DNA from: Burkholderiales bacterium
GTDB taxonomy: Bacteria; Pseudomonadota; Gammaproteobacteria; Burkholderiales; WYBJ01
Reading direction: 5' to 3'
Length of the DNA: 64,000 nucleotides
Assembly: GCA_022841915.1 (NCBI GenBank)
Contig: JALHQN010000020.1
Span: 16,428-80,427, forward strand
Part shown: in pieces, positions 1-64,000 of the stretch
Layout of the letters: every line of letters starts with the position of its first letter
Numbering within the stretch: the stretch's first letter is position 1
The notes under the pieces: model-generated
The model's database searches: none
What the model was told of the DNA's origin: nothing
Seen by the model: only the letters and a program-made list of their open reading frames with translations
Made by a program: the position numbers and the translations under genes

Positions 1-1564
1 GCTTCTCCACGATCACGCCGAAGCAGTCGAAGGCCTGCGCGACCCGAGCAAAATCGGTCTCCCGATACTCGAAACACTCGCCCATGCGCGCGCGGTCTCG
101 ATCGCCGTAGGCGGTCGTCAGATTGCGCAGCCCCTGCGACAGGCTGTGATTGTTGTTCACCACGGTCACCGTCTTGATACCGCGCCTTCGTGCGGTCTCG
201 AGTTCGGGCAAGTGGTAATAAAAACCACCATCGCCGGTGAAGCAGATCACCGGCCGCTCCGGCGCCGCGCACTTGGCGCCCAAGGATGCCGGGAATGCCC
301 AACCGAGCGAGCCGGCAGCGCGGAAGTAGTTCTGAGCCGCCGACCTCAAATACACCAACGTGCCGGTCCATAGCGCAGAGTATCCGGTATCCGAGATGAC
401 GATGGCGTTATCAGGCAGGGCTTCCGTGAATTCGGCACACAGGCGCTCAGGACGCATCGGCAGGCTCTCGGCCGCACGTCGCGCACGAACTTCGGCATGC
501 CATTCGTCGACATGCTTCTGGCTTTGCCCCAGCCAGTCGGCGCGTTCGCCCGGCGCACAAGAGGCAGCGAGCGCCTCCATGCCGGCGCCGACATCCGCAA
601 GCAGGCCGATGGTCCCGGGATAGTTGCGGCCGATTTCGATCGGATCCTGGTCGATCTGCACCACCGGGATGCCTGGGCCCGGCAGCTTGAAGTTCGCGGT
701 CGTATGATCGCTGGTATTGCTGCCGGCGAAGATCACGAGATCTGCCTCGGCGACGACATGGTTCGCACAACTGCGCCCATACAGCCCGACCACGCCCCGG
801 AACAACGGGTGCTCTTCGAGCATGACCGCCTTGGCATCGAGCGTCACTACGACCACCGCCTGAATGCGCTGCGCCAATCGAGCGAGCGCTGCCTCCCCTC
901 CCGAAACCACGACGCCGCGATCGGCAACGATCACCGGACGTCGCGACCGCCCGATGGCCTCGGCAGCTTGTTTCACCGCGGCCGGATCCGGCGCGGGCCG
1001 GAACGCGGGATAGCGCGTGTGTGCGTGGTCGGCGACGATATCGAACTCGTCCTCGAGCACGGCCAGCGCATCGCCCGTCAATCCGGCAATGTCCAGATGA
1101 ACCGGGCGGGGCGTGCCGGTCGTCGCCTCGCGAAACGCCTGCCGGATCAGGTGCTGCATCTGATCGAGCGTTTCGATCTTGGCGTGGAACTTGGTCACCG
1201 CCGAGAACAGAGGCTCGTGCTGAACCTCCTGATAGGCATTCCGGTGCTGAAACTGAGGCACATGACGTCCGGTGAAGGCGACGACGGCGGAATGACCCAG
1301 GTAAGGATCCTGCATGGCGGCCGCAAGGTTGGCGGCACCGACCGACTGCGCGAAGCACACACCCGGCCGACCGGACACCCGTGCATACCCGTCGGCCATG
1401 TACGCGACCGCCTTCTCCGAGTGACCGAGGATGCGCGTGATGTTGCAGTCCTCCATCTCGGCAAGGGCCCGACGCAGCACCGCATCCATGAAGAACACGT
1501 GCGAAACTCCGTAAGCCTCCAGAGTCCGCGCAAACAAGCGCGCTCCGGTCATTCTCTGCGGCAT
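1..1564 (-). CDS. Thiamine-pyrophosphate-requiring enzyme (acetolactate synthase-like), 3' end beyond window
   Basis: Minus-strand open frame from ATG at 1564 (MPQRMTGARLFARTLEAYGVSHVFFMDAVLRRAL...) to the window edge. Contains a TPP-domain-like GDGGFYYHLPELETARR and NNNHS. Missing from the ORF track because it has no stop inside the window. Confidence 0.85.
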   Translation of the reverse strand, partial: MPQRMTGARLFARTLEAYGVSHVFFMDAVLRRALAEMEDCNITRILGHSEKAVAYMADGYARVSGRPGVCFAQSVGAANLAAAMQDPYLGHSAVVAFTGRHVPQFQHRNAYQEVQHEPLFSAVTKFHAKIETLDQMQHLIRQAFREATTGTPRPVHLDIAGLTGDALAVLEDEFDIVADHAHTRYPAFRPAPDPAAVKQAAEAIGRSRRPVIVADRGVVVSGGEAALARLAQRIQAVVVVTLDAKAVMLEEHPLFRGVVGLYGRSCANHVVAEADLVIFAGSNTSDHTTANFKLPGPGIPVVQIDQDPIEIGRNYPGTIGLLADVGAGMEALAASCAPGERADWLGQSQKHVDEWHAEVRARRAAESLPMRPERLCAEFTEALPDNAIVISDTGYSALWTGTLVYLRSAAQNYFRAAGSLGWAFPASLGAKCAAPERPVICFTGDGGFYYHLPELETARRRGIKTVTVVNNNHSLSQGLRNLTTAYGDRDRARMGECFEYRETDFARVAQAFDCFGVIVEK

Positions 1565-1655
1565 AGCGAACCCTTCATGAAGGACGATGGGAAGCGAGGC
1601 AATGGCCCTAGCTTCGCGGACAGGGAGCGATTCTCCGCAACCTGGCGCAAGAGTG

Positions 1656-2864
1656 TCAACGCAGTGCGCCGCGGATCGCGGCCAAGCGCGCCAGATGGAC
1701 GAGTTGCCTGATCTCGTCGGGCTTAGGCGCCGAACGCGCGATGTCCGCCGTGTTCACTGCCGCTGCAGCCCGGGCCGCCTCACGCATGCGTTCGGCCTGC
1801 GGGTAAGACCGCTCCTCGAACCCCAGCCGCCCGCGCGCATCGCATTCGCATGCTCGCAGCATCGAATCGAAGCGCTCAGGCCGGCGAAACGCATCGCATT
1901 GCTCGAGCACCTTGAGCAAGGTCTCGGGCCGCAGTTCCAGCGCGCGATGCACGTGGGTATGCCATTTTGCCACGGCAAGCGCCAGCTCTCGGCAGGCCAC
2001 AGGCACACGCAGACGCTCGCACAGGGCTTCGATCAGCGGCAAGGACCGCCCTTCGTGGCCGATGTGTCGCGGCCACTCGTCCCGTGGGGTCGTGCCCTTT
2101 CCCAAATCATGCACGAGCAGCGCAAAGCGGACTTCCAGCGATTCGCCGCGTTGCGCCGCACATCGAAGCGCCCGCATGACGTGCTCTCCCGTGTCGACCT
2201 CGGGATGATGCTGGGCCGGCTGCGGCACCCCGAAGAGACAATCGAGCTCGGGCAGGATGCGGGCAAGCGCACCGCACTCGCGCAACACCATGAACATCCG
2301 GACCGGATGCTCCGCCATCAGGCCACGGGCGAACTCCTGCCATACCCGCTCGGCCACCAGATGATCGACTTCGCCTTCGAGCACCATCTCACGCATGAGA
2401 ATTATGGTCTCGGGAGCCACGTCGAATCCGAAGCGGGCGGCGAATCTGGCGACCCGCAGCACCCGCACGGGGTCTTCGACGAACGCCGGGCCGATATGCC
2501 GCAGTATCCTCGATTGGATATCGCCGGCCCCGTTGAAAGGATCGATCAGGTCGCCGCGCTCGGCGCGAGCCATGGCATTGATGGTCAGATCGCGCCGGGC
2601 AAGATCATCCTCCAGCGTCACCTCCGGGGAGGCGAAAATCTGGAAGCCGCGATAGCCGCGCCCTGTCTTGCGCTCGGTGCGAGCCAGCGCATATTCCTCG
2701 TGCGTCGTCGGGTGCAGGAAGACCGGAAAATCACGCCCGACCGCACGATAGCCTAGCGCGACCATCTGCTCCGGCGTGGCGCCGACGACGACGAAATCGC
2801 GATCCTTCACCGGCAACCCGAGCAGTTCGTCGCGCACTGCGCCGCCGACTTCGTACACCTTCAC
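1656..2864 (-). CDS. cca: CCA-adding enzyme / multifunctional tRNA nucleotidyltransferase
   Basis: [34 protein letters not shown] nucleotidyltransferase motif, [11 protein letters not shown]-terminal HD region ([12 protein letters not shown]). Likely GTG start at 2864, overlapping the upstream gene's stop. Confidence 0.93.
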
Positions 2865-3514
2865 CGATAGGGCTCGTAGTCGTCGATGCGTTCCGTTTCG
2901 GCCAAGGCCGCGGCGCACCACTCCTGCACGGCAGGAAGCTGCCATAGTCGGTCCGCGTATGCCGCGAGCGCACCGTCCAATCCCACGCCATAGGTCCTGA
3001 AGCGCGAAACAACGGGCGCATACATCGCATCCGCCACGCTGAATTCGCCGAACAGAAACGGTCCGCCCGAGCACGCCAGGCACTGGGCCCAGCTTACCCG
3101 GATCCGGGCAATGTCCGCCGCGACATCCGCCGTATGCCCCTGCCCCGGATAGCTGCCCCGGATATTCATAGGCATGTGTGTGCGCAGACGAGCGAACCCA
3201 GCGTGCATTTCCGCACTTACGCTTCTAGCCGCCGCACGTTGCGCAGGGTCGCCCGGCCATAGCCCCAGCGTCGGATACTTATCGGCCAGATATTCGCCGA
3301 TCGCCAAGGAGTCCCATACGGTCACTGCCCCATCGACCAGCACCGGCACTTTGCCCGCGGGGGACACTGCCAGGATGCGTTCCTTGTAGCCCGACTCGAA
3401 CAAGGCAACACGCTCTTCCTCGAAGGGAAGTCCGAAATGGCGCATCGGCAGCCATGCGCGCATCGACCACGACGAGTAATTCTTGTTGCCGACGATAAGG
3501 CGCATTGCACTCAT
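2861..3514 (-). CDS. Glutathione S-transferase family protein
   Basis: N-terminal thioredoxin-fold pattern [23 protein letters not shown]...[28 protein letters not shown]. Confidence 0.9.
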
Positions 3515-3622
3515 GGATGACTGAACAGGTCTACACGGCTAACGACTGTCCGAGGATAACACCCGCCTCATGCCTCGCCTTCCATTCGACTGGGCTTGGC
3601 AAAACGGCGGGTATCGGAAACC

Positions 3623-3644
3623 CCGGCACCTTCCAAGGTGCCGG
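3623..3644. other. Perfect inverted repeat (CCGGCACCTT-CC-AAGGTGCCGG) in the intergenic region
   Basis: Exact 10-bp arms read directly. No T-tract follows, so a terminator role is uncertain. Confidence 0.5.
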
Positions 3645-3771
3645 CCATGCCAAGGGCAGGGACGGACGACGACAACCATCGTCGCATCTGCTCGTCGATG
3701 ACGCGTATGCGGGAACGAGCGCTACTGTCGTTTGCAGGTGAAACCGATCCGAGCACCGCGAAGAAAGCGCA

Positions 3772-4722
3772 TCACCGACGCGGCCTCGATCGATACTCGT
3801 CGTAGGAGCGGTTACGCGCGCACTGCAGGTAAGTCGGCAGCACGGCCTCGAGATGGGCCGGCTGGGAGGGAAAAATCTCGGGCCAGGGACAGTTGCAGAC
3901 GTTGTCCACCGACATGGAGCGCAGGTTGTCGCGGGTGAGCAACTTCACCGGGGCGAACTCCATCGCAAACGCTTGCAGATAGGAGGCCGTCTTGCCCAAG
4001 CCGATGATGGGCCGCGGGCAGCCGATCGTCCGGCCTGTGATTTCGATCAGGTCGCGCAAGGTGTAGACGGTCGGCCCGCATAGATCATAGCGCTGACCGA
4101 ATGTCGCCGGATTGGCGAGCGCATCGGCGAACGCGCGCGCGACGTCCTCGACCCAAACAGGCTGAAACCGTGCATTGGGCGACCCGAGCGGAATGAACGG
4201 GGCCAGGCGCAACATGTTGGCGAAAAGATTGAGGAAGCTGTCGCCGCGGCCGAAGATGACCGAAGGACGGAACACCGTCACATCGACGCCCGTCGCGCCA
4301 GCGGCCAGCACTCGCGCCTCCCCCTCCGCCTTGCTGCGCAGATACCGACTAGGCCCCTGGAGATCAGCGCCCAGAGCGCTCATGTGTACGAAGCGCTTCA
4401 CGCCTGCGCGTTGGCAAGCCGCGAGCACCCGTGCCGGAAGTTCCGCATGCGCACGCTCGAACGCATCGCGCCGAGATTCGTGCAGTATGCCGACCAGATT
4501 GACCACCGCGTCGGCACCGGCCAGTATCGCGTCAAGGTCGGCGTCTTGGTGGATATTGCACTCCACGACGGAAACGGTGGGCAGTACGAGCAGTTCGCGC
4601 TTCGCCCGCTCCCGGCTGCGCGTAGGCACCATGCAAGCGATGCCTCGCTCGGAGAGCAGGCTCGCGAGATGGGTGCCGACGAATCCTGCCCCACCGATCA
4701 GGGCGACGTTACGAATCTGCAT
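3772..4722 (-). CDS. Complex I NDUFA9-type NAD-dependent epimerase/dehydratase family protein
   Basis: MQIRNVALIGGAGFVGTHLASLLSERG Rossmann motif; VVNLVGILHES; short-chain epimerase layout. Confidence 0.85.
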   Translation of the reverse strand: MQIRNVALIGGAGFVGTHLASLLSERGIACMVPTRSRERAKRELLVLPTVSVVECNIHQDADLDAILAGADAVVNLVGILHESRRDAFERAHAELPARVLAACQRAGVKRFVHMSALGADLQGPSRYLRSKAEGEARVLAAGATGVDVTVFRPSVIFGRGDSFLNLFANMLRLAPFIPLGSPNARFQPVWVEDVARAFADALANPATFGQRYDLCGPTVYTLRDLIEITGRTIGCPRPIIGLGKTASYLQAFAMEFAPVKLLTRDNLRSMSVDNVCNCPWPEIFPSQPAHLEAVLPTYLQCARNRSYDEYRSRPRR

Positions 4723-4739
4723 CGTTGCTGGGCCTCGAT

Positions 4740-6659
4740 CTACTTGTTGTCCGTGGCGCTCGCCCGCGGCGGAATGGTGCCGATGCGCTCCTTGAGCGAC
4801 ACCACCCGCTGACCGAACATCCGCGCGTAGAAGGTTGCATTGGACATGACCTTCTTCACGTAGTCACGGGTTTCGTTGAAGGGGATGGTTTCGGAGTAGA
4901 TCGCCGCTTCCATCTCTTCTTCCGCGCGCCAGGCGCGCGCACGCCCGGGACCGGCGTTGTACCCGGCAGACGCGAGCACCGGCTGATTGTCCAACAGATC
5001 CAGAACGTACCTCATGTAATACGTGCCCAAAGAGATATTCACATCGAGATCGTTGACGAGCGTCTGGCGAAAGCTGGTCATGCCGAGTTTACCCGCGACC
5101 CACTGTGCCGTTGCAGGCATCAGCTGCATCAGGCCCGACGCACCCGCGTGCGAGCGGGCATCGGCGATGAAGCGACTCTCCTGACGCACGAGCCCGAATA
5201 CCCAGGCTTCGTCCAGGCCGTGTTGCGCCGAGTACACGCGAAACTGTTCACGGAATGGCGCCAGGTAACGCAGGCCGAAGTCATGCACGGCGCGGGTTCG
5301 TTCAGCAGTATTGATCGCCCGGTCCCAAAGTTCATTGCGGCGCGCAAGCTCGGCCGCTGCCAGCAGTTGGCGATCATCGAGGGCGCCGATGGCCCAGGCC
5401 CATTCCCGGTTGCCTTCGAAACGCAAGCCCAGTCGATACAGCGCGAGCGCTCGCCTGATGGCCGGCACACCGGCAATCGCACGGATCTCGCTCTCCGAAG
5501 GCCGGTACGACTCGGCGGGCGGCCCGATGGCGTCACCCAGCTCCTCGCCAGCGAGCAGTCCGTAGAAGTTGTGTTCGGTCGAAAGCGGTGCCAGGAGCGC
5601 GTTCGCCGCAGCCCGCTGCCCCTTGACCTTGAGCGCTCGCGCCTTCCAGTAGCGCCATTCGGGCTCGGCACGCGCACCTTCGCCCATCGATTCGATCGTG
5701 TCGAGCAGTTCATCCCATCGCGATAAGCGCAGCGCTGCCCGGGCTTTCCACTGGAGCTGCGCATCGGTGAGCTTGCCGGCGAGCGCGAACCAGGCGAGCG
5801 CTTCGGGATCATGACGCAGCGTCGCCCAATGGGCGAGCTGACCCCAGACGTGCTCTCGCTCTTCGACGCTGAACGCCCCCGCAAGCGCGCGCCACCGCGT
5901 GGCAGCTTCCTGCGGGGCGGTGCGCGCCAGCCGCTGCAGTGCGAACATGACGACCTCCCGATCGCCCCGGTCACCCACCGCATGCTTGCGTTCCAGAAAC
6001 AGGCGCGGATTGCCGGAGGCCTGAGCCAGCGCCTTGGCGTCGAGAGCATCCTTCTGCGGCAGATAGCGGTTGAGGCCGCTCGCCAAGGTCACTTGCCCTT
6101 GCTGCAACGCCAAGCGGACACGCCCCCAGATATCGACATGGCTGATCGCTCCCGCACGGATCGCGGCGTCGAACACCGGATTGCAGGCCGTGGGCAGAGG
6201 GCGTCCGCGCAGCCAATACGTGCGCGCACGACGCATCGCCTCGTCGTCACCGTTGGCGATCCCTCGCTGCATGGCGTAGCAGGTGACTTCGATGTCTTCA
6301 CTGCGTATCCCGACCTGATCGGTCTGGAACGCATCCCATTGCCCGCGCCTGCCGAGGGACTTGAGCCAGTCGTTGCGCAGGCGGTCCGATAAAGGACCGT
6401 CGGCGAGCGCCGCGAGCATGTCCCTCACCTCGGCCGCCGGCACCTCGTCGAGTCGTTGCCGGATGCGCCAATAAGCGACGTAGGGGTAAAGGGTGTGCTG
6501 AACAAGCGCGGGCGCCAACTGGTCGAGCTTGGCCCGATTGCCGGTGCGAAACGCCTCCCGGGCTGCCATGAATTCCTCGTCCTGCTGCGCCCATGCGCCG
6601 GGTGCTGCGCTCAGCAGGGCGAAGAGTGCGATCCAGGCGAGCCTGACTTGGATCGCGAC
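4740..6659 (-). CDS. slt: Soluble lytic murein transglycosylase
   Basis: Signal peptide (VRLAWIALFALLSAAPGAWA), superhelical repeats, C-terminal SLT domain RQESRFIADARSHAGASGLMQLMPATAQWVA and ASAGYNAGPGRARAWR. Likely start is the GTG near 6659, not the annotated ATG at 6722. Confidence 0.93.
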   Translation of the reverse strand, partial: VAIQVRLAWIALFALLSAAPGAWAQQDEEFMAAREAFRTGNRAKLDQLAPALVQHTLYPYVAYWRIRQRLDEVPAAEVRDMLAALADGPLSDRLRNDWLKSLGRRGQWDAFQTDQVGIRSEDIEVTCYAMQRGIANGDDEAMRRARTYWLRGRPLPTACNPVFDAAIRAGAISHVDIWGRVRLALQQGQVTLASGLNRYLPQKDALDAKALAQASGNPRLFLERKHAVGDRGDREVVMFALQRLARTAPQEAATRWRALAGAFSVEEREHVWGQLAHWATLRHDPEALAWFALAGKLTDAQLQWKARAALRLSRWDELLDTIESMGEGARAEPEWRYWKARALKVKGQRAAANALLAPLSTEHNFYGLLAGEELGDAIGPPAESYRPSESEIRAIAGVPAIRRALALYRLGLRFEGNREWAWAIGALDDRQLLAAAELARRNELWDRAINTAERTRAVHDFGLRYLAPFREQFRVYSAQHGLDEAWVFGLVRQESRFIADARSHAGASGLMQLMPATAQWVAGKLGMTSFRQTLVNDLDVNISLGTYYMRYVLDLLDNQPVLASAGYNAGPGRARAWRAEEEMEAAIYSETIPFNETRDYVKKVMSNATFYARMFGQRVVSLKERIGTIPPRASATDNK

Positions 6660-6681
6660 CCAGTCGAGTCGTTCTCTCGCG

Positions 6682-8196
6682 CTAACGCAAGAACAGCTTG
6701 TATGCGGAATTGCGGGTCTCATCGCGAAACGGATACCCCAGCTGTTTCAGAAATCTGCGGAAACGTGCGTGGTCGGCGGCCGGAACCTGCATGCCCACCA
6801 GCACCCGGCCGTAATCTGCGCCGTGGTTGCGGTAGTGGAACAAACTGATATTCCAACCGTGGTTCATCGCGGTCAGGAAGCGCATCAAGGCCCCCGGCCG
6901 TTCCGGGAATTCGAACCGGTAGAGGATCTCGCTGTCGACAGCCTGAGGTGCATGACCACCGACGGTATGACGAATGTGCAGCTTGGCAAGTTCATTGTCC
7001 GAAAGATCCAGGCATGTCAGTCCACCCTGCTGCAGCTGCGCCATCGTGGTCGCCGTCTCGGCCCGATCGCGCACCTGCAAACCGACGAAGACATGCGCCT
7101 GCCCCGGGCTCGCGTATCGATAGTTGAATTCAGTGATGTTGCGGGCTCCGATGAGGGTGCAGAAGTCGCGGAAGCTGCCCGGACGCTCCGGGATCGTCAC
7201 CGCCAGCAGCGCCTCGCGGTGCTCGCCGAGCTCGGCTTGCTCGGCCACGAAACGCAGACGATCGAAGTTCATGTTCGCGCCGCAGGCCACCGCCACGAGC
7301 GTTTCGTCCTTGATGCGTCGGCGCTCGACGTAGCGCTTGGCACCGGCAATCGCCAGCGCACCCGCCGGCTCGAGGATGGAGCGCGTGTCCTGAAACACGT
7401 CCTTGATCGCGGCGCAAATCGCGTCGGTATCGACGAGAATGATGTCGTCGACCAGTTCCCGGCACAAGCGGAACGTCTCGCGACCGACCTGCTTCACGGC
7501 AACGCCGTCGGCGAACAAGCCGACCTGCTCGAGACGCACTCGCCGCCCCGCCTTGAGCGATTGGGACATCGCGTCGGAATCGACCGGCTCCACGCCGATC
7601 AGGCGTATGTCCGGACGCAAGCGCTTGACGTACGCGCCGATACCGGAAATCAGACCGCCGCCGCCGATGGCGACGAAAATCGCGTGTATCGGGCGCGTAT
7701 GCTGGCGCAGTATCTCCATGCCGATCGTGCCCTGGCCGGCGATGACATCCGGGTCGTCGTAGGGGTGCACGAACGTCGCACCGCTGCGCGCCATCAGCGC
7801 CCGGGCATGAGCGTACGCATCGTCGTAAGAGTCACCGTGAAGCACGACGTTCGCGCCACGATCTGCCACCGCCTGGATCTTGATCTGCGGCGTGGTGACA
7901 GGCATCACGATCGTTGCTTTGCAGCCGAGCTTCTGCGCAGCCAAGGCCACACCCTGCGCATGATTGCCTGCCGAGGCCGCGATGACCCCGCGCTTGAGCG
8001 CAGCCGCCGGCAAGCGCGACATCTTGTTGTAGGCGCCGCGCAGCTTGAAGGAGAACACAGGCTGCATGTCCTCGCGCTTGAGCAGCAGCTCATTGCCTAG
8101 CCGCGCCGACAGCGCCGATGCGCGTTCCAGCGGCGTTTCGATAGCCACGTCGTAAACGCTGGCCATCAGAATGCGTTCCAGGTAGTCGTTGATCAT
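6682..8196 (-). CDS. ilvA: Threonine ammonia-lyase, biosynthetic
   Basis: PLP motif SFKLRGAYNKM, GGGGLISGIG, two C-terminal ACT-like regulatory repeats (ERPGSFRDFCTLIG, ERPGALMRFLTAM). Confidence 0.95.
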   Translation of the reverse strand: MINDYLERILMASVYDVAIETPLERASALSARLGNELLLKREDMQPVFSFKLRGAYNKMSRLPAAALKRGVIAASAGNHAQGVALAAQKLGCKATIVMPVTTPQIKIQAVADRGANVVLHGDSYDDAYAHARALMARSGATFVHPYDDPDVIAGQGTIGMEILRQHTRPIHAIFVAIGGGGLISGIGAYVKRLRPDIRLIGVEPVDSDAMSQSLKAGRRVRLEQVGLFADGVAVKQVGRETFRLCRELVDDIILVDTDAICAAIKDVFQDTRSILEPAGALAIAGAKRYVERRRIKDETLVAVACGANMNFDRLRFVAEQAELGEHREALLAVTIPERPGSFRDFCTLIGARNITEFNYRYASPGQAHVFVGLQVRDRAETATTMAQLQQGGLTCLDLSDNELAKLHIRHTVGGHAPQAVDSEILYRFEFPERPGALMRFLTAMNHGWNISLFHYRNHGADYGRVLVGMQVPAADHARFRRFLKQLGYPFRDETRNSAYKLFLR

Positions 8197-8408
8197 CGCG
8201 GTTCGGGGTTGAGCGCTGTTTCGGGGCTGCGTCTGCCGCTGTCGCCACGATCATCGGCTGGACGCCAGTCGGTTCGTCGGCAGGAAGCGCTCATGCAGGG
8301 AAGAAGGCATTGGCGAGCGTCGGAGCCAGTTTAGCCGGAATCGGCGCATTGTGAAAACCATCGCGGCTCGATATGCTTCGATGCACTCGAACATTTCCCC
8401 CTTGGCGC

Positions 8409-9074
8409 ATGACTCAGGACGAACTCAAGCAAGCTGTCGCAGCGGCAGCGGTCGAACGTTTGCCGCTCGATGCCATCATCGGCGTCGGCACCGGCTCGAC
8501 GGCGAACTGTTTCATCGACGCCCTGGCGGAGCGCAAGCGCTCGGTTCGAGCGACGGTCGCAAGCTCGCAAGCCAGCGCCGAGCGCCTGCGCAAGCACGGC
8601 ATCATGGTGCTGGAGCTCAACGAAGTCGAGTCGCTGCCGGTCTACGTCGACGGCGCCGACGAGATCGATGCGCGGATGGCGATGATCAAGGGCGGTGGTG
8701 GCGCCCTCACACGCGAGAAGATCGTCGCCGCGGTCGCCCGGCAATTCGTGTGCATCGCGGATCAGTCGAAACTCGTCGACAAGCTCGGTCGCTTTCCGCT
8801 GCCGATCGAAGTCATCCCCATGGCCCGCGCCCATGTCGAACGCGAAATGCGCGCGCTCGGGGGCGAACCCCGGTTGCGCACGGGCTTCACGACCGACAAC
8901 GGCAATCAGATTCTCGACGTGCACGGACTCGACATCGCGGACGCCGTCGCGCTCGAAACCCGGATCGACCATATCGCGGGCGTCGTCAGCAACGGGCTCT
9001 TCGCCAGACGCGGCGCCGACGTGCTGATCCTCGGCACTGCGAGCGGCGTCCGGATAATCGAGCGTTCGTCCTAG
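8409..9074 (+). CDS. rpiA: Ribose-5-phosphate isomerase A
   Basis: [61 protein letters not shown]. Confidence 0.96.
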
Positions 9075-9164
9075 ACTGGTCACGTACAACAGCGCGCCTT
9101 GGCAACACAACTGTCACATTGAGACTCTAAGCTCCCGCCTTTGCCCCGTCGTTCGGAGACCATC

Positions 9165-9869
9165 ATGAGCGAGCACATATCCAAGCAATTCGACCACGAG
9201 CTCGAAGGTGTGCGCGCCCGTGTCCTCCATATGGGTGGCGCGGTCGAAGAGCAGATCTTGCGCGCACTGCAGGCCTTGACCACCGGCGACATGGATCTCG
9301 CGCGCCAGGTCATCGCCGACGACCATCGCATCAACACGATGGAAGTTCAGCTCGACGAGGAATGCTGCACCATCATCGCGCGCCGCCAGCCGACGGCCGG
9401 GGATCTGCGTTTGCTGATGGCGGTGATCAAGACGATCACCGATCTGGAGCGCATCGGCGACGAGGCGCAGAAGATTGCCCGCATGGCTGAACTCTTCTAC
9501 AGCCCGGACCGCACGCCCCCACCTCGGACCGTCGACGTAAAGCACGTCGCGGTCGTGGCGCTCGAGATGTTGCGCATGGCGCTGGACGCGTTCGCGCGGC
9601 TCGACGTGAGCACGGCCGCAGAGGTCGTCAAGCGCGATCAGCATGTCGACGAGGAATTCCGCTCCATCCTGCGCCAACTCATCACCTTCATGATGGAAGA
9701 TCCGCGCACGATCTCCCCGTCGCTGGAGATCCTGTTCGTCGCCAAGGCGATCGAGCGCATCGGGGATCACGCCAAGAACATGTCCGAATACGTGATTTAC
9801 ATGGTCAAGGGCAAGGACGTACGCCATCTCGCACCCGATGCTTTCGCCCGGGAGACGATGGAGCCCTGA
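9165..9869 (+). CDS. phoU: Phosphate transport system regulator PhoU
   Basis: MSEHISKQFDHELEGVRARVLHMGGAVEEQI...; tandem E/DxxxD three-helix repeats; AIERIGDHAKNMSEYVIYMVKGKDVRH. Confidence 0.96.
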   Translation: MSEHISKQFDHELEGVRARVLHMGGAVEEQILRALQALTTGDMDLARQVIADDHRINTMEVQLDEECCTIIARRQPTAGDLRLLMAVIKTITDLERIGDEAQKIARMAELFYSPDRTPPPRTVDVKHVAVVALEMLRMALDAFARLDVSTAAEVVKRDQHVDEEFRSILRQLITFMMEDPRTISPSLEILFVAKAIERIGDHAKNMSEYVIYMVKGKDVRHLAPDAFARETMEP

Positions 9870-10051
9870 ACTGGTCCACGGTCACCCCCTGCAGTGCCTC
9901 GCTGCCCCGCCACTGATCCACCGCAAATCCATTGCGGGCAAGTGGTGGGATAATCACCGTATGTCGTCCCACGTATCATCCAAAATCCCTTGCACGACGC
10001 CGTCCGCAGGCACGAGCCCCAAGCTCGCCCCAGGGTCGCGGGGAGCATGGC

Positions 10052-11569
10052 ATGGCTGATTTCCCGACGCTCGCCGCAGTCGATCTGGGTTCGAACAGTT
10101 TTCACCTTCAGGTGGGGCGAGTGGTCGGGGAGCAGATCTATCCCCTGGACAGCCTGCGGGAAGCGGTCCGCCTCGGTGCAGGCTTGCGCGAAGACAAGAC
10201 GCTGGACGAGGACACCCAGGCGCGTGCGCTGGAATGCCTGTTGCGCTTCGGCGAACGTTTGCGCGGCTTGCCCAAGGGGGCGGTTCGCGCTGTCGGGACC
10301 AACACCTTTCGCGTCGCAGCAAACGCGCAGGACTTCTTGCAGAAAGCCGAAGCGGCCCTCGGCGTGCCCATCGAAGTCATTGCCGGGCGCGAAGAGGCGC
10401 GACTCATCTATCTGGGCGTCGCGCACAGCCTGCCGCTCACGCGAGAGCGGCGGCTGGTGGTCGACATCGGCGGAGGCTCCACTGAATTCATCATCGGCTC
10501 GGGTCTGAAGCCGCTCAAGCTCGCCAGCCTGCACATGGGCTGCGTGAGCTACACGATGCGCTTCTTTCCGGACGGCCGAGTCACCAAACAGGCGCTGAAA
10601 GAAGCCGAACTGGTCGCGCGTTCGGAACTGCAGTCGATGGCGACGAGCTTCTCCCGGCCTCATTGGCACGAAGCCGTGGCGTCCTCGGGCACGGCGCGCA
10701 GTCTTGCCGAAGTTCTGCAGACGACGGGTCTGGGCGACGGGGGCATCACGCCGGAGGGCCTCGCCGCCTTGCGCGGGCTGGTGCTCAAAGCAGGCGACTT
10801 CGAGCGTTTGCAGATCTCCGGGTTGCGCCCGGACCGAGCGGCCGTGCTGCCGGGAGGCCTGGCGATCATGAGCGCGATCGTCTCCGAATTGGGTGCAAGC
10901 CGGGTCACCATCACCAGCGGCGCCATGCGCCAAGGCATCCTTTGGGACTTGCTCGGGCGCGTCCACCATCACGACATGCGCGATGTGACGGCAGCGCAGC
11001 TGATGCACCGCTACCATGTCGACAGCGCCCAAGCCAAACGGGTCGGCACGCTCGCCCTGGAACTGCTCAGTCAGATCCCGAGCGGCGAAGACAGGCAGAT
11101 CGCCGAGCTCTTCGTGGGCTGGGCTGCCAAGCTGCACGAAATCGGCATTACGGTATCGTACAGCGGCTATCACAAGCATTCGGCGTACATCCTGCTCAAT
11201 GCCGACATGCCGGGCTTCTCGCGCATGGAGCAGCAGCGGCTGGCCGCGCTCGTTCTGGCCCACCGCGGCCCGCTGCGCAAGATCGCAGACGCCGGAGTCA
11301 CGGACGATCACTGGCCCATGGTCGCGGCCCTGCGCTTGGCGGTGCTCTTCAACCGCAGCCGAGTCAAGATGACCTTGCCGCGGATCCGGCTGCGCGCCTA
11401 TGGCCGACACTTCGTGCTCGATCTGCCGGAACAGTGGCTCGCGGACAACGCGTTGACCGAAACCGCCCTGCGCGAAGAGATCAAGCAGTGGCGCGGTTCG
11501 GGCAGCGAGTTGGAAGTTCGTTTGATGCGCGACGACGCGACCCGCGGGCAGCTGCCCGCTGCAGCCTGA
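10052..11569 (+). CDS. ppx: Exopolyphosphatase (Ppx/GppA family)
   Basis: MADFPTLAAVDLGSNSFHLQVGRV, VDIGGGSTEFIIG, HD-like C-terminal domain. Confidence 0.95.
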   Translation: MADFPTLAAVDLGSNSFHLQVGRVVGEQIYPLDSLREAVRLGAGLREDKTLDEDTQARALECLLRFGERLRGLPKGAVRAVGTNTFRVAANAQDFLQKAEAALGVPIEVIAGREEARLIYLGVAHSLPLTRERRLVVDIGGGSTEFIIGSGLKPLKLASLHMGCVSYTMRFFPDGRVTKQALKEAELVARSELQSMATSFSRPHWHEAVASSGTARSLAEVLQTTGLGDGGITPEGLAALRGLVLKAGDFERLQISGLRPDRAAVLPGGLAIMSAIVSELGASRVTITSGAMRQGILWDLLGRVHHHDMRDVTAAQLMHRYHVDSAQAKRVGTLALELLSQIPSGEDRQIAELFVGWAAKLHEIGITVSYSGYHKHSAYILLNADMPGFSRMEQQRLAALVLAHRGPLRKIADAGVTDDHWPMVAALRLAVLFNRSRVKMTLPRIRLRAYGRHFVLDLPEQWLADNALTETALREEIKQWRGSGSELEVRLMRDDATRGQLPAAA

Positions 11570-11625
11570 TCACGAGCACGCCCGGAAGCAGGCCTGTCCA
11601 CCGCATAGGCTCTCGAGAAATTCCC

Positions 11626-13488
11626 ATGCCTTCCCGCAGCGATGAACCTGCCAAGGTCCTGGCCGAACTCGAGCACGTGCGCAGCGAAGTCCGAGCCGCG
11701 CAGTCGGCATTGCTTCGCGACTGGCGGTCTGAAGGCCCCCTGGGTCGATTCGCCGACAGCGCCGCCAATCTCGCCGCGTACATCGCCCTGCGGCGTCTTG
11801 ACCTGACCGATCTGCAGCCCCGGCTCGCAGCGCTGGGCCTGTCGTCGCTCGGTCGCTGCGAAGGGCACGTGCTCGCCACGCTGGATGCCGTTCTCCTTGC
11901 ATTGCGGCGTATGTGCGGACGCTCGCGTCCACGCGCGAGCCCGCTCGGGACAGGCACACTCGCCGATACGTCCTCCTCGCTCCGGCAAGCCACCGACCGT
12001 CTCCTCGGCGCACCGCCCTATCCGCGACGCACCCGCTTCATGGTCACCCTGCCGTTGAGCGCGGCGCGAGACAGTCGATTCGTGGACACATTGGTCGAGC
12101 ACGGCATGGATTGTGCGCGAATCAACGCAGCCCACGACCAAAGCGAAGACTGGATCGCCATGGTCAAGCAGGTTCGGCGAGCGGCTGCCCGCTACGGCCG
12201 CTCGGTGAAGATACTGGTCGACCTGCCGGGGCCGAAATTGCGCACCGGCCCACTGCCGCCGGGGCCTGCGGTACTGCACCTGAAGGTGAAGCGCGATCCG
12301 CTCGGTCGATTGCTTGCCTGCGGCCGCATGATCCTGGATGGCAGCGGTCGGCCCGGCCACGACGCCACACCAGCGCCAGGCGAGCCCGAGTCGTTGGCGC
12401 GACTGAGTTTGCCCCCGGCGTGGATCGCTCGGCTGCGCATGACCGACTCGATCGCATTTCGAGACTTGCGCGGGCGCCGCCGCACGCTCAAGGTCGTCGG
12501 CCGCCTCGACGAACAACAGGTGATCGTCGCCTGCGAGCGCGGCGCCTACATTTCGCCCGGCCTGGTTTTCGAGCGCCGTTCGCGCGCCGGCGTGCGCCAG
12601 CGATCCACGGTGGGCCCATTCGCCGCACCGCCGGTTCGCGTGCGCATCGTGACCGGCGATCGTTTGCTCCTCTCCTCGACCCCCGACGCAGGGCGTCCCG
12701 AGCAGCGCCGCGCCGATGGTCGGGTCGAATCGCCGGCGGTGATCGGTTGCATCGAACCTTCGGTGTTCGATCATCTGGAACCCGGTCAAACGGTGAAGAT
12801 CGACGACGGCAAAGTCACGGCCCTGATCGAGCATGTCGATCACCGGGGCGCGATGCTGAAGATCGTGCACGCACCTCCGCGGGGCGCGACCCTCGGCCCG
12901 GACAAGGGGCTCAACTTCCCGGACACCCTCCTGCCGGCGCACGGACTCGACCAACGCGACCACAGTGCGCTGCGCTTCGCCGCCGAGTACGCCGACATCG
13001 TCGGCTATTCGTTCGTGCAGTCGGGTGCCGAAATGGACGCCTTGCACCGCAGCCTGGCTTCGCTGACGCGACGACGATTGGGCGTGATCGCGAAGATCGA
13101 GACGGCGGTCGCCCTGCAAAACCTGCCCGGCATCATCGTGCGGGGCGCCAGCCACGGACCTTTCGGGGTCATGATCGCGCGCGGCGATCTCGCCGTGGAG
13201 ATCGGCTACCTGCGCCTGGCCGAAGTGCAGGAAGAACTGCTCTGGCTCTGTGAGGCGGCGCGGGTGCCCGTGATCTGGGCAACGCAGGTGCTCGAAGGGC
13301 TCATCAAGCGTGGCACACCCACTCGGGCCGAGGTCACCGATGCGGCAACCGCCGAGCGGGCCGAATGCATCATGCTCAACAAGGGCCCCTACCTGCCGCA
13401 GGCCCTGGACACGCTGACCAATCTGGTCGGCCGCATGTCGCGCCACCAAAGCAAGAAAACCGCGCGGTTCTCGCCGCTGCCCTGGTAA
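11626..13488 (+). CDS. Pyruvate kinase-like protein with N-terminal extension and no recognisable C-terminal PK domain
   Basis: MPSRSDEPAKVLAELEHVR... then PK barrel motifs RRTRFMVTLP, ILVDLPGPKLRTG, KGLNFPDTLLPAHGLDQRDHSALRFAAEYADIVGYSFVQS, KIETAVALQNL, MIARGDLAVEIG, ATQVLEGLIKRGTPTRAEVTD. Frame upstream of 11626 in the ORF track overlaps ppx and is artefactual. Confidence 0.88.
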   Translation: MPSRSDEPAKVLAELEHVRSEVRAAQSALLRDWRSEGPLGRFADSAANLAAYIALRRLDLTDLQPRLAALGLSSLGRCEGHVLATLDAVLLALRRMCGRSRPRASPLGTGTLADTSSSLRQATDRLLGAPPYPRRTRFMVTLPLSAARDSRFVDTLVEHGMDCARINAAHDQSEDWIAMVKQVRRAAARYGRSVKILVDLPGPKLRTGPLPPGPAVLHLKVKRDPLGRLLACGRMILDGSGRPGHDATPAPGEPESLARLSLPPAWIARLRMTDSIAFRDLRGRRRTLKVVGRLDEQQVIVACERGAYISPGLVFERRSRAGVRQRSTVGPFAAPPVRVRIVTGDRLLLSSTPDAGRPEQRRADGRVESPAVIGCIEPSVFDHLEPGQTVKIDDGKVTALIEHVDHRGAMLKIVHAPPRGATLGPDKGLNFPDTLLPAHGLDQRDHSALRFAAEYADIVGYSFVQSGAEMDALHRSLASLTRRRLGVIAKIETAVALQNLPGIIVRGASHGPFGVMIARGDLAVEIGYLRLAEVQEELLWLCEAARVPVIWATQVLEGLIKRGTPTRAEVTDAATAERAECIMLNKGPYLPQALDTLTNLVGRMSRHQSKKTARFSPLPW

Positions 13489-13504
13489 CCGGTCCGACGA
13501 CACA

Positions 13505-14983
13505 TCAAAGCGCGTCCTCGATGCTCTTGCACAGCGTGCGCAAGATCTTGATGCGCGCGTGATACTTGTCGTTGGCCTCGACCAGCGTCCAGGGGGCGAT
13601 CGACGTGGACGTGCGATCCACCATGTCGCACACCGCGACGTGGTAGGCATCCCATCTTTTCCGGTTGCGCCAATCCTCGGCGGTGATCTTGAAGCGCTTG
13701 AAGGATGTCTTCTCGCGCTCCTTGAAGCGCTTCAACTGCTCTTCCTTGGTGATCTCCAGCCAGAACTTCACCAGCACCGTCTTGTTGGTGATCAACTGCT
13801 CCTCGAAGTCGTTGATCTCCGAATAGGCGCGCATCCAGTCGTACTCGGAACAGAACCCCTCGACGCGCTCGACCAACACGCGTCCGTACCAGGAACGATC
13901 GAAAATGGACAAATGCCCTCGGCGCGGCACATGACGCCAGAATCGCCAGAGGTAAGGCTGAGCGCGCTCCTCTTCGGTCGGCGCGGCGACAGGTATGCCG
14001 CGATAGCGGCGTGCATCCAACGCGCCGGTGATGCGGCGAATGGCACCGCCCTTGCCGGCCGCGTCCTGACCTTCGAACACGGCAATCACGGAAAGCTCGT
14101 TGAACTTCGGATGGCGCGAAAGAAGGTTCAGGCGCCCTTGCCAGCGCTCCAGATCGGTTTGGTATTTGGCGCGCGGAATCTTCGCGCTCATGTCCAGGTT
14201 CACCAGCACGTCCCGGTGACCGATCCGGGGCAGCATCGGCGGGGTCCGGTCCGGCAGGCGCGCGACCGGTTTCTGGTCGAGCCGCTCGCGAATCGCTTCG
14301 AGCAGCAGGCGCCCGACCGTGAGCATCCGATAGTGCGGATCCTCGCCTTCGACGACGATCCAGGGCGCCTCGGCCTTGCTCGTCTGCAGCAGGAACTGCT
14401 CGGAGACCTTGCGAAAGCGGTCGTAGATCTTGTATCGCTCCCAGTCGGTCGCCGTGACGCGCCACCGCGTCTTGGGATCCTTTTCGAGCGCCTTGAGCCG
14501 CTTGCGCTGCCGATCCTTGGAGAGATGGAACCAGAACTTCAGGACCAGCGCCCCCTCGTCGGTGAGCATCTTCTCGAAACGCACGATCTCTGCGATGGAC
14601 TGGGCGAGCACGGCCTTGCCGATGCGGCCATAGACGCGATCGACGATGGGCTGGGTATGCCAGGCGCCGAACAGGATGCCGATCTTGCCTCGCGGTGGCA
14701 GCGCCCGCCAGAACCGCCACATCCGCGGCCGCTCGCGTTCCTCGTCGGAAGGCTCGGGAAACGCATGGGTATGGATATGCCGTGGATCCATCCATTCGTT
14801 GAGCGTGTTGACCGTCTCGCCCTTGCCCGCACCGTCGACACCGCCGATGACGATCACGACCGGAAAGCGATGGGCTTGCGACAAATCGTATTGCACGTTG
14901 AGCAAGGCCTCGCGCAGTTGCGGCTCCTCGCGCTCGAAGGTCTGCTTGTCGATTTTTTGACCCAGTTCGGCCGATTCGAACAT
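13505..14983 (-). CDS. pap: Two-domain PPK2 family polyphosphate:AMP phosphotransferase
   Basis: Two tandem PPK2 domains: GGVDGAGKGETVNTLNEWMDPRHIHTHAF...MWRFWRALPPRGKIGILFGAWH and FEGQDAAGKGGAIRRITGALDARRYRGIPVAAPTEEERAQPYLWRFWRHVPRRGHLSIFDRSWYGRVLVERVEGF. Confidence 0.93.
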   Translation of the reverse strand: MFESAELGQKIDKQTFEREEPQLREALLNVQYDLSQAHRFPVVIVIGGVDGAGKGETVNTLNEWMDPRHIHTHAFPEPSDEERERPRMWRFWRALPPRGKIGILFGAWHTQPIVDRVYGRIGKAVLAQSIAEIVRFEKMLTDEGALVLKFWFHLSKDRQRKRLKALEKDPKTRWRVTATDWERYKIYDRFRKVSEQFLLQTSKAEAPWIVVEGEDPHYRMLTVGRLLLEAIRERLDQKPVARLPDRTPPMLPRIGHRDVLVNLDMSAKIPRAKYQTDLERWQGRLNLLSRHPKFNELSVIAVFEGQDAAGKGGAIRRITGALDARRYRGIPVAAPTEEERAQPYLWRFWRHVPRRGHLSIFDRSWYGRVLVERVEGFCSEYDWMRAYSEINDFEEQLITNKTVLVKFWLEITKEEQLKRFKEREKTSFKRFKITAEDWRNRKRWDAYHVAVCDMVDRTSTSIAPWTLVEANDKYHARIKILRTLCKSIEDAL

Positions 14984-15013
14984 GTTTGCTCTCCCTGATG
15001 ATCGGAGCGGCGC

Positions 15014-15457
15014 TTACCCGATCAAGTCGGGCGGCAGTACGGCACGCAGAGTGTTCTCCGAGCCTTTGCGCGTGATCCAGACAATCGAGCCCTTGCGCAC
15101 GCTCCATTGCGAATCCCTGCCGCTGATCAGATGCGCCGCGGTCATGCCCAGCGTCGGCTGGTGCCCGACGATGACTACCGGTTGACTTGCCCGCGGCCAG
15201 CCCGCAGCGTGCAAGATCGAATCGGGGCTCGCGCCCAAACCGACCTCGTCGCTGGTTATGAACTCGCTCGCCAGGGCCGCAGCCGTCTGCTGCGTCCGCA
15301 CCGCGGGGCTCACGACGACACTGAAGTGTTTGGGCAGCCTGCCCCTGAGCCACTGCGCCATTGCCGCCGCCTGACGCCGCCCCTTGGTCGTTAGTTTGCG
15401 CTTCTCGTCATCGAGGCCATCTTCGGCTTCTGCATGACGCCAGAGTATCAGATCCAA
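15014..15457 (-). CDS. sixA: Phosphohistidine phosphatase SixA family
   Basis: MDLILWRHAEAEDG (RHG motif), LTTKGRRQAAAMAQWL, VVSPAVRTQQTA, VVIVGHQPTLG. Confidence 0.94.
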   Translation of the reverse strand: MDLILWRHAEAEDGLDDEKRKLTTKGRRQAAAMAQWLRGRLPKHFSVVVSPAVRTQQTAAALASEFITSDEVGLGASPDSILHAAGWPRASQPVVIVGHQPTLGMTAAHLISGRDSQWSVRKGSIVWITRKGSENTLRAVLPPDLIG

Positions 15458-15486
15458 ATCGCACCTCCCTCACGCGTGCTGCCTGC

Positions 15487-16998
15487 TCACCAACAGGGAC
15501 GACTGCGCCGGAACCGCCGCCATAGCGTGCGCAATCGCCGCCTCTCCTGGTGGATCACGTGCGCACTCCATCCGCGTGCGCAATCCACCAACATTCTCTG
15601 CGCGGGTACGGCCGCGCGTACCCGGCTCACCATGGTGGACGCGTCGCACAGCGTCCCCAGGCAATTCTGCAAGCGAACCAACGGTTCGCGAACGTCGTCA
15701 GCCTTACCCTGCGGATAGAGCGATCCGAAGAATTCAATCGCATAGCGCAGCTTCTTGACCGCGATTCGCAGGACATGCAGATGCGCCACCGTGGCGGCCT
15801 TGCGACCCTTGCCGCGCGCCAGAACGCGCCCCATGCGATGCTCGAGCAAGGCCGATGCGAACGGCCCGATGGGCTGGCGCAGTGCCTCGCTCGCCTGGGG
15901 AAAGCCGCCGCCGGCAGCGACGCGCCCGAGTTCCAGCAGCAGGTTCGCTGCGCGCCGGGAGTTCCAGGCCGCCCGCGCGCCGCGGCGGGCCGCTTCACCC
16001 ATGTCATGCGCGCTGTTCCGCAGCCCGTTCAAAGACGAGACCTTCACAACCTCCCCCAGCCCCGCAATCAATTGCGGCATCGCCTCGGCCCTGAAGACAT
16101 CCCAGTCGCGCGCCGGCCCAAGACGCCCACCCAGCCATTTCAGTTCCGCCCTCAGCCTTGTGATCGCCTCGTCGGGCAACCCGTGCGAGAAGACACCCAT
16201 GCACGAGCGCAAGCGACGCACGCTCACGCGCATCTGGTGCAGATATTCGATGTCTTCACCGGCAAGCATCCCGTCGGCGTTCGCCTGTAGCTGGGCGAGC
16301 GCCGAGCCGACGATGCATGCCAACGAGCGAGCGAGGTCGAACTGCCCGTCGAGCACGATTCGCTGCGCCTTTACCGGGGCCGACTTCACCCCCGCCAGCA
16401 GGTAACCGCGCTCGGCTTTGCTGCGGCAGGCAGGTCGCACGCCGAGATCCTGCGCGAGCGCGGCAGCGATGTCGAACAACGCGGGGGCCTGGCCGGCCGT
16501 GAGTTCCAACTCTAGTTCGCAAATCGGCAACCTCGCGGTACCGCAGACGATGTGGCCTCGATCCAGGCTGACCTCGGCGCGGGTGCCGTCGGCAAGCGCC
16601 AGCGTCCGGGTCGTTCGCTCGAACTCGGTCACGAACAGCGGCTTGAGCTTGCGCCGCAGCGGCAGCGATGCGAGTGCCTCGAGACCGGCCAGACCTGCCA
16701 ACGCCTCGAAGGCTAGCTTCTGGTCCGGGACACCGCACGCGACCTCTAGTCGCGTATGCAGTCCACCCGCGGCCTGCCCTCCCCATTTCACGGTCTGCTC
16801 CCAGCCTGCCGGGATCTGCCGCAAGCGCAGGCCTATTCGATCGGACCACAGATCGAACTGCGGCGTGTCGTAATAAACGCTGATCACGCGCGTTGGTCCG
16901 GCTCTGGCGATCGTCGCCGATTCGATCGCAGGATGCGACAACACTCGCCCCGCGTCGCGCGGCGAGAGTTCGAGCTTGAGTTCGGTTTCGGTCATCAT
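15487..16998 (-). CDS. CYTH and CHAD domain-containing protein (putative inorganic triphosphatase / polyP-binding)
   Basis: N-terminal ETELKLEL CYTH signature, YYDTPQFDL; C-terminal CHAD His-rich helices HQMRVSVRRLRSCMGVF and HVLRIAVKKLRYAIEFF. Start could also be the ATG at 17070, 4 nt after the ppk1 stop. Confidence 0.92.
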   Translation of the reverse strand: MMTETELKLELSPRDAGRVLSHPAIESATIARAGPTRVISVYYDTPQFDLWSDRIGLRLRQIPAGWEQTVKWGGQAAGGLHTRLEVACGVPDQKLAFEALAGLAGLEALASLPLRRKLKPLFVTEFERTTRTLALADGTRAEVSLDRGHIVCGTARLPICELELELTAGQAPALFDIAAALAQDLGVRPACRSKAERGYLLAGVKSAPVKAQRIVLDGQFDLARSLACIVGSALAQLQANADGMLAGEDIEYLHQMRVSVRRLRSCMGVFSHGLPDEAITRLRAELKWLGGRLGPARDWDVFRAEAMPQLIAGLGEVVKVSSLNGLRNSAHDMGEAARRGARAAWNSRRAANLLLELGRVAAGGGFPQASEALRQPIGPFASALLEHRMGRVLARGKGRKAATVAHLHVLRIAVKKLRYAIEFFGSLYPQGKADDVREPLVRLQNCLGTLCDASTMVSRVRAAVPAQRMLVDCARGWSAHVIHQERRRLRTLWRRFRRSRPCW

Positions 16999-17073
16999 GC
17001 CGGCAACATTCGTCGAACCGCTCGTCGTCGACCAAGTACCGCGAAAACCGGTCTTCGTCGGCGAGGCCATGCG

Positions 17074-19263
17074 CTAGCTGGCACGACTCGCCATGAGTTC
17101 CAGCAGGACGTGCTGGGCCGTATACGCATGCGCACCCCGCGGCATGCGCCGCTTGTACTGCCCCTCGGAGTCCATCTCCCAGGCTTCGGTATTGTCGGCC
17201 AGATACGGCTTCAGGCCCTCTTCCATCACGCGCTTCTTCAGGCGCTTGTCGAGCACCGGAAAACATACTTCGATGCGGCGAAAGAAGTTTCGATCCATCC
17301 AGTCGGCGCTGGCGAGGAACACATCGTTCGCACCGCCATTGAAGAAATAGAAGATGCGCGTGTGCTCGAGGAATCGCCCGATCACCGAACGCACCCGGAT
17401 GTTCTCGGACAGCCCCGGCACGCCGGGACGCAGGGCACAGACACCGCGCACGATCAGATCGATCTTCACGCCGGCTTGCGACGCCTGGTAGAGCGCTTCG
17501 ACGATCTCGGGCTCGAGCAGCGAATTCATCTTGGCGATGATGCGCCCACGCTTGTTCTGCTTGGCCTGGGCCGTCTCGCGTCCGATGGCGGCCAGCATGC
17601 GCTGATGCATGGTGAACGGCGACTGCCACAGATGTTTCAACTTGCTCGCGCGCCCCAGGCCGGTCAGCTGCATGAACACGTCATTGACCTCCGCGCAGAT
17701 CTCCTCGTTGCAGGTGAACAAACCGATGTCGGTGTAGAGCCGCGTGGTGCGCGGATGGTAATTGCCGGTCGACAGATGCACGTACCGGCGCAGCTTGTTC
17801 TCTTCGCGCCGCACGACCAGAGCCATCTTCGCGTGCGTCTTGTGCCCCACGACCCCATACACCACGTGCGCGCCGGCCTCCTCCAGACGCGATGCCCAGT
17901 TGATGTTCGCTTCCTCGTCGAAGCGGGCAAGTAGCTCGACCACGACAGTGACGACCTTGCCCGCCCTCGCGGCGGCAATCAGCGTTTCCATCAGTTCGGA
18001 CTCGGGCCCGGTGCGATAGATGGTCATCTTGATGGCTACCACCTTGGGATCGCTGACAGCCTGCTCGATGAAGTTCACCACCGGACCGAACGACTGATAG
18101 GGGTGGTGCAACAGGATGTCACCCCGGCGCATCGCATCGAAAATCGCGGGACGGCGGATCAGCGCACTCGGAATGCCGGGCGCGAATGCCGGGAATTTAA
18201 GGTCCGACCGATCGACCCTGTCCAGAACCTCGACGAGGCGAACGAGATTCACCGGCCCGTTGACCTGGTAGAGATCCCGGGGCGTGAGATTGAACTGCTG
18301 CAGTAGCACCTCGGTGACATGCGCGGGACAGACATCCGACACCTCCAGCCGCACCCCGTCGCCGAAATGGCGTTGCGACAATTCGCCTTGCAAGGCCATG
18401 CGCAGGCTCTTGACGCCCTGCAGCTCCTCCTCGTCGAGAAAAAGGTCGCTGTTGCGGGTGAGTTGAAACTGGTAGCAGCCCTTCACGACCATGCCGGCGA
18501 ACAGCTCGCCGACATGCGCGTGCAGAATGGACGACAGGAATGCAAAGCCGTATTCGCAGCCGGCCACCTTCTTCGGCAACGGGATGAGTCGGGGCAACAC
18601 GCGAGGCGCCTGCACGATCGCGTAGCCGCTGCGCCGGCCGAACGCGTCCTTGCCCTCGAGTTCGATGACGAAGTTGAGGCTCTTGTTCAGCAGGCGCGGA
18701 AACGGATGCGCCGGATCGAGACCGAGCGGCGTAAGCAGCGGCATCATTTCCCGAAAGAAATACGCCTTCACCCACGCCTTCTGCACCTCGTTCCATTTAC
18801 TGCGCCGCAAAAAGCGGATCCCCTCACCCGCCAGCGCCGGCAAGATGTCCTCGTTGAGCAACCGGTACATGCGCTCGCACAAGGCATGCGCCTCGGATGC
18901 GATCTGGCGAAACACCTGTTCGGGGGGCATGCCGTCGGGGCCGGGCTCCTCGGAACCCGCCGCGATCTGCGCCTTGAGGCCGGCCACGCGGATTTCGAAG
19001 AACTCGTCGAGATTGCTGTCGGCAATGCAAAGAAAGCGCAAGCGCTCCAGCAAGGGCGTACGCTTGTCCTCGGCTTGAGCGAGCACCCTGCGGTTGAACT
19101 CGAGCAGACCGAGCTCGCGATTGAGCATTCGGGCCGAACCTCGGCGCGGAAGGGCTGAGGCTGCTCGTCCGCCGCCCGCCGGCTTGCGCTCCCGCTTCGG
19201 CTTCGGCGCTTGCTTGGGCTTCGGCTCGATTGGAGCTTTCTTGCGACCTGGCTTTTGCGCCAT
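17074..19263 (-). CDS. ppk1: Polyphosphate kinase 1
   Basis: SLNREL-like MLNRELGLLEFNRRVLAQAEDKRTPLLERLRFLCI, FPRLLNKSLNF, HHPYQSFGPVVNFI, VVGHKTHAKMALVVRRE, HLSTGNYHPRTTRLYTDIG, HTRIFYFFNGG. Confidence 0.96.
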   Translation of the reverse strand: MAQKPGRKKAPIEPKPKQAPKPKRERKPAGGGRAASALPRRGSARMLNRELGLLEFNRRVLAQAEDKRTPLLERLRFLCIADSNLDEFFEIRVAGLKAQIAAGSEEPGPDGMPPEQVFRQIASEAHALCERMYRLLNEDILPALAGEGIRFLRRSKWNEVQKAWVKAYFFREMMPLLTPLGLDPAHPFPRLLNKSLNFVIELEGKDAFGRRSGYAIVQAPRVLPRLIPLPKKVAGCEYGFAFLSSILHAHVGELFAGMVVKGCYQFQLTRNSDLFLDEEELQGVKSLRMALQGELSQRHFGDGVRLEVSDVCPAHVTEVLLQQFNLTPRDLYQVNGPVNLVRLVEVLDRVDRSDLKFPAFAPGIPSALIRRPAIFDAMRRGDILLHHPYQSFGPVVNFIEQAVSDPKVVAIKMTIYRTGPESELMETLIAAARAGKVVTVVVELLARFDEEANINWASRLEEAGAHVVYGVVGHKTHAKMALVVRREENKLRRYVHLSTGNYHPRTTRLYTDIGLFTCNEEICAEVNDVFMQLTGLGRASKLKHLWQSPFTMHQRMLAAIGRETAQAKQNKRGRIIAKMNSLLEPEIVEALYQASQAGVKIDLIVRGVCALRPGVPGLSENIRVRSVIGRFLEHTRIFYFFNGGANDVFLASADWMDRNFFRRIEVCFPVLDKRLKKRVMEEGLKPYLADNTEAWEMDSEGQYKRRMPRGAHAYTAQHVLLELMASRAS

Positions 19264-19382
19264 CTGGATCCGCCTTCGGGTAGACACTGCAAGCCTCACG
19301 CGATTTCATCGACAAGGCCAATGATGCCACTCGGGTACCGGGCGCCTGTTGACCGCCGTCAACGGCAGCCCTGAGGACGCAG

Positions 19383-19652
19383 CTACTTCGGCGGCACGTA
19401 ACCCGCCGCCGTGTCCGCACCATCGCCGAAGAAATGCTTATCCATCTGCTCGGCGAGATACTTGCGGGCCTTGGGATCCGCCAGGTTGAGCCGGTTCTCG
19501 TTCACCAGCATGGTCTGCTGCCGCAGCCACTGCGCCCAGGCCTCTTTCGACACGTTTTCGAAGATCCGCTTACCCAGTTCGCCCGGATAGGGGGCAAAGT
19601 CCAGACCTTCGGCTTCCCGTCCCAGTTTGATGCAATGAACCATGCGAGCCAT
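19383..19652 (-). CDS. yggX: Probable Fe(2+)-trafficking / oxidative damage protection protein
   Basis: [66 protein letters not shown] is a near-diagnostic family sequence. Confidence 0.96.
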
Positions 19653-19707
19653 GATCGATACCTCTCTCTACCTTGCCGTCTTGTGATTGAGTGGCTGAAG
19701 CCGATGC

Positions 19708-21027
19708 CTAAAGCGCCTTGATCAGCACCTTGGAGCGGCGCTGCCAGTTGTATAGCGCCCGCTTGTCCGCAGGCAACGCATCGATGTTTGCCTCGCTGAA
19801 ACCGCGCTCGATGAACCAGTGGGCCGCCCGGGTGGTGAGCACGAACAGCCGTTCGATACCCCGCGCGTGCGCCTTGCCTTCGATGACGTTGAGCAGATCG
19901 GCCCCGTGGCCCGCGTCGCGGTAATCGGGATGCACGGCAAGACACGCCAGCTCGGCCGCCTTCGCATCGGGGTAGGGATACAAAGCCGCGCACCCGACGA
20001 TCATTCCGTCGTGGTCGACTACGCTGAAGCGGTCGATCTCGATCTCCAACAGCTCGCGCCCTCGCTTCACGAGCGTCCCTTCGTCTTCCAGGGGCGAGAT
20101 CAGCGCCAGCACGCCCCCGACGTCGTCGATGGTCGCATCGCGCAGGTGATCGAGCGAGTGACGCACAACCATCGTGCCCACGCCCTCGCGCGTGAACAGC
20201 TCGAGCAACAGCGCCCCGTCGAGATGACGGTTGATGAGATGCACCCGGCGCACCCCGCCCCGGCAGGCCTCCAGTGCGTGCGGCAAAAACAGATGGATGT
20301 CCTCGGCGACTTTTCGGCTGCGCCGCAACAACCGTTCGCCTTCGTCGACCGGCAGCTCTCGAATCAATCCCCCGCGAGCCCGCTCCACCCCGACCGTGTC
20401 GACCAGGAAGAGCAGTTTGTCGGCCTTGAGGGCAATGGCTGCTCGGGCAGCGACGTTCTCGACCGTCAGATTGAAGGTTTCACCGGTGGCGGAATACCCC
20501 AGCGGCGGCAGCAAGACAATCGACCCACCGTCGAGCGCGGCGCGTATCCCCACCGCATCGACCTTGCGGACCTCGCCCGTATACAGCATATCCGTACCGT
20601 CCAGGATCCCCATGGGCTTGGCGGTCACGAAATTGCCGCTCGCCACACGGATATCTGCGCCCGCCATGGGCGAGTTCGGCAAGCCCGTGGACAACGAGGC
20701 TTCGATCTCCGAGCGCACGGTGCCCACGGCCTCCCTCACGCACTTGAGCGCTGCCGCGTCCGTGATCCGCACACCGTCGCGGTACTGCGTCTTGTGCTTG
20801 CGCTCCTTGAGCAAGCCGTCGATCTGGCTGCGCGTCCCGAATGCCAGCACGATGCGCGCTCCGAGGGCTGCGAGAAGATTCAGGTCGTGGCTGAGGGCGA
20901 CGAAACGCCCATCCGCAACCACCTCGCCGCCGCATGCGATGACGAAGGTCTTGCCGCGAAAGGCATGAATATACGGGGTGGCCGCACGGAACCACTCGAC
21001 GAAGGCCTGTGACGACGCCGGGGACAA
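19708..21027 (-). CDS. argA: Amino-acid N-acetyltransferase (N-acetylglutamate synthase)
   Basis: N-terminal amino-acid-kinase-like domain (FRGKTFVIACGGEVVADG) and C-terminal GNAT domain (LAVHPDYRDAGHGADLLNVIEGKA). Confidence 0.95.
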   Translation of the reverse strand: MSPASSQAFVEWFRAATPYIHAFRGKTFVIACGGEVVADGRFVALSHDLNLLAALGARIVLAFGTRSQIDGLLKERKHKTQYRDGVRITDAAALKCVREAVGTVRSEIEASLSTGLPNSPMAGADIRVASGNFVTAKPMGILDGTDMLYTGEVRKVDAVGIRAALDGGSIVLLPPLGYSATGETFNLTVENVAARAAIALKADKLLFLVDTVGVERARGGLIRELPVDEGERLLRRSRKVAEDIHLFLPHALEACRGGVRRVHLINRHLDGALLLELFTREGVGTMVVRHSLDHLRDATIDDVGGVLALISPLEDEGTLVKRGRELLEIEIDRFSVVDHDGMIVGCAALYPYPDAKAAELACLAVHPDYRDAGHGADLLNVIEGKAHARGIERLFVLTTRAAHWFIERGFSEANIDALPADKRALYNWQRRSKVLIKAL

Positions 21028-21308
21028 GACACGATCCAGGTTGATCTCCTAACCGAAGCAACATGATATTCGAGCCGGCTGGCCCGCGGAACCGCCTCCT
21101 GCAGACGCCGACATGGCCGACCGGTGCGCGTTGTCGCCCTGCCGGCGGTCGGATTGCACAGTCGGTCGCAGACAGAATTGCCTATACTCGCCCCGAAGCG
21201 CGCCTGAAGCACCGGGCGGTCGAGTGAACTACAGTAATACACGCGATGCAAGCGACGCCCGGCATTTCTCCGGCGCGCCTGTCGGCCGCAAGCAAGCATC
21301 CATCACCC

Positions 21309-22763
21309 ATGCGCATGCCCTACCCCCGGTCGTTCTTCGGCCTGCTCGTCCTCGGCTTCGCCCTGGTCCTGACACCGCTGGTCGTCGGTCTGGCAACGAG
21401 CGCAGTCTATACGGATCGGCTTGCGGTCCGCGCTCAAAGCGCGCTGCAGCAGGCAGTTCAGGTCACGCAGACGACCCGACGCATCGCGGCCGTCGTCCGC
21501 GAACTGGAGCGCAGTGCCAAGCAATCGGCGATCCTCGGCGAACGCACCCTGTCCGAACCCTACCTGGCCTGGCGCAAGCAGCTCATCGGGGCCGTGGCGC
21601 AGTTGGCGACTGCGCCGTTCGACCCCGCTCAGCGCGCACGGCTCGCCCGGGTACTCGAGATCGAAGCTGCCGTCTTCGCAGCGATGTCGGAGGCGTCGGG
21701 GCCCGAGCCCCTGGAGGCCGCCAACGCCGGCTTCGACGAAGCCAACCGCCTGACCACTGCAATCATCGACCAAGGCGATGCGTTGATCGAGCGTGAAAGC
21801 CGGTCGATGAACGCGATGGCCGATCAAGCGCAGAAAGTGGTCTACTGGCAGCTGGCGGCCGCCCTCCCTCTGATGATCGTGGTGGTTTCCGGCGTGGCGC
21901 TGGCGCTGGCGCGGCCGGTGCGCAAACTCGACGCCGCCATCGGCGCCATCGGTGCGGGCCGATGGTCCGATCCGGTCGGCGTTTCGGGGCCGAGAGATTT
22001 GGAGCTGTTGGGCCGCCGCCTGGAGTGGCTTCGTTCCGAGCTGCTCGGACTGGAGCAGCAGAAGAACCGCTTCCTGCGCCATGTCGCTCACGATCTCAAG
22101 ACACCGCTGGCCGCCGTGCGGGAGAGCGCGGACCTGCTGGTCGAGCGCTTCAGCGGCCCGCTATCGCCCACGCAGCGGGAACTGGCCGAGATCCTGCAAC
22201 GCAACGCTCTTGAACTGCAGCGCTTGATCGAAGATCTGCTGCTGCTCGGTGAAGCGCAGTTTCGCCGCATGAGCGTCGAACTCGCCGACGTGGACTTCCC
22301 GGCGATCGTGGAGCAGGTCCGCTCGGACCACGAACTCGCCGCCCGCGCCAAGAGCCTGACGGTGACGCTCGAACTCGACACGGACGCCTCCCGCTTCGTC
22401 GCCGACCAAGACAAGCTGCGGGTAATCCTGGACAATCTCCTCTCCAATGCCATCAAGCACTCGCCTGCGGGCGGCACGATCGAAATCATGGCCCAGCAAG
22501 CAAACGACGCCATTACGATCGGGGTGCATGATCAGGGCCCGGGCATCAGGCCTGAAGACCGGGAGAAGGTCTTCGATCCGTTCTACCAGGGCCAGACCCG
22601 AGGCAACGGCATCGTAAAAAGCAGCGGTGTGGGCCTGTCCATCGTGCGCGAGTATGCGTTGGCCCATGGCGGCAAAGCATGGGTGGCGGACGACGAGCGC
22701 GGCGGAGCCCGGCTTTGTGTCAGCTTGGCACGCTCGAGCACCGGCACCGCGGAGAGCCCATGA
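21309..22763 (+). CDS. glrK: Sensor histidine kinase, GlrK/QseE-like
   Basis: Two TM segments, HVAHDLKTPLAAVRESADLL H-box, NLLSNAIKHSPAGG N-box, DQGPGIRPEDREKVFDPFYQG. Overlaps the downstream lipoprotein gene and sigma-54 regulator. Confidence 0.9.
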   Translation: MRMPYPRSFFGLLVLGFALVLTPLVVGLATSAVYTDRLAVRAQSALQQAVQVTQTTRRIAAVVRELERSAKQSAILGERTLSEPYLAWRKQLIGAVAQLATAPFDPAQRARLARVLEIEAAVFAAMSEASGPEPLEAANAGFDEANRLTTAIIDQGDALIERESRSMNAMADQAQKVVYWQLAAALPLMIVVVSGVALALARPVRKLDAAIGAIGAGRWSDPVGVSGPRDLELLGRRLEWLRSELLGLEQQKNRFLRHVAHDLKTPLAAVRESADLLVERFSGPLSPTQRELAEILQRNALELQRLIEDLLLLGEAQFRRMSVELADVDFPAIVEQVRSDHELAARAKSLTVTLELDTDASRFVADQDKLRVILDNLLSNAIKHSPAGGTIEIMAQQANDAITIGVHDQGPGIRPEDREKVFDPFYQGQTRGNGIVKSSGVGLSIVREYALAHGGKAWVADDERGGARLCVSLARSSTGTAESP

Positions 22764-23317
22764 AGAAGAAACTGATTGCGGTCTGCCTGGCGAGCGCGCT
22801 GCTCTCGGCCTGCGCCACCAGACCGCCGGACGAACCGGTGTTGCCGGTGCCGAGCGAGCCGCCCCCCGTCGCGACCACCCTCCCGGCCCCGAAGGCCGAA
22901 GAAGAACGACCGTTGCCGGCCCCCGTCGTCGTCAAAAGCGGGGCCGTGCGGGCGATCGAGTACTTTACAGGTACGCGGCAGCGGCCCGCGCGCGAACTGC
23001 GCACCGAGTACGAGGCGGTACGCAGATCGTTCGCCAACACGCGCTCGGATTACGATCGCGTTCGTCTGGCCTTGTTGCTCAGCCTGCCCAACGCCCCATT
23101 CAATGACGAAAATCAGGCCCTGGAGTTGCTGGAGCCCCTTTCGCGCGATGTGGGCAACGAATACAACGGCCTGGCACAATTGGTAACGACCTTGCTGGCC
23201 GAGCAGCGCCGGCGCACCTACCAGGCGAGCGCCCTGCAACAGAAACTCGATCGCATCAAAGCACTGGAGCAGGAAATGCAACAACGCGCCGCCACTCCGG
23301 AGTCCAAGAAACGATGA
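22760..23317 (+). CDS. QseG-like lipoprotein encoded between histidine kinase and response regulator
   Basis: MKKKLIAVCLASALLSACATRP lipobox; start overlaps the kinase stop (ATGA) and its stop overlaps the next start. Confidence 0.8.
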   Translation: MKKKLIAVCLASALLSACATRPPDEPVLPVPSEPPPVATTLPAPKAEEERPLPAPVVVKSGAVRAIEYFTGTRQRPARELRTEYEAVRRSFANTRSDYDRVRLALLLSLPNAPFNDENQALELLEPLSRDVGNEYNGLAQLVTTLLAEQRRRTYQASALQQKLDRIKALEQEMQQRAATPESKKR

Positions 23318-24669
23318 CCGCTCCTGCCCGCATCCTGATCGTGGACGACGATCCCGACCTCCTGAGGCTGCTCGCGATACGCCTCGAAGGCGCCGGTTAT
23401 CATCCCATCGCCGCCGAAAGCGCGGAGAAGGCCCTGGGGCTCTTGGCGGTCGAGCGGCCCGCAGTCGTGATCACCGATATACGCATGGGCGGCATGGATG
23501 GACTGGCGCTGTTCGACGCGGTCCATCAGAGTTATCCGAGCCTGCCCGTGATCATCCTGACCGCCCACGGCACCATTCCCGATGCCGTGGCCGCAACCCA
23601 GCGCGGTGTCTTCGGCTTCCTCACCAAGCCGGTCGATTCCAAGCATCTGCTCGACGAGGTGAGCCGCGCCGTTCGCGTTTCGTCGCACGCCGCCGCCGAG
23701 CGGCACGACGAGATGGGCGTGCTGACGGGCATCGCGACCAGAAGCTCACGCATGCAGGAATTGCTGGCCAAGGCGCGTCTGGTCGCGCCCACGGAAGCCA
23801 GCGTGCTGATCCTCGGTGAGAGCGGCACCGGCAAGGAATTGCTCGCGCGCGCCATTCACCAGGCAAGTTCACGCCGCGACAAACCCTTCGTCGCGATCAA
23901 TTGCGCTGCGATACCGGCCGAGCTGCTCGAATCCGAGCTGTTCGGCTACCTGCGCGGCGCCTTTACCGGCGCCACCCGCGACCACGACGGCCTGTTCGCC
24001 GCCGCCCACGGCGGCACCTTGCTGCTGGACGAAATCGGCGACATGCCGATTGCCTTGCAGGCGAAGCTGCTGCGTGTGTTGCAGGAACGCCAGGTCCGTC
24101 CGCTCGGCTCGACCTATGCGCGGGAGATCGATGTCCGACTCGTCTCCGCCAGCCACCGGGACATCGAAGCCGCGGTGGCCTCCGATCAGTTCCGCGAGGA
24201 TCTCTACTACCGGCTGAACGTGGTGACCCTGCGCGTGCCATCGCTTGCCGAACGGCGGGACGACATCGCGCTGCTGGCCAATCACTTCCTGCGCGAACTG
24301 GCTGCCCAGTACGGCCGCAAGCTCAATGGTTTCGCCCCCGATGCCCTGGCCTCGCTGGTTGCGGCCGACTGGCCGGGCAACGTACGTCAGCTGCGCAATG
24401 TGGTCGAGCAGGCAGTCGCCCTCGCGACCACCGCGCTCGTGCCGGCGAGCCTCGTCGACGAGGCCATCAGCCATCAAAGCAAGCAGTTCACTTCCCTGGA
24501 GGAGGCGCGACGCCGGTTCGAACACGATTACCTGGTGCAGTTGCTCAAGATCACGGCCGGCAACGTGACCCGAGCATCCCGGCTTGCGCGCCGCAACCGC
24601 ACGGAGTTCTACAAGCTTCTGCAGCGGCACAAACTCGAACCCGCGGCCTTCAAGGCGCACGCCCGCTAG
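23314..24669 (+). CDS. glrR: Sigma-54-dependent response regulator, GlrR/QseF-like
   Basis: Receiver domain ILIVDDDPDLLRLLAIRL...VVITDIRMGGMDG; AAA+ GESGTGKELLARAIH; GAFTGA loop; C-terminal Fis-like HTH. Confidence 0.94.
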   Translation: MTAPARILIVDDDPDLLRLLAIRLEGAGYHPIAAESAEKALGLLAVERPAVVITDIRMGGMDGLALFDAVHQSYPSLPVIILTAHGTIPDAVAATQRGVFGFLTKPVDSKHLLDEVSRAVRVSSHAAAERHDEMGVLTGIATRSSRMQELLAKARLVAPTEASVLILGESGTGKELLARAIHQASSRRDKPFVAINCAAIPAELLESELFGYLRGAFTGATRDHDGLFAAAHGGTLLLDEIGDMPIALQAKLLRVLQERQVRPLGSTYAREIDVRLVSASHRDIEAAVASDQFREDLYYRLNVVTLRVPSLAERRDDIALLANHFLRELAAQYGRKLNGFAPDALASLVAADWPGNVRQLRNVVEQAVALATTALVPASLVDEAISHQSKQFTSLEEARRRFEHDYLVQLLKITAGNVTRASRLARRNRTEFYKLLQRHKLEPAAFKAHAR

Positions 24670-24752
24670 CGACTGAGCCCGAGCAGCGCGAGACCGGACC
24701 GGGATCGGCTAGACTTGCACACGGTCACGCTCGACCGCCCGGGTTACGCTCG

Positions 24753-25484
24753 TCAAAAATCGCCCCAAAGCGCCTGCAACGCGGCCAAGGCCGCCAGCCC
24801 CGCCGTCTCGGTCCGCAGCACCCGCGGCCCCAGTCGCACCGGCGTGAATTCGTAGTGCAGGGCGAGTTCCATCTCTTCGTCGGTCAATCCGGCCTCGGCC
24901 CCGGCGAGCAGTTCCATCGAGCCGGTGGGCGCCCCGAGCTCGGAAAGTCGCTGTGGCGCCGTCGGTTGGAGCACCAGCCGATGCGCCGACTGCCGAGGTT
25001 CGGCTAGCCAAGTCGTGAACTCGACCAAGGGTCGCACCTCGGGCACCCGATTGCGGCCACATTGCTCGCACGCGGCATTCACGACGCGTTGCCAATGCGC
25101 CACACGCCGCTCGGCCCGCTCGCCTTCGAGGCGGACTTTCGTGCGTCGGGTCGAGAGCGGTTGCACCCAACCGACGCCGAGTTCGACCGCCTTCTGCAGC
25201 GTGAACTCCATCCGCTCGCCTGCCGAGACCGCCTGCAACAGACCGACCTGGAGCGACGACTCCCGCTCGATGTCGTCGAACCGGGTCAGACGCACCCTGA
25301 CCCCGGCGCGCTCGATGGTGCGTATGGCGCCGTGATGCTCGCCGCCCGTGCCGTCGAAAAGCACGACCTCGTCGCCGATCTTCAGGCGCAGCACGCGTCC
25401 GAGATGATGCGAACTTGCCTCGTCCAGGCAGACATCTCGCCCGACTTGCAGGCGTTCGCGATGGTAAACTCGAGGGGATCTCAT
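24753..25484 (-). CDS. rsmE: 16S rRNA (uracil1498-N3)-methyltransferase
   Basis: MRSPRVYHRERLQVGRDVCLDEASSHHLGRVLRLKIGDEVVLFDGTGGE; knot-fold C-terminus MELLAGAEAGLTDEEMELA...LGPRVLRTETAGLAAL. Confidence 0.93.
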   Translation of the reverse strand: MRSPRVYHRERLQVGRDVCLDEASSHHLGRVLRLKIGDEVVLFDGTGGEHHGAIRTIERAGVRVRLTRFDDIERESSLQVGLLQAVSAGERMEFTLQKAVELGVGWVQPLSTRRTKVRLEGERAERRVAHWQRVVNAACEQCGRNRVPEVRPLVEFTTWLAEPRQSAHRLVLQPTAPQRLSELGAPTGSMELLAGAEAGLTDEEMELALHYEFTPVRLGPRVLRTETAGLAALAALQALWGDF

Positions 25485-25536
25485 AGTAGATAGACGGCCG
25501 TTCATGCTGGCCTGCGATTCGCAGATCCGCACAATC

Positions 25537-26403
25537 ATGGCACACCCGCCTGCCCAATCCAACGTGTCCTCATCGAACGCAGCCGATAACTCTGCCCAGC
25601 AACGAGCCGACGCCCGCATGCTCGAACCGCTGATCGAGGTGGTGCGCGGGGTCGCCTCCAGAGAGATCATGCCGCGCTACCTCAAGGTTGCGCACAGCCG
25701 CAAAGCCGATGGCAGCCTGTTCACCGAGGCGGATATCGCCGCCCAGGAAGCATTGAAGCTCGGCCTGTGCAGCCTCATCGACATACCGGTCGTCGCAGAG
25801 GAGATGACCCAACAAGAGCAGGCCGAACAATGGCTGGAGGGTGCCGCGGGCCTGTGGTGCGTGGATCCGATCGACGGCACGTCCAACTTCGTCAACGGCC
25901 TGCCCTATTTCGCCGTATCGGTCGCATTGATGCGCCACGGCCGACCGGTGCTGGGGGTGGTCTACGATCCGGTCGCCGACGAAGCGTTCTATGCCGCCAG
26001 CGGCCAGGGTGCGTTCCTCAACGGCGAACCGCTGCCGATCAAGACCGCGTTTCCCAGCCTGAGGAACGCGATGGCCGGCGTCGATCTGAAACGACTCGAT
26101 CATGCACTCGCACGGCACCTGGTGTCGGCGCCGCCCTACATGTCCCAGCGCAACTACGGTGCGAGCGCGCTGGAGTGGTGCTACGCGGCGGCTGGCCGTT
26201 ACGACGTTTACCTGCACGGGGGCCAACGCCTGTGGGATTACGCTGCAGGTGCGCTCATCATGACCGAGGCCGAGGGCCAGATATGCGCGCTGGAGCAGGA
26301 CGATTTCTGGCAAGCCCCGTTGTGGCGCCGTTCGGTCATCGCCGCGCTGGACCCGAGCCTCTTCGCGTCCTGGAAATCGTGGCTGCGGGCGCACCTCACG
26401 TGA
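25537..26403 (+). CDS. Inositol monophosphatase family / histidinol-phosphatase-like
   Basis: VDPIDGTSNFVNGLPYFAVSVAL motif, AEEM metal ligand region, YDVYLHGGQRLWDYAAGALI. Confidence 0.9.
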   Translation: MAHPPAQSNVSSSNAADNSAQQRADARMLEPLIEVVRGVASREIMPRYLKVAHSRKADGSLFTEADIAAQEALKLGLCSLIDIPVVAEEMTQQEQAEQWLEGAAGLWCVDPIDGTSNFVNGLPYFAVSVALMRHGRPVLGVVYDPVADEAFYAASGQGAFLNGEPLPIKTAFPSLRNAMAGVDLKRLDHALARHLVSAPPYMSQRNYGASALEWCYAAAGRYDVYLHGGQRLWDYAAGALIMTEAEGQICALEQDDFWQAPLWRRSVIAALDPSLFASWKSWLRAHLT

Positions 26404-26443
26404 TGCCGAAAACCGCCTTCCATCCGATCGCGGCGCAACGACC

Positions 26444-27847
26444 ATGAAGGTCATCGTGCTCGGCGCCGGCCAGGTCGGCTCCACGGTGGCCGAGAGCCTC
26501 GTCTCGGAAGCCAACGACATCACCGTCGTCGACACCAATGCGGGTCGCCTCGCGCAGTTGCAGGATCGCCTCGATCTGCGCACGGTCGTCGGCAATGCGA
26601 GTCACCCCTCGGTGTTGATCCGCGCCGGCATCGAGGATGCCGACATGCTCGTGGCCGTCACGCAGAGCGACGAAACCAACCTGGTCGCCTGCAAGCTCGC
26701 GCGCAGGCTGTTCAACACGCCGACCCGCATCGCCCGAATTCGCGCCACCGATTACCTGGACCATCCGGAGATCTTCGACGACGACAACTTCGCGGTCGAC
26801 CTGGCGATCTGTCCCGAGCAGATCCTCACCGACTACATCGTCAAGCTGATCGAGTTTCCCGAAACGCTGCAAGTGCTCGAGTTCGCGGGCGGCCGCGTCT
26901 CGCTGGTCGCGGTGCTCGCCTTCCACGGCGGCCCCCTGGTGGGCCAGCAACTGCAGGAGATCCGCCGCCACATGCCGCACATCAACACGCGCGTGGCGGC
27001 GATCTTCCGGCGGGACAGCCCGATCATCCCCGAGGGCAACACCGTGATCGAGGCCGGCGACGAGGTCTTCTTTCTCGCCGCCCGCGAGCACATCCGCGAT
27101 GTCCTGCGCGAATTGCGGCGCATGGACAAGCCGGTCCGGCGCGTCATGATCGGCGGCGGCGGCAATATCGGCCGCCGACTGGCGAACGCGCTCGAAGAGC
27201 GCTATCAGGTCAAGATCATCGAGTACAACAAGGCCGGGGCGGAGCGCCTGGCTTCCGATCTGAACAGCACGCTGGTGATCTCGGGCGACGTCACCGACGA
27301 AGAATTGCTCGAGTCCGAGAACGTCGACGAGATGGACGTCTTCTGTGCCGTCACCAACGACGACGAGAACAACATCATGTCCTCGCTGCTCGCCAAGCGC
27401 CTGGGCGCGCGGCGAGCCATCGCGCTCATCAACCGCAGCTCCTACGTCGATCTGGTGCAAGCGGGGCAGATCGACATCGCCATCTCTCCCGCCCAGGCGA
27501 CGATCGGCAGTCTGCTCGCCCACGTGCGCCGCGGCGACTGCGTGGCCGTTCACTCGCTGCGCAGGGGCGCGGCCGAGGCGCTGGAACTGATCGCGCACGG
27601 CGATCGCAAGTCATCCAAAGTGGTGGGCCGCAAGGTCGAGGAGATCGATCTGCCCAAAGGCGCGACCATCGCAGCGATCGTGCGCAGCACGGTCACGAAG
27701 GCGGGCCATCCCGCCACCGACGAGGTCATCATCGCCCATCACGACACGTTGATACAGGCCGAAGACCATGTGATCGTGTTCGCCGTCACCAAGCGTATCG
27801 TGCCTCGCGTCGAAAAGCTGTTCCAAGTGGGCGTGGGGTTCCTCTGA
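26444..27847 (+). CDS. trkA: Trk system potassium transporter peripheral subunit TrkA
   Basis: MKVIVLGAGQVGSTVAESLVSEANDITVVDTN and a second Rossmann RVMIGGGGNIGRRLANAL: two RCK repeats. Confidence 0.96.
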   Translation: MKVIVLGAGQVGSTVAESLVSEANDITVVDTNAGRLAQLQDRLDLRTVVGNASHPSVLIRAGIEDADMLVAVTQSDETNLVACKLARRLFNTPTRIARIRATDYLDHPEIFDDDNFAVDLAICPEQILTDYIVKLIEFPETLQVLEFAGGRVSLVAVLAFHGGPLVGQQLQEIRRHMPHINTRVAAIFRRDSPIIPEGNTVIEAGDEVFFLAAREHIRDVLRELRRMDKPVRRVMIGGGGNIGRRLANALEERYQVKIIEYNKAGAERLASDLNSTLVISGDVTDEELLESENVDEMDVFCAVTNDDENNIMSSLLAKRLGARRAIALINRSSYVDLVQAGQIDIAISPAQATIGSLLAHVRRGDCVAVHSLRRGAAEALELIAHGDRKSSKVVGRKVEEIDLPKGATIAAIVRSTVTKAGHPATDEVIIAHHDTLIQAEDHVIVFAVTKRIVPRVEKLFQVGVGFL

Positions 27848-27849
27848 AA

Positions 27850-27874
27850 GCCGGCGTCTACTCCAGGCGCCGGC
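27850..27874 (+). other. Hairpin (GCCGGCG...CGCCGGC) in the trkA-trkH gap
   Basis: 7-bp GC-rich stem, 11-nt loop, read directly between the trkA stop and trkH GTG start. Confidence 0.45.
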
Positions 27875-27897
27875 CCCGTCTGCCGCATTGCTGAACC

Positions 27898-29355
27898 GTG
27901 GCGACACTTCTCACCGTAGCGCCGCTACTCGGGCTCATCGCCATGTTCATGAGCCTGTCGCATCTGCTGCCCCTGGCCGTATCGATGACGCTGCAGGACG
28001 GCGCGTCCGGTGCGTTCATCCTCTCGATGACGATCAATTTCGCCACCGGCGGTGTGCTCTGGTTCGCCACTCGCCGCTTCAAGCGCGACCTGAAGCCGCG
28101 CGACGGCATCGCGCTGGTCATCGCGGTATGGGTGGGCGGGGCAGCATTTGCGACGGTTCCGCTGATGCTGTCGCTGCCGCAGCTTTCGTTCACCGATGCC
28201 TATTTCGAAGCCGTTTCCGGACTGACCGCGAGCGGCGGCACTGTCTTGGTCGGATTGGATCACCTGCCTGCCTCCCTCAACGTCTGGCGAGCCGAATTGC
28301 AGTGGCTCGGCGGAATGGGCGTGTTGGTACTGGCGGTGGCCATCCTGCCGCTGCTCGGCGTCGGCGGCCGGCAGGTGTTTCTGTCCGAGATTCCCGGGCC
28401 GATGAAGGACGCCCGCCTCACCCCGCGGATCACGGAAACAGCGAAGGTGCTTTGGACGGTCTACGCCGTCCTGACGTTGGCATGCATGCTTGCCTACAAG
28501 TTCGCGGGCATGGACTGGGTGGATGCGCTGATCCATGCCTTCACGACCATGGGCTTGGGCGGTTTCTCATCGTACGACGCCAGCATCGGTTACTTCGATT
28601 CACCGATGATCGAGTTGGTGGCCATCGTCTTCATGACGATCGCGGGCATCAATTTCGCCACCCATTTCGTCGCCTGGCACACGCGCAGTGCGACGGCCTA
28701 CCGGCGCGACTCGGAGGCTCTGACCTTCGTGTTCGTCCTGGTGGCCAGCATCATCCTCGTGGCCCTGTATCTGTGGGCGAACGGCACCTATACAGAGCTC
28801 TCGACAGCCGTCCGCCACGCAGCCTTCAACACAGTGTCGGTCGCAACGACGACAGGCTACTCGAACACGGACTACGCGCTATGGCCGTTCTTCGCGCCCC
28901 TGTGGATTCTCTTTCTGGGCAGCTTCGCCGCTTGCTCGGGCTCGACCGGGGGCGGCATCAAGATGATCCGCGCGATCATTTTGTACCGACAGATCTACCG
29001 GGACATGGTGCGCATGCTGCATCCGAGCGCCATCGTTCCGGTGAAGATCGCCGGCCAGGTCGTGCCCGGGCGTGTGATCGTCGCGGTGCTCGCGTTCTTC
29101 TTCGCCTGGATCGCGAGCCTGGTCGTCGGCACGCTGCTACTCACGGCGACCGGGCTGGACATCTTGACGGCGTTCTCCGCAGCTACCGCCTCGCTGTGCA
29201 ATATCGGTCCGGGGCTCGGGGCAGTCGGGCCTGCCGGCAACTTCGCCTCCCTCACCGATTCGCAGATATGGATTTGCACCGGCCTCATGCTGCTCGGGCG
29301 GCTGGAACTCTTCACCGTGCTGGTGTTCTTCACGCCCGCCTTCTGGCGCAAATAG
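27898..29355 (+). CDS. trkH: TrkH family potassium uptake protein
   Basis: Multi-TM protein with K+ filter-like repeats (SGLTASGGTVL, HAFTTMGLGGFSSYD, VSVATTTGYSNTDY); GTG start. Confidence 0.95.
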   Translation: MATLLTVAPLLGLIAMFMSLSHLLPLAVSMTLQDGASGAFILSMTINFATGGVLWFATRRFKRDLKPRDGIALVIAVWVGGAAFATVPLMLSLPQLSFTDAYFEAVSGLTASGGTVLVGLDHLPASLNVWRAELQWLGGMGVLVLAVAILPLLGVGGRQVFLSEIPGPMKDARLTPRITETAKVLWTVYAVLTLACMLAYKFAGMDWVDALIHAFTTMGLGGFSSYDASIGYFDSPMIELVAIVFMTIAGINFATHFVAWHTRSATAYRRDSEALTFVFVLVASIILVALYLWANGTYTELSTAVRHAAFNTVSVATTTGYSNTDYALWPFFAPLWILFLGSFAACSGSTGGGIKMIRAIILYRQIYRDMVRMLHPSAIVPVKIAGQVVPGRVIVAVLAFFFAWIASLVVGTLLLTATGLDILTAFSAATASLCNIGPGLGAVGPAGNFASLTDSQIWICTGLMLLGRLELFTVLVFFTPAFWRK

Positions 29356-30783
29356 TCAGCCCAACTTCATCCGTCCGTAGAGCTCGAGGGCGATCTTGCG
29401 GGCCTCGGCATGATCCACCACGGGCCGGGGATAGTTTTCGCCCAAGCTCACCCCAGCCTGTCGCAGTTCCTCCGCGGTCATCTTCCACGGCGCGTGGATG
29501 TGCCGATCCGGGACGCGCGCGAGTTCCGGCACGTACCGACGGATGAACGCACCCTTGGGATCGAACTTCTCCGACTGGGTGACCGGGTTGAAGATGCGGA
29601 AATAGGGCTGCGCGTCGCAGCCCGTGGATGCCGACCACTGCCACCCGCCATTGTTCGATGCCAGGTCGTAGTCGTTCAGATGCTGCGCGAAATATCGCTC
29701 GCCCCAGCGCCAGTCGACATGCAGATCCTTCACCAGAAAGGACGCGGCAACCATGCGCAGCCGATTGTGCATGTAGCCCGCGAGATTGAGCTGGCGCATG
29801 GCGGCGTCGACCAGCGGATAGCCCGTCCGGCCCTCGCACCAGGCTTGGAACAGCGCACGGTCGTTGGGGAAGGGAATGGCATCGAGTTCCTGCTTGAACG
29901 CATGCGTCACGACCCGCGGATGGTAATGCAGGATCATGAAATAGAAATCGCGCCAGATGAGCTCGTGGAGCCACGTGCGCGCACCCTCGCTGGTGCGCGC
30001 GGCCGCCAGCGCGACCAGCCGGCGGACAGAGACAGTGCCAAAGCGCAGGTGCACCGAGAGGTAGGACGGGCCGCGTACCGCAGGAAAATCGCGTCGCTCG
30101 CGATAGGCGTCGATGCGCTGCAGGAAATCCTCCAGCAGTTTCTCCGCCCCCTGCGCACCCGGCGGAATTCCGATCCGGTCGAGGTTCGTCTGCTCGAATC
30201 CCAGCGCGCTCAATGCGGGCACCTCCTGGGCCGCCGCAGGCGCCAGCGCTGCCAGATACTTCTCCACCGGATACGCTTGATGAAAGAAGGGAACCAACCG
30301 CTTGAGCCAGGCGTCCCGGTACGGGGAGTACACGGAAAACGGCTTGCCGGCGCCTGTCAGTACCTCGTCCTTCTCGAAGATGACCTGATCCTTGCGCGTG
30401 CGAAACGCGACGCCTCGTGCGGCTAATGCACGAGCCACGGCGGTATCGCGGGCGACCGCCTCGGGCTCGTAGTCGTGGTTCGCGAACACGGCGTCGACGC
30501 CTAGCTTGGCCGCCAGCCGCGGAATCTCTTCGCACGCGCGCCCATGCAGCGTCAGGAGCGTGCTGCCGACCGCGATCAGCGCCTCGTTCAGTTGCACTGC
30601 GCTTGCGCGGATGAACTCGACGCGCCGGTCGGCACGAGACGGCAACCGGTCGAGAATATCGGTGTCGAAGACGAACACGCACCAGACACGGCGACTCGAT
30701 TTGAGCGCAGCGTGCAGGGCGGCGTTATCGGACAGGCGCAGATCGCGCCGGAACCAGAACAATGCGCAGCTTGATTGGGTCAT
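29356..30783 (-). CDS. phrB: Deoxyribodipyrimidine photolyase (class I)
   Basis: LFWFRRDLRLSDNAAL, GRTGYPLVDAAMRQL, MHNRLRMVAASFLVKDL, DYDLASNNGGWQWSASTGCDAQPYFRIFNP. Confidence 0.95.
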   Translation of the reverse strand: MTQSSCALFWFRRDLRLSDNAALHAALKSSRRVWCVFVFDTDILDRLPSRADRRVEFIRASAVQLNEALIAVGSTLLTLHGRACEEIPRLAAKLGVDAVFANHDYEPEAVARDTAVARALAARGVAFRTRKDQVIFEKDEVLTGAGKPFSVYSPYRDAWLKRLVPFFHQAYPVEKYLAALAPAAAQEVPALSALGFEQTNLDRIGIPPGAQGAEKLLEDFLQRIDAYRERRDFPAVRGPSYLSVHLRFGTVSVRRLVALAAARTSEGARTWLHELIWRDFYFMILHYHPRVVTHAFKQELDAIPFPNDRALFQAWCEGRTGYPLVDAAMRQLNLAGYMHNRLRMVAASFLVKDLHVDWRWGERYFAQHLNDYDLASNNGGWQWSASTGCDAQPYFRIFNPVTQSEKFDPKGAFIRRYVPELARVPDRHIHAPWKMTAEELRQAGVSLGENYPRPVVDHAEARKIALELYGRMKLG

Positions 30784-30871
30784 CGGGCTCGACTCGTGAT
30801 CCCGCGATCCGACACGAATCGAGGCGGAGGGTTTCATTGTGAAGGGCATGCGAGGCGTTTACAATCGATCC

Positions 30872-31432
30872 ATGGGCACCATGAACCTGACCGATCATTT
30901 CTTGATCGCCATGCCAAACATGGTCGACCCGCATTTCTCCCGTACCCTCACCTATGTGTGCGAGCACAACGACCAGGGCGCGCTCGGTCTGGTGGTGAAC
31001 CGTCCGCTGGACATGACGCTATCCGCACTGCTCTCTCAGGTCGACGTGTCGCATGCCGCGCCCATGCTGCAGAAGATGCCCGTCCATTTCGGCGGCCCGG
31101 TCCAGGTCGACCGCGGTTTCGTTCTGCACCAGCCGGTGGGCGAATGGCAGTCGACCCTGGCGGTCAACGGGCGGATCGGGCTTACCACCTCCAAAGACGT
31201 TCTGGTCGCCGTCGGCAACGGCGAAGGGCCCGCCAAGCTGTTGGTCACCCTCGGTTACGCCGGATGGGCGCCCGGGCAACTGGAAAACGAGCTGGCGCAG
31301 AACGCATGGCTGACGGTTCAGGCCGCGCCCGAGGTGATCTTCGATCTCCCGTGCGAAGAGCGTCTCCCAGCCGCCATGCAGTTGCTCGGCATCGATTTCG
31401 CTCGCTTGTCCGAGCAGGTCGGGCATGCCTGA
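30872..31432 (+). CDS. yqgE: YqgE/AlgH family protein
   Basis: [47 protein letters not shown] family signature. Confidence 0.95.
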
Positions 31433-31465
31433 CCGAGCGCGCGGCGACGAGGGCGAGGGGCCACG

Positions 31466-31993
31466 GTGATCAGCGAACCCCAGGGTGCGATTGACGTGAC
31501 AGCGCAGATGGCATCCTCCTCGCCCGCGCCCCGCGCCCCCGGCAGCGAAGTTCGCAGCGGCACCGTGCTTGCCTTCGACTTCGGCACCCGACGCATCGGC
31601 GTCGCCATGGGCACCCTCGAACTCGCCATGGCCCATCCGCTCGCCGCTATTCAGTACGACGACAACCAACGGCGCTTCGCCGCTATCTCCACCCTCGTGG
31701 AAGAATGGCAGCCCGTGCGCTTCATCGTGGGGTGTCCGGGCGTCTCCGACGATACGCCGCATTCCCTCGCGCCTGCCATACAACGTTTCGCACGCCGACT
31801 GCGCGCCAGGTTCGCGCTGCCGGTCGATCTGGTGGAGGAAGCGCTGTCGTCCTGGGCTGCAAGCCGACGCCTGAGCGAAGCCGGAATCCCCGCGCGAGAA
31901 CAAAAGCAGCGCATCGATTCGATGGCAGCGTGCGTGATCCTGGAATCCTGGTTCGCAACTGCAGATCGTCATTTGGCCGGTACAAATTCATGA
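31466..31993 (+). CDS. yqgF: Holliday junction resolvase-like RuvX/YqgF
   Basis: VLAFDFGTRRIGVAMG RNase H-like motif, VGCPG, GTG start; stop overlaps the pyrR start (ATGA). Confidence 0.93.
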   Translation: MISEPQGAIDVTAQMASSSPAPRAPGSEVRSGTVLAFDFGTRRIGVAMGTLELAMAHPLAAIQYDDNQRRFAAISTLVEEWQPVRFIVGCPGVSDDTPHSLAPAIQRFARRLRARFALPVDLVEEALSSWAASRRLSEAGIPAREQKQRIDSMAACVILESWFATADRHLAGTNS

Positions 31994-32517
31994 TACTGAC
32001 GGCACAAACACTGCCCGACGCCGAAGCGCTGCTCGCCGAACTCTTGCGACAGATCGCGCCCACCGTCGGCAAGAACACGGCATTGATCGGCATCCGCACC
32101 GGCGGCGTATGGATCGCCGAGCGCCTGCACAAGGCACTCGGCCTGAACATCGCCCTGGGCACGCTGGACGTGAGTTTCTACCGAGACGACTTCGAGCAGC
32201 GCGGTCTTTCCTCGCAGGTTCGCCCTTCGACGATTCCTTTCTCGGTCGACGAACAGGACCTCATTCTGGTCGACGACGTCCTCTACACCGGGCGCACGAT
32301 ACGCGCGGCCATGAACGAGCTTTTCGACTACGGCCGGCCAGCGAGCATCCGGCTGGCGACGTTGATCGACCGGGGCGGACGCGAACTGCCGATCGCGGCT
32401 CAATACGTCGGCGCGACGCTGGACGTCGCGCCCAACCGAAACATCGAACTGCAGCGCACGGACGACGGGCGACTTTCGCTCGTGCTCAGGGAAGACACGA
32501 AAGCGGCAGGACACTAA
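31990..32517 (+). CDS. pyrR: PyrR bifunctional protein / uracil phosphoribosyltransferase
   Basis: PRPP loop [45 protein letters not shown]. Confidence 0.95.
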
Positions 32518-32653
32518 GGGGCGCCGAAACAGCGGCCCACGATGGCAGGGTCTGCGCAGCGGCGGTCTCGAATCGAATCGGAGCATCGATGCGATTCGCG
32601 CCGCGGGCAGACCGATGGGAGATCCGGACTCGTCCGACGAAAACAACGAAAGC

Positions 32654-33604
32654 ATGACAGCCAACCCTCAACTGAACCGCAATGGAGAGCTGACGCATCT
32701 GCTCTCCATCGAAGGGCTACCGGCCTCCATCCTGTGGCAAATCCTCGATACCGCCCGCTCTTTCGTGAGCATCGGCGAACGGGAAGTGAAGAAGGTGCCC
32801 TTGCTGCGAGGCAAGAGCGTCTTCAATCTCTTCTTCGAGGCCAGCACACGAACCCGCACGACCTTCGAGATTGCCGCCAAGCGCCTGTCGGCGGACGTCA
32901 TCAACCTGAACATCGCCACCTCGTCGCAGAACAAGGGCGAGCGGCTGCTCGACACCGTCGACAACCTGGCGGCCATGAACGCCGACATGTTCATCGTCCG
33001 GCATGCCCAGAGCGGCGCGGCGCACTTCATCGCCAGGCACGTATCGCCCAACATTCACGTCATCAATGCGGGCGACGGGCGCCACGAGCACCCCACCCAA
33101 GGCCTGCTCGACGTATTCACCATCCGGCACTACAAGCATGATTTCTCGAAGCTGCGCGTCGCGATCGTCGGTGACGTGCTGCATTCGCGGGTCGCGCGCT
33201 CGCAAATCCATGCGCTGTCGATACTCGGCTGCCCGGAGATTCGCGCCATCGGGCCGCGCACTTTGCTGCCCCGGGAAATCCAGGGCCTGGGCGTGCACGT
33301 CTACCATGACATGCACGAGGGCTTGAAGGACGTCGATGTCGTGACGATGCTGAGGTTGCAGAACGAGCGCATGCAGGGGCCCCTGCTGCCCTCGCCACAG
33401 GAGTTCTTCAAGAACTACGGCCTCACGCCGGAGAAGCTGGCGCGGGCGCGGCCCGATGCGATCGTGCTGCATCCCGGGCCGATGAATCGAGGGGTCGAGA
33501 TCGATTCCAGCGTGGCCGACGGAACGCAATCGGTCATCCTGCCCCAGGTCACGTTCGGAATCGCCGTCCGCATGGCGGTGATGTCCATCCTCGCCGGCAA
33601 CTGA
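32654..33604 (+). CDS. pyrB: Aspartate carbamoyltransferase catalytic subunit
   Basis: [66 protein letters not shown]. Confidence 0.97.
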
Positions 33605-33614
33605 GACGCGCGCA

Positions 33615-34889
33615 ATGAAGATATTGATACACGGCGGTAGAGTCGTCGACCCGACCAGCGGGCTCGATCGCATCCAGGATCTATGCATTGCCGAGGGCAG
33701 GATCGCCGCCGTCGGCAGCATCCCGGACGGCTTCCACCCGGACAGAAAAATCAACGCCTCGGGGATGATCGTCTGTCCCGGCCTGGTCGACCTCGCCGTG
33801 CGCCTGCGTGAACCGGGCTACGAGCACATCGCCACGCTCGAGTCGGAGATGAGCGCTGCGGTCGCCGGCGGCGTCACGAGCCTCGCCTGCCTGCCGGACA
33901 CCGACCCGCCCTTGGACGAGCCGGGCCTGGTCGAGATGCTGAAGCATCGGGCGCGGCAGTTGAATCAGGCGAGAGTCTATCCGCTCGGAGCGCTTACCCA
34001 AGGGCTGCGCGGCGAGCGTCTGACCGAGATGGCGGAGCTGACCGAAGCCGGCTGCATCGCCTTCACTCAGGCCGATGCGCCGATCGTGGATACCGCCGTG
34101 CTTCTGAGCGCGCTGGATTACGCATCGACGTTCGGATACCAGGTATGGCTGCGCCCGCAGGAGCACTTCCTGGCACGCAATGGCGTCGCGCACGAAGGTC
34201 AGGTTGCCACCCGGCTCGGCCTCGGCGGCATCCCCGTGTCCGCGGAAACCATCGCCATAGCGACGGTCGTAAACCTCATGCGCAATACCGAAGCCCGGGT
34301 CCACCTGTGCCGGCTGTCCAGTGCCGCCGGGGTCGCGATGGTGAGAGAAGCGCGCGCCCAAGGCCTCAAGCTCACCTGCGACATTTCGATCCATCATCTG
34401 CATCTGTCGGAGATGGACATCGGCTATTACGACTCCAACTGCCACCTGCAGCCGCCGTTGCGAGGTCAACGTGATCGCGACGCCCTGCGCGCGGCGTTGC
34501 TCGACGGAACCATCGACGCCTTGTGTTCCGACCATACCCCGGTCGATGAAGACGCCAAGCAACTGCCGTTCGCCGAATCCGATGCCGGCGCCACCGGCCT
34601 GGAACTGCTGCTGCCGCTGGCGCTCAAATGGGGGGACGAGACTGGAACACCGCTTGCGCAGACACTCGCGCGCGTGACCTGCGACCCCGCCAGAATCCTC
34701 GGCATCGACGCCGGCAACCTTGCCATCGGCAGGGCAGCCGACCTTTGCCTGTTCGACGCCGAGCGTTACTGGAAGGTCGACGCGCAGTCGCTGAAGAGCA
34801 TGGGCAAGAACACGCCCTACTTCCGCATGGAACTGCGCGGACGCGTATGTTTCACTCTCGTCGAAGGGCAGGTCGTCTACGAGCTTTGA
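33615..34889 (+). CDS. pyrC': Dihydroorotase-like protein (PyrC' type, likely non-catalytic)
   Basis: DHOase fold, but the HxH site reads DLAVRLREPG instead of DLHVHLREPG and the later His site reads VHLCRLSS. Adjacent to pyrB. Confidence 0.9.
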   Translation: MKILIHGGRVVDPTSGLDRIQDLCIAEGRIAAVGSIPDGFHPDRKINASGMIVCPGLVDLAVRLREPGYEHIATLESEMSAAVAGGVTSLACLPDTDPPLDEPGLVEMLKHRARQLNQARVYPLGALTQGLRGERLTEMAELTEAGCIAFTQADAPIVDTAVLLSALDYASTFGYQVWLRPQEHFLARNGVAHEGQVATRLGLGGIPVSAETIAIATVVNLMRNTEARVHLCRLSSAAGVAMVREARAQGLKLTCDISIHHLHLSEMDIGYYDSNCHLQPPLRGQRDRDALRAALLDGTIDALCSDHTPVDEDAKQLPFAESDAGATGLELLLPLALKWGDETGTPLAQTLARVTCDPARILGIDAGNLAIGRAADLCLFDAERYWKVDAQSLKSMGKNTPYFRMELRGRVCFTLVEGQVVYEL

Positions 34890-34954
34890 GCCTCGATGCG
34901 CTCACGTGCGACGGCCGCTGCGTGTCTGTCGTTGCTGTCCACGAAAGGTAAGGA

Positions 34955-36994
34955 ATGAATCCGCTACTCGATTGCTCGGGACTGCCTCGCTTCGCCGAGT
35001 TCAAACCCGAACTGGTCGCTCCGGCGATCGATGCGCTGCTTGCCGAATGCCGCGCGACCGTGGACCAGGTGACCGCCGAGAGCACACCGGTCACCTGGGA
35101 TACATTCGTGCAACCTCTGATCGATGCCAACGAGCGCCTCGGCAGAGCTTGGGGACAAACGGCCCACCTCAATGCGGTCGTCAACACGCCCGCGCTGCGC
35201 GAAGCCTACAACACCGCACTGCCCGTCATTACGCAATACTGGACTGAACTCGGCCAGAACCAGGTGCTGTTCGAACGCTACAAGGCGTTGGCGCACTCGG
35301 CCGAATACGCGAACCTGTCGGCCGCGCGCAAGAAAATCGTCGAGAACGAACTGCGCGACTTCCGGCTGGGCGGCGCCGAGTTGTCGCCGCAGAACAAGGC
35401 GCGCTATCGGGAAGTGCGCGAACGGCTGGCCGAGCTTTCCTCGCGCTTCTCCGACAACATTCTCGATGCGACGGATGCCTTCACGCATATCGAGACCGAC
35501 CCGGCACGCGTCGCGGGCATCCCGGAGGATGCGCTGGAGGCCGCGCGCAAAGCGGCACAAGACCAGAGCAAGGACGGCTGGCAGTTCACCCTGAAGATGC
35601 CATCCTATCTGCCGGTCATGCAGTATGCGCAGAATCGCGAACTACGCCAGCTGATGTACCACGCCTATGCCACCCGCGCTGCCGAGTTCGGCAAGCCCGA
35701 ATGGAACAACACGCTCGTCATGGCCGAAATGCTGAAGCTGCGGCGCGAACTTGCCCGGCTGCTCGATTTCGAACATTTCGCGGCCTACTCGCTCGAGCCG
35801 AAGATGGCGAAGACGGCAGAGGAAGTGCTCGTCTTCCTGCGCGATCTGGGCCAGAGAGCCAAGCCTTATGCCGAGCGCGACCTGACCGAGCTGAAGGCCT
35901 TCGCCCGCTCCGAACTGGGCATCGACGAACTGCAGGCGTGGGATGTCGCTTATGCCTCCGAGCGGCTGCGCATCGCGCGCTACTCGTTTTCCGATCAGGA
36001 GGTGAAGCAGTACTTCACCGAGGAGCAGGTGCTCACCGGCATGTTCGGCCTGATCGAGCGGTTGTACGGCATCACCGTCCAACCGGATCAAGCGCCCCTG
36101 TGGCATCCGGACGTGCGCTTCTACGCACTCACCGATCGCAGCGGCGAGAAGATCGGCCAGTTCTATCTCGACATGTACGCGCGATCGGGCAAACGCGGCG
36201 GCGCGTGGATGGACGACGCCATCGCGCGCAGGCGCAGCAACGCCGGCATTCAAGCGCCGGTTGCCTACCTCACCTGCAACTTCTCTCCGCCGGTGGGTGG
36301 CAAGCCGGCCTTGCTCACGCACGACGAAGTCAGCACCCTCTTTCACGAGTTCGGCCACGGCCTGCACCATCTGCTCACCCGGGTGGAAGACCTGCCCGTC
36401 GCCGGCATCAGCGGCGTGGAATGGGATGCGGTGGAACTGCCCAGCCAGTTCATGGAAAACTTCTGCTGGGAGTGGGACGTGCTCGAGCCCATGACGCAGC
36501 ATGTCGAGACCGGAGCGCGCCTGCCGCGCGCCTTGTTCGACAAGATGCTGGCGGCCAAGAATTTCCAGATCGGCATGCAGACCGTGCGTCAGTTGGAGTT
36601 TTCGCTGTTCGACATGCTCCTGCACAGCCAGTACGACCCGGAGGGTCCGCAGACACCGGAAGACATCCTGGCGCAAGTGAGAGCCGAGATTGCAGTGCTG
36701 GTGCCGCCGGCCTACAACCGATTCGCCAACAGCTTCTCGCATATCTTCGGCGGCGGATACGCGGCGGGCTATTACAGTTACAAGTGGGCGGAGGTGCTGT
36801 CGGCCGACGCTTATAGTTTGTTCGAGGAACGAGGGATACTCAATCCGGAGATCGGACAGCGATTCCGCGACGAGATCCTGGCAGTGGGCGGAAGCCGACC
36901 GGCCATGGACTCGTTCAGGGCGTTCCGGGGGCGAGAGCCGAAAATCGACGCGCTGCTGCGGCATAACGGAATGGCGCAAGAACTGGCCGCCTGA
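34955..36994 (+). CDS. prlC: Oligopeptidase A (M3 family)
   Basis: LFHEFGHGLHHLLTRVEDLPVAGISGVEWDAVELPSQFMENFCWE zinc site; M3 family layout. Confidence 0.96.
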   Translation: MNPLLDCSGLPRFAEFKPELVAPAIDALLAECRATVDQVTAESTPVTWDTFVQPLIDANERLGRAWGQTAHLNAVVNTPALREAYNTALPVITQYWTELGQNQVLFERYKALAHSAEYANLSAARKKIVENELRDFRLGGAELSPQNKARYREVRERLAELSSRFSDNILDATDAFTHIETDPARVAGIPEDALEAARKAAQDQSKDGWQFTLKMPSYLPVMQYAQNRELRQLMYHAYATRAAEFGKPEWNNTLVMAEMLKLRRELARLLDFEHFAAYSLEPKMAKTAEEVLVFLRDLGQRAKPYAERDLTELKAFARSELGIDELQAWDVAYASERLRIARYSFSDQEVKQYFTEEQVLTGMFGLIERLYGITVQPDQAPLWHPDVRFYALTDRSGEKIGQFYLDMYARSGKRGGAWMDDAIARRRSNAGIQAPVAYLTCNFSPPVGGKPALLTHDEVSTLFHEFGHGLHHLLTRVEDLPVAGISGVEWDAVELPSQFMENFCWEWDVLEPMTQHVETGARLPRALFDKMLAAKNFQIGMQTVRQLEFSLFDMLLHSQYDPEGPQTPEDILAQVRAEIAVLVPPAYNRFANSFSHIFGGGYAAGYYSYKWAEVLSADAYSLFEERGILNPEIGQRFRDEILAVGGSRPAMDSFRAFRGREPKIDALLRHNGMAQELAA

Positions 36995-37062
36995 TACAGC
37001 GCCTGCGCGGCTCGTCCCCATGATAGAGTCCTAGGGATTCGGGTATGTTCGAGGTGAAAATC

Positions 37063-37620
37063 ATGAAAACGCTGGTGCTCGTCATCCTGAGCGTGCTCGC
37101 GGCACCTGTATCTGCCGCCATGTACAAGTGGGTCGATGCTCAGGGCAGAACGCAATACAGCGACACGCCCCCGCCGCCCAGCGCCAAGAAGGTCGAGGAA
37201 CAGAAATTCATCCGCAACACGATCGACACGGGGGGCTCCCCCTTTGCCGTCCGGGAAGCGGCCAAGCGCAACCCGGTCACCGTTTGGATGAACGACTGCG
37301 GCGATCTCTGCAACCAGGCCCGCAATTTCCTGGCTCGACGAGGCGTGCCCCATAGCGTGCGCAACCCGTCTCGCCAAGACGAACAGGATGACTGGAAGAA
37401 AGCCAGTGGCGGCGACAACTCGGTCCCGCTGCTGATCGTGGGCAGCGCTACGGCGCTCAAAGGTTTCGACGAAGCGCAGTGGCATGCCGCCCTGGATGCC
37501 GCCGGTTATCCGCGTAGCGCGCCGGCGCTGAAGCCTCAAGCCATTCCGCCAGCGGCAACCACCCCGCCCAAGCCCGCGGTCGCAACGCCCTCGGAACCCG
37601 CGCCGCCCGCCCAGCCGTAG
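37063..37620 (+). CDS. DUF4124 domain-containing protein with glutaredoxin-like region
   Basis: Signal peptide, AAMYKWVDAQGRTQYSDTPPPPSAKKVEEQK (DUF4124 hallmark), WMNDCGDLCNQARNFLARRGVPHSVRNP. Confidence 0.85.
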   Translation: MKTLVLVILSVLAAPVSAAMYKWVDAQGRTQYSDTPPPPSAKKVEEQKFIRNTIDTGGSPFAVREAAKRNPVTVWMNDCGDLCNQARNFLARRGVPHSVRNPSRQDEQDDWKKASGGDNSVPLLIVGSATALKGFDEAQWHAALDAAGYPRSAPALKPQAIPPAATTPPKPAVATPSEPAPPAQP

Positions 37621-37627
37621 TTTGCGG

Positions 37628-37652
37628 CCTGCGCCGCAACCCGTGGCGCAGG
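37628..37652 (+). other. Hairpin (CCTGCGCC-9nt-GGCGCAGG) just after the DUF4124 gene stop
   Basis: Perfect 8-bp stem 7 nt past the stop codon. No T-tract, so intrinsic termination is unproven. Confidence 0.45.
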
Positions 37653-37832
37653 TAACGTTGCACTGCTGCGCGCAATGAATGCTCTGGCATCACGGCGCGC
37701 CGCGCCCGACCCGGCACAGCCCGGGGCTGCCCACCTACTTGCCGCTCGAACGGCATCCGCTCAAGTTTGCCGACCAATCCACCGTTAGCGGCATACGGCG
37801 CTCCTCGTCAGCGCCACACTGAGTACGAAATC

Positions 37833-39761
37833 ATGGTGCAGTCCCTCGCCCCGACGCACACGTCCGCCTCCGAATCCATTGGCCGGTTTCGAGTCGTGCG
37901 TCTGCTCGGCCGCGGCGCTCAAGGCGCCGTCTACCTGGCCTCCGACCCCGAACTGGGTCGACTGGTCGCCATCAAAACACTGACCATACAGGGAGATGAC
38001 AGCGGCAGCCGCGTCCAGCGACTGATGCAGGAGGCTCGTACCGCCAGCGGCCTGTCCCATCCGAATGTCGTGCCGGTCTACGAGGTCGGCCTGGTAGGCG
38101 AGATGCCCTACGTCGTGTTCGAGTACGTCGAGGGCCGAACCTTGAGCCAACTGCTCAAGACCGATGGCGCCATGACGATGGCGCGAGCGGTGATCAGCAT
38201 GAGCCAGATCCTGGCTGGCGTTGCCCACGCGCACAGCAAGGGGTTCGTGCACGGAGACATCACGCCGGCAAACATATTGCTCTCGTCGACCGGCGTACCT
38301 CGACTCACCGACTTCGGCATCGCCCGCGGACTGCTGAGCATGAACGCAGAGCCTTCCGCCGGGACGGTTCGGTACATGGCTCCCGAGCACTTCAACGGAA
38401 CCAAGCGCGACCAGCGCGCAGACGTTTTCGCTTTGGGTCTGATCTTCTGGGAGATGCTGACCGGAGAGCCCGCCAACAACGGCAGCGACAACGCGAGCGC
38501 GATTTACCGCACGCTCCACGAAGAGATTGCCCCGCCCTCACAGAAAAAATACGGGATCGACCCGCGGCTAGACGAGATCATCGCCCGCGCCCTCGCCAAA
38601 GATCCCGACGCGCGCTTTGCTGACGCGGCAGAAATGAAGACCGTGCTGGACCGGTTCAGAGTCCCGAGCGGCGACGGTCAGACTCAGCTCAATACGGCGA
38701 GCACGCACAGTACGGTCGAGTTCTTGCTGCGACGCATGCGCCACAAGTCGAACTTTCCGGCCGTATCGCAGCGCTTCTCGGCGATCAACAAGCTGACATC
38801 GGAGGACAGCGACAACTCCTTGCAGAAACTGGCGAACCTGGTGATGCAGGATTTCGCGCTCACGCACAAGCTGCTGCAGTTGGTGAACTCCGCTGCCCAC
38901 GGGGGCAACGGACGCATTACCAGTGTCACGCAAGCGATCGTCACGCTCGGCCTCGAACAAGTTCGCGCTGTGGCGAGCAGTCTGATGTTGTCGTCCCCTC
39001 CGCAGGGAAAAGCCGCCCACCCCGGACTGCACGAAGTGCTGCTGGGCGCGTTCGTGGCCGCGATCATCGGCCGCAACGTCGGTCGCATGGCGGGACTTCG
39101 AAACGTGGAGGAGCTCTTCATCTGCTCCATGTTCAGCCGGCTGGGCGAGATACTGAGCATCTACTATCTCCCGGAGGACTACGACGAGATCGTTCGCGCC
39201 GTGCGAACGCGCAGCATCACCGAACGGGTCGCGTCGCATGAAGTGCTCGGCATAAGCTTCGACGAACTGGGCATCGAGGTCGCCAAGCAATGGAACTTCC
39301 CGCCCAGCGTGGTGCATGCCATGCGGGCACTGCCCGAGGGGTCGTTGCCGCAAGCAACGAGCGAACTCGAGCGCATCGCGCACTGCGCCGGATTCGCGCG
39401 GGAGTTGTGCGATGCGGCCTGGCGAACGCGTCCGGAGTGCAGGGAACAAGCCCTGAACGATCTGGCCGAGCGCTTCAGCGCCACGATACCGAGCGGCGAC
39501 GGTGCACTCGCAGGCCTGCTCCAGCACTCGCTGGAGCTGGGCTGCAAGTATTGCGCCATCATCGGCGTAAGCACGCAAGGCAGCGCATTGATCGAAGGAC
39601 TGCAGGCCTGGGCGCAGATCAAGAATCAAGCGCCCGTGCCGGCGGTCGCGTTACAGGAGGCGCCGACGCCGCCCGCAAGACCTCCCGTGCCGAGCGCGCT
39701 GATCGAGACGCAAAAGAAATCGGGTGGCCTGGGAGGATGGTTTCGCAAGCTGCTCGCCTGA
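37833..39761 (+). CDS. Serine/threonine protein kinase fused to HDOD domain
   Basis: LLGRGAQGAVYLASDPELGRLVAIKT P-loop and Lys, HGDITPANILL catalytic loop, DFGIARG, APEHF; C-terminal HDOD: FPAVSQRFSAINKLTSEDSDNSLQKLANLVMQDFALTHKLLQLVNSAAH. Confidence 0.92.
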   Translation: MVQSLAPTHTSASESIGRFRVVRLLGRGAQGAVYLASDPELGRLVAIKTLTIQGDDSGSRVQRLMQEARTASGLSHPNVVPVYEVGLVGEMPYVVFEYVEGRTLSQLLKTDGAMTMARAVISMSQILAGVAHAHSKGFVHGDITPANILLSSTGVPRLTDFGIARGLLSMNAEPSAGTVRYMAPEHFNGTKRDQRADVFALGLIFWEMLTGEPANNGSDNASAIYRTLHEEIAPPSQKKYGIDPRLDEIIARALAKDPDARFADAAEMKTVLDRFRVPSGDGQTQLNTASTHSTVEFLLRRMRHKSNFPAVSQRFSAINKLTSEDSDNSLQKLANLVMQDFALTHKLLQLVNSAAHGGNGRITSVTQAIVTLGLEQVRAVASSLMLSSPPQGKAAHPGLHEVLLGAFVAAIIGRNVGRMAGLRNVEELFICSMFSRLGEILSIYYLPEDYDEIVRAVRTRSITERVASHEVLGISFDELGIEVAKQWNFPPSVVHAMRALPEGSLPQATSELERIAHCAGFARELCDAAWRTRPECREQALNDLAERFSATIPSGDGALAGLLQHSLELGCKYCAIIGVSTQGSALIEGLQAWAQIKNQAPVPAVALQEAPTPPARPPVPSALIETQKKSGGLGGWFRKLLA

Positions 39762-39799
39762 GCGGACATCATGCCTCCGCCAATCGCCCGATCGCGCTC

Positions 39800-39988
39800 G
39801 TATCCTGAGTCAGAGATTCGTTGACGAATGACCGAACGGCATCGACGATGTAGAAGGCAGGAGAGGGTCGACATCGGCGTCTGACGCGAAGGGACCCAAA
39901 GCCAGCTTGGACGCCTGACGAGGATTTTCGACCAAACATGGCGTCGATCCTCGACGCTTTCGTTCAGCGAATTTCCGACTCAGGACAC
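39800..39988. repeat. MITE-like element, copy 1 (189 bp) with terminal inverted repeats
   Basis: Left end GTATCCTGAGTCAGAGATTCGTTGACGAA; reverse complement of right end GTGTCCTGAGTCGGAAATTCGCTGAACGAA. Interior matches copy 2 at 41597..41784. Confidence 0.8.
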
Positions 39989-41265
39989 CCGAAGCCCACC
40001 CGGGAGGAGGTCGCTCGACGAGCGGCCAGGGCCGTGGCCCATTGGGCCGCGCCCTCGCCGGCGATCCGACCGCTCGCGAAACACGCCGTGAGCAGATAAC
40101 CGCCGGTCGGCGCTTCCCAATCGAGCATCTCGCCGGCGCAGAAGATGCCCGGCAATCTCCCCAGCATCAGCGAGGCGTCGAGTGCATCCAGCGCAACGCC
40201 GCCGGCGCTGCTGATCGCCTCGTCGAGCGGTCGAGGCGCCTGAACGGCGACCGGGACCGCCTTGATCGCAGCCGCGAGCCGGGCAGGGTCGGCGTAGTGC
40301 GCCGGCTCAACCAACTCGCGCACCAACGCTGCCCTCACCCCTTCGATCCCGACACGTCGCAGCCGATCGGCGAGCGAACGTCCGGGCTTCTGCCGCATCA
40401 ATCGGTCGCACAAACGATCCACGGGCAGATCGGGGGCGAGGTCGACCGTGAGCACGGCAGCACCCTGGGATTCGATACGCTCGCGCAGGGGCCGCGACAA
40501 GCCATACACCAACCCGCCTTCGACCCCGTAATCGGCAATGACGAACTCCCCGCGCCGCCAGCCGTGGCAGACGTCGGCACGAGCGGCGACGTTCTTCACG
40601 GGGTGGCCGGCCCAGCGCCGGCGAAGCGTCTCGCTCCAGGGTACTTCGAAGCCGCAGTTCGCCGGGCGCAGATCGGCCACCGGTACGCCGCGCCGCAACA
40701 GCAATTCCGTCCAGGCGCCATCGGAACCCAGCCTCGCCCAGCTGCCACCACCCAGGGCGAGGACGACGACATCGGCGGCGACGTGCTTCGTCCCATCCGG
40801 GGTCGCGAAGCGCAGCGCCTCCCCGTCCCAACCCATCCACCGGTGACGGACGTGGAACGCAACCCCTTGCTCGCGCAGCCGGCGCAGCCATGCCCGCAAC
40901 AATGGGCCCGCCTTCATCGCTTCGGGAAAGACGCGACCCGAGGTGCCCACGAACGTCGCTATGCCGAGCTCATGCACCCACGTGCGCAAAGCCTGGGCAT
41001 CAAAGCGGTTCAACCACTCGCGGACTCGCGCTGCCTGCGATTCATACCGCGACTCGAAACGCTCGCGGGGCTCCGAATGCGTGATGTTCATGCCACCCTT
41101 GCCGGCAAGAAGAAACTTCCTGCCGACCGAGGGCATGGCATCGTAGAGATCGACCCGCATGCCGAGTGCGGCGGCAGACTCCGCCGCCATCAGGCCTGCC
41201 GGTCCGCCACCGATGACCACGATCCCAGGGCGCGCGAGCAGGTTCGCCGCAGTCTCATTCGGCAC
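39964..41265 (-). CDS. NAD(P)/FAD-dependent flavoprotein oxidoreductase (TIGR03862-like)
   Basis: GIVVIGGGPAGLMAAESAAALGMRVDLYDAMPSVGRKFLLAGKGGMNITHSE; C-terminal GGVALDALDASLMLGRLPGIFCAGEMLDWEAPTGGYLLTACFASG. GTG start at 41265 proposed; the ORF-track start at 41559 is probably too far upstream. Confidence 0.88.
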   Translation of the reverse strand: MPNETAANLLARPGIVVIGGGPAGLMAAESAAALGMRVDLYDAMPSVGRKFLLAGKGGMNITHSEPRERFESRYESQAARVREWLNRFDAQALRTWVHELGIATFVGTSGRVFPEAMKAGPLLRAWLRRLREQGVAFHVRHRWMGWDGEALRFATPDGTKHVAADVVVLALGGGSWARLGSDGAWTELLLRRGVPVADLRPANCGFEVPWSETLRRRWAGHPVKNVAARADVCHGWRRGEFVIADYGVEGGLVYGLSRPLRERIESQGAAVLTVDLAPDLPVDRLCDRLMRQKPGRSLADRLRRVGIEGVRAALVRELVEPAHYADPARLAAAIKAVPVAVQAPRPLDEAISSAGGVALDALDASLMLGRLPGIFCAGEMLDWEAPTGGYLLTACFASGRIAGEGAAQWATALAARRATSSRVGFGCPESEIR

Positions 41266-41596
41266 GATCGAGTAAGTCCCGTTGGTCTGGCGCTGCCCGA
41301 CTACGGCCCGCGCATGGTGCGTCCCGCTCCGATCTGTACTTGCGAGCCGGGGACATCGCAAAAGAGGCTCTCGTCTCATCGCCTGAGACGCGCATCGCAG
41401 GCGCCCTTCGCGCCCCGTTGATCCGTTAGGCGACCGGCGATCGCACAGCGAAATGCGAGCGAAACATTCATCCGCTCGACGAGCGAATACAGGATGCCAT
41501 ACCGCGCCGCGACCTTCAACGAACCGGTGCAAGCCGAAGCCATTCAGGCATGGGCGCATCTATGAAAAGCCGTTATCCTTTCCGCACGCCAGCCTA

Positions 41597-41784
41597 GTGT
41601 CCCGAGTCAGAGATGCGTTGACGAACGGCCGAACGGCATCCACGATGCAGAGGGGGCAAAAGGGTCAAAATCAGCGTCAGACGCGAAGGAAGCCGCAGCC
41701 AGGTTGGATACCTGGCGAGGATTTCCGACAAGTATGGCGTCGATTCTCGGCGCTTTCGTTCAGCGAATTGCCGACTCATGACAC
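41597..41784. repeat. MITE-like element, copy 2 (188 bp) with terminal inverted repeats, flanked by TA on both sides
   Basis: Left end GTGTCCCGAGTCAGAGATGCGTTGACGAA; reverse complement of right end GTGTCATGAGTCGGCAATTCGCTGAACGAA. Flanks 41595-41596 TA and 41785-41786 TA. Confidence 0.8.
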
Positions 41785-41847
41785 TAAGTTTCGCATGCCA
41801 TCCATAACGAGCAAGCCCGACCGCCCGAGGAGCGGCACTTCATACCA

Positions 41848-43035
41848 GTGACACTCCGAGGAGATCGCGAGGGCACCGCAGTCCTGGGCGTGGGGCTGTT
41901 CACCAACGGGGTATGGGACATGCTCTCGGTGGTGGTGCCGCTCTACGCCGTCGCCGTAGGTCTCAATGCCGCCGAAATCGGGTTGATTGTCGCGGCACGT
42001 TCCGTCCTGCCGGCATTGCTTTCCATTCATGGCGGCATCCTGATGGACCAGCTGGGCACTCGGCGCGTGTTGCGCTGGGTCGCATTGAGCAGTGCCGCGC
42101 TGCCGATGCTGTTTCCCTTCTCGGGATGGTTCACGGTGCTGGTGCTGCTGCAACTGATGCTCGGACTCGCCTCGGGCGTCGCCATGGCGGCATCGCAGAC
42201 GTGGAGCCTGCAGACGAGCCGCGGCATGACCGATCTGCTGGCTCGCTACAGCATCGCCTCGCGCATCGGCACCTTCATCGGCCCGGTCGTCGTGGGCGCG
42301 GCTTGGGATCTGTTCGGTGCCTGGGTCGCATTCGCCTGCGTCTCCATTTGCGGTGCGGGAACCATCGCCCTGCTGGCGTTCGGCGGGCAGACATCGGCCG
42401 TGACCGATCCGCCACACCCCACGCCGCCCCTGTCCGTGCTCGTTCCGCGGTGGCAACCTCACAAGGAGGCGCTGCTGCTGGTACTGCTTCCCGCAGTTGC
42501 GTTCGTGCTCACCGCCAGCTTCCTACGCAACGCATCCGGTGCAATCCAGAGTTCGCTCTACGTGGTTTACCTGGGCGGTATCGGCTTGAGCGGCACGATG
42601 ATCGGTCTTCTTGTTGCGATCGTCGAACTGTCCGGCGTGCTGGGCTCGCTCGTCGCCGCACGCATGGAGCGGCGCATGGGCGGCAACCGGCTCGTGCTCG
42701 CCTGCATCATGGTGTCGATCGTATCGATCGCCGTCACGCCGCTGATCAGTCAGGTCGTCTCCCTGCTCTTCCTTGCGTGCATCGTGCGCGGCATTGCACA
42801 GGGACTGAGCCAACCATTGATGTTCGCGATCCTGAGTGCGGGCGTGCCGCACAACCGACAAGGTTCGAGCGTCGGCCTGCGCAACGCCGTGATACGCCTG
42901 TCGTCCATCGTGACTCCGGCGGTCATGGGCATGATCGCCGAAGCCTGGAGCATCGAGGCGAGTTTTTACACGATTGGCGCCACCTTCCTGGTTGCGACCG
43001 TCGTGCTCGGCTTCGTCGGACGGCGCCTCGTCTGA
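41848..43035 (+). CDS. MFS transporter
   Basis: About 12 hydrophobic segments; GGILMDQLGTRRVLRWVALSSAALPMLFP loop; GTG start. Confidence 0.88.
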   Translation: MTLRGDREGTAVLGVGLFTNGVWDMLSVVVPLYAVAVGLNAAEIGLIVAARSVLPALLSIHGGILMDQLGTRRVLRWVALSSAALPMLFPFSGWFTVLVLLQLMLGLASGVAMAASQTWSLQTSRGMTDLLARYSIASRIGTFIGPVVVGAAWDLFGAWVAFACVSICGAGTIALLAFGGQTSAVTDPPHPTPPLSVLVPRWQPHKEALLLVLLPAVAFVLTASFLRNASGAIQSSLYVVYLGGIGLSGTMIGLLVAIVELSGVLGSLVAARMERRMGGNRLVLACIMVSIVSIAVTPLISQVVSLLFLACIVRGIAQGLSQPLMFAILSAGVPHNRQGSSVGLRNAVIRLSSIVTPAVMGMIAEAWSIEASFYTIGATFLVATVVLGFVGRRLV

Positions 43036-43095
43036 GCGCTCGATGCCACGCCGCAAACCAAACGCGCCCGTCGTCCGCAACCGAGAGCCGTCGCG

Positions 43096-45228
43096 ATGCA
43101 GGTCCTGACGAGAATCAGCACAAGCCATCCGGCAATCGTGTTGATCGCCTGGCTGGCCGCGATGCTGCTTTCCGGTGCGTTGATCGTTCACCACGCCGCA
43201 AGCGCGTTCACGACCACGGTGCAGCGCTACGACGGGTCGGAATCGGCACAAGCCGAAGCGCTGCTGCGGCAGCGCTTTCCCGAACGCAGCACGCTCGACC
43301 AACCGAACGAGATTCTGATCGTCGGCTCGGACACGCTCACGGTCGACGACGATGCTTTCCGTGAGCAAGTGCAGGCGCTGGGACAAAAGCTGCTGGCTCT
43401 TGGGGCCGACGTGATCGCCGGGGGATCGAGCTACTACCTCAGCGGCGACCCGGCGCTCGTCTCGGCCGATCGGCGCACCACCCTGATTCCCTTGGTCGTG
43501 CGGGCACCGGAGACGAACATCGGCAAGGTGCGCGCCGTGGTACGCGAGGCGGCAGACGCTGACGGGCTGCGCGTGCATCTGGTCGGACGCGCGAGCGTCG
43601 GCAGCGACTTCAAAGCGCTCGCGGAGGCGGATTTGCGAGCGGAGTTGCGCATCGGGCTCCCGGCGGCGCTCGTGGTTCTGCTGCTGGTGTTCGCGACCGT
43701 CGTTGCCGCGCTGGTGCCGCTCTTGATCGCGCTTGCCTCGATCATGGTCACCATGGCGATCGTGACGGTCACCGGCACGCATGTCCAAGCCTACTTTCTC
43801 GTGACCAACATGATCGTCATGATGGGGCTCGCAGTCGGCATCGATTACTCGCTGTTCTTTCTCTCGCGTTACCGCGACGAGCGACAGGCCGGTCGCCTGA
43901 GTGCGGCAGCGATCGCGATGGCTGCATCGACCGCTGGGCGTGCGATTCTCTACAGCGGAGCCACAGTCGTTCTGGCCCTGCTCGGCCTGCTGTTGATTCC
44001 GACCAACGTATTTCGCAGTCTGGCAGCCGGGGCCATACTCGTCGTCCTGGTCTCGATGGCCGCCTGCTTCACTCTGCTGCCGGCCATCGTCGCGCTCCTA
44101 GGCGATCGGCTGGAAGCCCTGCGCCTGCCGCGCCTGCGAGGCCGATTTTCGGGCGCAGGTTGGGATTGGATGGCGCGCCTAGTGGCGCGCCGCCCTCTGC
44201 TGAGCCTCGTCGTCTCGGCAACGCTGCTGGCTGCATGCGCTGCACCGACCCTGCGCATGCACATCGGCTTTGCCGGCATCGAAACACTGCCTGATCGCAT
44301 CGAGTCCAAGCGCGGATTCGCGATCCTGCAGGAGCAGTTCGCAATCGGAGTGATCTCGGAGGCAGTCGTGGTCATCGACGCCGATACGGCCGCGGCAGCC
44401 GAGCCGGTGGCGCGCTTGCGCGCGTCGCTCGCCGGCGATCGAGCATTCGTTGCGTCCAAGGCCCGAGTACAGACCAATGCGGCGGGCACGCTCACGGTGC
44501 TGGCCGTGCCCATGCCGGGGGATGCCGAGAGCGCGAGTGCTCAGGCGGGCATCGAGCGACTCAGACATCGACACATCCCTGCGGCATTCGATGGCACGAA
44601 TGCCACTGCGCTCGTCACCGGCAGTGCCGCGGGCTACATCGATTTCTTCCGACTCACCGAACGCTACACGCCGATCGTCTTCGTCCTCGTCCTGGGCCTG
44701 AGCTGGGTGCTGCTCACGCTCGCCTTCCGCTCGGTGATCGTGCCGCTCAAGGCGATCGTCATGAACCTGCTCTCGGTCGGTGCCGCCTATGGCTTGATGG
44801 TGCTCGTATTCCAGGAGGGGGTCGGTGCGACGCTGCTCGGCTTCACGCAAGTCGCGCAGATCGAGGCCTGGATCCCGCTCTTCCTCTTCACCATACTCTA
44901 CGGCCTGTCGATGGATTACCACGTGCTGCTGCTGAGCCGCATCCGTGAGCGCTACGACGCGACCGGCGACAATGCGGAGGCGGTCGGCTACGGCCTGCGC
45001 ACCACCGCCGGCATCATCACCGGTGCAGCCCTGATCATGGTCGCGATCTTCGCCGGTTTCGCCAGCGGAGAACTGGTGATGTTCCAGCAAGTCGGTTTCG
45101 GGCTCGCTGTCGCGATCCTGATCGATGCGACCATCGTACGCTCGGTGATCGTACCCGCCGCCATGACACTGCTCGGAGATCGCAACTGGTATCTGCCTAG
45201 CTGGCTCGGCTGGCTGCCTCGACGCTAG
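43096..45228 (+). CDS. MMPL/RND family transporter
   Basis: Two MMPL repeats: MGLAVGIDYSLFFLSRYRDERQAG and TILYGLSMDYHVLLLSRIRERYD; large extracytoplasmic loops. Confidence 0.92.
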   Translation: MQVLTRISTSHPAIVLIAWLAAMLLSGALIVHHAASAFTTTVQRYDGSESAQAEALLRQRFPERSTLDQPNEILIVGSDTLTVDDDAFREQVQALGQKLLALGADVIAGGSSYYLSGDPALVSADRRTTLIPLVVRAPETNIGKVRAVVREAADADGLRVHLVGRASVGSDFKALAEADLRAELRIGLPAALVVLLLVFATVVAALVPLLIALASIMVTMAIVTVTGTHVQAYFLVTNMIVMMGLAVGIDYSLFFLSRYRDERQAGRLSAAAIAMAASTAGRAILYSGATVVLALLGLLLIPTNVFRSLAAGAILVVLVSMAACFTLLPAIVALLGDRLEALRLPRLRGRFSGAGWDWMARLVARRPLLSLVVSATLLAACAAPTLRMHIGFAGIETLPDRIESKRGFAILQEQFAIGVISEAVVVIDADTAAAAEPVARLRASLAGDRAFVASKARVQTNAAGTLTVLAVPMPGDAESASAQAGIERLRHRHIPAAFDGTNATALVTGSAAGYIDFFRLTERYTPIVFVLVLGLSWVLLTLAFRSVIVPLKAIVMNLLSVGAAYGLMVLVFQEGVGATLLGFTQVAQIEAWIPLFLFTILYGLSMDYHVLLLSRIRERYDATGDNAEAVGYGLRTTAGIITGAALIMVAIFAGFASGELVMFQQVGFGLAVAILIDATIVRSVIVPAAMTLLGDRNWYLPSWLGWLPRR

Positions 45229-45283
45229 CCGGCCGGCCGAATGCGCGGATCGCTCTTGTCCGGGCGACGCTCGACCAGGCGGA

Positions 45284-46144
45284 TCAGCGCGGCAAATGCT
45301 GCGCGAGGAAGCGCTCGACATGCGGCTTCCACGCGGCTGCATTGCGAGTGAAGCTGCCGTGCCCATCGTCGCCGATCGCGGGCAACTGGATGAACTCGGC
45401 ACGTCCGCCGGCCGCTCTGAATCGCTCGAACCAGCGCCTCGGATGCTCCGCGCCCCAGAATCGATCGTTCTCGCTGTAGAGCCACAACATCGGCGTGCGG
45501 GCGGTCCGGCCGTAGTCGGCGAAGACCTGCGCCAGAGCCGCTTCGGAGCACGGATCGCCGGGCCGCGTCTTGGGATTGCCGCCGCTGCCGCCGGCGAAGT
45601 TGAGGGCCGCGGCGACGCCTTCGAGATTCCTCGCCGCCAGAGCCGCCGCCGTGGCGCCGCCATAGCTCTGGCCCACGATCACACCCGGCGCAGACGTGAC
45701 ATACGGTCGCGTTCGCGCGAACGCGATGACGGCCACCGACTGCGCCGCCGCAGCTGCGAAGCCGCGCGCATGATCTCGCTGCTCGCACGGCCCGGTATTC
45801 TCGACATCCGGCCCCCCGGTGATTCCATAACCCATGCGCGTGGGCACGAAGACAGCGTACCCGAGATCGACGAAATAGGCCGAATTGGCGGAATAGCGCG
45901 CGCGCCCGAGTTGCGCTCTGCCTGCCGCGGTGCCCGATCGCCCATGATTGATCAGCAGCCACGGCGACTGCTCGCGGGCATCGTCGCGAAAGATGGTCAC
46001 GGTGATGGCTTGCTGATGCGTACGCCCGAATCTGTCCGCGACCTCGACCGGAATTCGCACGACTTCTTCGAGCGGCGCAGCCGACGCAGTCACGACGCTC
46101 GACAGCACCACGGCTAGCAGACCTTCGAGCCGCGCGAGTCTCAC
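45284..46144 (-). CDS. Secreted alpha/beta hydrolase (dienelactone hydrolase-like)
   Basis: Signal peptide then PWLLINHGRSG, nucleophile elbow IVGQSYGGATAAALA, C-terminal catalytic His region GDDGHGSF. GTG starts at 46144 or 46180. Confidence 0.85.
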   Translation of the reverse strand: MRLARLEGLLAVVLSSVVTASAAPLEEVVRIPVEVADRFGRTHQQAITVTIFRDDAREQSPWLLINHGRSGTAAGRAQLGRARYSANSAYFVDLGYAVFVPTRMGYGITGGPDVENTGPCEQRDHARGFAAAAAQSVAVIAFARTRPYVTSAPGVIVGQSYGGATAAALAARNLEGVAAALNFAGGSGGNPKTRPGDPCSEAALAQVFADYGRTARTPMLWLYSENDRFWGAEHPRRWFERFRAAGGRAEFIQLPAIGDDGHGSFTRNAAAWKPHVERFLAQHLPR

Positions 46145-46205
46145 CGTGAATCGGAGGTCGGGGATCCGGACGATCGACACTTCAGCAGCCCCGTGGTCAG
46201 CGCGG

Positions 46206-47708
46206 CTAGGCGTCGGCCGCCATTGCCTGGAGCGCGCGCCGTCGACCGATCTCGGGATACGGGTACAGCATGTTGAGCGCGATACTCTGATCCGCACTTT
46301 GCACGATGCGTACATGCTCCCGACGCAACTCGCGCGCATGGTGCAGGCCGCAGGAGTGCGCGATCATGTCCAGTTCCTTGTTCATGTTGCGGCAGTAGTT
46401 GGCCACGCGCAGATACTTCTCTTCCACCACCAACCCCCGCTGCAAGCGCCGGTTGTGCGTGGTGACGCCGGTCGGGCACGTGTTCTGATGGCAGCGCAGC
46501 GCCTGGATGCAGCCGAGCGCGAACATGAACCCGCGCGCGGTGTTGACGAAATCGGCGCCTGCGCACAGCGCCCAAGCCGCTTTCGCCGACGTCACCAGTT
46601 TGCCGGACGCCACGACCCGCACACGATTCTTCAAGTCGGCTTCGAGCAATGCATCCACCACTCGGGGCAACGCCTCCGCGATGGGCAAGCTGACGTGATC
46701 GGCCAGGGTCTGCGGTGCGGCCCCTGAACCACCCTCGCCGCCGTCGATGACGATGAAATCGGGTGCGTACTCGAGACCGCGCCTGAGCACCTGCTCGCAT
46801 AAGTCGTTGATGAATTCCCAGCCGCCGATGGCCGTCTTGATCCCGACCGGGCGGCCGGTGAGGTTGCGCACATACGCCACCTGATCGAGCAACTCGGTCA
46901 TGTTGGCGATGTCGGTGTGGCGGTTCGGACTGATCGAATTCACCCCGACCGGAATGCCTCGTATGCGAGCGATCTCTTCGGTCACCTTGGCCGCGGGCAG
47001 CACGCCGCCCTTGCCGGGTTTGGCGCCTTGCGAGAGCTTGATCTCGAAGGCGGCGACGACCTTGGCGAGTTCCTTGGCCTTCTGCGGCGAGAACTCGCCC
47101 GTATCGGTGCGGATGCCGTATTTCGCCGTGCCGATCTGCATGATGACATCGCAGCCGCCTTCCAGGTGATAAGGCGACAGGCCGCCCTCGCCGGTATCCA
47201 TCCAGCAACCGGCCTCGGCGGCACCCCTGGAAAGCGCGCGCACCGCGGGCTCGGAAATCGCCCCGAAACTCATGCCGCTCACATTGACGATGGAGCGCGC
47301 TCGAAACGGCTGCTCGCAATAGCCCGTGCCTATCGTCAATGGCAGGCTGCACTGCTGGTCCGACTCGAGGACGGGAAACGGCGCGTTGACGAAGATGATG
47401 GCGCCGGGCTCGCGCAAGTCGTAGGTAGATCCGAAGCCGATCATGCCGCCTTCGTCCTTGCATTCGCGATAGACCCAGCCGCGTGTCGCCCGATTGAAGG
47501 GCATTTCTTCCCGGTCGCCCATGAAGAAGTACTGGCGAAAGTATTCGCCCTGGCGCTCGAAGAAGTAGCGCAGCCGGCCGATCACCGGATAGTTCCTCAG
47601 GACCGTGTGCTTCTTCTGCGTGACATCCTGGACGAACCAGAAGATCAACAGGCCGATGATCAGAAATCCGATCACGGTTCCCAGGCCATACGAGACCACG
47701 CTCATCAT
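46206..47708 (-). CDS. FMN-binding glutamate synthase family protein (GltB2-like)
   Basis: FGAISEPAVRALSRGAAEAGCWMDTGEGGLSPYHLEGGCDVIMQIGTAKYG, KPGKGGVLPAAKVT, IDGGEGGSGAAP, GCIQALRCHQNTCPTGVTT. Confidence 0.93.
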   Translation of the reverse strand: MMSVVSYGLGTVIGFLIIGLLIFWFVQDVTQKKHTVLRNYPVIGRLRYFFERQGEYFRQYFFMGDREEMPFNRATRGWVYRECKDEGGMIGFGSTYDLREPGAIIFVNAPFPVLESDQQCSLPLTIGTGYCEQPFRARSIVNVSGMSFGAISEPAVRALSRGAAEAGCWMDTGEGGLSPYHLEGGCDVIMQIGTAKYGIRTDTGEFSPQKAKELAKVVAAFEIKLSQGAKPGKGGVLPAAKVTEEIARIRGIPVGVNSISPNRHTDIANMTELLDQVAYVRNLTGRPVGIKTAIGGWEFINDLCEQVLRRGLEYAPDFIVIDGGEGGSGAAPQTLADHVSLPIAEALPRVVDALLEADLKNRVRVVASGKLVTSAKAAWALCAGADFVNTARGFMFALGCIQALRCHQNTCPTGVTTHNRRLQRGLVVEEKYLRVANYCRNMNKELDMIAHSCGLHHARELRREHVRIVQSADQSIALNMLYPYPEIGRRRALQAMAADA

Positions 47709-48014
47709 GACGGCATACCCTCCTTCGCGGAAACCTGCCCAACTCGACCAGGCAAGCCTCGACCTACCCAGCCCTCGTGAATGCGAACGCCATCCGCCCC
47801 GCGATTGCTGCTGCCTGCCGCGATCGTACCGTCATGCGGATCGGCATGAAAGCGCGAATAGCCGCGCAAAAGCGATGCTGCCGCGGGCTCGGCGGAGATT
47901 CGGGGGCGCGCCCTTCGATTCGGCGCCTGCGCGCCAGACGCACGCCTAGCCGTACGTCGTACGTATCGCCGCCCTGTGCAGCTCACGGCGGTACACTTCC
48001 GGTCGACCACTCGG

Positions 48015-49496
48015 ATGGAAAGCACGCAGATGACAAACACCAATCACCCGGGACCGCTCACCGGCGGCGATCTCAACCAGTCTTTCCGGGGAGGCGGCCG
48101 CGCGGTCGAGTTTCTCGATCGCATCAACAAGGCCTCGATCGTCATGCTGGACGAAACCAGCCTCGTACCGCCGGAGCTCGCGGGGCGCATCGCCCGAGGG
48201 ATCGCACGGGTACTGGCGAACGACCGCGAGGGGCCGCCGCCGCGCTCGGCCGACTACCTCGACTACGAGCCGCGCCTGATCGCCGCGGCCGGGCCGGACG
48301 CAAGCCGGCTCCACACCGGCCGCAGCCGCCAGGACATTGCCGGCACGATCGCTCGCATGAACTTGCGCGACGGACTCCTGCGCGAAGGCATGGCGCTCGT
48401 CAGCGCCCGCGAGCGCCTCGTCGCGCTGGCCGAACGCCATCGCGACACCATCGTTCCAGCCTACACGCATGGCGTACAGGCGCAGCCGACCACCTTCGCG
48501 CACTACCTGCTCGCGCTCTGTGCCGCGCTGACCCGTGCGACCGAACGCTTGCGCCAAGCCTACGTCCGGGTGAATCTGAGCCCGCTCGGGACGGCCGCAC
48601 TCGCGACTTCGAGCTTTCCCCTGGACCGTCCACGGCTGGCCGCGCTGCTCGGCTTCGACGGCCTGCTCGAGAATGCGTACGACGCCAATCATCTCGCGCC
48701 CGTGGATTGCGCGCTCGACGTCGCCAGCGCTCTTGCCATTGCCGCGGTGCAAATCGGACAGTTCGCGCAGGATCTGCACGCGCACTATGCAGCGCCATCG
48801 CCATGGTGCCTGCTCGGTGCGAGCGCGCTGACCGGATCGAGCAGCATCATGCCGCAGAAGCGCAACCCCGCCGCCATCGAACAGTTGCGCGCCCAGGCGA
48901 GCATGCTGCTGGGCGACATGCAGACCGTATTCCTCGTCTCGCACAACGTGCGCACGGGCATGTTCGACTACCGCAGCTACGACCCCGTGCCTTGCACGCG
49001 GCCGCTGCAGGTGCTGACACTGCTCGGAGAGATCGTCGACGGCCTCGTCGTCGATCCGGCGCGCGCCCTGGACGAAGTAAGAGCGGACTACTCGACCACC
49101 ACCGAGATCGCCGACGCCTTGTTGCAGCGCGCCGAGATCCCGTTTCGCATCGGCCATCACTTCGCCTCCAAGCTCACCGACCATGGCCGCTCGCGGGGCC
49201 TGCGCCTGCACGAGATCGCGTATTCGGAAGTCGCACGCATCTACGAGCACGAAACGCAGCAGAGCTTCCCGCTCGCCGAAGACGCTTATCGTGAGGTGAT
49301 CAGCCCCGAATACATGGTGGCAGGCCGACGCGGACGGGGCGGCCCGCAGCCGGCTGAAGTCGAACGCATGCTCGGCGACGAGCAGGGCGCAGCCGCGGCG
49401 GATCGGCACTGGTTGGAAGCTGGCGGCGATGCGCTTGCCCGGGCGGATGAGATGCTCGAAACGGCCTTCCAGACGCTGGTTGCGCGAGCTGCTTGA
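48015..49496 (+). CDS. Argininosuccinate lyase-like (fumarase/aspartase superfamily) enzyme
   Basis: ASRLHTGRSRQDIAGTIARM, HGVQAQPTTFAHYLLAL, fumarate lyase signature GSSIMPQKRNP. Confidence 0.9.
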   Translation: MESTQMTNTNHPGPLTGGDLNQSFRGGGRAVEFLDRINKASIVMLDETSLVPPELAGRIARGIARVLANDREGPPPRSADYLDYEPRLIAAAGPDASRLHTGRSRQDIAGTIARMNLRDGLLREGMALVSARERLVALAERHRDTIVPAYTHGVQAQPTTFAHYLLALCAALTRATERLRQAYVRVNLSPLGTAALATSSFPLDRPRLAALLGFDGLLENAYDANHLAPVDCALDVASALAIAAVQIGQFAQDLHAHYAAPSPWCLLGASALTGSSSIMPQKRNPAAIEQLRAQASMLLGDMQTVFLVSHNVRTGMFDYRSYDPVPCTRPLQVLTLLGEIVDGLVVDPARALDEVRADYSTTTEIADALLQRAEIPFRIGHHFASKLTDHGRSRGLRLHEIAYSEVARIYEHETQQSFPLAEDAYREVISPEYMVAGRRGRGGPQPAEVERMLGDEQGAAAADRHWLEAGGDALARADEMLETAFQTLVARAA

Positions 49497-49566
49497 CGCT
49501 CGGCCCTTGCGCCACCGCGCCATCGGGGGCGAAGATGCGCCTTTATCCCACGGAGCGCGCCGCCAG

Positions 49567-49869
49567 ATGAGCATCTCCGGTCCAGCACGACACCCGCGAC
49601 GCGTCAGGCCGCGGCTCGACGAATTGGCCGGCCCGTTGCTCGTCCGCGGCGAGGCCGACATCGGGCTGCGACGACCTGCCGAGTTGCTGCCGGTTGCGGG
49701 CGTAGAGATCGTCGAACCGCAGCCGCTGCAACGTCGTTGGACGATCGAGTACGGCGCTGCCATGATCGATGGTTCGCCGCAACGCCACGGCTACCGGGCG
49801 TTCCCGGTTTTCATGCGCTCCTCGGCCGCCCGCGAGGTGCTGCGCAGCACGGGACTCGATCCCGTGTAA
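49567..49869 (+). CDS. Small uncharacterised protein (100 aa)
   Basis: ATG to TAA frame with strong G/C third-position bias, filling the gap between the lyase and the dioxygenase on the same strand. No recognised motif. Confidence 0.5.
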   Translation: MSISGPARHPRRVRPRLDELAGPLLVRGEADIGLRRPAELLPVAGVEIVEPQPLQRRWTIEYGAAMIDGSPQRHGYRAFPVFMRSSAAREVLRSTGLDPV

Positions 49870-49917
49870 CAACGTCCCCGCTCGTCTTACACCCACCGAT
49901 CCGGAGGAGGATTCGAC

Positions 49918-50784
49918 ATGGCAAGCCTGAATATCGAGCCGTTGCACCCCGAGCTCGGCGCTCGGATCGCAGGTCTCGATCTGCGCAAGGACCTCGTAGG
50001 CGACGTCTTGGAAAGCGTCCGCGAGGCGATCGACACCTATTCGCTGCTGCTCTTCGAGAACCAGTCGTTCGACGATGCGGGCCAGCTCGAACTCACCCGC
50101 ACCATCGGCGAGCCTGAGCCGAGTCATGTCGCGCGCGGTGAAGGCAAGCTCGAATACTTCGGCACCATAGGCAACGTGCAGCCGGACGGCAGCGTCGTCG
50201 GCAACAGCCACAAGAAGACGATCTTCCTCACCGGCAACAACATGTGGCACTCGGATGCCTCCTTCAAGGAGACGCCGGCGTTTCTGTCGATCATGTGCGC
50301 TTACGAGACGCCGGCCGAGGGTGGGGAGACACTGTTCGTAAGCACGCGCCGCGCCTACGAGCGCCTCCCCGAGCCTCGCAAAGCGGAGCTCGACCCGCTG
50401 ATCGTCATCCACGATTACGTCTATTCGCGCTCCAAGGTGGCTCCCGACGCGGTCTCCCCGCAGCTCGCTGCAAGCTTGCCGCCGGTCCGTCAGAAGCTCG
50501 TGCGCCGCAATCCGCGCAACGGCAAGGGCAGTCTCTTCGTCGGTTCGCATGCGCGAGCGATCGAGGGTTGGAGCGATGCGCGCAGCCGTGCATTGCTCGA
50601 CGAGCTCGTGGATGCGGCGGTCGCCGAAACCCACGTCTATACCCACCGCTGGCAGCCCGGACAAGTCGTGTTCTGGGACAACCGCTGCCTGATCCACCGA
50701 GGCGCCGGCTACGACGCCGATCGCTTCCGCCGCTACATGCGTCAGACTCGTGTGCGGGGTTCGGGTCCGACGCTGGCGGAGTAG
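49918..50784 (+). CDS. TauD/TfdA family Fe(II)/2-oxoglutarate dioxygenase
   Basis: NNMWHSDASFKETPAFLSIMCA (HxD), DNRCLIHRGAGYDADRFRRYMRQTRV (distal His and Arg); GGAGGA Shine-Dalgarno upstream. Confidence 0.94.
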   Translation: MASLNIEPLHPELGARIAGLDLRKDLVGDVLESVREAIDTYSLLLFENQSFDDAGQLELTRTIGEPEPSHVARGEGKLEYFGTIGNVQPDGSVVGNSHKKTIFLTGNNMWHSDASFKETPAFLSIMCAYETPAEGGETLFVSTRRAYERLPEPRKAELDPLIVIHDYVYSRSKVAPDAVSPQLAASLPPVRQKLVRRNPRNGKGSLFVGSHARAIEGWSDARSRALLDELVDAAVAETHVYTHRWQPGQVVFWDNRCLIHRGAGYDADRFRRYMRQTRVRGSGPTLAE

Positions 50785-50925
50785 CGCCGCCGGTCGGCGC
50801 TCGGGGCGAAGCGGCAGCGCCCGCAGGCCAGGGCGGCCCCGCGCACGTACAGCACTGAACGATCCGCCCGGGTGTGCGCTCGACCTGCAGCCGTTGCGCG
50901 CGAGCGACCGCCGAGCGCGGCTGTG

Positions 50926-51945
50926 TCAGCTGCCCGCTTGCGTCACACGCAGGACGAGTTCGGTCTTGTTGTTGACAGCGAGCTTGCGAAAGCAGCGCGC
51001 GATGTGGTTTCGTACGGTCGCTGGTGACAAACCCAGGGCGAGCGCGATTTCGCCGTAGGTTGCACCGCGGGCGTAGCGCAGGGCGATCTCGCGTTCTCTG
51101 CCGGAAAGCCGGTCGAGCACACTTTCGGCCGCGACCTCCACATATCTGAAGTCGCCCTTAGGAACGATCTGCAGCCGCAGGCCGGGCATGGCGAACGTGT
51201 CTGCCGCTCGCACGCTGTCGAGCATGTCCGAGGGCAGACGGCTGCCCTGCCAATGCGGCCAACGGCGAAGCAGTTCGTGAATGAATCCCGGGCTCGCCTC
51301 GCGCAGATAGCCGCGCACATCGGCCACGGCCCAGCGATCCTGACGTGCGCCTTCACCGCCGAGCACCGCGCGCAAGCGGGCGTTGCGATGGGCATCGACC
51401 AGGTGGGGCATCAACAGCTCCTTCGTTCGACGCTCGTTTTCGGAGAAGGGCTTGGTGCCATCATGGCGCCATAGCGTCAGGAACTCGTAGAGCGATGACA
51501 CCGACTCCACCATGAGCGTGCCCAAGGACCATTCGATACGGTAGCGCCGACCGAGTTCGCGGTAGAGCGCAGTGCGCACGAACTTGCCGCGAGTGATGAG
51601 ATCCACCATGTTGATGGTTCGTCCGGGGTTCGCGATCAGCGCGTCCCGGAAGAAATCCTGACCCATGAAGGGTTCGTAGTCGGCAAGGATCGTCGCGGGA
51701 CAATTGTGCAAGTGCAGGCGGTGAATCTCGACCGGATCAGCCGCCGCGTTTCCCCACCACGCGGAGTCGAACGCAACGACGGACTGGATCAGTTCCAGCG
51801 CTGTCGCCTGAAACTGGCCATAGGGCGCTTCGCGGCCCGCGCGATGCAGTTCGAGAAGCACCTGGCTCAACGTGTGCACGTCGCCGTCTAGCGTCGTCTT
51901 GTCCTGAAGATCGGGCATCGTCGCTTCGATTTCCGCGAAAAACAC
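50926..51945 (-). CDS. LuxR family transcriptional regulator
   Basis: C-terminal LSGREREIALRYARGATYGEIALALGLSPATVRNHIARCFRKLAVNNKTELV GerE-type HTH. Confidence 0.92.
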   Translation of the reverse strand: MFFAEIEATMPDLQDKTTLDGDVHTLSQVLLELHRAGREAPYGQFQATALELIQSVVAFDSAWWGNAAADPVEIHRLHLHNCPATILADYEPFMGQDFFRDALIANPGRTINMVDLITRGKFVRTALYRELGRRYRIEWSLGTLMVESVSSLYEFLTLWRHDGTKPFSENERRTKELLMPHLVDAHRNARLRAVLGGEGARQDRWAVADVRGYLREASPGFIHELLRRWPHWQGSRLPSDMLDSVRAADTFAMPGLRLQIVPKGDFRYVEVAAESVLDRLSGREREIALRYARGATYGEIALALGLSPATVRNHIARCFRKLAVNNKTELVLRVTQAGS

Positions 51946-52142
51946 TTACTCGAACCCCGGGATGACGGCCGTGCCGCCGTGTCGCCCGGTCTAGCCTCGG
52001 CGTCCGGTCGTCTACTCACCGTTTCCCTGCAACAACGGCTCAGGCGTACGACGTCAGCCGGCGAGGGTACCGCGCAGCCCGCAGCTCGAAGTCTGCTCGG
52101 GAAATCCGTCACCTGCCAGCCCGAAAGATGGCTTGCCTGCGC

Positions 52143-52385
52143 TTACTTTGGTCGCGGAACGCATTCGGTCTGCCGCCTGATTCCCTTGCTCTTGTTACCG
52201 CCGGTGATCTTGACGACCATGCCCGCGTCGCAGCGCCCATCGTTCTCGACGTAGACCACTTGGCCGGCGGTCAATGTCTGATCGTCGGGCATCTTCGGCA
52301 AGACGGTCGCCCCAAGAGCAAGTCCCGCAGCGCAGGACAACAGCATTCCGATCGTGCCGAAGCACACCATGCGTTCTTTCGTCAT
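52143..52385 (-). CDS. Small exported protein (DUF6719-like)
   Basis: MTKERMVCFGTIGMLLSCAAGLALGATVLPKMPDDQTLTAGQVVYVENDGRCDAGMVVKITGGNKSKGIRRQTECVPRPK: signal peptide plus GQVVYV..DGRC.AG...ITGGN pattern. Confidence 0.7.
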   Translation of the reverse strand: MTKERMVCFGTIGMLLSCAAGLALGATVLPKMPDDQTLTAGQVVYVENDGRCDAGMVVKITGGNKSKGIRRQTECVPRPK

Positions 52386-52835
52386 GCTGCTCCTTCCAAC
52401 CCAAAGTCGGCACTCGGCCGAATCATGACACGAAGATACCTCCTCGGACAGCCTTTCCGAGGATGGCATGGCCGCCGCCTGTCGTGTCATGGCGTGCCAC
52501 ACATGCGGGCTTGCCCATGGGAACGGGTCCGAGACGAACCGCACGAGGCTTCGGCTCCAGGCAGCGTCCAGTCTGCGAGCAGGCGTTTTGCAGATCCAGG
52601 ATATCTTCGGCGCCGGAACCGTACCTCGCGTCGATGAGCGCTTCTTCCAGGACGAGCTGGGAACCTCACCCAACCCTCATGGAGCCGTTGCCGGATCGGT
52701 ACGAAATCGTCTCCAGACCCGAAGAGGCCTCGGTTTGACGCCGCTCACCGCGGGCGCTAGAGTCTCCCACACGAAGATCGTGACGACTCTCTCCGAAGCT
52801 GCCTCGACGCACGTTGGCAGTGCAACCGGGCTAGG

Positions 52836-53564
52836 ATGAAAACAATGGCAGGCTGGGACGATTTCCTGACAGAACAAGACAGGCAGCACCTCGCGGCGTG
52901 GGGCAAGCGCGCCCCCGACGGCTTCGGCAAGCGGCCCGTCCTGCTGATGGTCGATTTCTTTTACGCGGCACTCGGCCACGAGCGCAAGCCCATCCTGGAG
53001 TCGATCCGGGATTGGCCGATGAGCTGCGGCCTCGAGGGCTGGGCAGCCGTCGATCGCACAGTGCCTTTGCTCGCGGCGGCACGCAAGCACAAAATCCCGG
53101 TGATTTACGCGCGTGGCATGAAGGGCTTCCCGAGCGACTGGTTCCGGCGCGGCGACGTCACTGCGGGGCGCAATCGCAGCCTGGAGCAACTGCCGCCAGA
53201 ATTGCGTGCGATGTCGAACGAAATCGTGGCCGAGCTTGCGCCAGCCCCGGGCGAACTGGTCATCGAGAAGGCGGCGGCAAGCATGTTCTCGGGCACGCCG
53301 CTGCTGTTCCATCTGCGCGGCATCGAGGCCGACACGGTCGTCATCTGCGGCGAGACGACCAGCGGTTGCGTGCGCGCCGCGACCGTCGACGCGGCGACCT
53401 ACCGGTTTCGAGTCGGCGTGGTGGGCGAGTGCTGTTTCGACCGCACCCAGGCCTCGCACCACGTCAACCTGTTCGACATCCACCAGAAGTACGGCGACGT
53501 GATCGACGCGCGCACGGCGGTCGACTATTTCGGCACCGTCGCAGGCTGGCACACCCCTCGCTGA
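52836..53564 (+). CDS. Isochorismatase family cysteine hydrolase
   Basis: KRPVLLMVDFFYAAL catalytic Asp region, VIEKAAASMFSGTPL Lys region, CGETTSGCVRAATVDAA nucleophile Cys. Confidence 0.93.
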   Translation: MKTMAGWDDFLTEQDRQHLAAWGKRAPDGFGKRPVLLMVDFFYAALGHERKPILESIRDWPMSCGLEGWAAVDRTVPLLAAARKHKIPVIYARGMKGFPSDWFRRGDVTAGRNRSLEQLPPELRAMSNEIVAELAPAPGELVIEKAAASMFSGTPLLFHLRGIEADTVVICGETTSGCVRAATVDAATYRFRVGVVGECCFDRTQASHHVNLFDIHQKYGDVIDARTAVDYFGTVAGWHTPR

Positions 53565-53637
53565 GCCGCTCCTGCGAAGCCAGGAACGCGGACCCACATC
53601 GATCATCCGGTTGCAATGCCGCCGCGCAGTCGCAAGC

Positions 53638-54417
53638 CTAGAACACACCGCTTCCTTCAGGGTTGGCGGCCCGCATCCGAGCCAGGAAGCTGTCGAACTC
53701 CAGGCCCCATCGCTCCTGCGATTCAACGACACGCAGGGATGCCGCCGCGACGTCCGGGCGGCGCGCGAACGCGTTCACCACGATATTGCGATGTTCTGGC
53801 ACCGGCAGGCACAGCGTGCGCATCGGAAACGCGCTGCGCACCGCCGTGATCGCCCGGGCGAACCTATCCGCCCCGTCGACGAGCAGGTTCAGCGTCAGAA
53901 CGCCGTTGCGCGTGAGCGCATCGCGACAGCGCCCGAGAAACGCCGCCGAATACGCCCACTGCGGCGTCAGGCCATCCTGCTCGAGGTCGACCAGGATGAG
54001 ATCCCAGCGGTGACTCGTCAGGCCGGCATCGTTGCGGATGTCACCGATGGTCAGTTCCCAACCTGCGGTGGCGGGGAAATCGAAGTACTGCCGTGCGAGC
54101 CGCGCGATGGCTGGATCGATTTCGACCGCGCGCCCTCGCATCCCCGGGGCGCGGGCGTGGAACCACCGGGCGATCGCACCCCCGCCGCATCCAGCCATCA
54201 GCATGCTCGACGGCGCGGGACCGAACATCAGGTGCGCAAGCATCGCCCGATTGACCGCTTGCGGAAGATCCCCGGGTCGCTCGACGAAGATTTCGGACTG
54301 CAGCATCGGCCCGTCGACCCAGAGACTGCGCACCGCCCCGGAGGATCTGACCTCGATCCAGCCGCCAGCGTCGCGCTCGACGCGCACAATCAGTGTCTCG
54401 GGCTGGTTCATGGGCAT
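53638..54417 (-). CDS. Spermidine synthase-like / SAM-dependent methyltransferase fold protein
   Basis: MLMAGCGGGAIARWFHARAPGMRGRAVEIDPAIARLARQYF...IGDIRNDAGLTSHRWDLILVDLEQDGLTP. Confidence 0.87.
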   Translation of the reverse strand: MPMNQPETLIVRVERDAGGWIEVRSSGAVRSLWVDGPMLQSEIFVERPGDLPQAVNRAMLAHLMFGPAPSSMLMAGCGGGAIARWFHARAPGMRGRAVEIDPAIARLARQYFDFPATAGWELTIGDIRNDAGLTSHRWDLILVDLEQDGLTPQWAYSAAFLGRCRDALTRNGVLTLNLLVDGADRFARAITAVRSAFPMRTLCLPVPEHRNIVVNAFARRPDVAAASLRVVESQERWGLEFDSFLARMRAANPEGSGVF

Positions 54418-54591
54418 GCATTCGTCTTATGGTTCGACCGATGAGATTGTCGAGGGCACCCGAGCGGCTGTCCACCCCGGCGCGACTCGTGGTGGGATAA
54501 GTCAGGGCGGTTCTATACCGTGCCCACGCGCAGTTGCGCAGTCGTTCCAAATACCGACGTTGATGCCGACGTGGCGCCGCACCGTCCTCGA

Positions 54592-55062
54592 CTATTTCGA
54601 AGCGTATCGTTCGCAAGCGTCGAGCAGCGACTGATCGAAGATGATCAGCGCGTAGTCCGAGTGGCGCATGTGAACGCGCAAACCGTCGCACGCCTTCACG
54701 TCGCGCCACGGGATATACACCGGGGTGGCCGGTCCGGCGAACCATCCGGCGCCGAGGGCACGCACCCAGAACCCCGTTTCGTCGAATCCAACCTCCGTTT
54801 CGGGAATGCGCGCCATCGAGCTGCCGTCACGGTACGAGTCGAACTCCCATTTCCGCCCGTTCGGGGCAACCACGGTGACCGACCTCGGCCCCTGCGAATG
54901 GGTCAACGGCGTCTGCCCTGCCGCATATACGCGCGCGATCTCGTTCCAGCCGGAGTAGCTGTTGTTCGCCCAATAGAACCCGAGCGGCCAGATCGGGAGT
55001 TGCACCAGCAGGGCAATCAGGAGCCAGCGCGGAACGGAGCCTTGGTCGCCGGAACGAGGCAT
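54592..55062 (-). CDS. Hypothetical membrane-anchored protein
   Basis: N-terminal TM segment WLLIALLVQLPIWPLGFYWANN; stop lies just downstream of and co-oriented with 55066..55701. Confidence 0.65.
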   Translation of the reverse strand: MPRSGDQGSVPRWLLIALLVQLPIWPLGFYWANNSYSGWNEIARVYAAGQTPLTHSQGPRSVTVVAPNGRKWEFDSYRDGSSMARIPETEVGFDETGFWVRALGAGWFAGPATPVYIPWRDVKACDGLRVHMRHSDYALIIFDQSLLDACERYASK

Positions 55063-55065
55063 CGC

Positions 55066-55701
55066 TCAGGACCGCCATCCGGCAACCGAATCCGGGCGCT
55101 GCCTGGACTTGATGCCCTCATAGACTGGATGCTCGTGCAACGGTACCCCGACTAGGCGTGAGAGCGTTGCGGCATCCCGGCGCAACCGATCGAGCTCGTT
55201 GTGATTGACGACATTCAAACGCTGACCATTGCGCAGCAAGAGATCGATCTCGCCATGGATGACCCGCAGCGGCTCCGTCCCGTGCACTCGGTAAGGCACG
55301 TATTGAATCGCCGCGATTTCCTCCAACCGGATACGCCTCATACCACGATCGAGAAATCCGTCCGGAAGCTCGATCACGCGCGCCGAAGGGATGATTCGGG
55401 CCCCTTGCGCCATTGCGGGCCGAATGAGTGCAGCAGTCCCCAGGAAGATGGCACCCACGACCGCGCAGAAGGCGAGCAGGGCGAACTTGCCGGTCTCGAT
55501 CACCGCGAACACGCCGAGCGCGATGGCCGCAAAGCCGACTGCACGGACGATGCCCAGCAAAGCGCCATACCCGGACAACGCCCGGAAGACGTGGCTGCCG
55601 TCCGCCTCGCTTTCGAGGCCATGCGCCCGCCATCGCGTGCCCCCACGGCAAAGCGCTCGGATGGTATGCAAGCCTGCCCTGGTTTCGGATGTGTCGCTCA
55701 T
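55066..55701 (-). CDS. Hypothetical membrane protein
   Basis: Two TM segments (IVRAVGFAAIALGVFAVIETGKFALLAFCAVVGAIFLGTAALI) followed by a soluble PH-like region. Confidence 0.65.
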   Translation of the reverse strand: MSDTSETRAGLHTIRALCRGGTRWRAHGLESEADGSHVFRALSGYGALLGIVRAVGFAAIALGVFAVIETGKFALLAFCAVVGAIFLGTAALIRPAMAQGARIIPSARVIELPDGFLDRGMRRIRLEEIAAIQYVPYRVHGTEPLRVIHGEIDLLLRNGQRLNVVNHNELDRLRRDAATLSRLVGVPLHEHPVYEGIKSRQRPDSVAGWRS

Positions 55702-56058
55702 CGATCCGTATCGCTCCGTGGACGCTCGGGGCTAGGGGGGCAAAGCCCTCCGAGATCCGCGCATATACGTTTCGACCTTTACGGAAGGATGCAAAGGATA
55801 TTGAGGCCGCGGGCATCAGAGACCCTTTCGCGTCGTCGGGTGTCGGGGCTGGCCGTGAAGACGCGTGCCGCCTACCCATGGCGCCGGCAGGACGGCAGCG
55901 GCGTTCCGATGCCAAAGGATCGAGCCGAACCCACGCCAACCCGGATGGACGGGCACGAGGGGGCGCGGCCCCGGCAGGACGAGGATGCCCCGACCAACCC
56001 GCTGCGCTTGGCACGGCGGGGGACACGGCCAGGACATCCGAGTACCGAACGAGCCCGA

Positions 56059-56556
56059 TTACTTGCGCTCGAAGATACCGGTAAGACTCGTCTTGGCGAT
56101 CGTATTCATGTTCACCATGAAGCCGGCAAGCGAAGCCCCCGTGGTGGCGACGTCGAGCCGTTCGATGCCGAGCGCGTACAGCGTGAAGATGTAGCGATGA
56201 GGGCCATGTCCGACGGGAGGACACGGCCCTCCCCAGCCTGGGCCGCCGAAATCGGTAGCGACCTGGACGGCCCCCACTGGCAGATTCGTGCCGTCCGCGG
56301 TGCCGGCATTCTTGGACAACCCGGTTGCGCTCGCGGGAATGTTCACGACCAGCCAATGCCACCAGCCGGCGCCGCCCGTCGGGGCATCCGGATCGTGGCA
56401 CAGCAATGCATAGCTCTTGACGCCTTCCGGGGCGCCGGTCCATGCCAGGGCGGGTGAGACGTTCTGACCGGAACAACCGAAGCCGTTGAAGACCTGCTCC
56501 ATGGCGATCGGGCCGTTCGGCGCGAAGTCGGGACTGCTCAGCGTAAACTGCGACAT
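56059..56556 (-). CDS. YbhB/YbcL family Raf kinase inhibitor-like protein (PEBP)
   Basis: FTLSSPDFAPNGPIAMEQVFNGFGCSGQNVSPALAWTGAPEGVKSYALLCHDPDAP...WWHWLVVNIPA...GPCPPVGHGPHRYIFTLYAL. Confidence 0.94.
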   Translation of the reverse strand: MSQFTLSSPDFAPNGPIAMEQVFNGFGCSGQNVSPALAWTGAPEGVKSYALLCHDPDAPTGGAGWWHWLVVNIPASATGLSKNAGTADGTNLPVGAVQVATDFGGPGWGGPCPPVGHGPHRYIFTLYALGIERLDVATTGASLAGFMVNMNTIAKTSLTGIFERK

Positions 56557-56811
56557 GGGTCGTTTCTCCGTGCGTGACGAGGAAGATTCCAGTTTACCCA
56601 AACATCCTGACGGGTTGCACGATGTCGGCAGGCAGGCCACCCAGACGCTGCAGCCGAGCACTCCCGTGCGGCGTTGGCGCTCATGACCCGGGGGGCGTCG
56701 AGCCCAGGCGCGGCATCGTCCGCACTTCTTCGCGACGGACAATGACGCTATCGCGAAACAGGTACGGCCAGGCGCTAGGCACCCGGTGCTTGCGGTTCGA
56801 ATCGTCGAAGC

Positions 56812-57435
56812 TCAGCGGCGCACTTCGTAGGCGCGCAGGAACATGTCCACGCAATCGTCGATGTGCCGCTTCACCTCTGAACTGCTCGGGAGGGCGCGCA
56901 AATTGAGCGTCACCTCCTGCAGCATGTGGCCCTTCAGCATATTGAAGAAGTGGTCCGATGCGCGCTCGGTCGCAGGAATCTCCAGTTTCCCCGCCTTGAC
57001 CCATGCCTTCAACAATTCGGAGAACGCCGCGAGCGTGGGGCGCGCCCCCGCCTCGTTGAGCAGTTCGGCCACCCTGGGATTTCGTCCCGCCTCGCCGATG
57101 ACGACGCGGTGCATCGCAACCACCTCCGGTTGCAGCATCAGGCGCAGGAAGCCGTTCGCGATCTGCGTGAGTGCCGCACGCGGCGCCTGATCCACGAGGG
57201 CGAGAAAGCTGTCGGGCGGCGAAAACTCGCGACACTTGGCGCTGATCACCTCTCTGAAGAGCGTCTCCTTGTTCTGAAAGTTGTTGTACACGGTCAGCTT
57301 GGAGACACCCGCTGCGTCCGCGATCGAATCCATCGACGCCCCTTCGAGCCCGTCGCGAAGAAAGCACTGGCCCGCTGCCAGGAGAATCGCGGCTCGCTTG
57401 GTTTCGTCGCGGGGACGGCCTGCCTTGGCGTTCAT
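56812..57435 (-). CDS. TetR/AcrR family transcriptional regulator
   Basis: N-terminal HTH RAAILLAAGQCFLRDGLEGASMDSIADAAGVSKLTVYNNFQNKETLF. Confidence 0.94.
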   Translation of the reverse strand: MNAKAGRPRDETKRAAILLAAGQCFLRDGLEGASMDSIADAAGVSKLTVYNNFQNKETLFREVISAKCREFSPPDSFLALVDQAPRAALTQIANGFLRLMLQPEVVAMHRVVIGEAGRNPRVAELLNEAGARPTLAAFSELLKAWVKAGKLEIPATERASDHFFNMLKGHMLQEVTLNLRALPSSSEVKRHIDDCVDMFLRAYEVRR

Positions 57436-57485
57436 GGATTGCGCAATCGGCTTGCATGGGGGAGCTTCACTGTAACAAAAAATAA

Positions 57486-57526
57486 ACTGGACGGTACATT
57501 AATTACAAAATACTATACGGTGCAGT
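57486..57526. promoter_or_regulatory. Putative pair of TetR operators in the divergent intergenic region
   Basis: 57486 ACTGGACGGTACATT and 57512 ACTATACGGTGCAGT share ACT..ACGGT.CA; each is an imperfect palindrome; AT-rich context between divergent genes. Confidence 0.6.
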
Positions 57527-57538
57527 ATATTAATTGGC

Positions 57539-58687
57539 ATGCCGCTCATGGGCGAGATCGCACTGAAGATGCTCTGGGGCGACCGGGCGAAGTATCTGGC
57601 TCTGGTCTTCGCGGTCACGTTCGCCACCATGCTCATGTCGCAGCAGGTCTCCATCTTCATCGGGCTCATGGCTCGCACTGCAAGCCATGTGAGCGACGTG
57701 CGCGAGGCGAACCTCTGGATCATGGACCCGCAAGTGCGCTATATCGACGAGGTGAAGCCGATGCCTGACAAGCAGCTATTCCGCGTACGCGGCGTGCAGG
57801 GCGTCGAATGGGCCGTGCCGTGGTTCAAGGGGCTCGCGGTCGTCCGCGCCCCCGGCGGCATCATGCAGCAAGTCATCCTGCTTGGCGTCGACGATGCCAG
57901 CCTCGTCGGACGACCGCCCAGGATGATCCACGGTCGCTGGGAAGACCTCAAACAGCCCGATGCGATGATCATGGATCGGGCCGGCTGGGAGTACACGTGG
58001 CCCGGAGAGCCGTTCGTGCCCGGGCGTGTCGTCGAGGTCAACGACCGACGCGTGGCCATCGTCGGCCTTGCCGAGGCCTCACCGCCCTTCGTCACGTTTC
58101 CGGTGGTCTATTCGCGCTATAGCCAGGCGCTGAAACTCAGTCCCACCGAACGCAACGCCATGTCGTTCATTCTCGCCCGCTCGGCACCCGGCGACGACCC
58201 GAAGTCCGTGGCCCACCGCATCGAAACAGCCACCGGCCTGCAGGCCCTCACGTCCCGGGAATTCGAATGGCGCTCGGTCTCGCACTACCTGCAGCGCACC
58301 GGCATACCGGTCAACTTCGGCATCACCGTCGTGCTTGGATTCATCGTGGGTGCCGCAGTGGCGGGACAGACCTTCTACATCTTCGTCCTCGAGAATCTGC
58401 GCCAGTTCGGGGCGCTGAAGGCCATCGGCGTTGGCAACACGCAGATTCTTTCGATGGTCCTGCTGCAAGCCGCCGTGGTGGCCTTCATCGGATTCTCCCT
58501 GGGCATCGGCGGCTCGGCCATCTTCTTCGAATCGACCAACGACCTGACCCATCTGCGCGGATTTCGCCTGCACGGGGAAGTCATCGCCGCAACAGCGGCG
58601 GCAGTGTTCGTCATCATGGTGATCGCCAGTTTCGCCAGCATCCGCAAAGTGATGGTGCTCGAACCGGCGATCGTTTTTCGGGGCTGA
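57539..58687 (+). CDS. ABC transporter permease, FtsX/DevC-like
   Basis: N-terminal TM and periplasmic MacB-like domain; C-terminal VLENLRQFGALKAIGVGNTQILSMVLLQA. Confidence 0.9.
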   Translation: MPLMGEIALKMLWGDRAKYLALVFAVTFATMLMSQQVSIFIGLMARTASHVSDVREANLWIMDPQVRYIDEVKPMPDKQLFRVRGVQGVEWAVPWFKGLAVVRAPGGIMQQVILLGVDDASLVGRPPRMIHGRWEDLKQPDAMIMDRAGWEYTWPGEPFVPGRVVEVNDRRVAIVGLAEASPPFVTFPVVYSRYSQALKLSPTERNAMSFILARSAPGDDPKSVAHRIETATGLQALTSREFEWRSVSHYLQRTGIPVNFGITVVLGFIVGAAVAGQTFYIFVLENLRQFGALKAIGVGNTQILSMVLLQAAVVAFIGFSLGIGGSAIFFESTNDLTHLRGFRLHGEVIAATAAAVFVIMVIASFASIRKVMVLEPAIVFRG

Positions 58688-58717
58688 GATCGTGTCGCAG
58701 CGACACAGAGAGGAGCA

Positions 58718-59215
58718 ATGATGAAGTACGCACGCATCGCATGGGCACTGCTTTTCGCGGCAACAGCCGCCGGCGCGCTGGGGGGCTGCACCCTCTCGAC
58801 GCCGTTTCAGGGTCCAGCCGCCAAGGCGCCGCTCGAGGACGGCCAGCCACCCGCAGTGCTGGCCATCACGCATGTGCGCCTCGGATCGAATCTTGCGCGC
58901 AACATCGACTTCTGGAAGCAGATCGGGCATGTGGTCGATGCCGCCGAGCGGCAACCGGGATATCTCGGCCATTCCCTGCGCCGCAAGCTCCTCGTCGGTG
59001 AAGGCTGGACGATGACGGCATGGTCGGACGAGGCGAGCCTGCAGGCATTCGTGCGCAGCGATGCGCACCAGCGCGCGATCCGCGAGGGCTTGGATGCGAT
59101 CGAGCATGCACGCTTCGTGCGCGTGACCGTCGATCGCGCCGACCTGCCGCTGAGTTGGCAGCGTGCCGAGCAGATTCTCGCGGCGGACGCGGCGTCACGC
59201 TCGATCGCGCCCTGA
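58718..59215 (+). CDS. Lipoprotein with ABM/quinol-monooxygenase-like fold
   Basis: Lipobox ALGGCTL; SDEASLQAFVRSDAHQRAIREGLDAIEHARFVRVTV resembles antibiotic-biosynthesis-monooxygenase-like proteins. Confidence 0.65.
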   Translation: MMKYARIAWALLFAATAAGALGGCTLSTPFQGPAAKAPLEDGQPPAVLAITHVRLGSNLARNIDFWKQIGHVVDAAERQPGYLGHSLRRKLLVGEGWTMTAWSDEASLQAFVRSDAHQRAIREGLDAIEHARFVRVTVDRADLPLSWQRAEQILAADAASRSIAP

Positions 59216-59233
59216 ACGCAACGAGACCCCTCC

Positions 59234-59941
59234 ATGTCCGCCCTCCCTGCCGTTTCGACACGCGGCCTCTGCAAGGACTTCCCGACCGGCGAAGCCCTGA
59301 CCCGCGTGCTGCACGACGTCGATCTCGATCTGGCGACCGGAGCGCTCACCATGCTGGTCGGCCCGAGCGGTTGCGGCAAGACGACCCTGCTCTCGATCAT
59401 CTCGGGCATCCTGCAGGCGAGCGCCGGCACGGTGACCGTGTACGGTACCGAGATCACGGGTTTAAGCGATCGCGAGAAGGTCGCTTTCCGCCGCAGCAAC
59501 CTCGGCTTCATCTTCCAGCAGTACAACCTTCTCCCGGCACTCACTGCCGCGGAGAACGCATCCGTACCGCTCGTTGCCGCCGGCGTGCCCCTTGCGCAGG
59601 CCCGCATCGAAGCGGGAAAGGTACTCGAACGCATCGGCATGGGCCCGCACCTTAAAAAAATGCCCGCCCAGCTTTCGGGCGGCCAGCAGCAGCGCGTCGC
59701 GATCGCCCGTGCGCTCGTGCATCAGCCCAAGCTCCTGGTATGCGACGAGCCGACCGCGGCCCTGGATGCGCAGACGGGCCTCGCGGTCCTCGAACTTCTG
59801 CGCGACGTGGCACGGTCCGCCGAACGGGCCGTGCTGGTCGTGACCCATGACAGCCGCATCTTCGATCTCGCCGACCGCATCGTGCGCATGAGCGACGGGC
59901 GGCTGGAGCCCGAATCCAACCAACCGAGGAGTGTCCCATGA
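59234..59941 (+). CDS. ABC transporter ATP-binding protein (DevA/LolD/MacB type)
   Basis: Walker A GPSGCGKTT, Q-loop FIFQQYNLLP, LSGGQQQRVAIARAL, Walker B LLVCDEPTAALD. Confidence 0.95.
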   Translation: MSALPAVSTRGLCKDFPTGEALTRVLHDVDLDLATGALTMLVGPSGCGKTTLLSIISGILQASAGTVTVYGTEITGLSDREKVAFRRSNLGFIFQQYNLLPALTAAENASVPLVAAGVPLAQARIEAGKVLERIGMGPHLKKMPAQLSGGQQQRVAIARALVHQPKLLVCDEPTAALDAQTGLAVLELLRDVARSAERAVLVVTHDSRIFDLADRIVRMSDGRLEPESNQPRSVP

Positions 59942-60873
59942 GTTCGCCGGTGCTTCGCCTGGGACTGCCGCTCGCCGCCGCATGTCTGCTCACGTTCGCG
60001 CTGATGACCTCGCTCGCGCATCCGGAACGTCCGGATGGCGTACCGCCGATCCCACCGGCCCGGTCGCCCTTCGGCGATGCGGTGGCCGGTGCAGGCTTGG
60101 TCGAGCCCAATTCCGAGCTCGTCGCCGTCGGACCTCACATCGGCGGGGTCATCGAAGCCGTGCACGTTCGGGTCAATCAGCGAGTCCGGCGTGGGGCGCC
60201 GCTGTTCACGATCGACCGGCGCGATGCGCAATCCCGCCTCGCCGTCGAGGAAGCTCGGCTGGCGACACTGCGCGTGACTGCGCTGGATGCCCATCGTCGG
60301 TACGAGCTCTATCGGTCGGTCAGCGACCCGCGTGCCGTAAGCCGCGACGAACTCGATCGGCGCAGCTTCGCGGCCGAAATCGCCGAGAAGGCGGCCGCCG
60401 AATCGGCCGCGCAGCTCGATGTCCTGAAGACCGAAGTGACCCGCCTGACCGCGCGTGCGCCGATCGAAGGCACGATCCTGCGCGTGAATGCTCGCGTGGG
60501 CGAGTTCGCAGCCGTGGGCAAGCTTCGCGAGCCCCTCGTCGCGCTGGGCAACATCGAGCCGCTTCACGTCCGCGTCGAAATCGACGAGACGGATGCCTCT
60601 CGCTTCGGCGCCACGGCGCCGGCGTTCGTCCGCGCACGCGGACACGGGGGCACGACGACCCAGCTTCGGTTCGTGCGTATCGAACCCATGCTCTCCCCGA
60701 AGCGCACCCTCACCGGCGACGGCAACGAGCGTGTCGACACACGGGTGCTCGAGGTGATCTACGCGATCGAGGATAGAGCCTTCGTCGCTCACGTCGGCCA
60801 GCAGCTCGATGTGTTCATCCGTGCGCAGTCACCGGCCTCCGAATCGACGCCGCCTCGGCAGAGCGGATCATGA
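59938..60873 (+). CDS. HlyD-family periplasmic adaptor (DevB-like)
   Basis: GAGLVEPNSELVAVGPHIGGVIEAVHVRVNQRVRRGAPLFTIDRRDAQ and RAPIEGTILRVNARVGEFAAVGK lipoyl/biotinyl-like halves. Confidence 0.92.
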   Translation: MSSPVLRLGLPLAAACLLTFALMTSLAHPERPDGVPPIPPARSPFGDAVAGAGLVEPNSELVAVGPHIGGVIEAVHVRVNQRVRRGAPLFTIDRRDAQSRLAVEEARLATLRVTALDAHRRYELYRSVSDPRAVSRDELDRRSFAAEIAEKAAAESAAQLDVLKTEVTRLTARAPIEGTILRVNARVGEFAAVGKLREPLVALGNIEPLHVRVEIDETDASRFGATAPAFVRARGHGGTTTQLRFVRIEPMLSPKRTLTGDGNERVDTRVLEVIYAIEDRAFVAHVGQQLDVFIRAQSPASESTPPRQSGS

Positions 60874-62249
60874 ATCGTCCCGGATGGATGCTCCCGGCCC
60901 TTGCGCTCCTCGGCGGGTGCGCAGTTGCGCCGCCCTATGTCGCTCCCGGTCTCGATGCACCGGGCGACTGGACTGCCGCAGCGAAAGCAGCGCACGCAGC
61001 GCCCTCGCACGAGACGCCGGGTACGCACACCCCGAGATCCTGGTGGCAGGAATTGGAGGATCCCCTGCTCGAACAGCTCATGCTCGAGGCCACGACCCGG
61101 AACTTCGACCTGCAGTTCGCGCGCGCCCGCATCCTCGAAGCACGAGCGTCTCACGCCATCGCCGCGGCGGCCCTCGCGCCCGGAATCACCGGCAGCACGC
61201 GCACCGGGCGTCGCAATACCGAACCTCTGGGACGAGAGCAGTCGACCTCGCTGTTCGAAGCGACCTTCGACGCGCATTGGGAACTCGATCTGTTCGGCGG
61301 ATCGGCTGCGCGGGTCCAGGCAGCGCAAGCCTCGGAAAGCAGCCTCGCGTACGAAGCGCAGAGCGTACTGCTCACGCTTCGCGCCGAAGTCGCCCGCAAT
61401 TACATCGACCTGCGTACCGCGCAGCGTCGCCGGGGACTCGCTCTCGATACGCTGGCCGCAAGCCGTACTCTGGCCGAACTCACCGGTTCGCTGCGGGATG
61501 CCGGACTGCGGACCGAACTGGACGCCGCACAAGCCCGGTCGCTCGTGCTGTCGCTCGAGACACGATTGCCTCGGCTCGACACCGCGACGGCGGCTGCGAT
61601 TCGTCGCATCGAGACGCTGTTGGGCCATCCACCCGGCTCACTCGACGAGATACTGGCTGCGCCGCGCCCGGTCCCCATGGCGGCGCGACCGGCCATCCTC
61701 GACAGTCCGGCGCAGGTGCTCGCGCGACGTCCCGATGTGCAGCGTGCCGAGCGCCGCCTTGCCGCAGCCGCGTCGCTGCACCGCGCAGCCGTGGCCGATC
61801 TCTATCCCAAGGTCAGCGTCGGCGCGCTATTCGGCATTCGGGACACTTCCGGCAATGCGAGTCTGGGCATCGGTGCATTGAGCGCCGGCCTCGTCGCGCC
61901 GATATTCAATGCTGGCCGACTACGCGCCGAGCGTCAGGCTGCCGAGGCCAGAAGCGAGCAGGCCCACCTTGCCTATCGACATGCCGTCCTAAAGGCGCTC
62001 GAGGACGTCGAGGTGAGCTTGGTCGCCTACGGCAACGCGGATCGAAACCGGCGAGTGCTGGATCGTCTGGTCAGCAACGAAGCCCACCGATTAGCGCTCG
62101 CCCAAGCGCGCTATCGCCGCGGCATCGCGCCCTTCAGCGACGTCCTCGAGGCACAGCGCACCCTGTACGCAGCCCAGGAAGAGCAGGCCGATGCCGATGC
62201 CGAGGTTGCGCGCGGCTACGTCGCATTGGCCAAGTCGATCGGAGGCTGA
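60870..62249 (+). CDS. Outer-membrane efflux lipoprotein, NodT family
   Basis: Lipobox LALLGGCAVAPPYVAPG; RPDVQRAERRLAAAASLHRAAVADLYPKVSVGALFG; FSDVLEAQRTLYAAQEE. Confidence 0.93.
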   Translation: MNRPGWMLPALALLGGCAVAPPYVAPGLDAPGDWTAAAKAAHAAPSHETPGTHTPRSWWQELEDPLLEQLMLEATTRNFDLQFARARILEARASHAIAAAALAPGITGSTRTGRRNTEPLGREQSTSLFEATFDAHWELDLFGGSAARVQAAQASESSLAYEAQSVLLTLRAEVARNYIDLRTAQRRRGLALDTLAASRTLAELTGSLRDAGLRTELDAAQARSLVLSLETRLPRLDTATAAAIRRIETLLGHPPGSLDEILAAPRPVPMAARPAILDSPAQVLARRPDVQRAERRLAAAASLHRAAVADLYPKVSVGALFGIRDTSGNASLGIGALSAGLVAPIFNAGRLRAERQAAEARSEQAHLAYRHAVLKALEDVEVSLVAYGNADRNRRVLDRLVSNEAHRLALAQARYRRGIAPFSDVLEAQRTLYAAQEEQADADAEVARGYVALAKSIGG

Positions 62250-62505
62250 GCGCGCGTTCGCTGCAAGACTGCGATCCGGTTTCGAGTTCCCCGGGGATGC
62301 GCTCATGCGAGCGTGAACCGGTTTCGACGGGACCGCCAGGGACGGCATCGACCGACGCGCACGCATACCCGCTCCCCACGCGAGCGAAGTTCGATCCAAT
62401 CCAGACGCCTTGGCGGGCCTATGGATGCGCCGATTCGATCCTCCACAGCCACGGTAGCCGTCTCCATCCCGGTCGAGCCGGAACTCGACGCGGGTCCGAG
62501 GCATC

Positions 62506-63351
62506 GTGTCGCGTGTGCAGGACTGGATCCCTGCGATAGACTCCGGCCTTCACTCAACTTCGCCGCACAAGGTCCAGTCCACCTTGAAAATCGCCACCTG
62601 GAACGTCAACTCGCTCAAAGTTCGTCTGCCGCATCTGCAGGACTGGCTCGCCGCCCAGTCGCCGGATGTCGTCTGCCTGCAGGAGACCAAGACGGAGGAC
62701 GCCAAGTTCTGCCTGGCGGACATCGAACAATCCGGCTTCAGCTGCTGCTTCTCCGGTCAGCGAACGTACAACGGCGTCGCCATACTCAGCCGCCAGCCCG
62801 CCACCGAAGTGCAGATCGGCATCCCGGGATACGAAGATCCTCAGAAGCGAGTCATTGCGGCAACGGTCGAGGGCGTTCGCATCGTCTGCATCTATGTGCC
62901 CAATGGCGAATCGGTGACCTCCGACAAGTATCCGTACAAGCTCGCTTGGCTGGAGCGACTGACCTCCTGGCTCGCCGAGGAACTGCGCACCCATCCTCAG
63001 TTGGCCCTGCTTGGAGACTTCAATATTGCGCCCGACGATCGCGATGTCTACGATCCAAAAGCATGGGCCGGACAAGTCTTGTGCAGCGAACCCGAACGGC
63101 AAGCCTTCCAGCGACTGCTGGAGCTGGGGCTCGTCGACAGTTTCCGCCTGTTCGAACAGCCGGAGCGCTCCTACACCTGGTGGGACTACCGCATGAACAT
63201 GTTCAAACGCAAGCTCGGCTTGCGCATTGACCATATCCTGCTCTCCGCTCCACTGGCGCCCACCTGTCGATCCTGCCTCGTCGATCGGGACATGCGCGCT
63301 CGGGAGCGGCCATCGGATCACGCACCAGTGGTCGCCGAACTGGCGCTTTGA
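62506..63351 (+). CDS. xthA: Exodeoxyribonuclease III
   Basis: LKIATWNVNSLKVRLPHLQDWLAAQSPDVVCLQETKTEDAKF; LGDFNIAP; GLRIDHILLS; PSDHAPVVAEL. True start may be TTG at 62583. Confidence 0.94.
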   Translation: MSRVQDWIPAIDSGLHSTSPHKVQSTLKIATWNVNSLKVRLPHLQDWLAAQSPDVVCLQETKTEDAKFCLADIEQSGFSCCFSGQRTYNGVAILSRQPATEVQIGIPGYEDPQKRVIAATVEGVRIVCIYVPNGESVTSDKYPYKLAWLERLTSWLAEELRTHPQLALLGDFNIAPDDRDVYDPKAWAGQVLCSEPERQAFQRLLELGLVDSFRLFEQPERSYTWWDYRMNMFKRKLGLRIDHILLSAPLAPTCRSCLVDRDMRARERPSDHAPVVAELAL

Positions 63352-63623
63352 TCGCGCGCCGCCCGGAGTCGGTCAGGCCGATCATCTGCGCCGCGGCCGA
63401 GCGATCGACTGCCGCTGCGCTCCTCGACCGCAGGCACCGGATTACATACCGGCTGTGGCGCCAGGAACCGTACGAATCGTCATGACGGATATGCTGATAT
63501 TGCCCGATAATCGTCGTGCATTCGCAGCCGATGCTGCCATGACACCGCCTTCGGACGACGAACCGCAGGGCCGCTTCGAAGACCCCGCGACGAGCTTACC
63601 CATTCAGATCGAGGAGAACCCAG

Positions 63624-64000
63624 ATGAACAGAGCAATCGTTTCTCACGCCGGCATCGTGGCGGCGATGTCCGGCCTCATGGTCGGATCGGCTACCGCGCA
63701 GCAGTATCCCGAACGCCCTATCCGCATGATCGTACCGTTCGCCGCGGGCAGCGCCACCGACACCTCGGCACGCCTGTATGCCGCAGAACTGAGTAAACAG
63801 CTCGGTCAGCAGGTCATTCCGGATAACCGGCCTGGCGCGGGCGGCGCCATCGGCATGCAGTTCCTGGCCAAGGCCGCCCCCGACGGATACACGATCGCCT
63901 ACGCGGGCGCCGGCCCGTTGGCGATCAATCGCAGCATCTCCGCCAATCTGCCGTACGACGTGGAGAAGGAGATCCAGGCAGTCTCGCAAGCGGTCAGCGC
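63624..64000 (+). CDS. Tripartite tricarboxylate transporter (Bug/TctC) substrate-binding protein, truncated by window edge
   Basis: Signal peptide then QQYPERPIRMIVPFAAGSATDTSARLYAAELSKQLGQQVIPDNRPGAGGAIGMQFLAKAAPDGYTIAYAG; GAGGAG ribosome-binding site. Confidence 0.92.
   Translation, partial: MNRAIVSHAGIVAAMSGLMVGSATAQQYPERPIRMIVPFAAGSATDTSARLYAAELSKQLGQQVIPDNRPGAGGAIGMQFLAKAAPDGYTIAYAGAGPLAINRSISANLPYDVEKEIQAVSQAVS

Follow-up and report, generated by a model that had tools for sequence, protein, structure and literature searches.

The 620-residue protein described here belongs to a second type of pyruvate kinase in bacteria, which is little studied but was known before, and its odd features are traits of the whole family, none of them being peculiar to one protein. 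Judging from its sequence, a structural model and an assayed relative, it is very likely a third, divergent Pyk2-type isozyme of its genome, which would transfer a phosphoryl group from PEP to ADP. The gene lies in a 64,000-nucleotide stretch of DNA, the whole of which is referred to as the window. The features discussed below are collected in Table 1.

Table 1. Coordinates in the window of the pyruvate kinase gene, its predicted domains and its two neighbours.
Feature	Position	Strand	Evidence
Pyk2-type (PRK14725/NF011314) pyruvate kinase gene, 620 aa	11626..13488	+	ORF, profiles, Pfam, tree
All-helical, family-specific N-terminal domain, residues 1-132	11626..12021	+	model helices, conservation
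Barrel (A domain), part one: strands 1-3, RINAAHD (165-171), DLPGPKLR (199-206)	12022..12243	+	
B1, extra B-like (lid) domain, about residues 207-322, invariant D280	12244..12591	+	fold match, hhalign to B2
B2, canonical lid, about residues 323-436, DDG (393-395) and DKGLNFP	12592..12933	+	profile, model
Barrel, part two: KIET (490-493), ARGDL (518-522), ATQ (552-554), MLNKG (583-587), last helix (590-611)	12934..13458	+	
Exopolyphosphatase, Ppx/GppA family, upstream neighbour	9932..11569	+	
Polyphosphate:AMP phosphotransferase, convergent downstream neighbour	13505..14983	-	TIGR03708, 751.9 bits, above cut-off

A third, atypical pyruvate-kinase-like gene

Translation gave an uninterrupted frame, a real open reading frame. 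Against a relative of 76% identity (L005), the gene showed 121, 78 and 285 differences at the first, second and third codon positions, respectively, and the alignment began at the first codon of both. The excess at third positions, together with the shared first codon, shows it to be a working gene under coding constraint. Two further genes with PF00224 were found in the same genome, with frames of 499 and 472 codons, and PK_C (PF02887) was confined to these two canonical pyk genes, so the window gene is a third, atypical pyruvate-kinase-like gene. Its product matched PF00224 with 153.7 bits in two stretches, the best of which covered residues 378-585; PK_C was not detected in it by the Pfam search, and 33 residues are left beyond NKG. 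The C-terminal domain is therefore missing, as had been stated in the original prediction. That prediction had named the lack of any other pyk in the genome combined with normal PEP-to-pyruvate activity, or a detectable C-terminal domain, as findings that would speak against it; the genome holds two canonical pyk genes and Pfam detects no such domain.

Family placement and distribution

In NCBIfam, residues 3-616 matched positions 10-605 of the 614 in NF011314 (PRK14725, "pyruvate kinase") with an E-value of 2e-189, the N-terminal domain included. The score of 630.8 bits lies 11 bits below the cut-off of 642, which is a curated NCBI threshold for automatic naming and no biological trait; two members above this cut-off, L092 (710 bits) and L095 (675 bits), belong to the same supported clade as the window protein. 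On TIGR01064 the protein scored 199, below the cut-off of 306, and canonical pyruvate kinases matched NF011314 with E-values of about 1e-46 to 1e-32. A tree was built from 92 barrel sequences (the midpoint root being for drawing only). All 77 rows of the family were set apart in it from the 15 canonical pyruvate kinases by a branch with 100/100 support, and the window protein was nested in a betaproteobacterial clade which contains the members above the cut-off. The phylogeny against true pyk that had been proposed thus sets the family apart. In architecture, which is not A-B-C, and in phylogeny, as seen from the TIGR01064 score and this branch, the protein is not an ordinary pyruvate kinase, as had originally been judged probable; the altered substrate use suggested along with this is not supported (see below).

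A genome scan gave 80 loci, which were spread over Pseudomonadota, Bacteroidota, Cyanobacteriota, Chloroflexota, Nitrospirota, Actinomycetota, archaea and others. The distribution is patchy, and within the window's own order a member was present in 42 of 300 genomes. We found no papers on PRK14725 in the open-licence literature. Three archaeal contigs (L049, L064 and L040, from Nitrososphaerales and Thermoplasmata) carry full-length members, which suggests that the gene has passed from one domain to another, although L040, a short contig from a MAG, may be a contamination. We also noticed that, by alignment, a member from a Nitrosomonas MAG (L054:9866-11755) has lost catalytic residues, R293 being changed to C and T327 to P, in a frame that is open, which reflects either decay or a sequencing error.

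The assayed relative from Corynebacterium

A paper of 2016 describes Pyk2 of C. glutamicum (NCgl2809), a pyruvate kinase that is longer by 120 residues at its N-terminus and lacks the C-terminal domain (PMC5112673). It was assayed with PEP and ADP, restores the growth on ribose of a pyk1 pyk2 double deletion, has an S0.5(PEP) of 4.6 mM and a kcat of 5.6 s-1, requires Mn2+ and K+, is activated by FBP and inhibited by ATP, and had the size of a hexamer when run on gel filtration (PMC5112673). The assignment to known structure in that paper is limited to residues 128-213 and 346-606, and its main text makes no mention of a B domain (PMC5112673).

The C. glutamicum control genome matched NF011314 at E<=1e-80, well beyond the range of the canonical enzymes given above, and loci in three other Corynebacterium genomes (L057-L059) encode members of 619-622 aa, which aligned over residues 46-611 with about 36% identity to the window protein. 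From this control-genome match and these loci we infer that C. glutamicum Pyk2 is a member of the NF011314 family. The Corynebacterium members carry RINCAHD, MDLAGPKIRTG and MLNKG, forms of the family signatures that the window protein has too. The gene settings differ, C. glutamicum pyk2 being co-transcribed with ldhA whereas the window gene has polyP genes around it. The low identity to the Corynebacterium members and the bits missing from the NF011314 score speak against the assignment as a Pyk2-type isozyme, and we found no published assay for this or another betaproteobacterial member. The characterised homologue is stronger evidence than the outcome on the two points raised in the original prediction, the other pyk genes and the missing C-terminal domain.

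Catalytic residues and altered motifs

Residues were compared, in rabbit numbering, across 97 family sequences (the window protein and 96 relatives), each position being counted where its segment was present. The equivalents of R72, N74, D112, R119, D177, S242 and D295 were invariant, and K269, E271, R293 and T327 were retained with at most single exceptions. RIN(C/A)AHD, DL(A/P)GPK(L/I)RTG and MLNKG are near-invariant signatures of the family, and all are found in the window protein. S76 was Ala in every family sequence compared, T113 was replaced by Leu or Ile and, with few exceptions, E117 by Lys. Where canonical enzymes have the SGETA loop, a shorter N-KG is found; because this loop has four residues fewer, the alignment column of S361/E363 is unreliable, and only the change from SGETA to N-KG was used.

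Each of the altered motifs quoted in the original prediction is indeed present. Altered substrate use had been suggested from them, which is not supported since the changes are conserved family-wide and the Corynebacterium family member is an assayed PEP/ADP pyruvate kinase. DLxGPK had also been listed as a departure, but each of the 16 canonical pyruvate kinases compared from the window's order also has L113 and K117, including both copies in the same genome, so this motif is no mark of altered function.

N-KG in place of SGETA and the change of S76 to Ala were unlike every canonical pyruvate kinase examined, and as the loop lies near the active site, the kinetics could differ. Both changes would fit a paralogue with little or no catalytic activity that is retained for regulation or binding, with the canonical isozymes carrying the bulk flux. 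The two canonical genes would allow such a relaxed function, and the PEP affinity of C. glutamicum Pyk2 itself is low. We consider this explanation improbable, because the catalytic residues are all kept, the gene is under purifying selection and the assayed family member is active.

K+-independent pyruvate kinases mostly have L113/Q114/K117/(L,I,V)120; in the enzymes that depend on K+, these positions mostly read T113/K114/E117/T120 (PMC12428139). The window protein reads L113/P114/K117/T120, that is two of the four residues of the K+-independent signature, and this mixed pattern makes a prediction of its K+ requirement unsafe. The three Corynebacterium members (L057, L058 and L059) have L113 and K117 and no S76. 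With the K+ requirement reported for C. glutamicum Pyk2 (PMC5112673), this is a mismatch with the published signature.

Predicted domain layout and a second lid-like domain

An AlphaFold2 model of the window protein (pLDDT 91.5, pTM 0.88) was matched by solved pyruvate kinases in a structure comparison with the PDB, with E-values down to 6e-26. All eight barrel strands and the last helix are present in the model, so a truncated barrel is ruled out. The barrel, the fold of the B2 lid and the catalytic residues are held in common with the canonical bacterial enzymes (E. coli PykF/PykA; TIGR01064). The window protein differs from this A-B-C type in the absence of PK_C, in the extra N-domain, in the extra B1 and in the loop that takes the place of SGETA. 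As a Pyk2-type isozyme, it would use this complete TIM barrel to phosphorylate ADP from PEP, with the usual set of R72, N74, D112, K269, E271, D295 and T327 (rabbit numbering), and B2 would be the canonical lid during catalysis. In place of a C-terminal effector domain it would carry the helical N-domain and the second lid-like domain, B1.

The N-terminal extension relative to standard pyruvate kinases amounts to about 130 residues, close to the 120 or so originally given. Within it, N48 and Y52 are invariant and R56, Q64 and G71 nearly so. The domain occurs as a single copy in the genome. Pfam and PDB searches found no convincing sequence relative, with weak or chance-like matches only; the lowest E-values belonged to 18-residue matches to designed TIM barrels.

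A further stretch of about 120 extra residues in the middle of the protein, roughly 207-322, had been missed by the original prediction. In the model there are two consecutive B-like units, and the order strand-helix-strand-strand-strand-strand-strand is seen at both 258-318 and 371-430. When B1, a stretch of roughly 115 residues, was modelled alone (pLDDT 87.9), pyruvate kinases were its best PDB matches. These spanned about 100-115 columns and reached a TM of 0.59 and an rmsd of 2.5 Å, the E-value being no better than 0.005. In hhalign the profiles of B1 and B2 matched with 80% probability (E about 1e-5 in one comparison), while control segments of the same protein all stayed at or below 5%. 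Against a canonical B domain profile, which held one sequence only, B2 reached 97% probability and B1 5%, a value for B1 that carries little weight in either direction. As the B1 sequence profile found no pyruvate kinase in the PDB, its kinship to the lid is visible only through the fold and the comparison with B2.

Short relatives of about 490-530 aa from cyanobacteria and Chloroflexi (within L065-L084) have the N-domain, the barrel and the signatures of the window protein. In these relatives (cyanobacteria and one Chloroflexota member) B1 is absent and about 120 residues fewer are found in its place, the spacing from DLxGPK to DDG being 56-64 residues in the short form and about 173-199 in the long form. 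We read B1 as a duplicated and diverged lid domain, by which the long form would have two lid-like domains. We found no report of a B-domain duplication in this enzyme type in the open-licence literature, and the doubled lid is the one under-described point about the window protein.

By analogy with C. glutamicum Pyk2, the N-domain and B1 probably serve oligomerisation and regulation. More tentatively, the degenerate B1 with its invariant D280 and the helical N-domain could together form an effector and oligomer apparatus replacing the C domain, which would explain the response of Pyk2 to FBP; we regard this as a rather speculative proposal.

Genomic neighbourhood

The order of genes in the window is ilvA, rpiA, phoU, ppx, the pyruvate kinase gene (pk), the convergent polyphosphate:AMP phosphotransferase gene, sixA, a CYTH/CHAD gene and ppk1. 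The arrangement ppx-[pk]-sixA is common to several betaproteobacteria, and ppk1 lies beyond it in the window and in L005. The CYTH/CHAD-like protein adjoining sixA (window 15487-17070) was named from its sequence alone and has no NCBIfam match at E<=1e-10. We also observed that the pk and polyphosphate:AMP phosphotransferase genes sit together between ppx and sixA (window 11626-14983), likewise in the close relatives L005 and G003 (L098), and that neither is found at the ppx/sixA junction of L129 and L130, so that the two make up a presence/absence unit.

In these two same-genus genomes without the pk gene (L129, L130), ppx is followed directly by sixA and ppk1, and in a more distant genome the whole polyP block is present and the pk gene absent. 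In other relatives, the pk gene lies beside thyA and DHFR (dihydrofolate reductase), thymidylate kinase, mutL or other genes, and in some it is on a different contig from ppx. A metallo-beta-lactamase gene, read from the opposite strand, intervenes between pk and ppx in L006. The polyP genes around it form a block that existed in betaproteobacteria already, into which the pk gene was inserted or from which it was lost, and the link to polyP is positional and bound to the lineage.

The original prediction had offered a role in polyP metabolism from this context. A protein repurposed for polyP or nucleotide metabolism with Ppx, PPK1 and polyphosphate:AMP phosphotransferase, for example in a PEP/AMP/ADP/polyP exchange, would suit the position of the gene in ilvA-rpiA-phoU-ppx-[pk]-sixA-CYTH/CHAD, both in the window and in several relatives among the betaproteobacteria, but it is highly improbable and is ruled out as the main reading, given that congeners hold the block without the gene, that the gene occurs in unrelated contexts and that members without polyP context have identical motifs.

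Significance

With the assignment to the Pyk2 type, a candidate "new enzyme" falls away, since its altered motifs are the mark of a second kind of pyruvate kinase which is already known and occurs patchily across many phyla. The assignment also raises a testable structural question on regulation, the location of the effector site: the long members combine two lid-like domains with the loss of the C domain, and one of them is reported to be activated by FBP.
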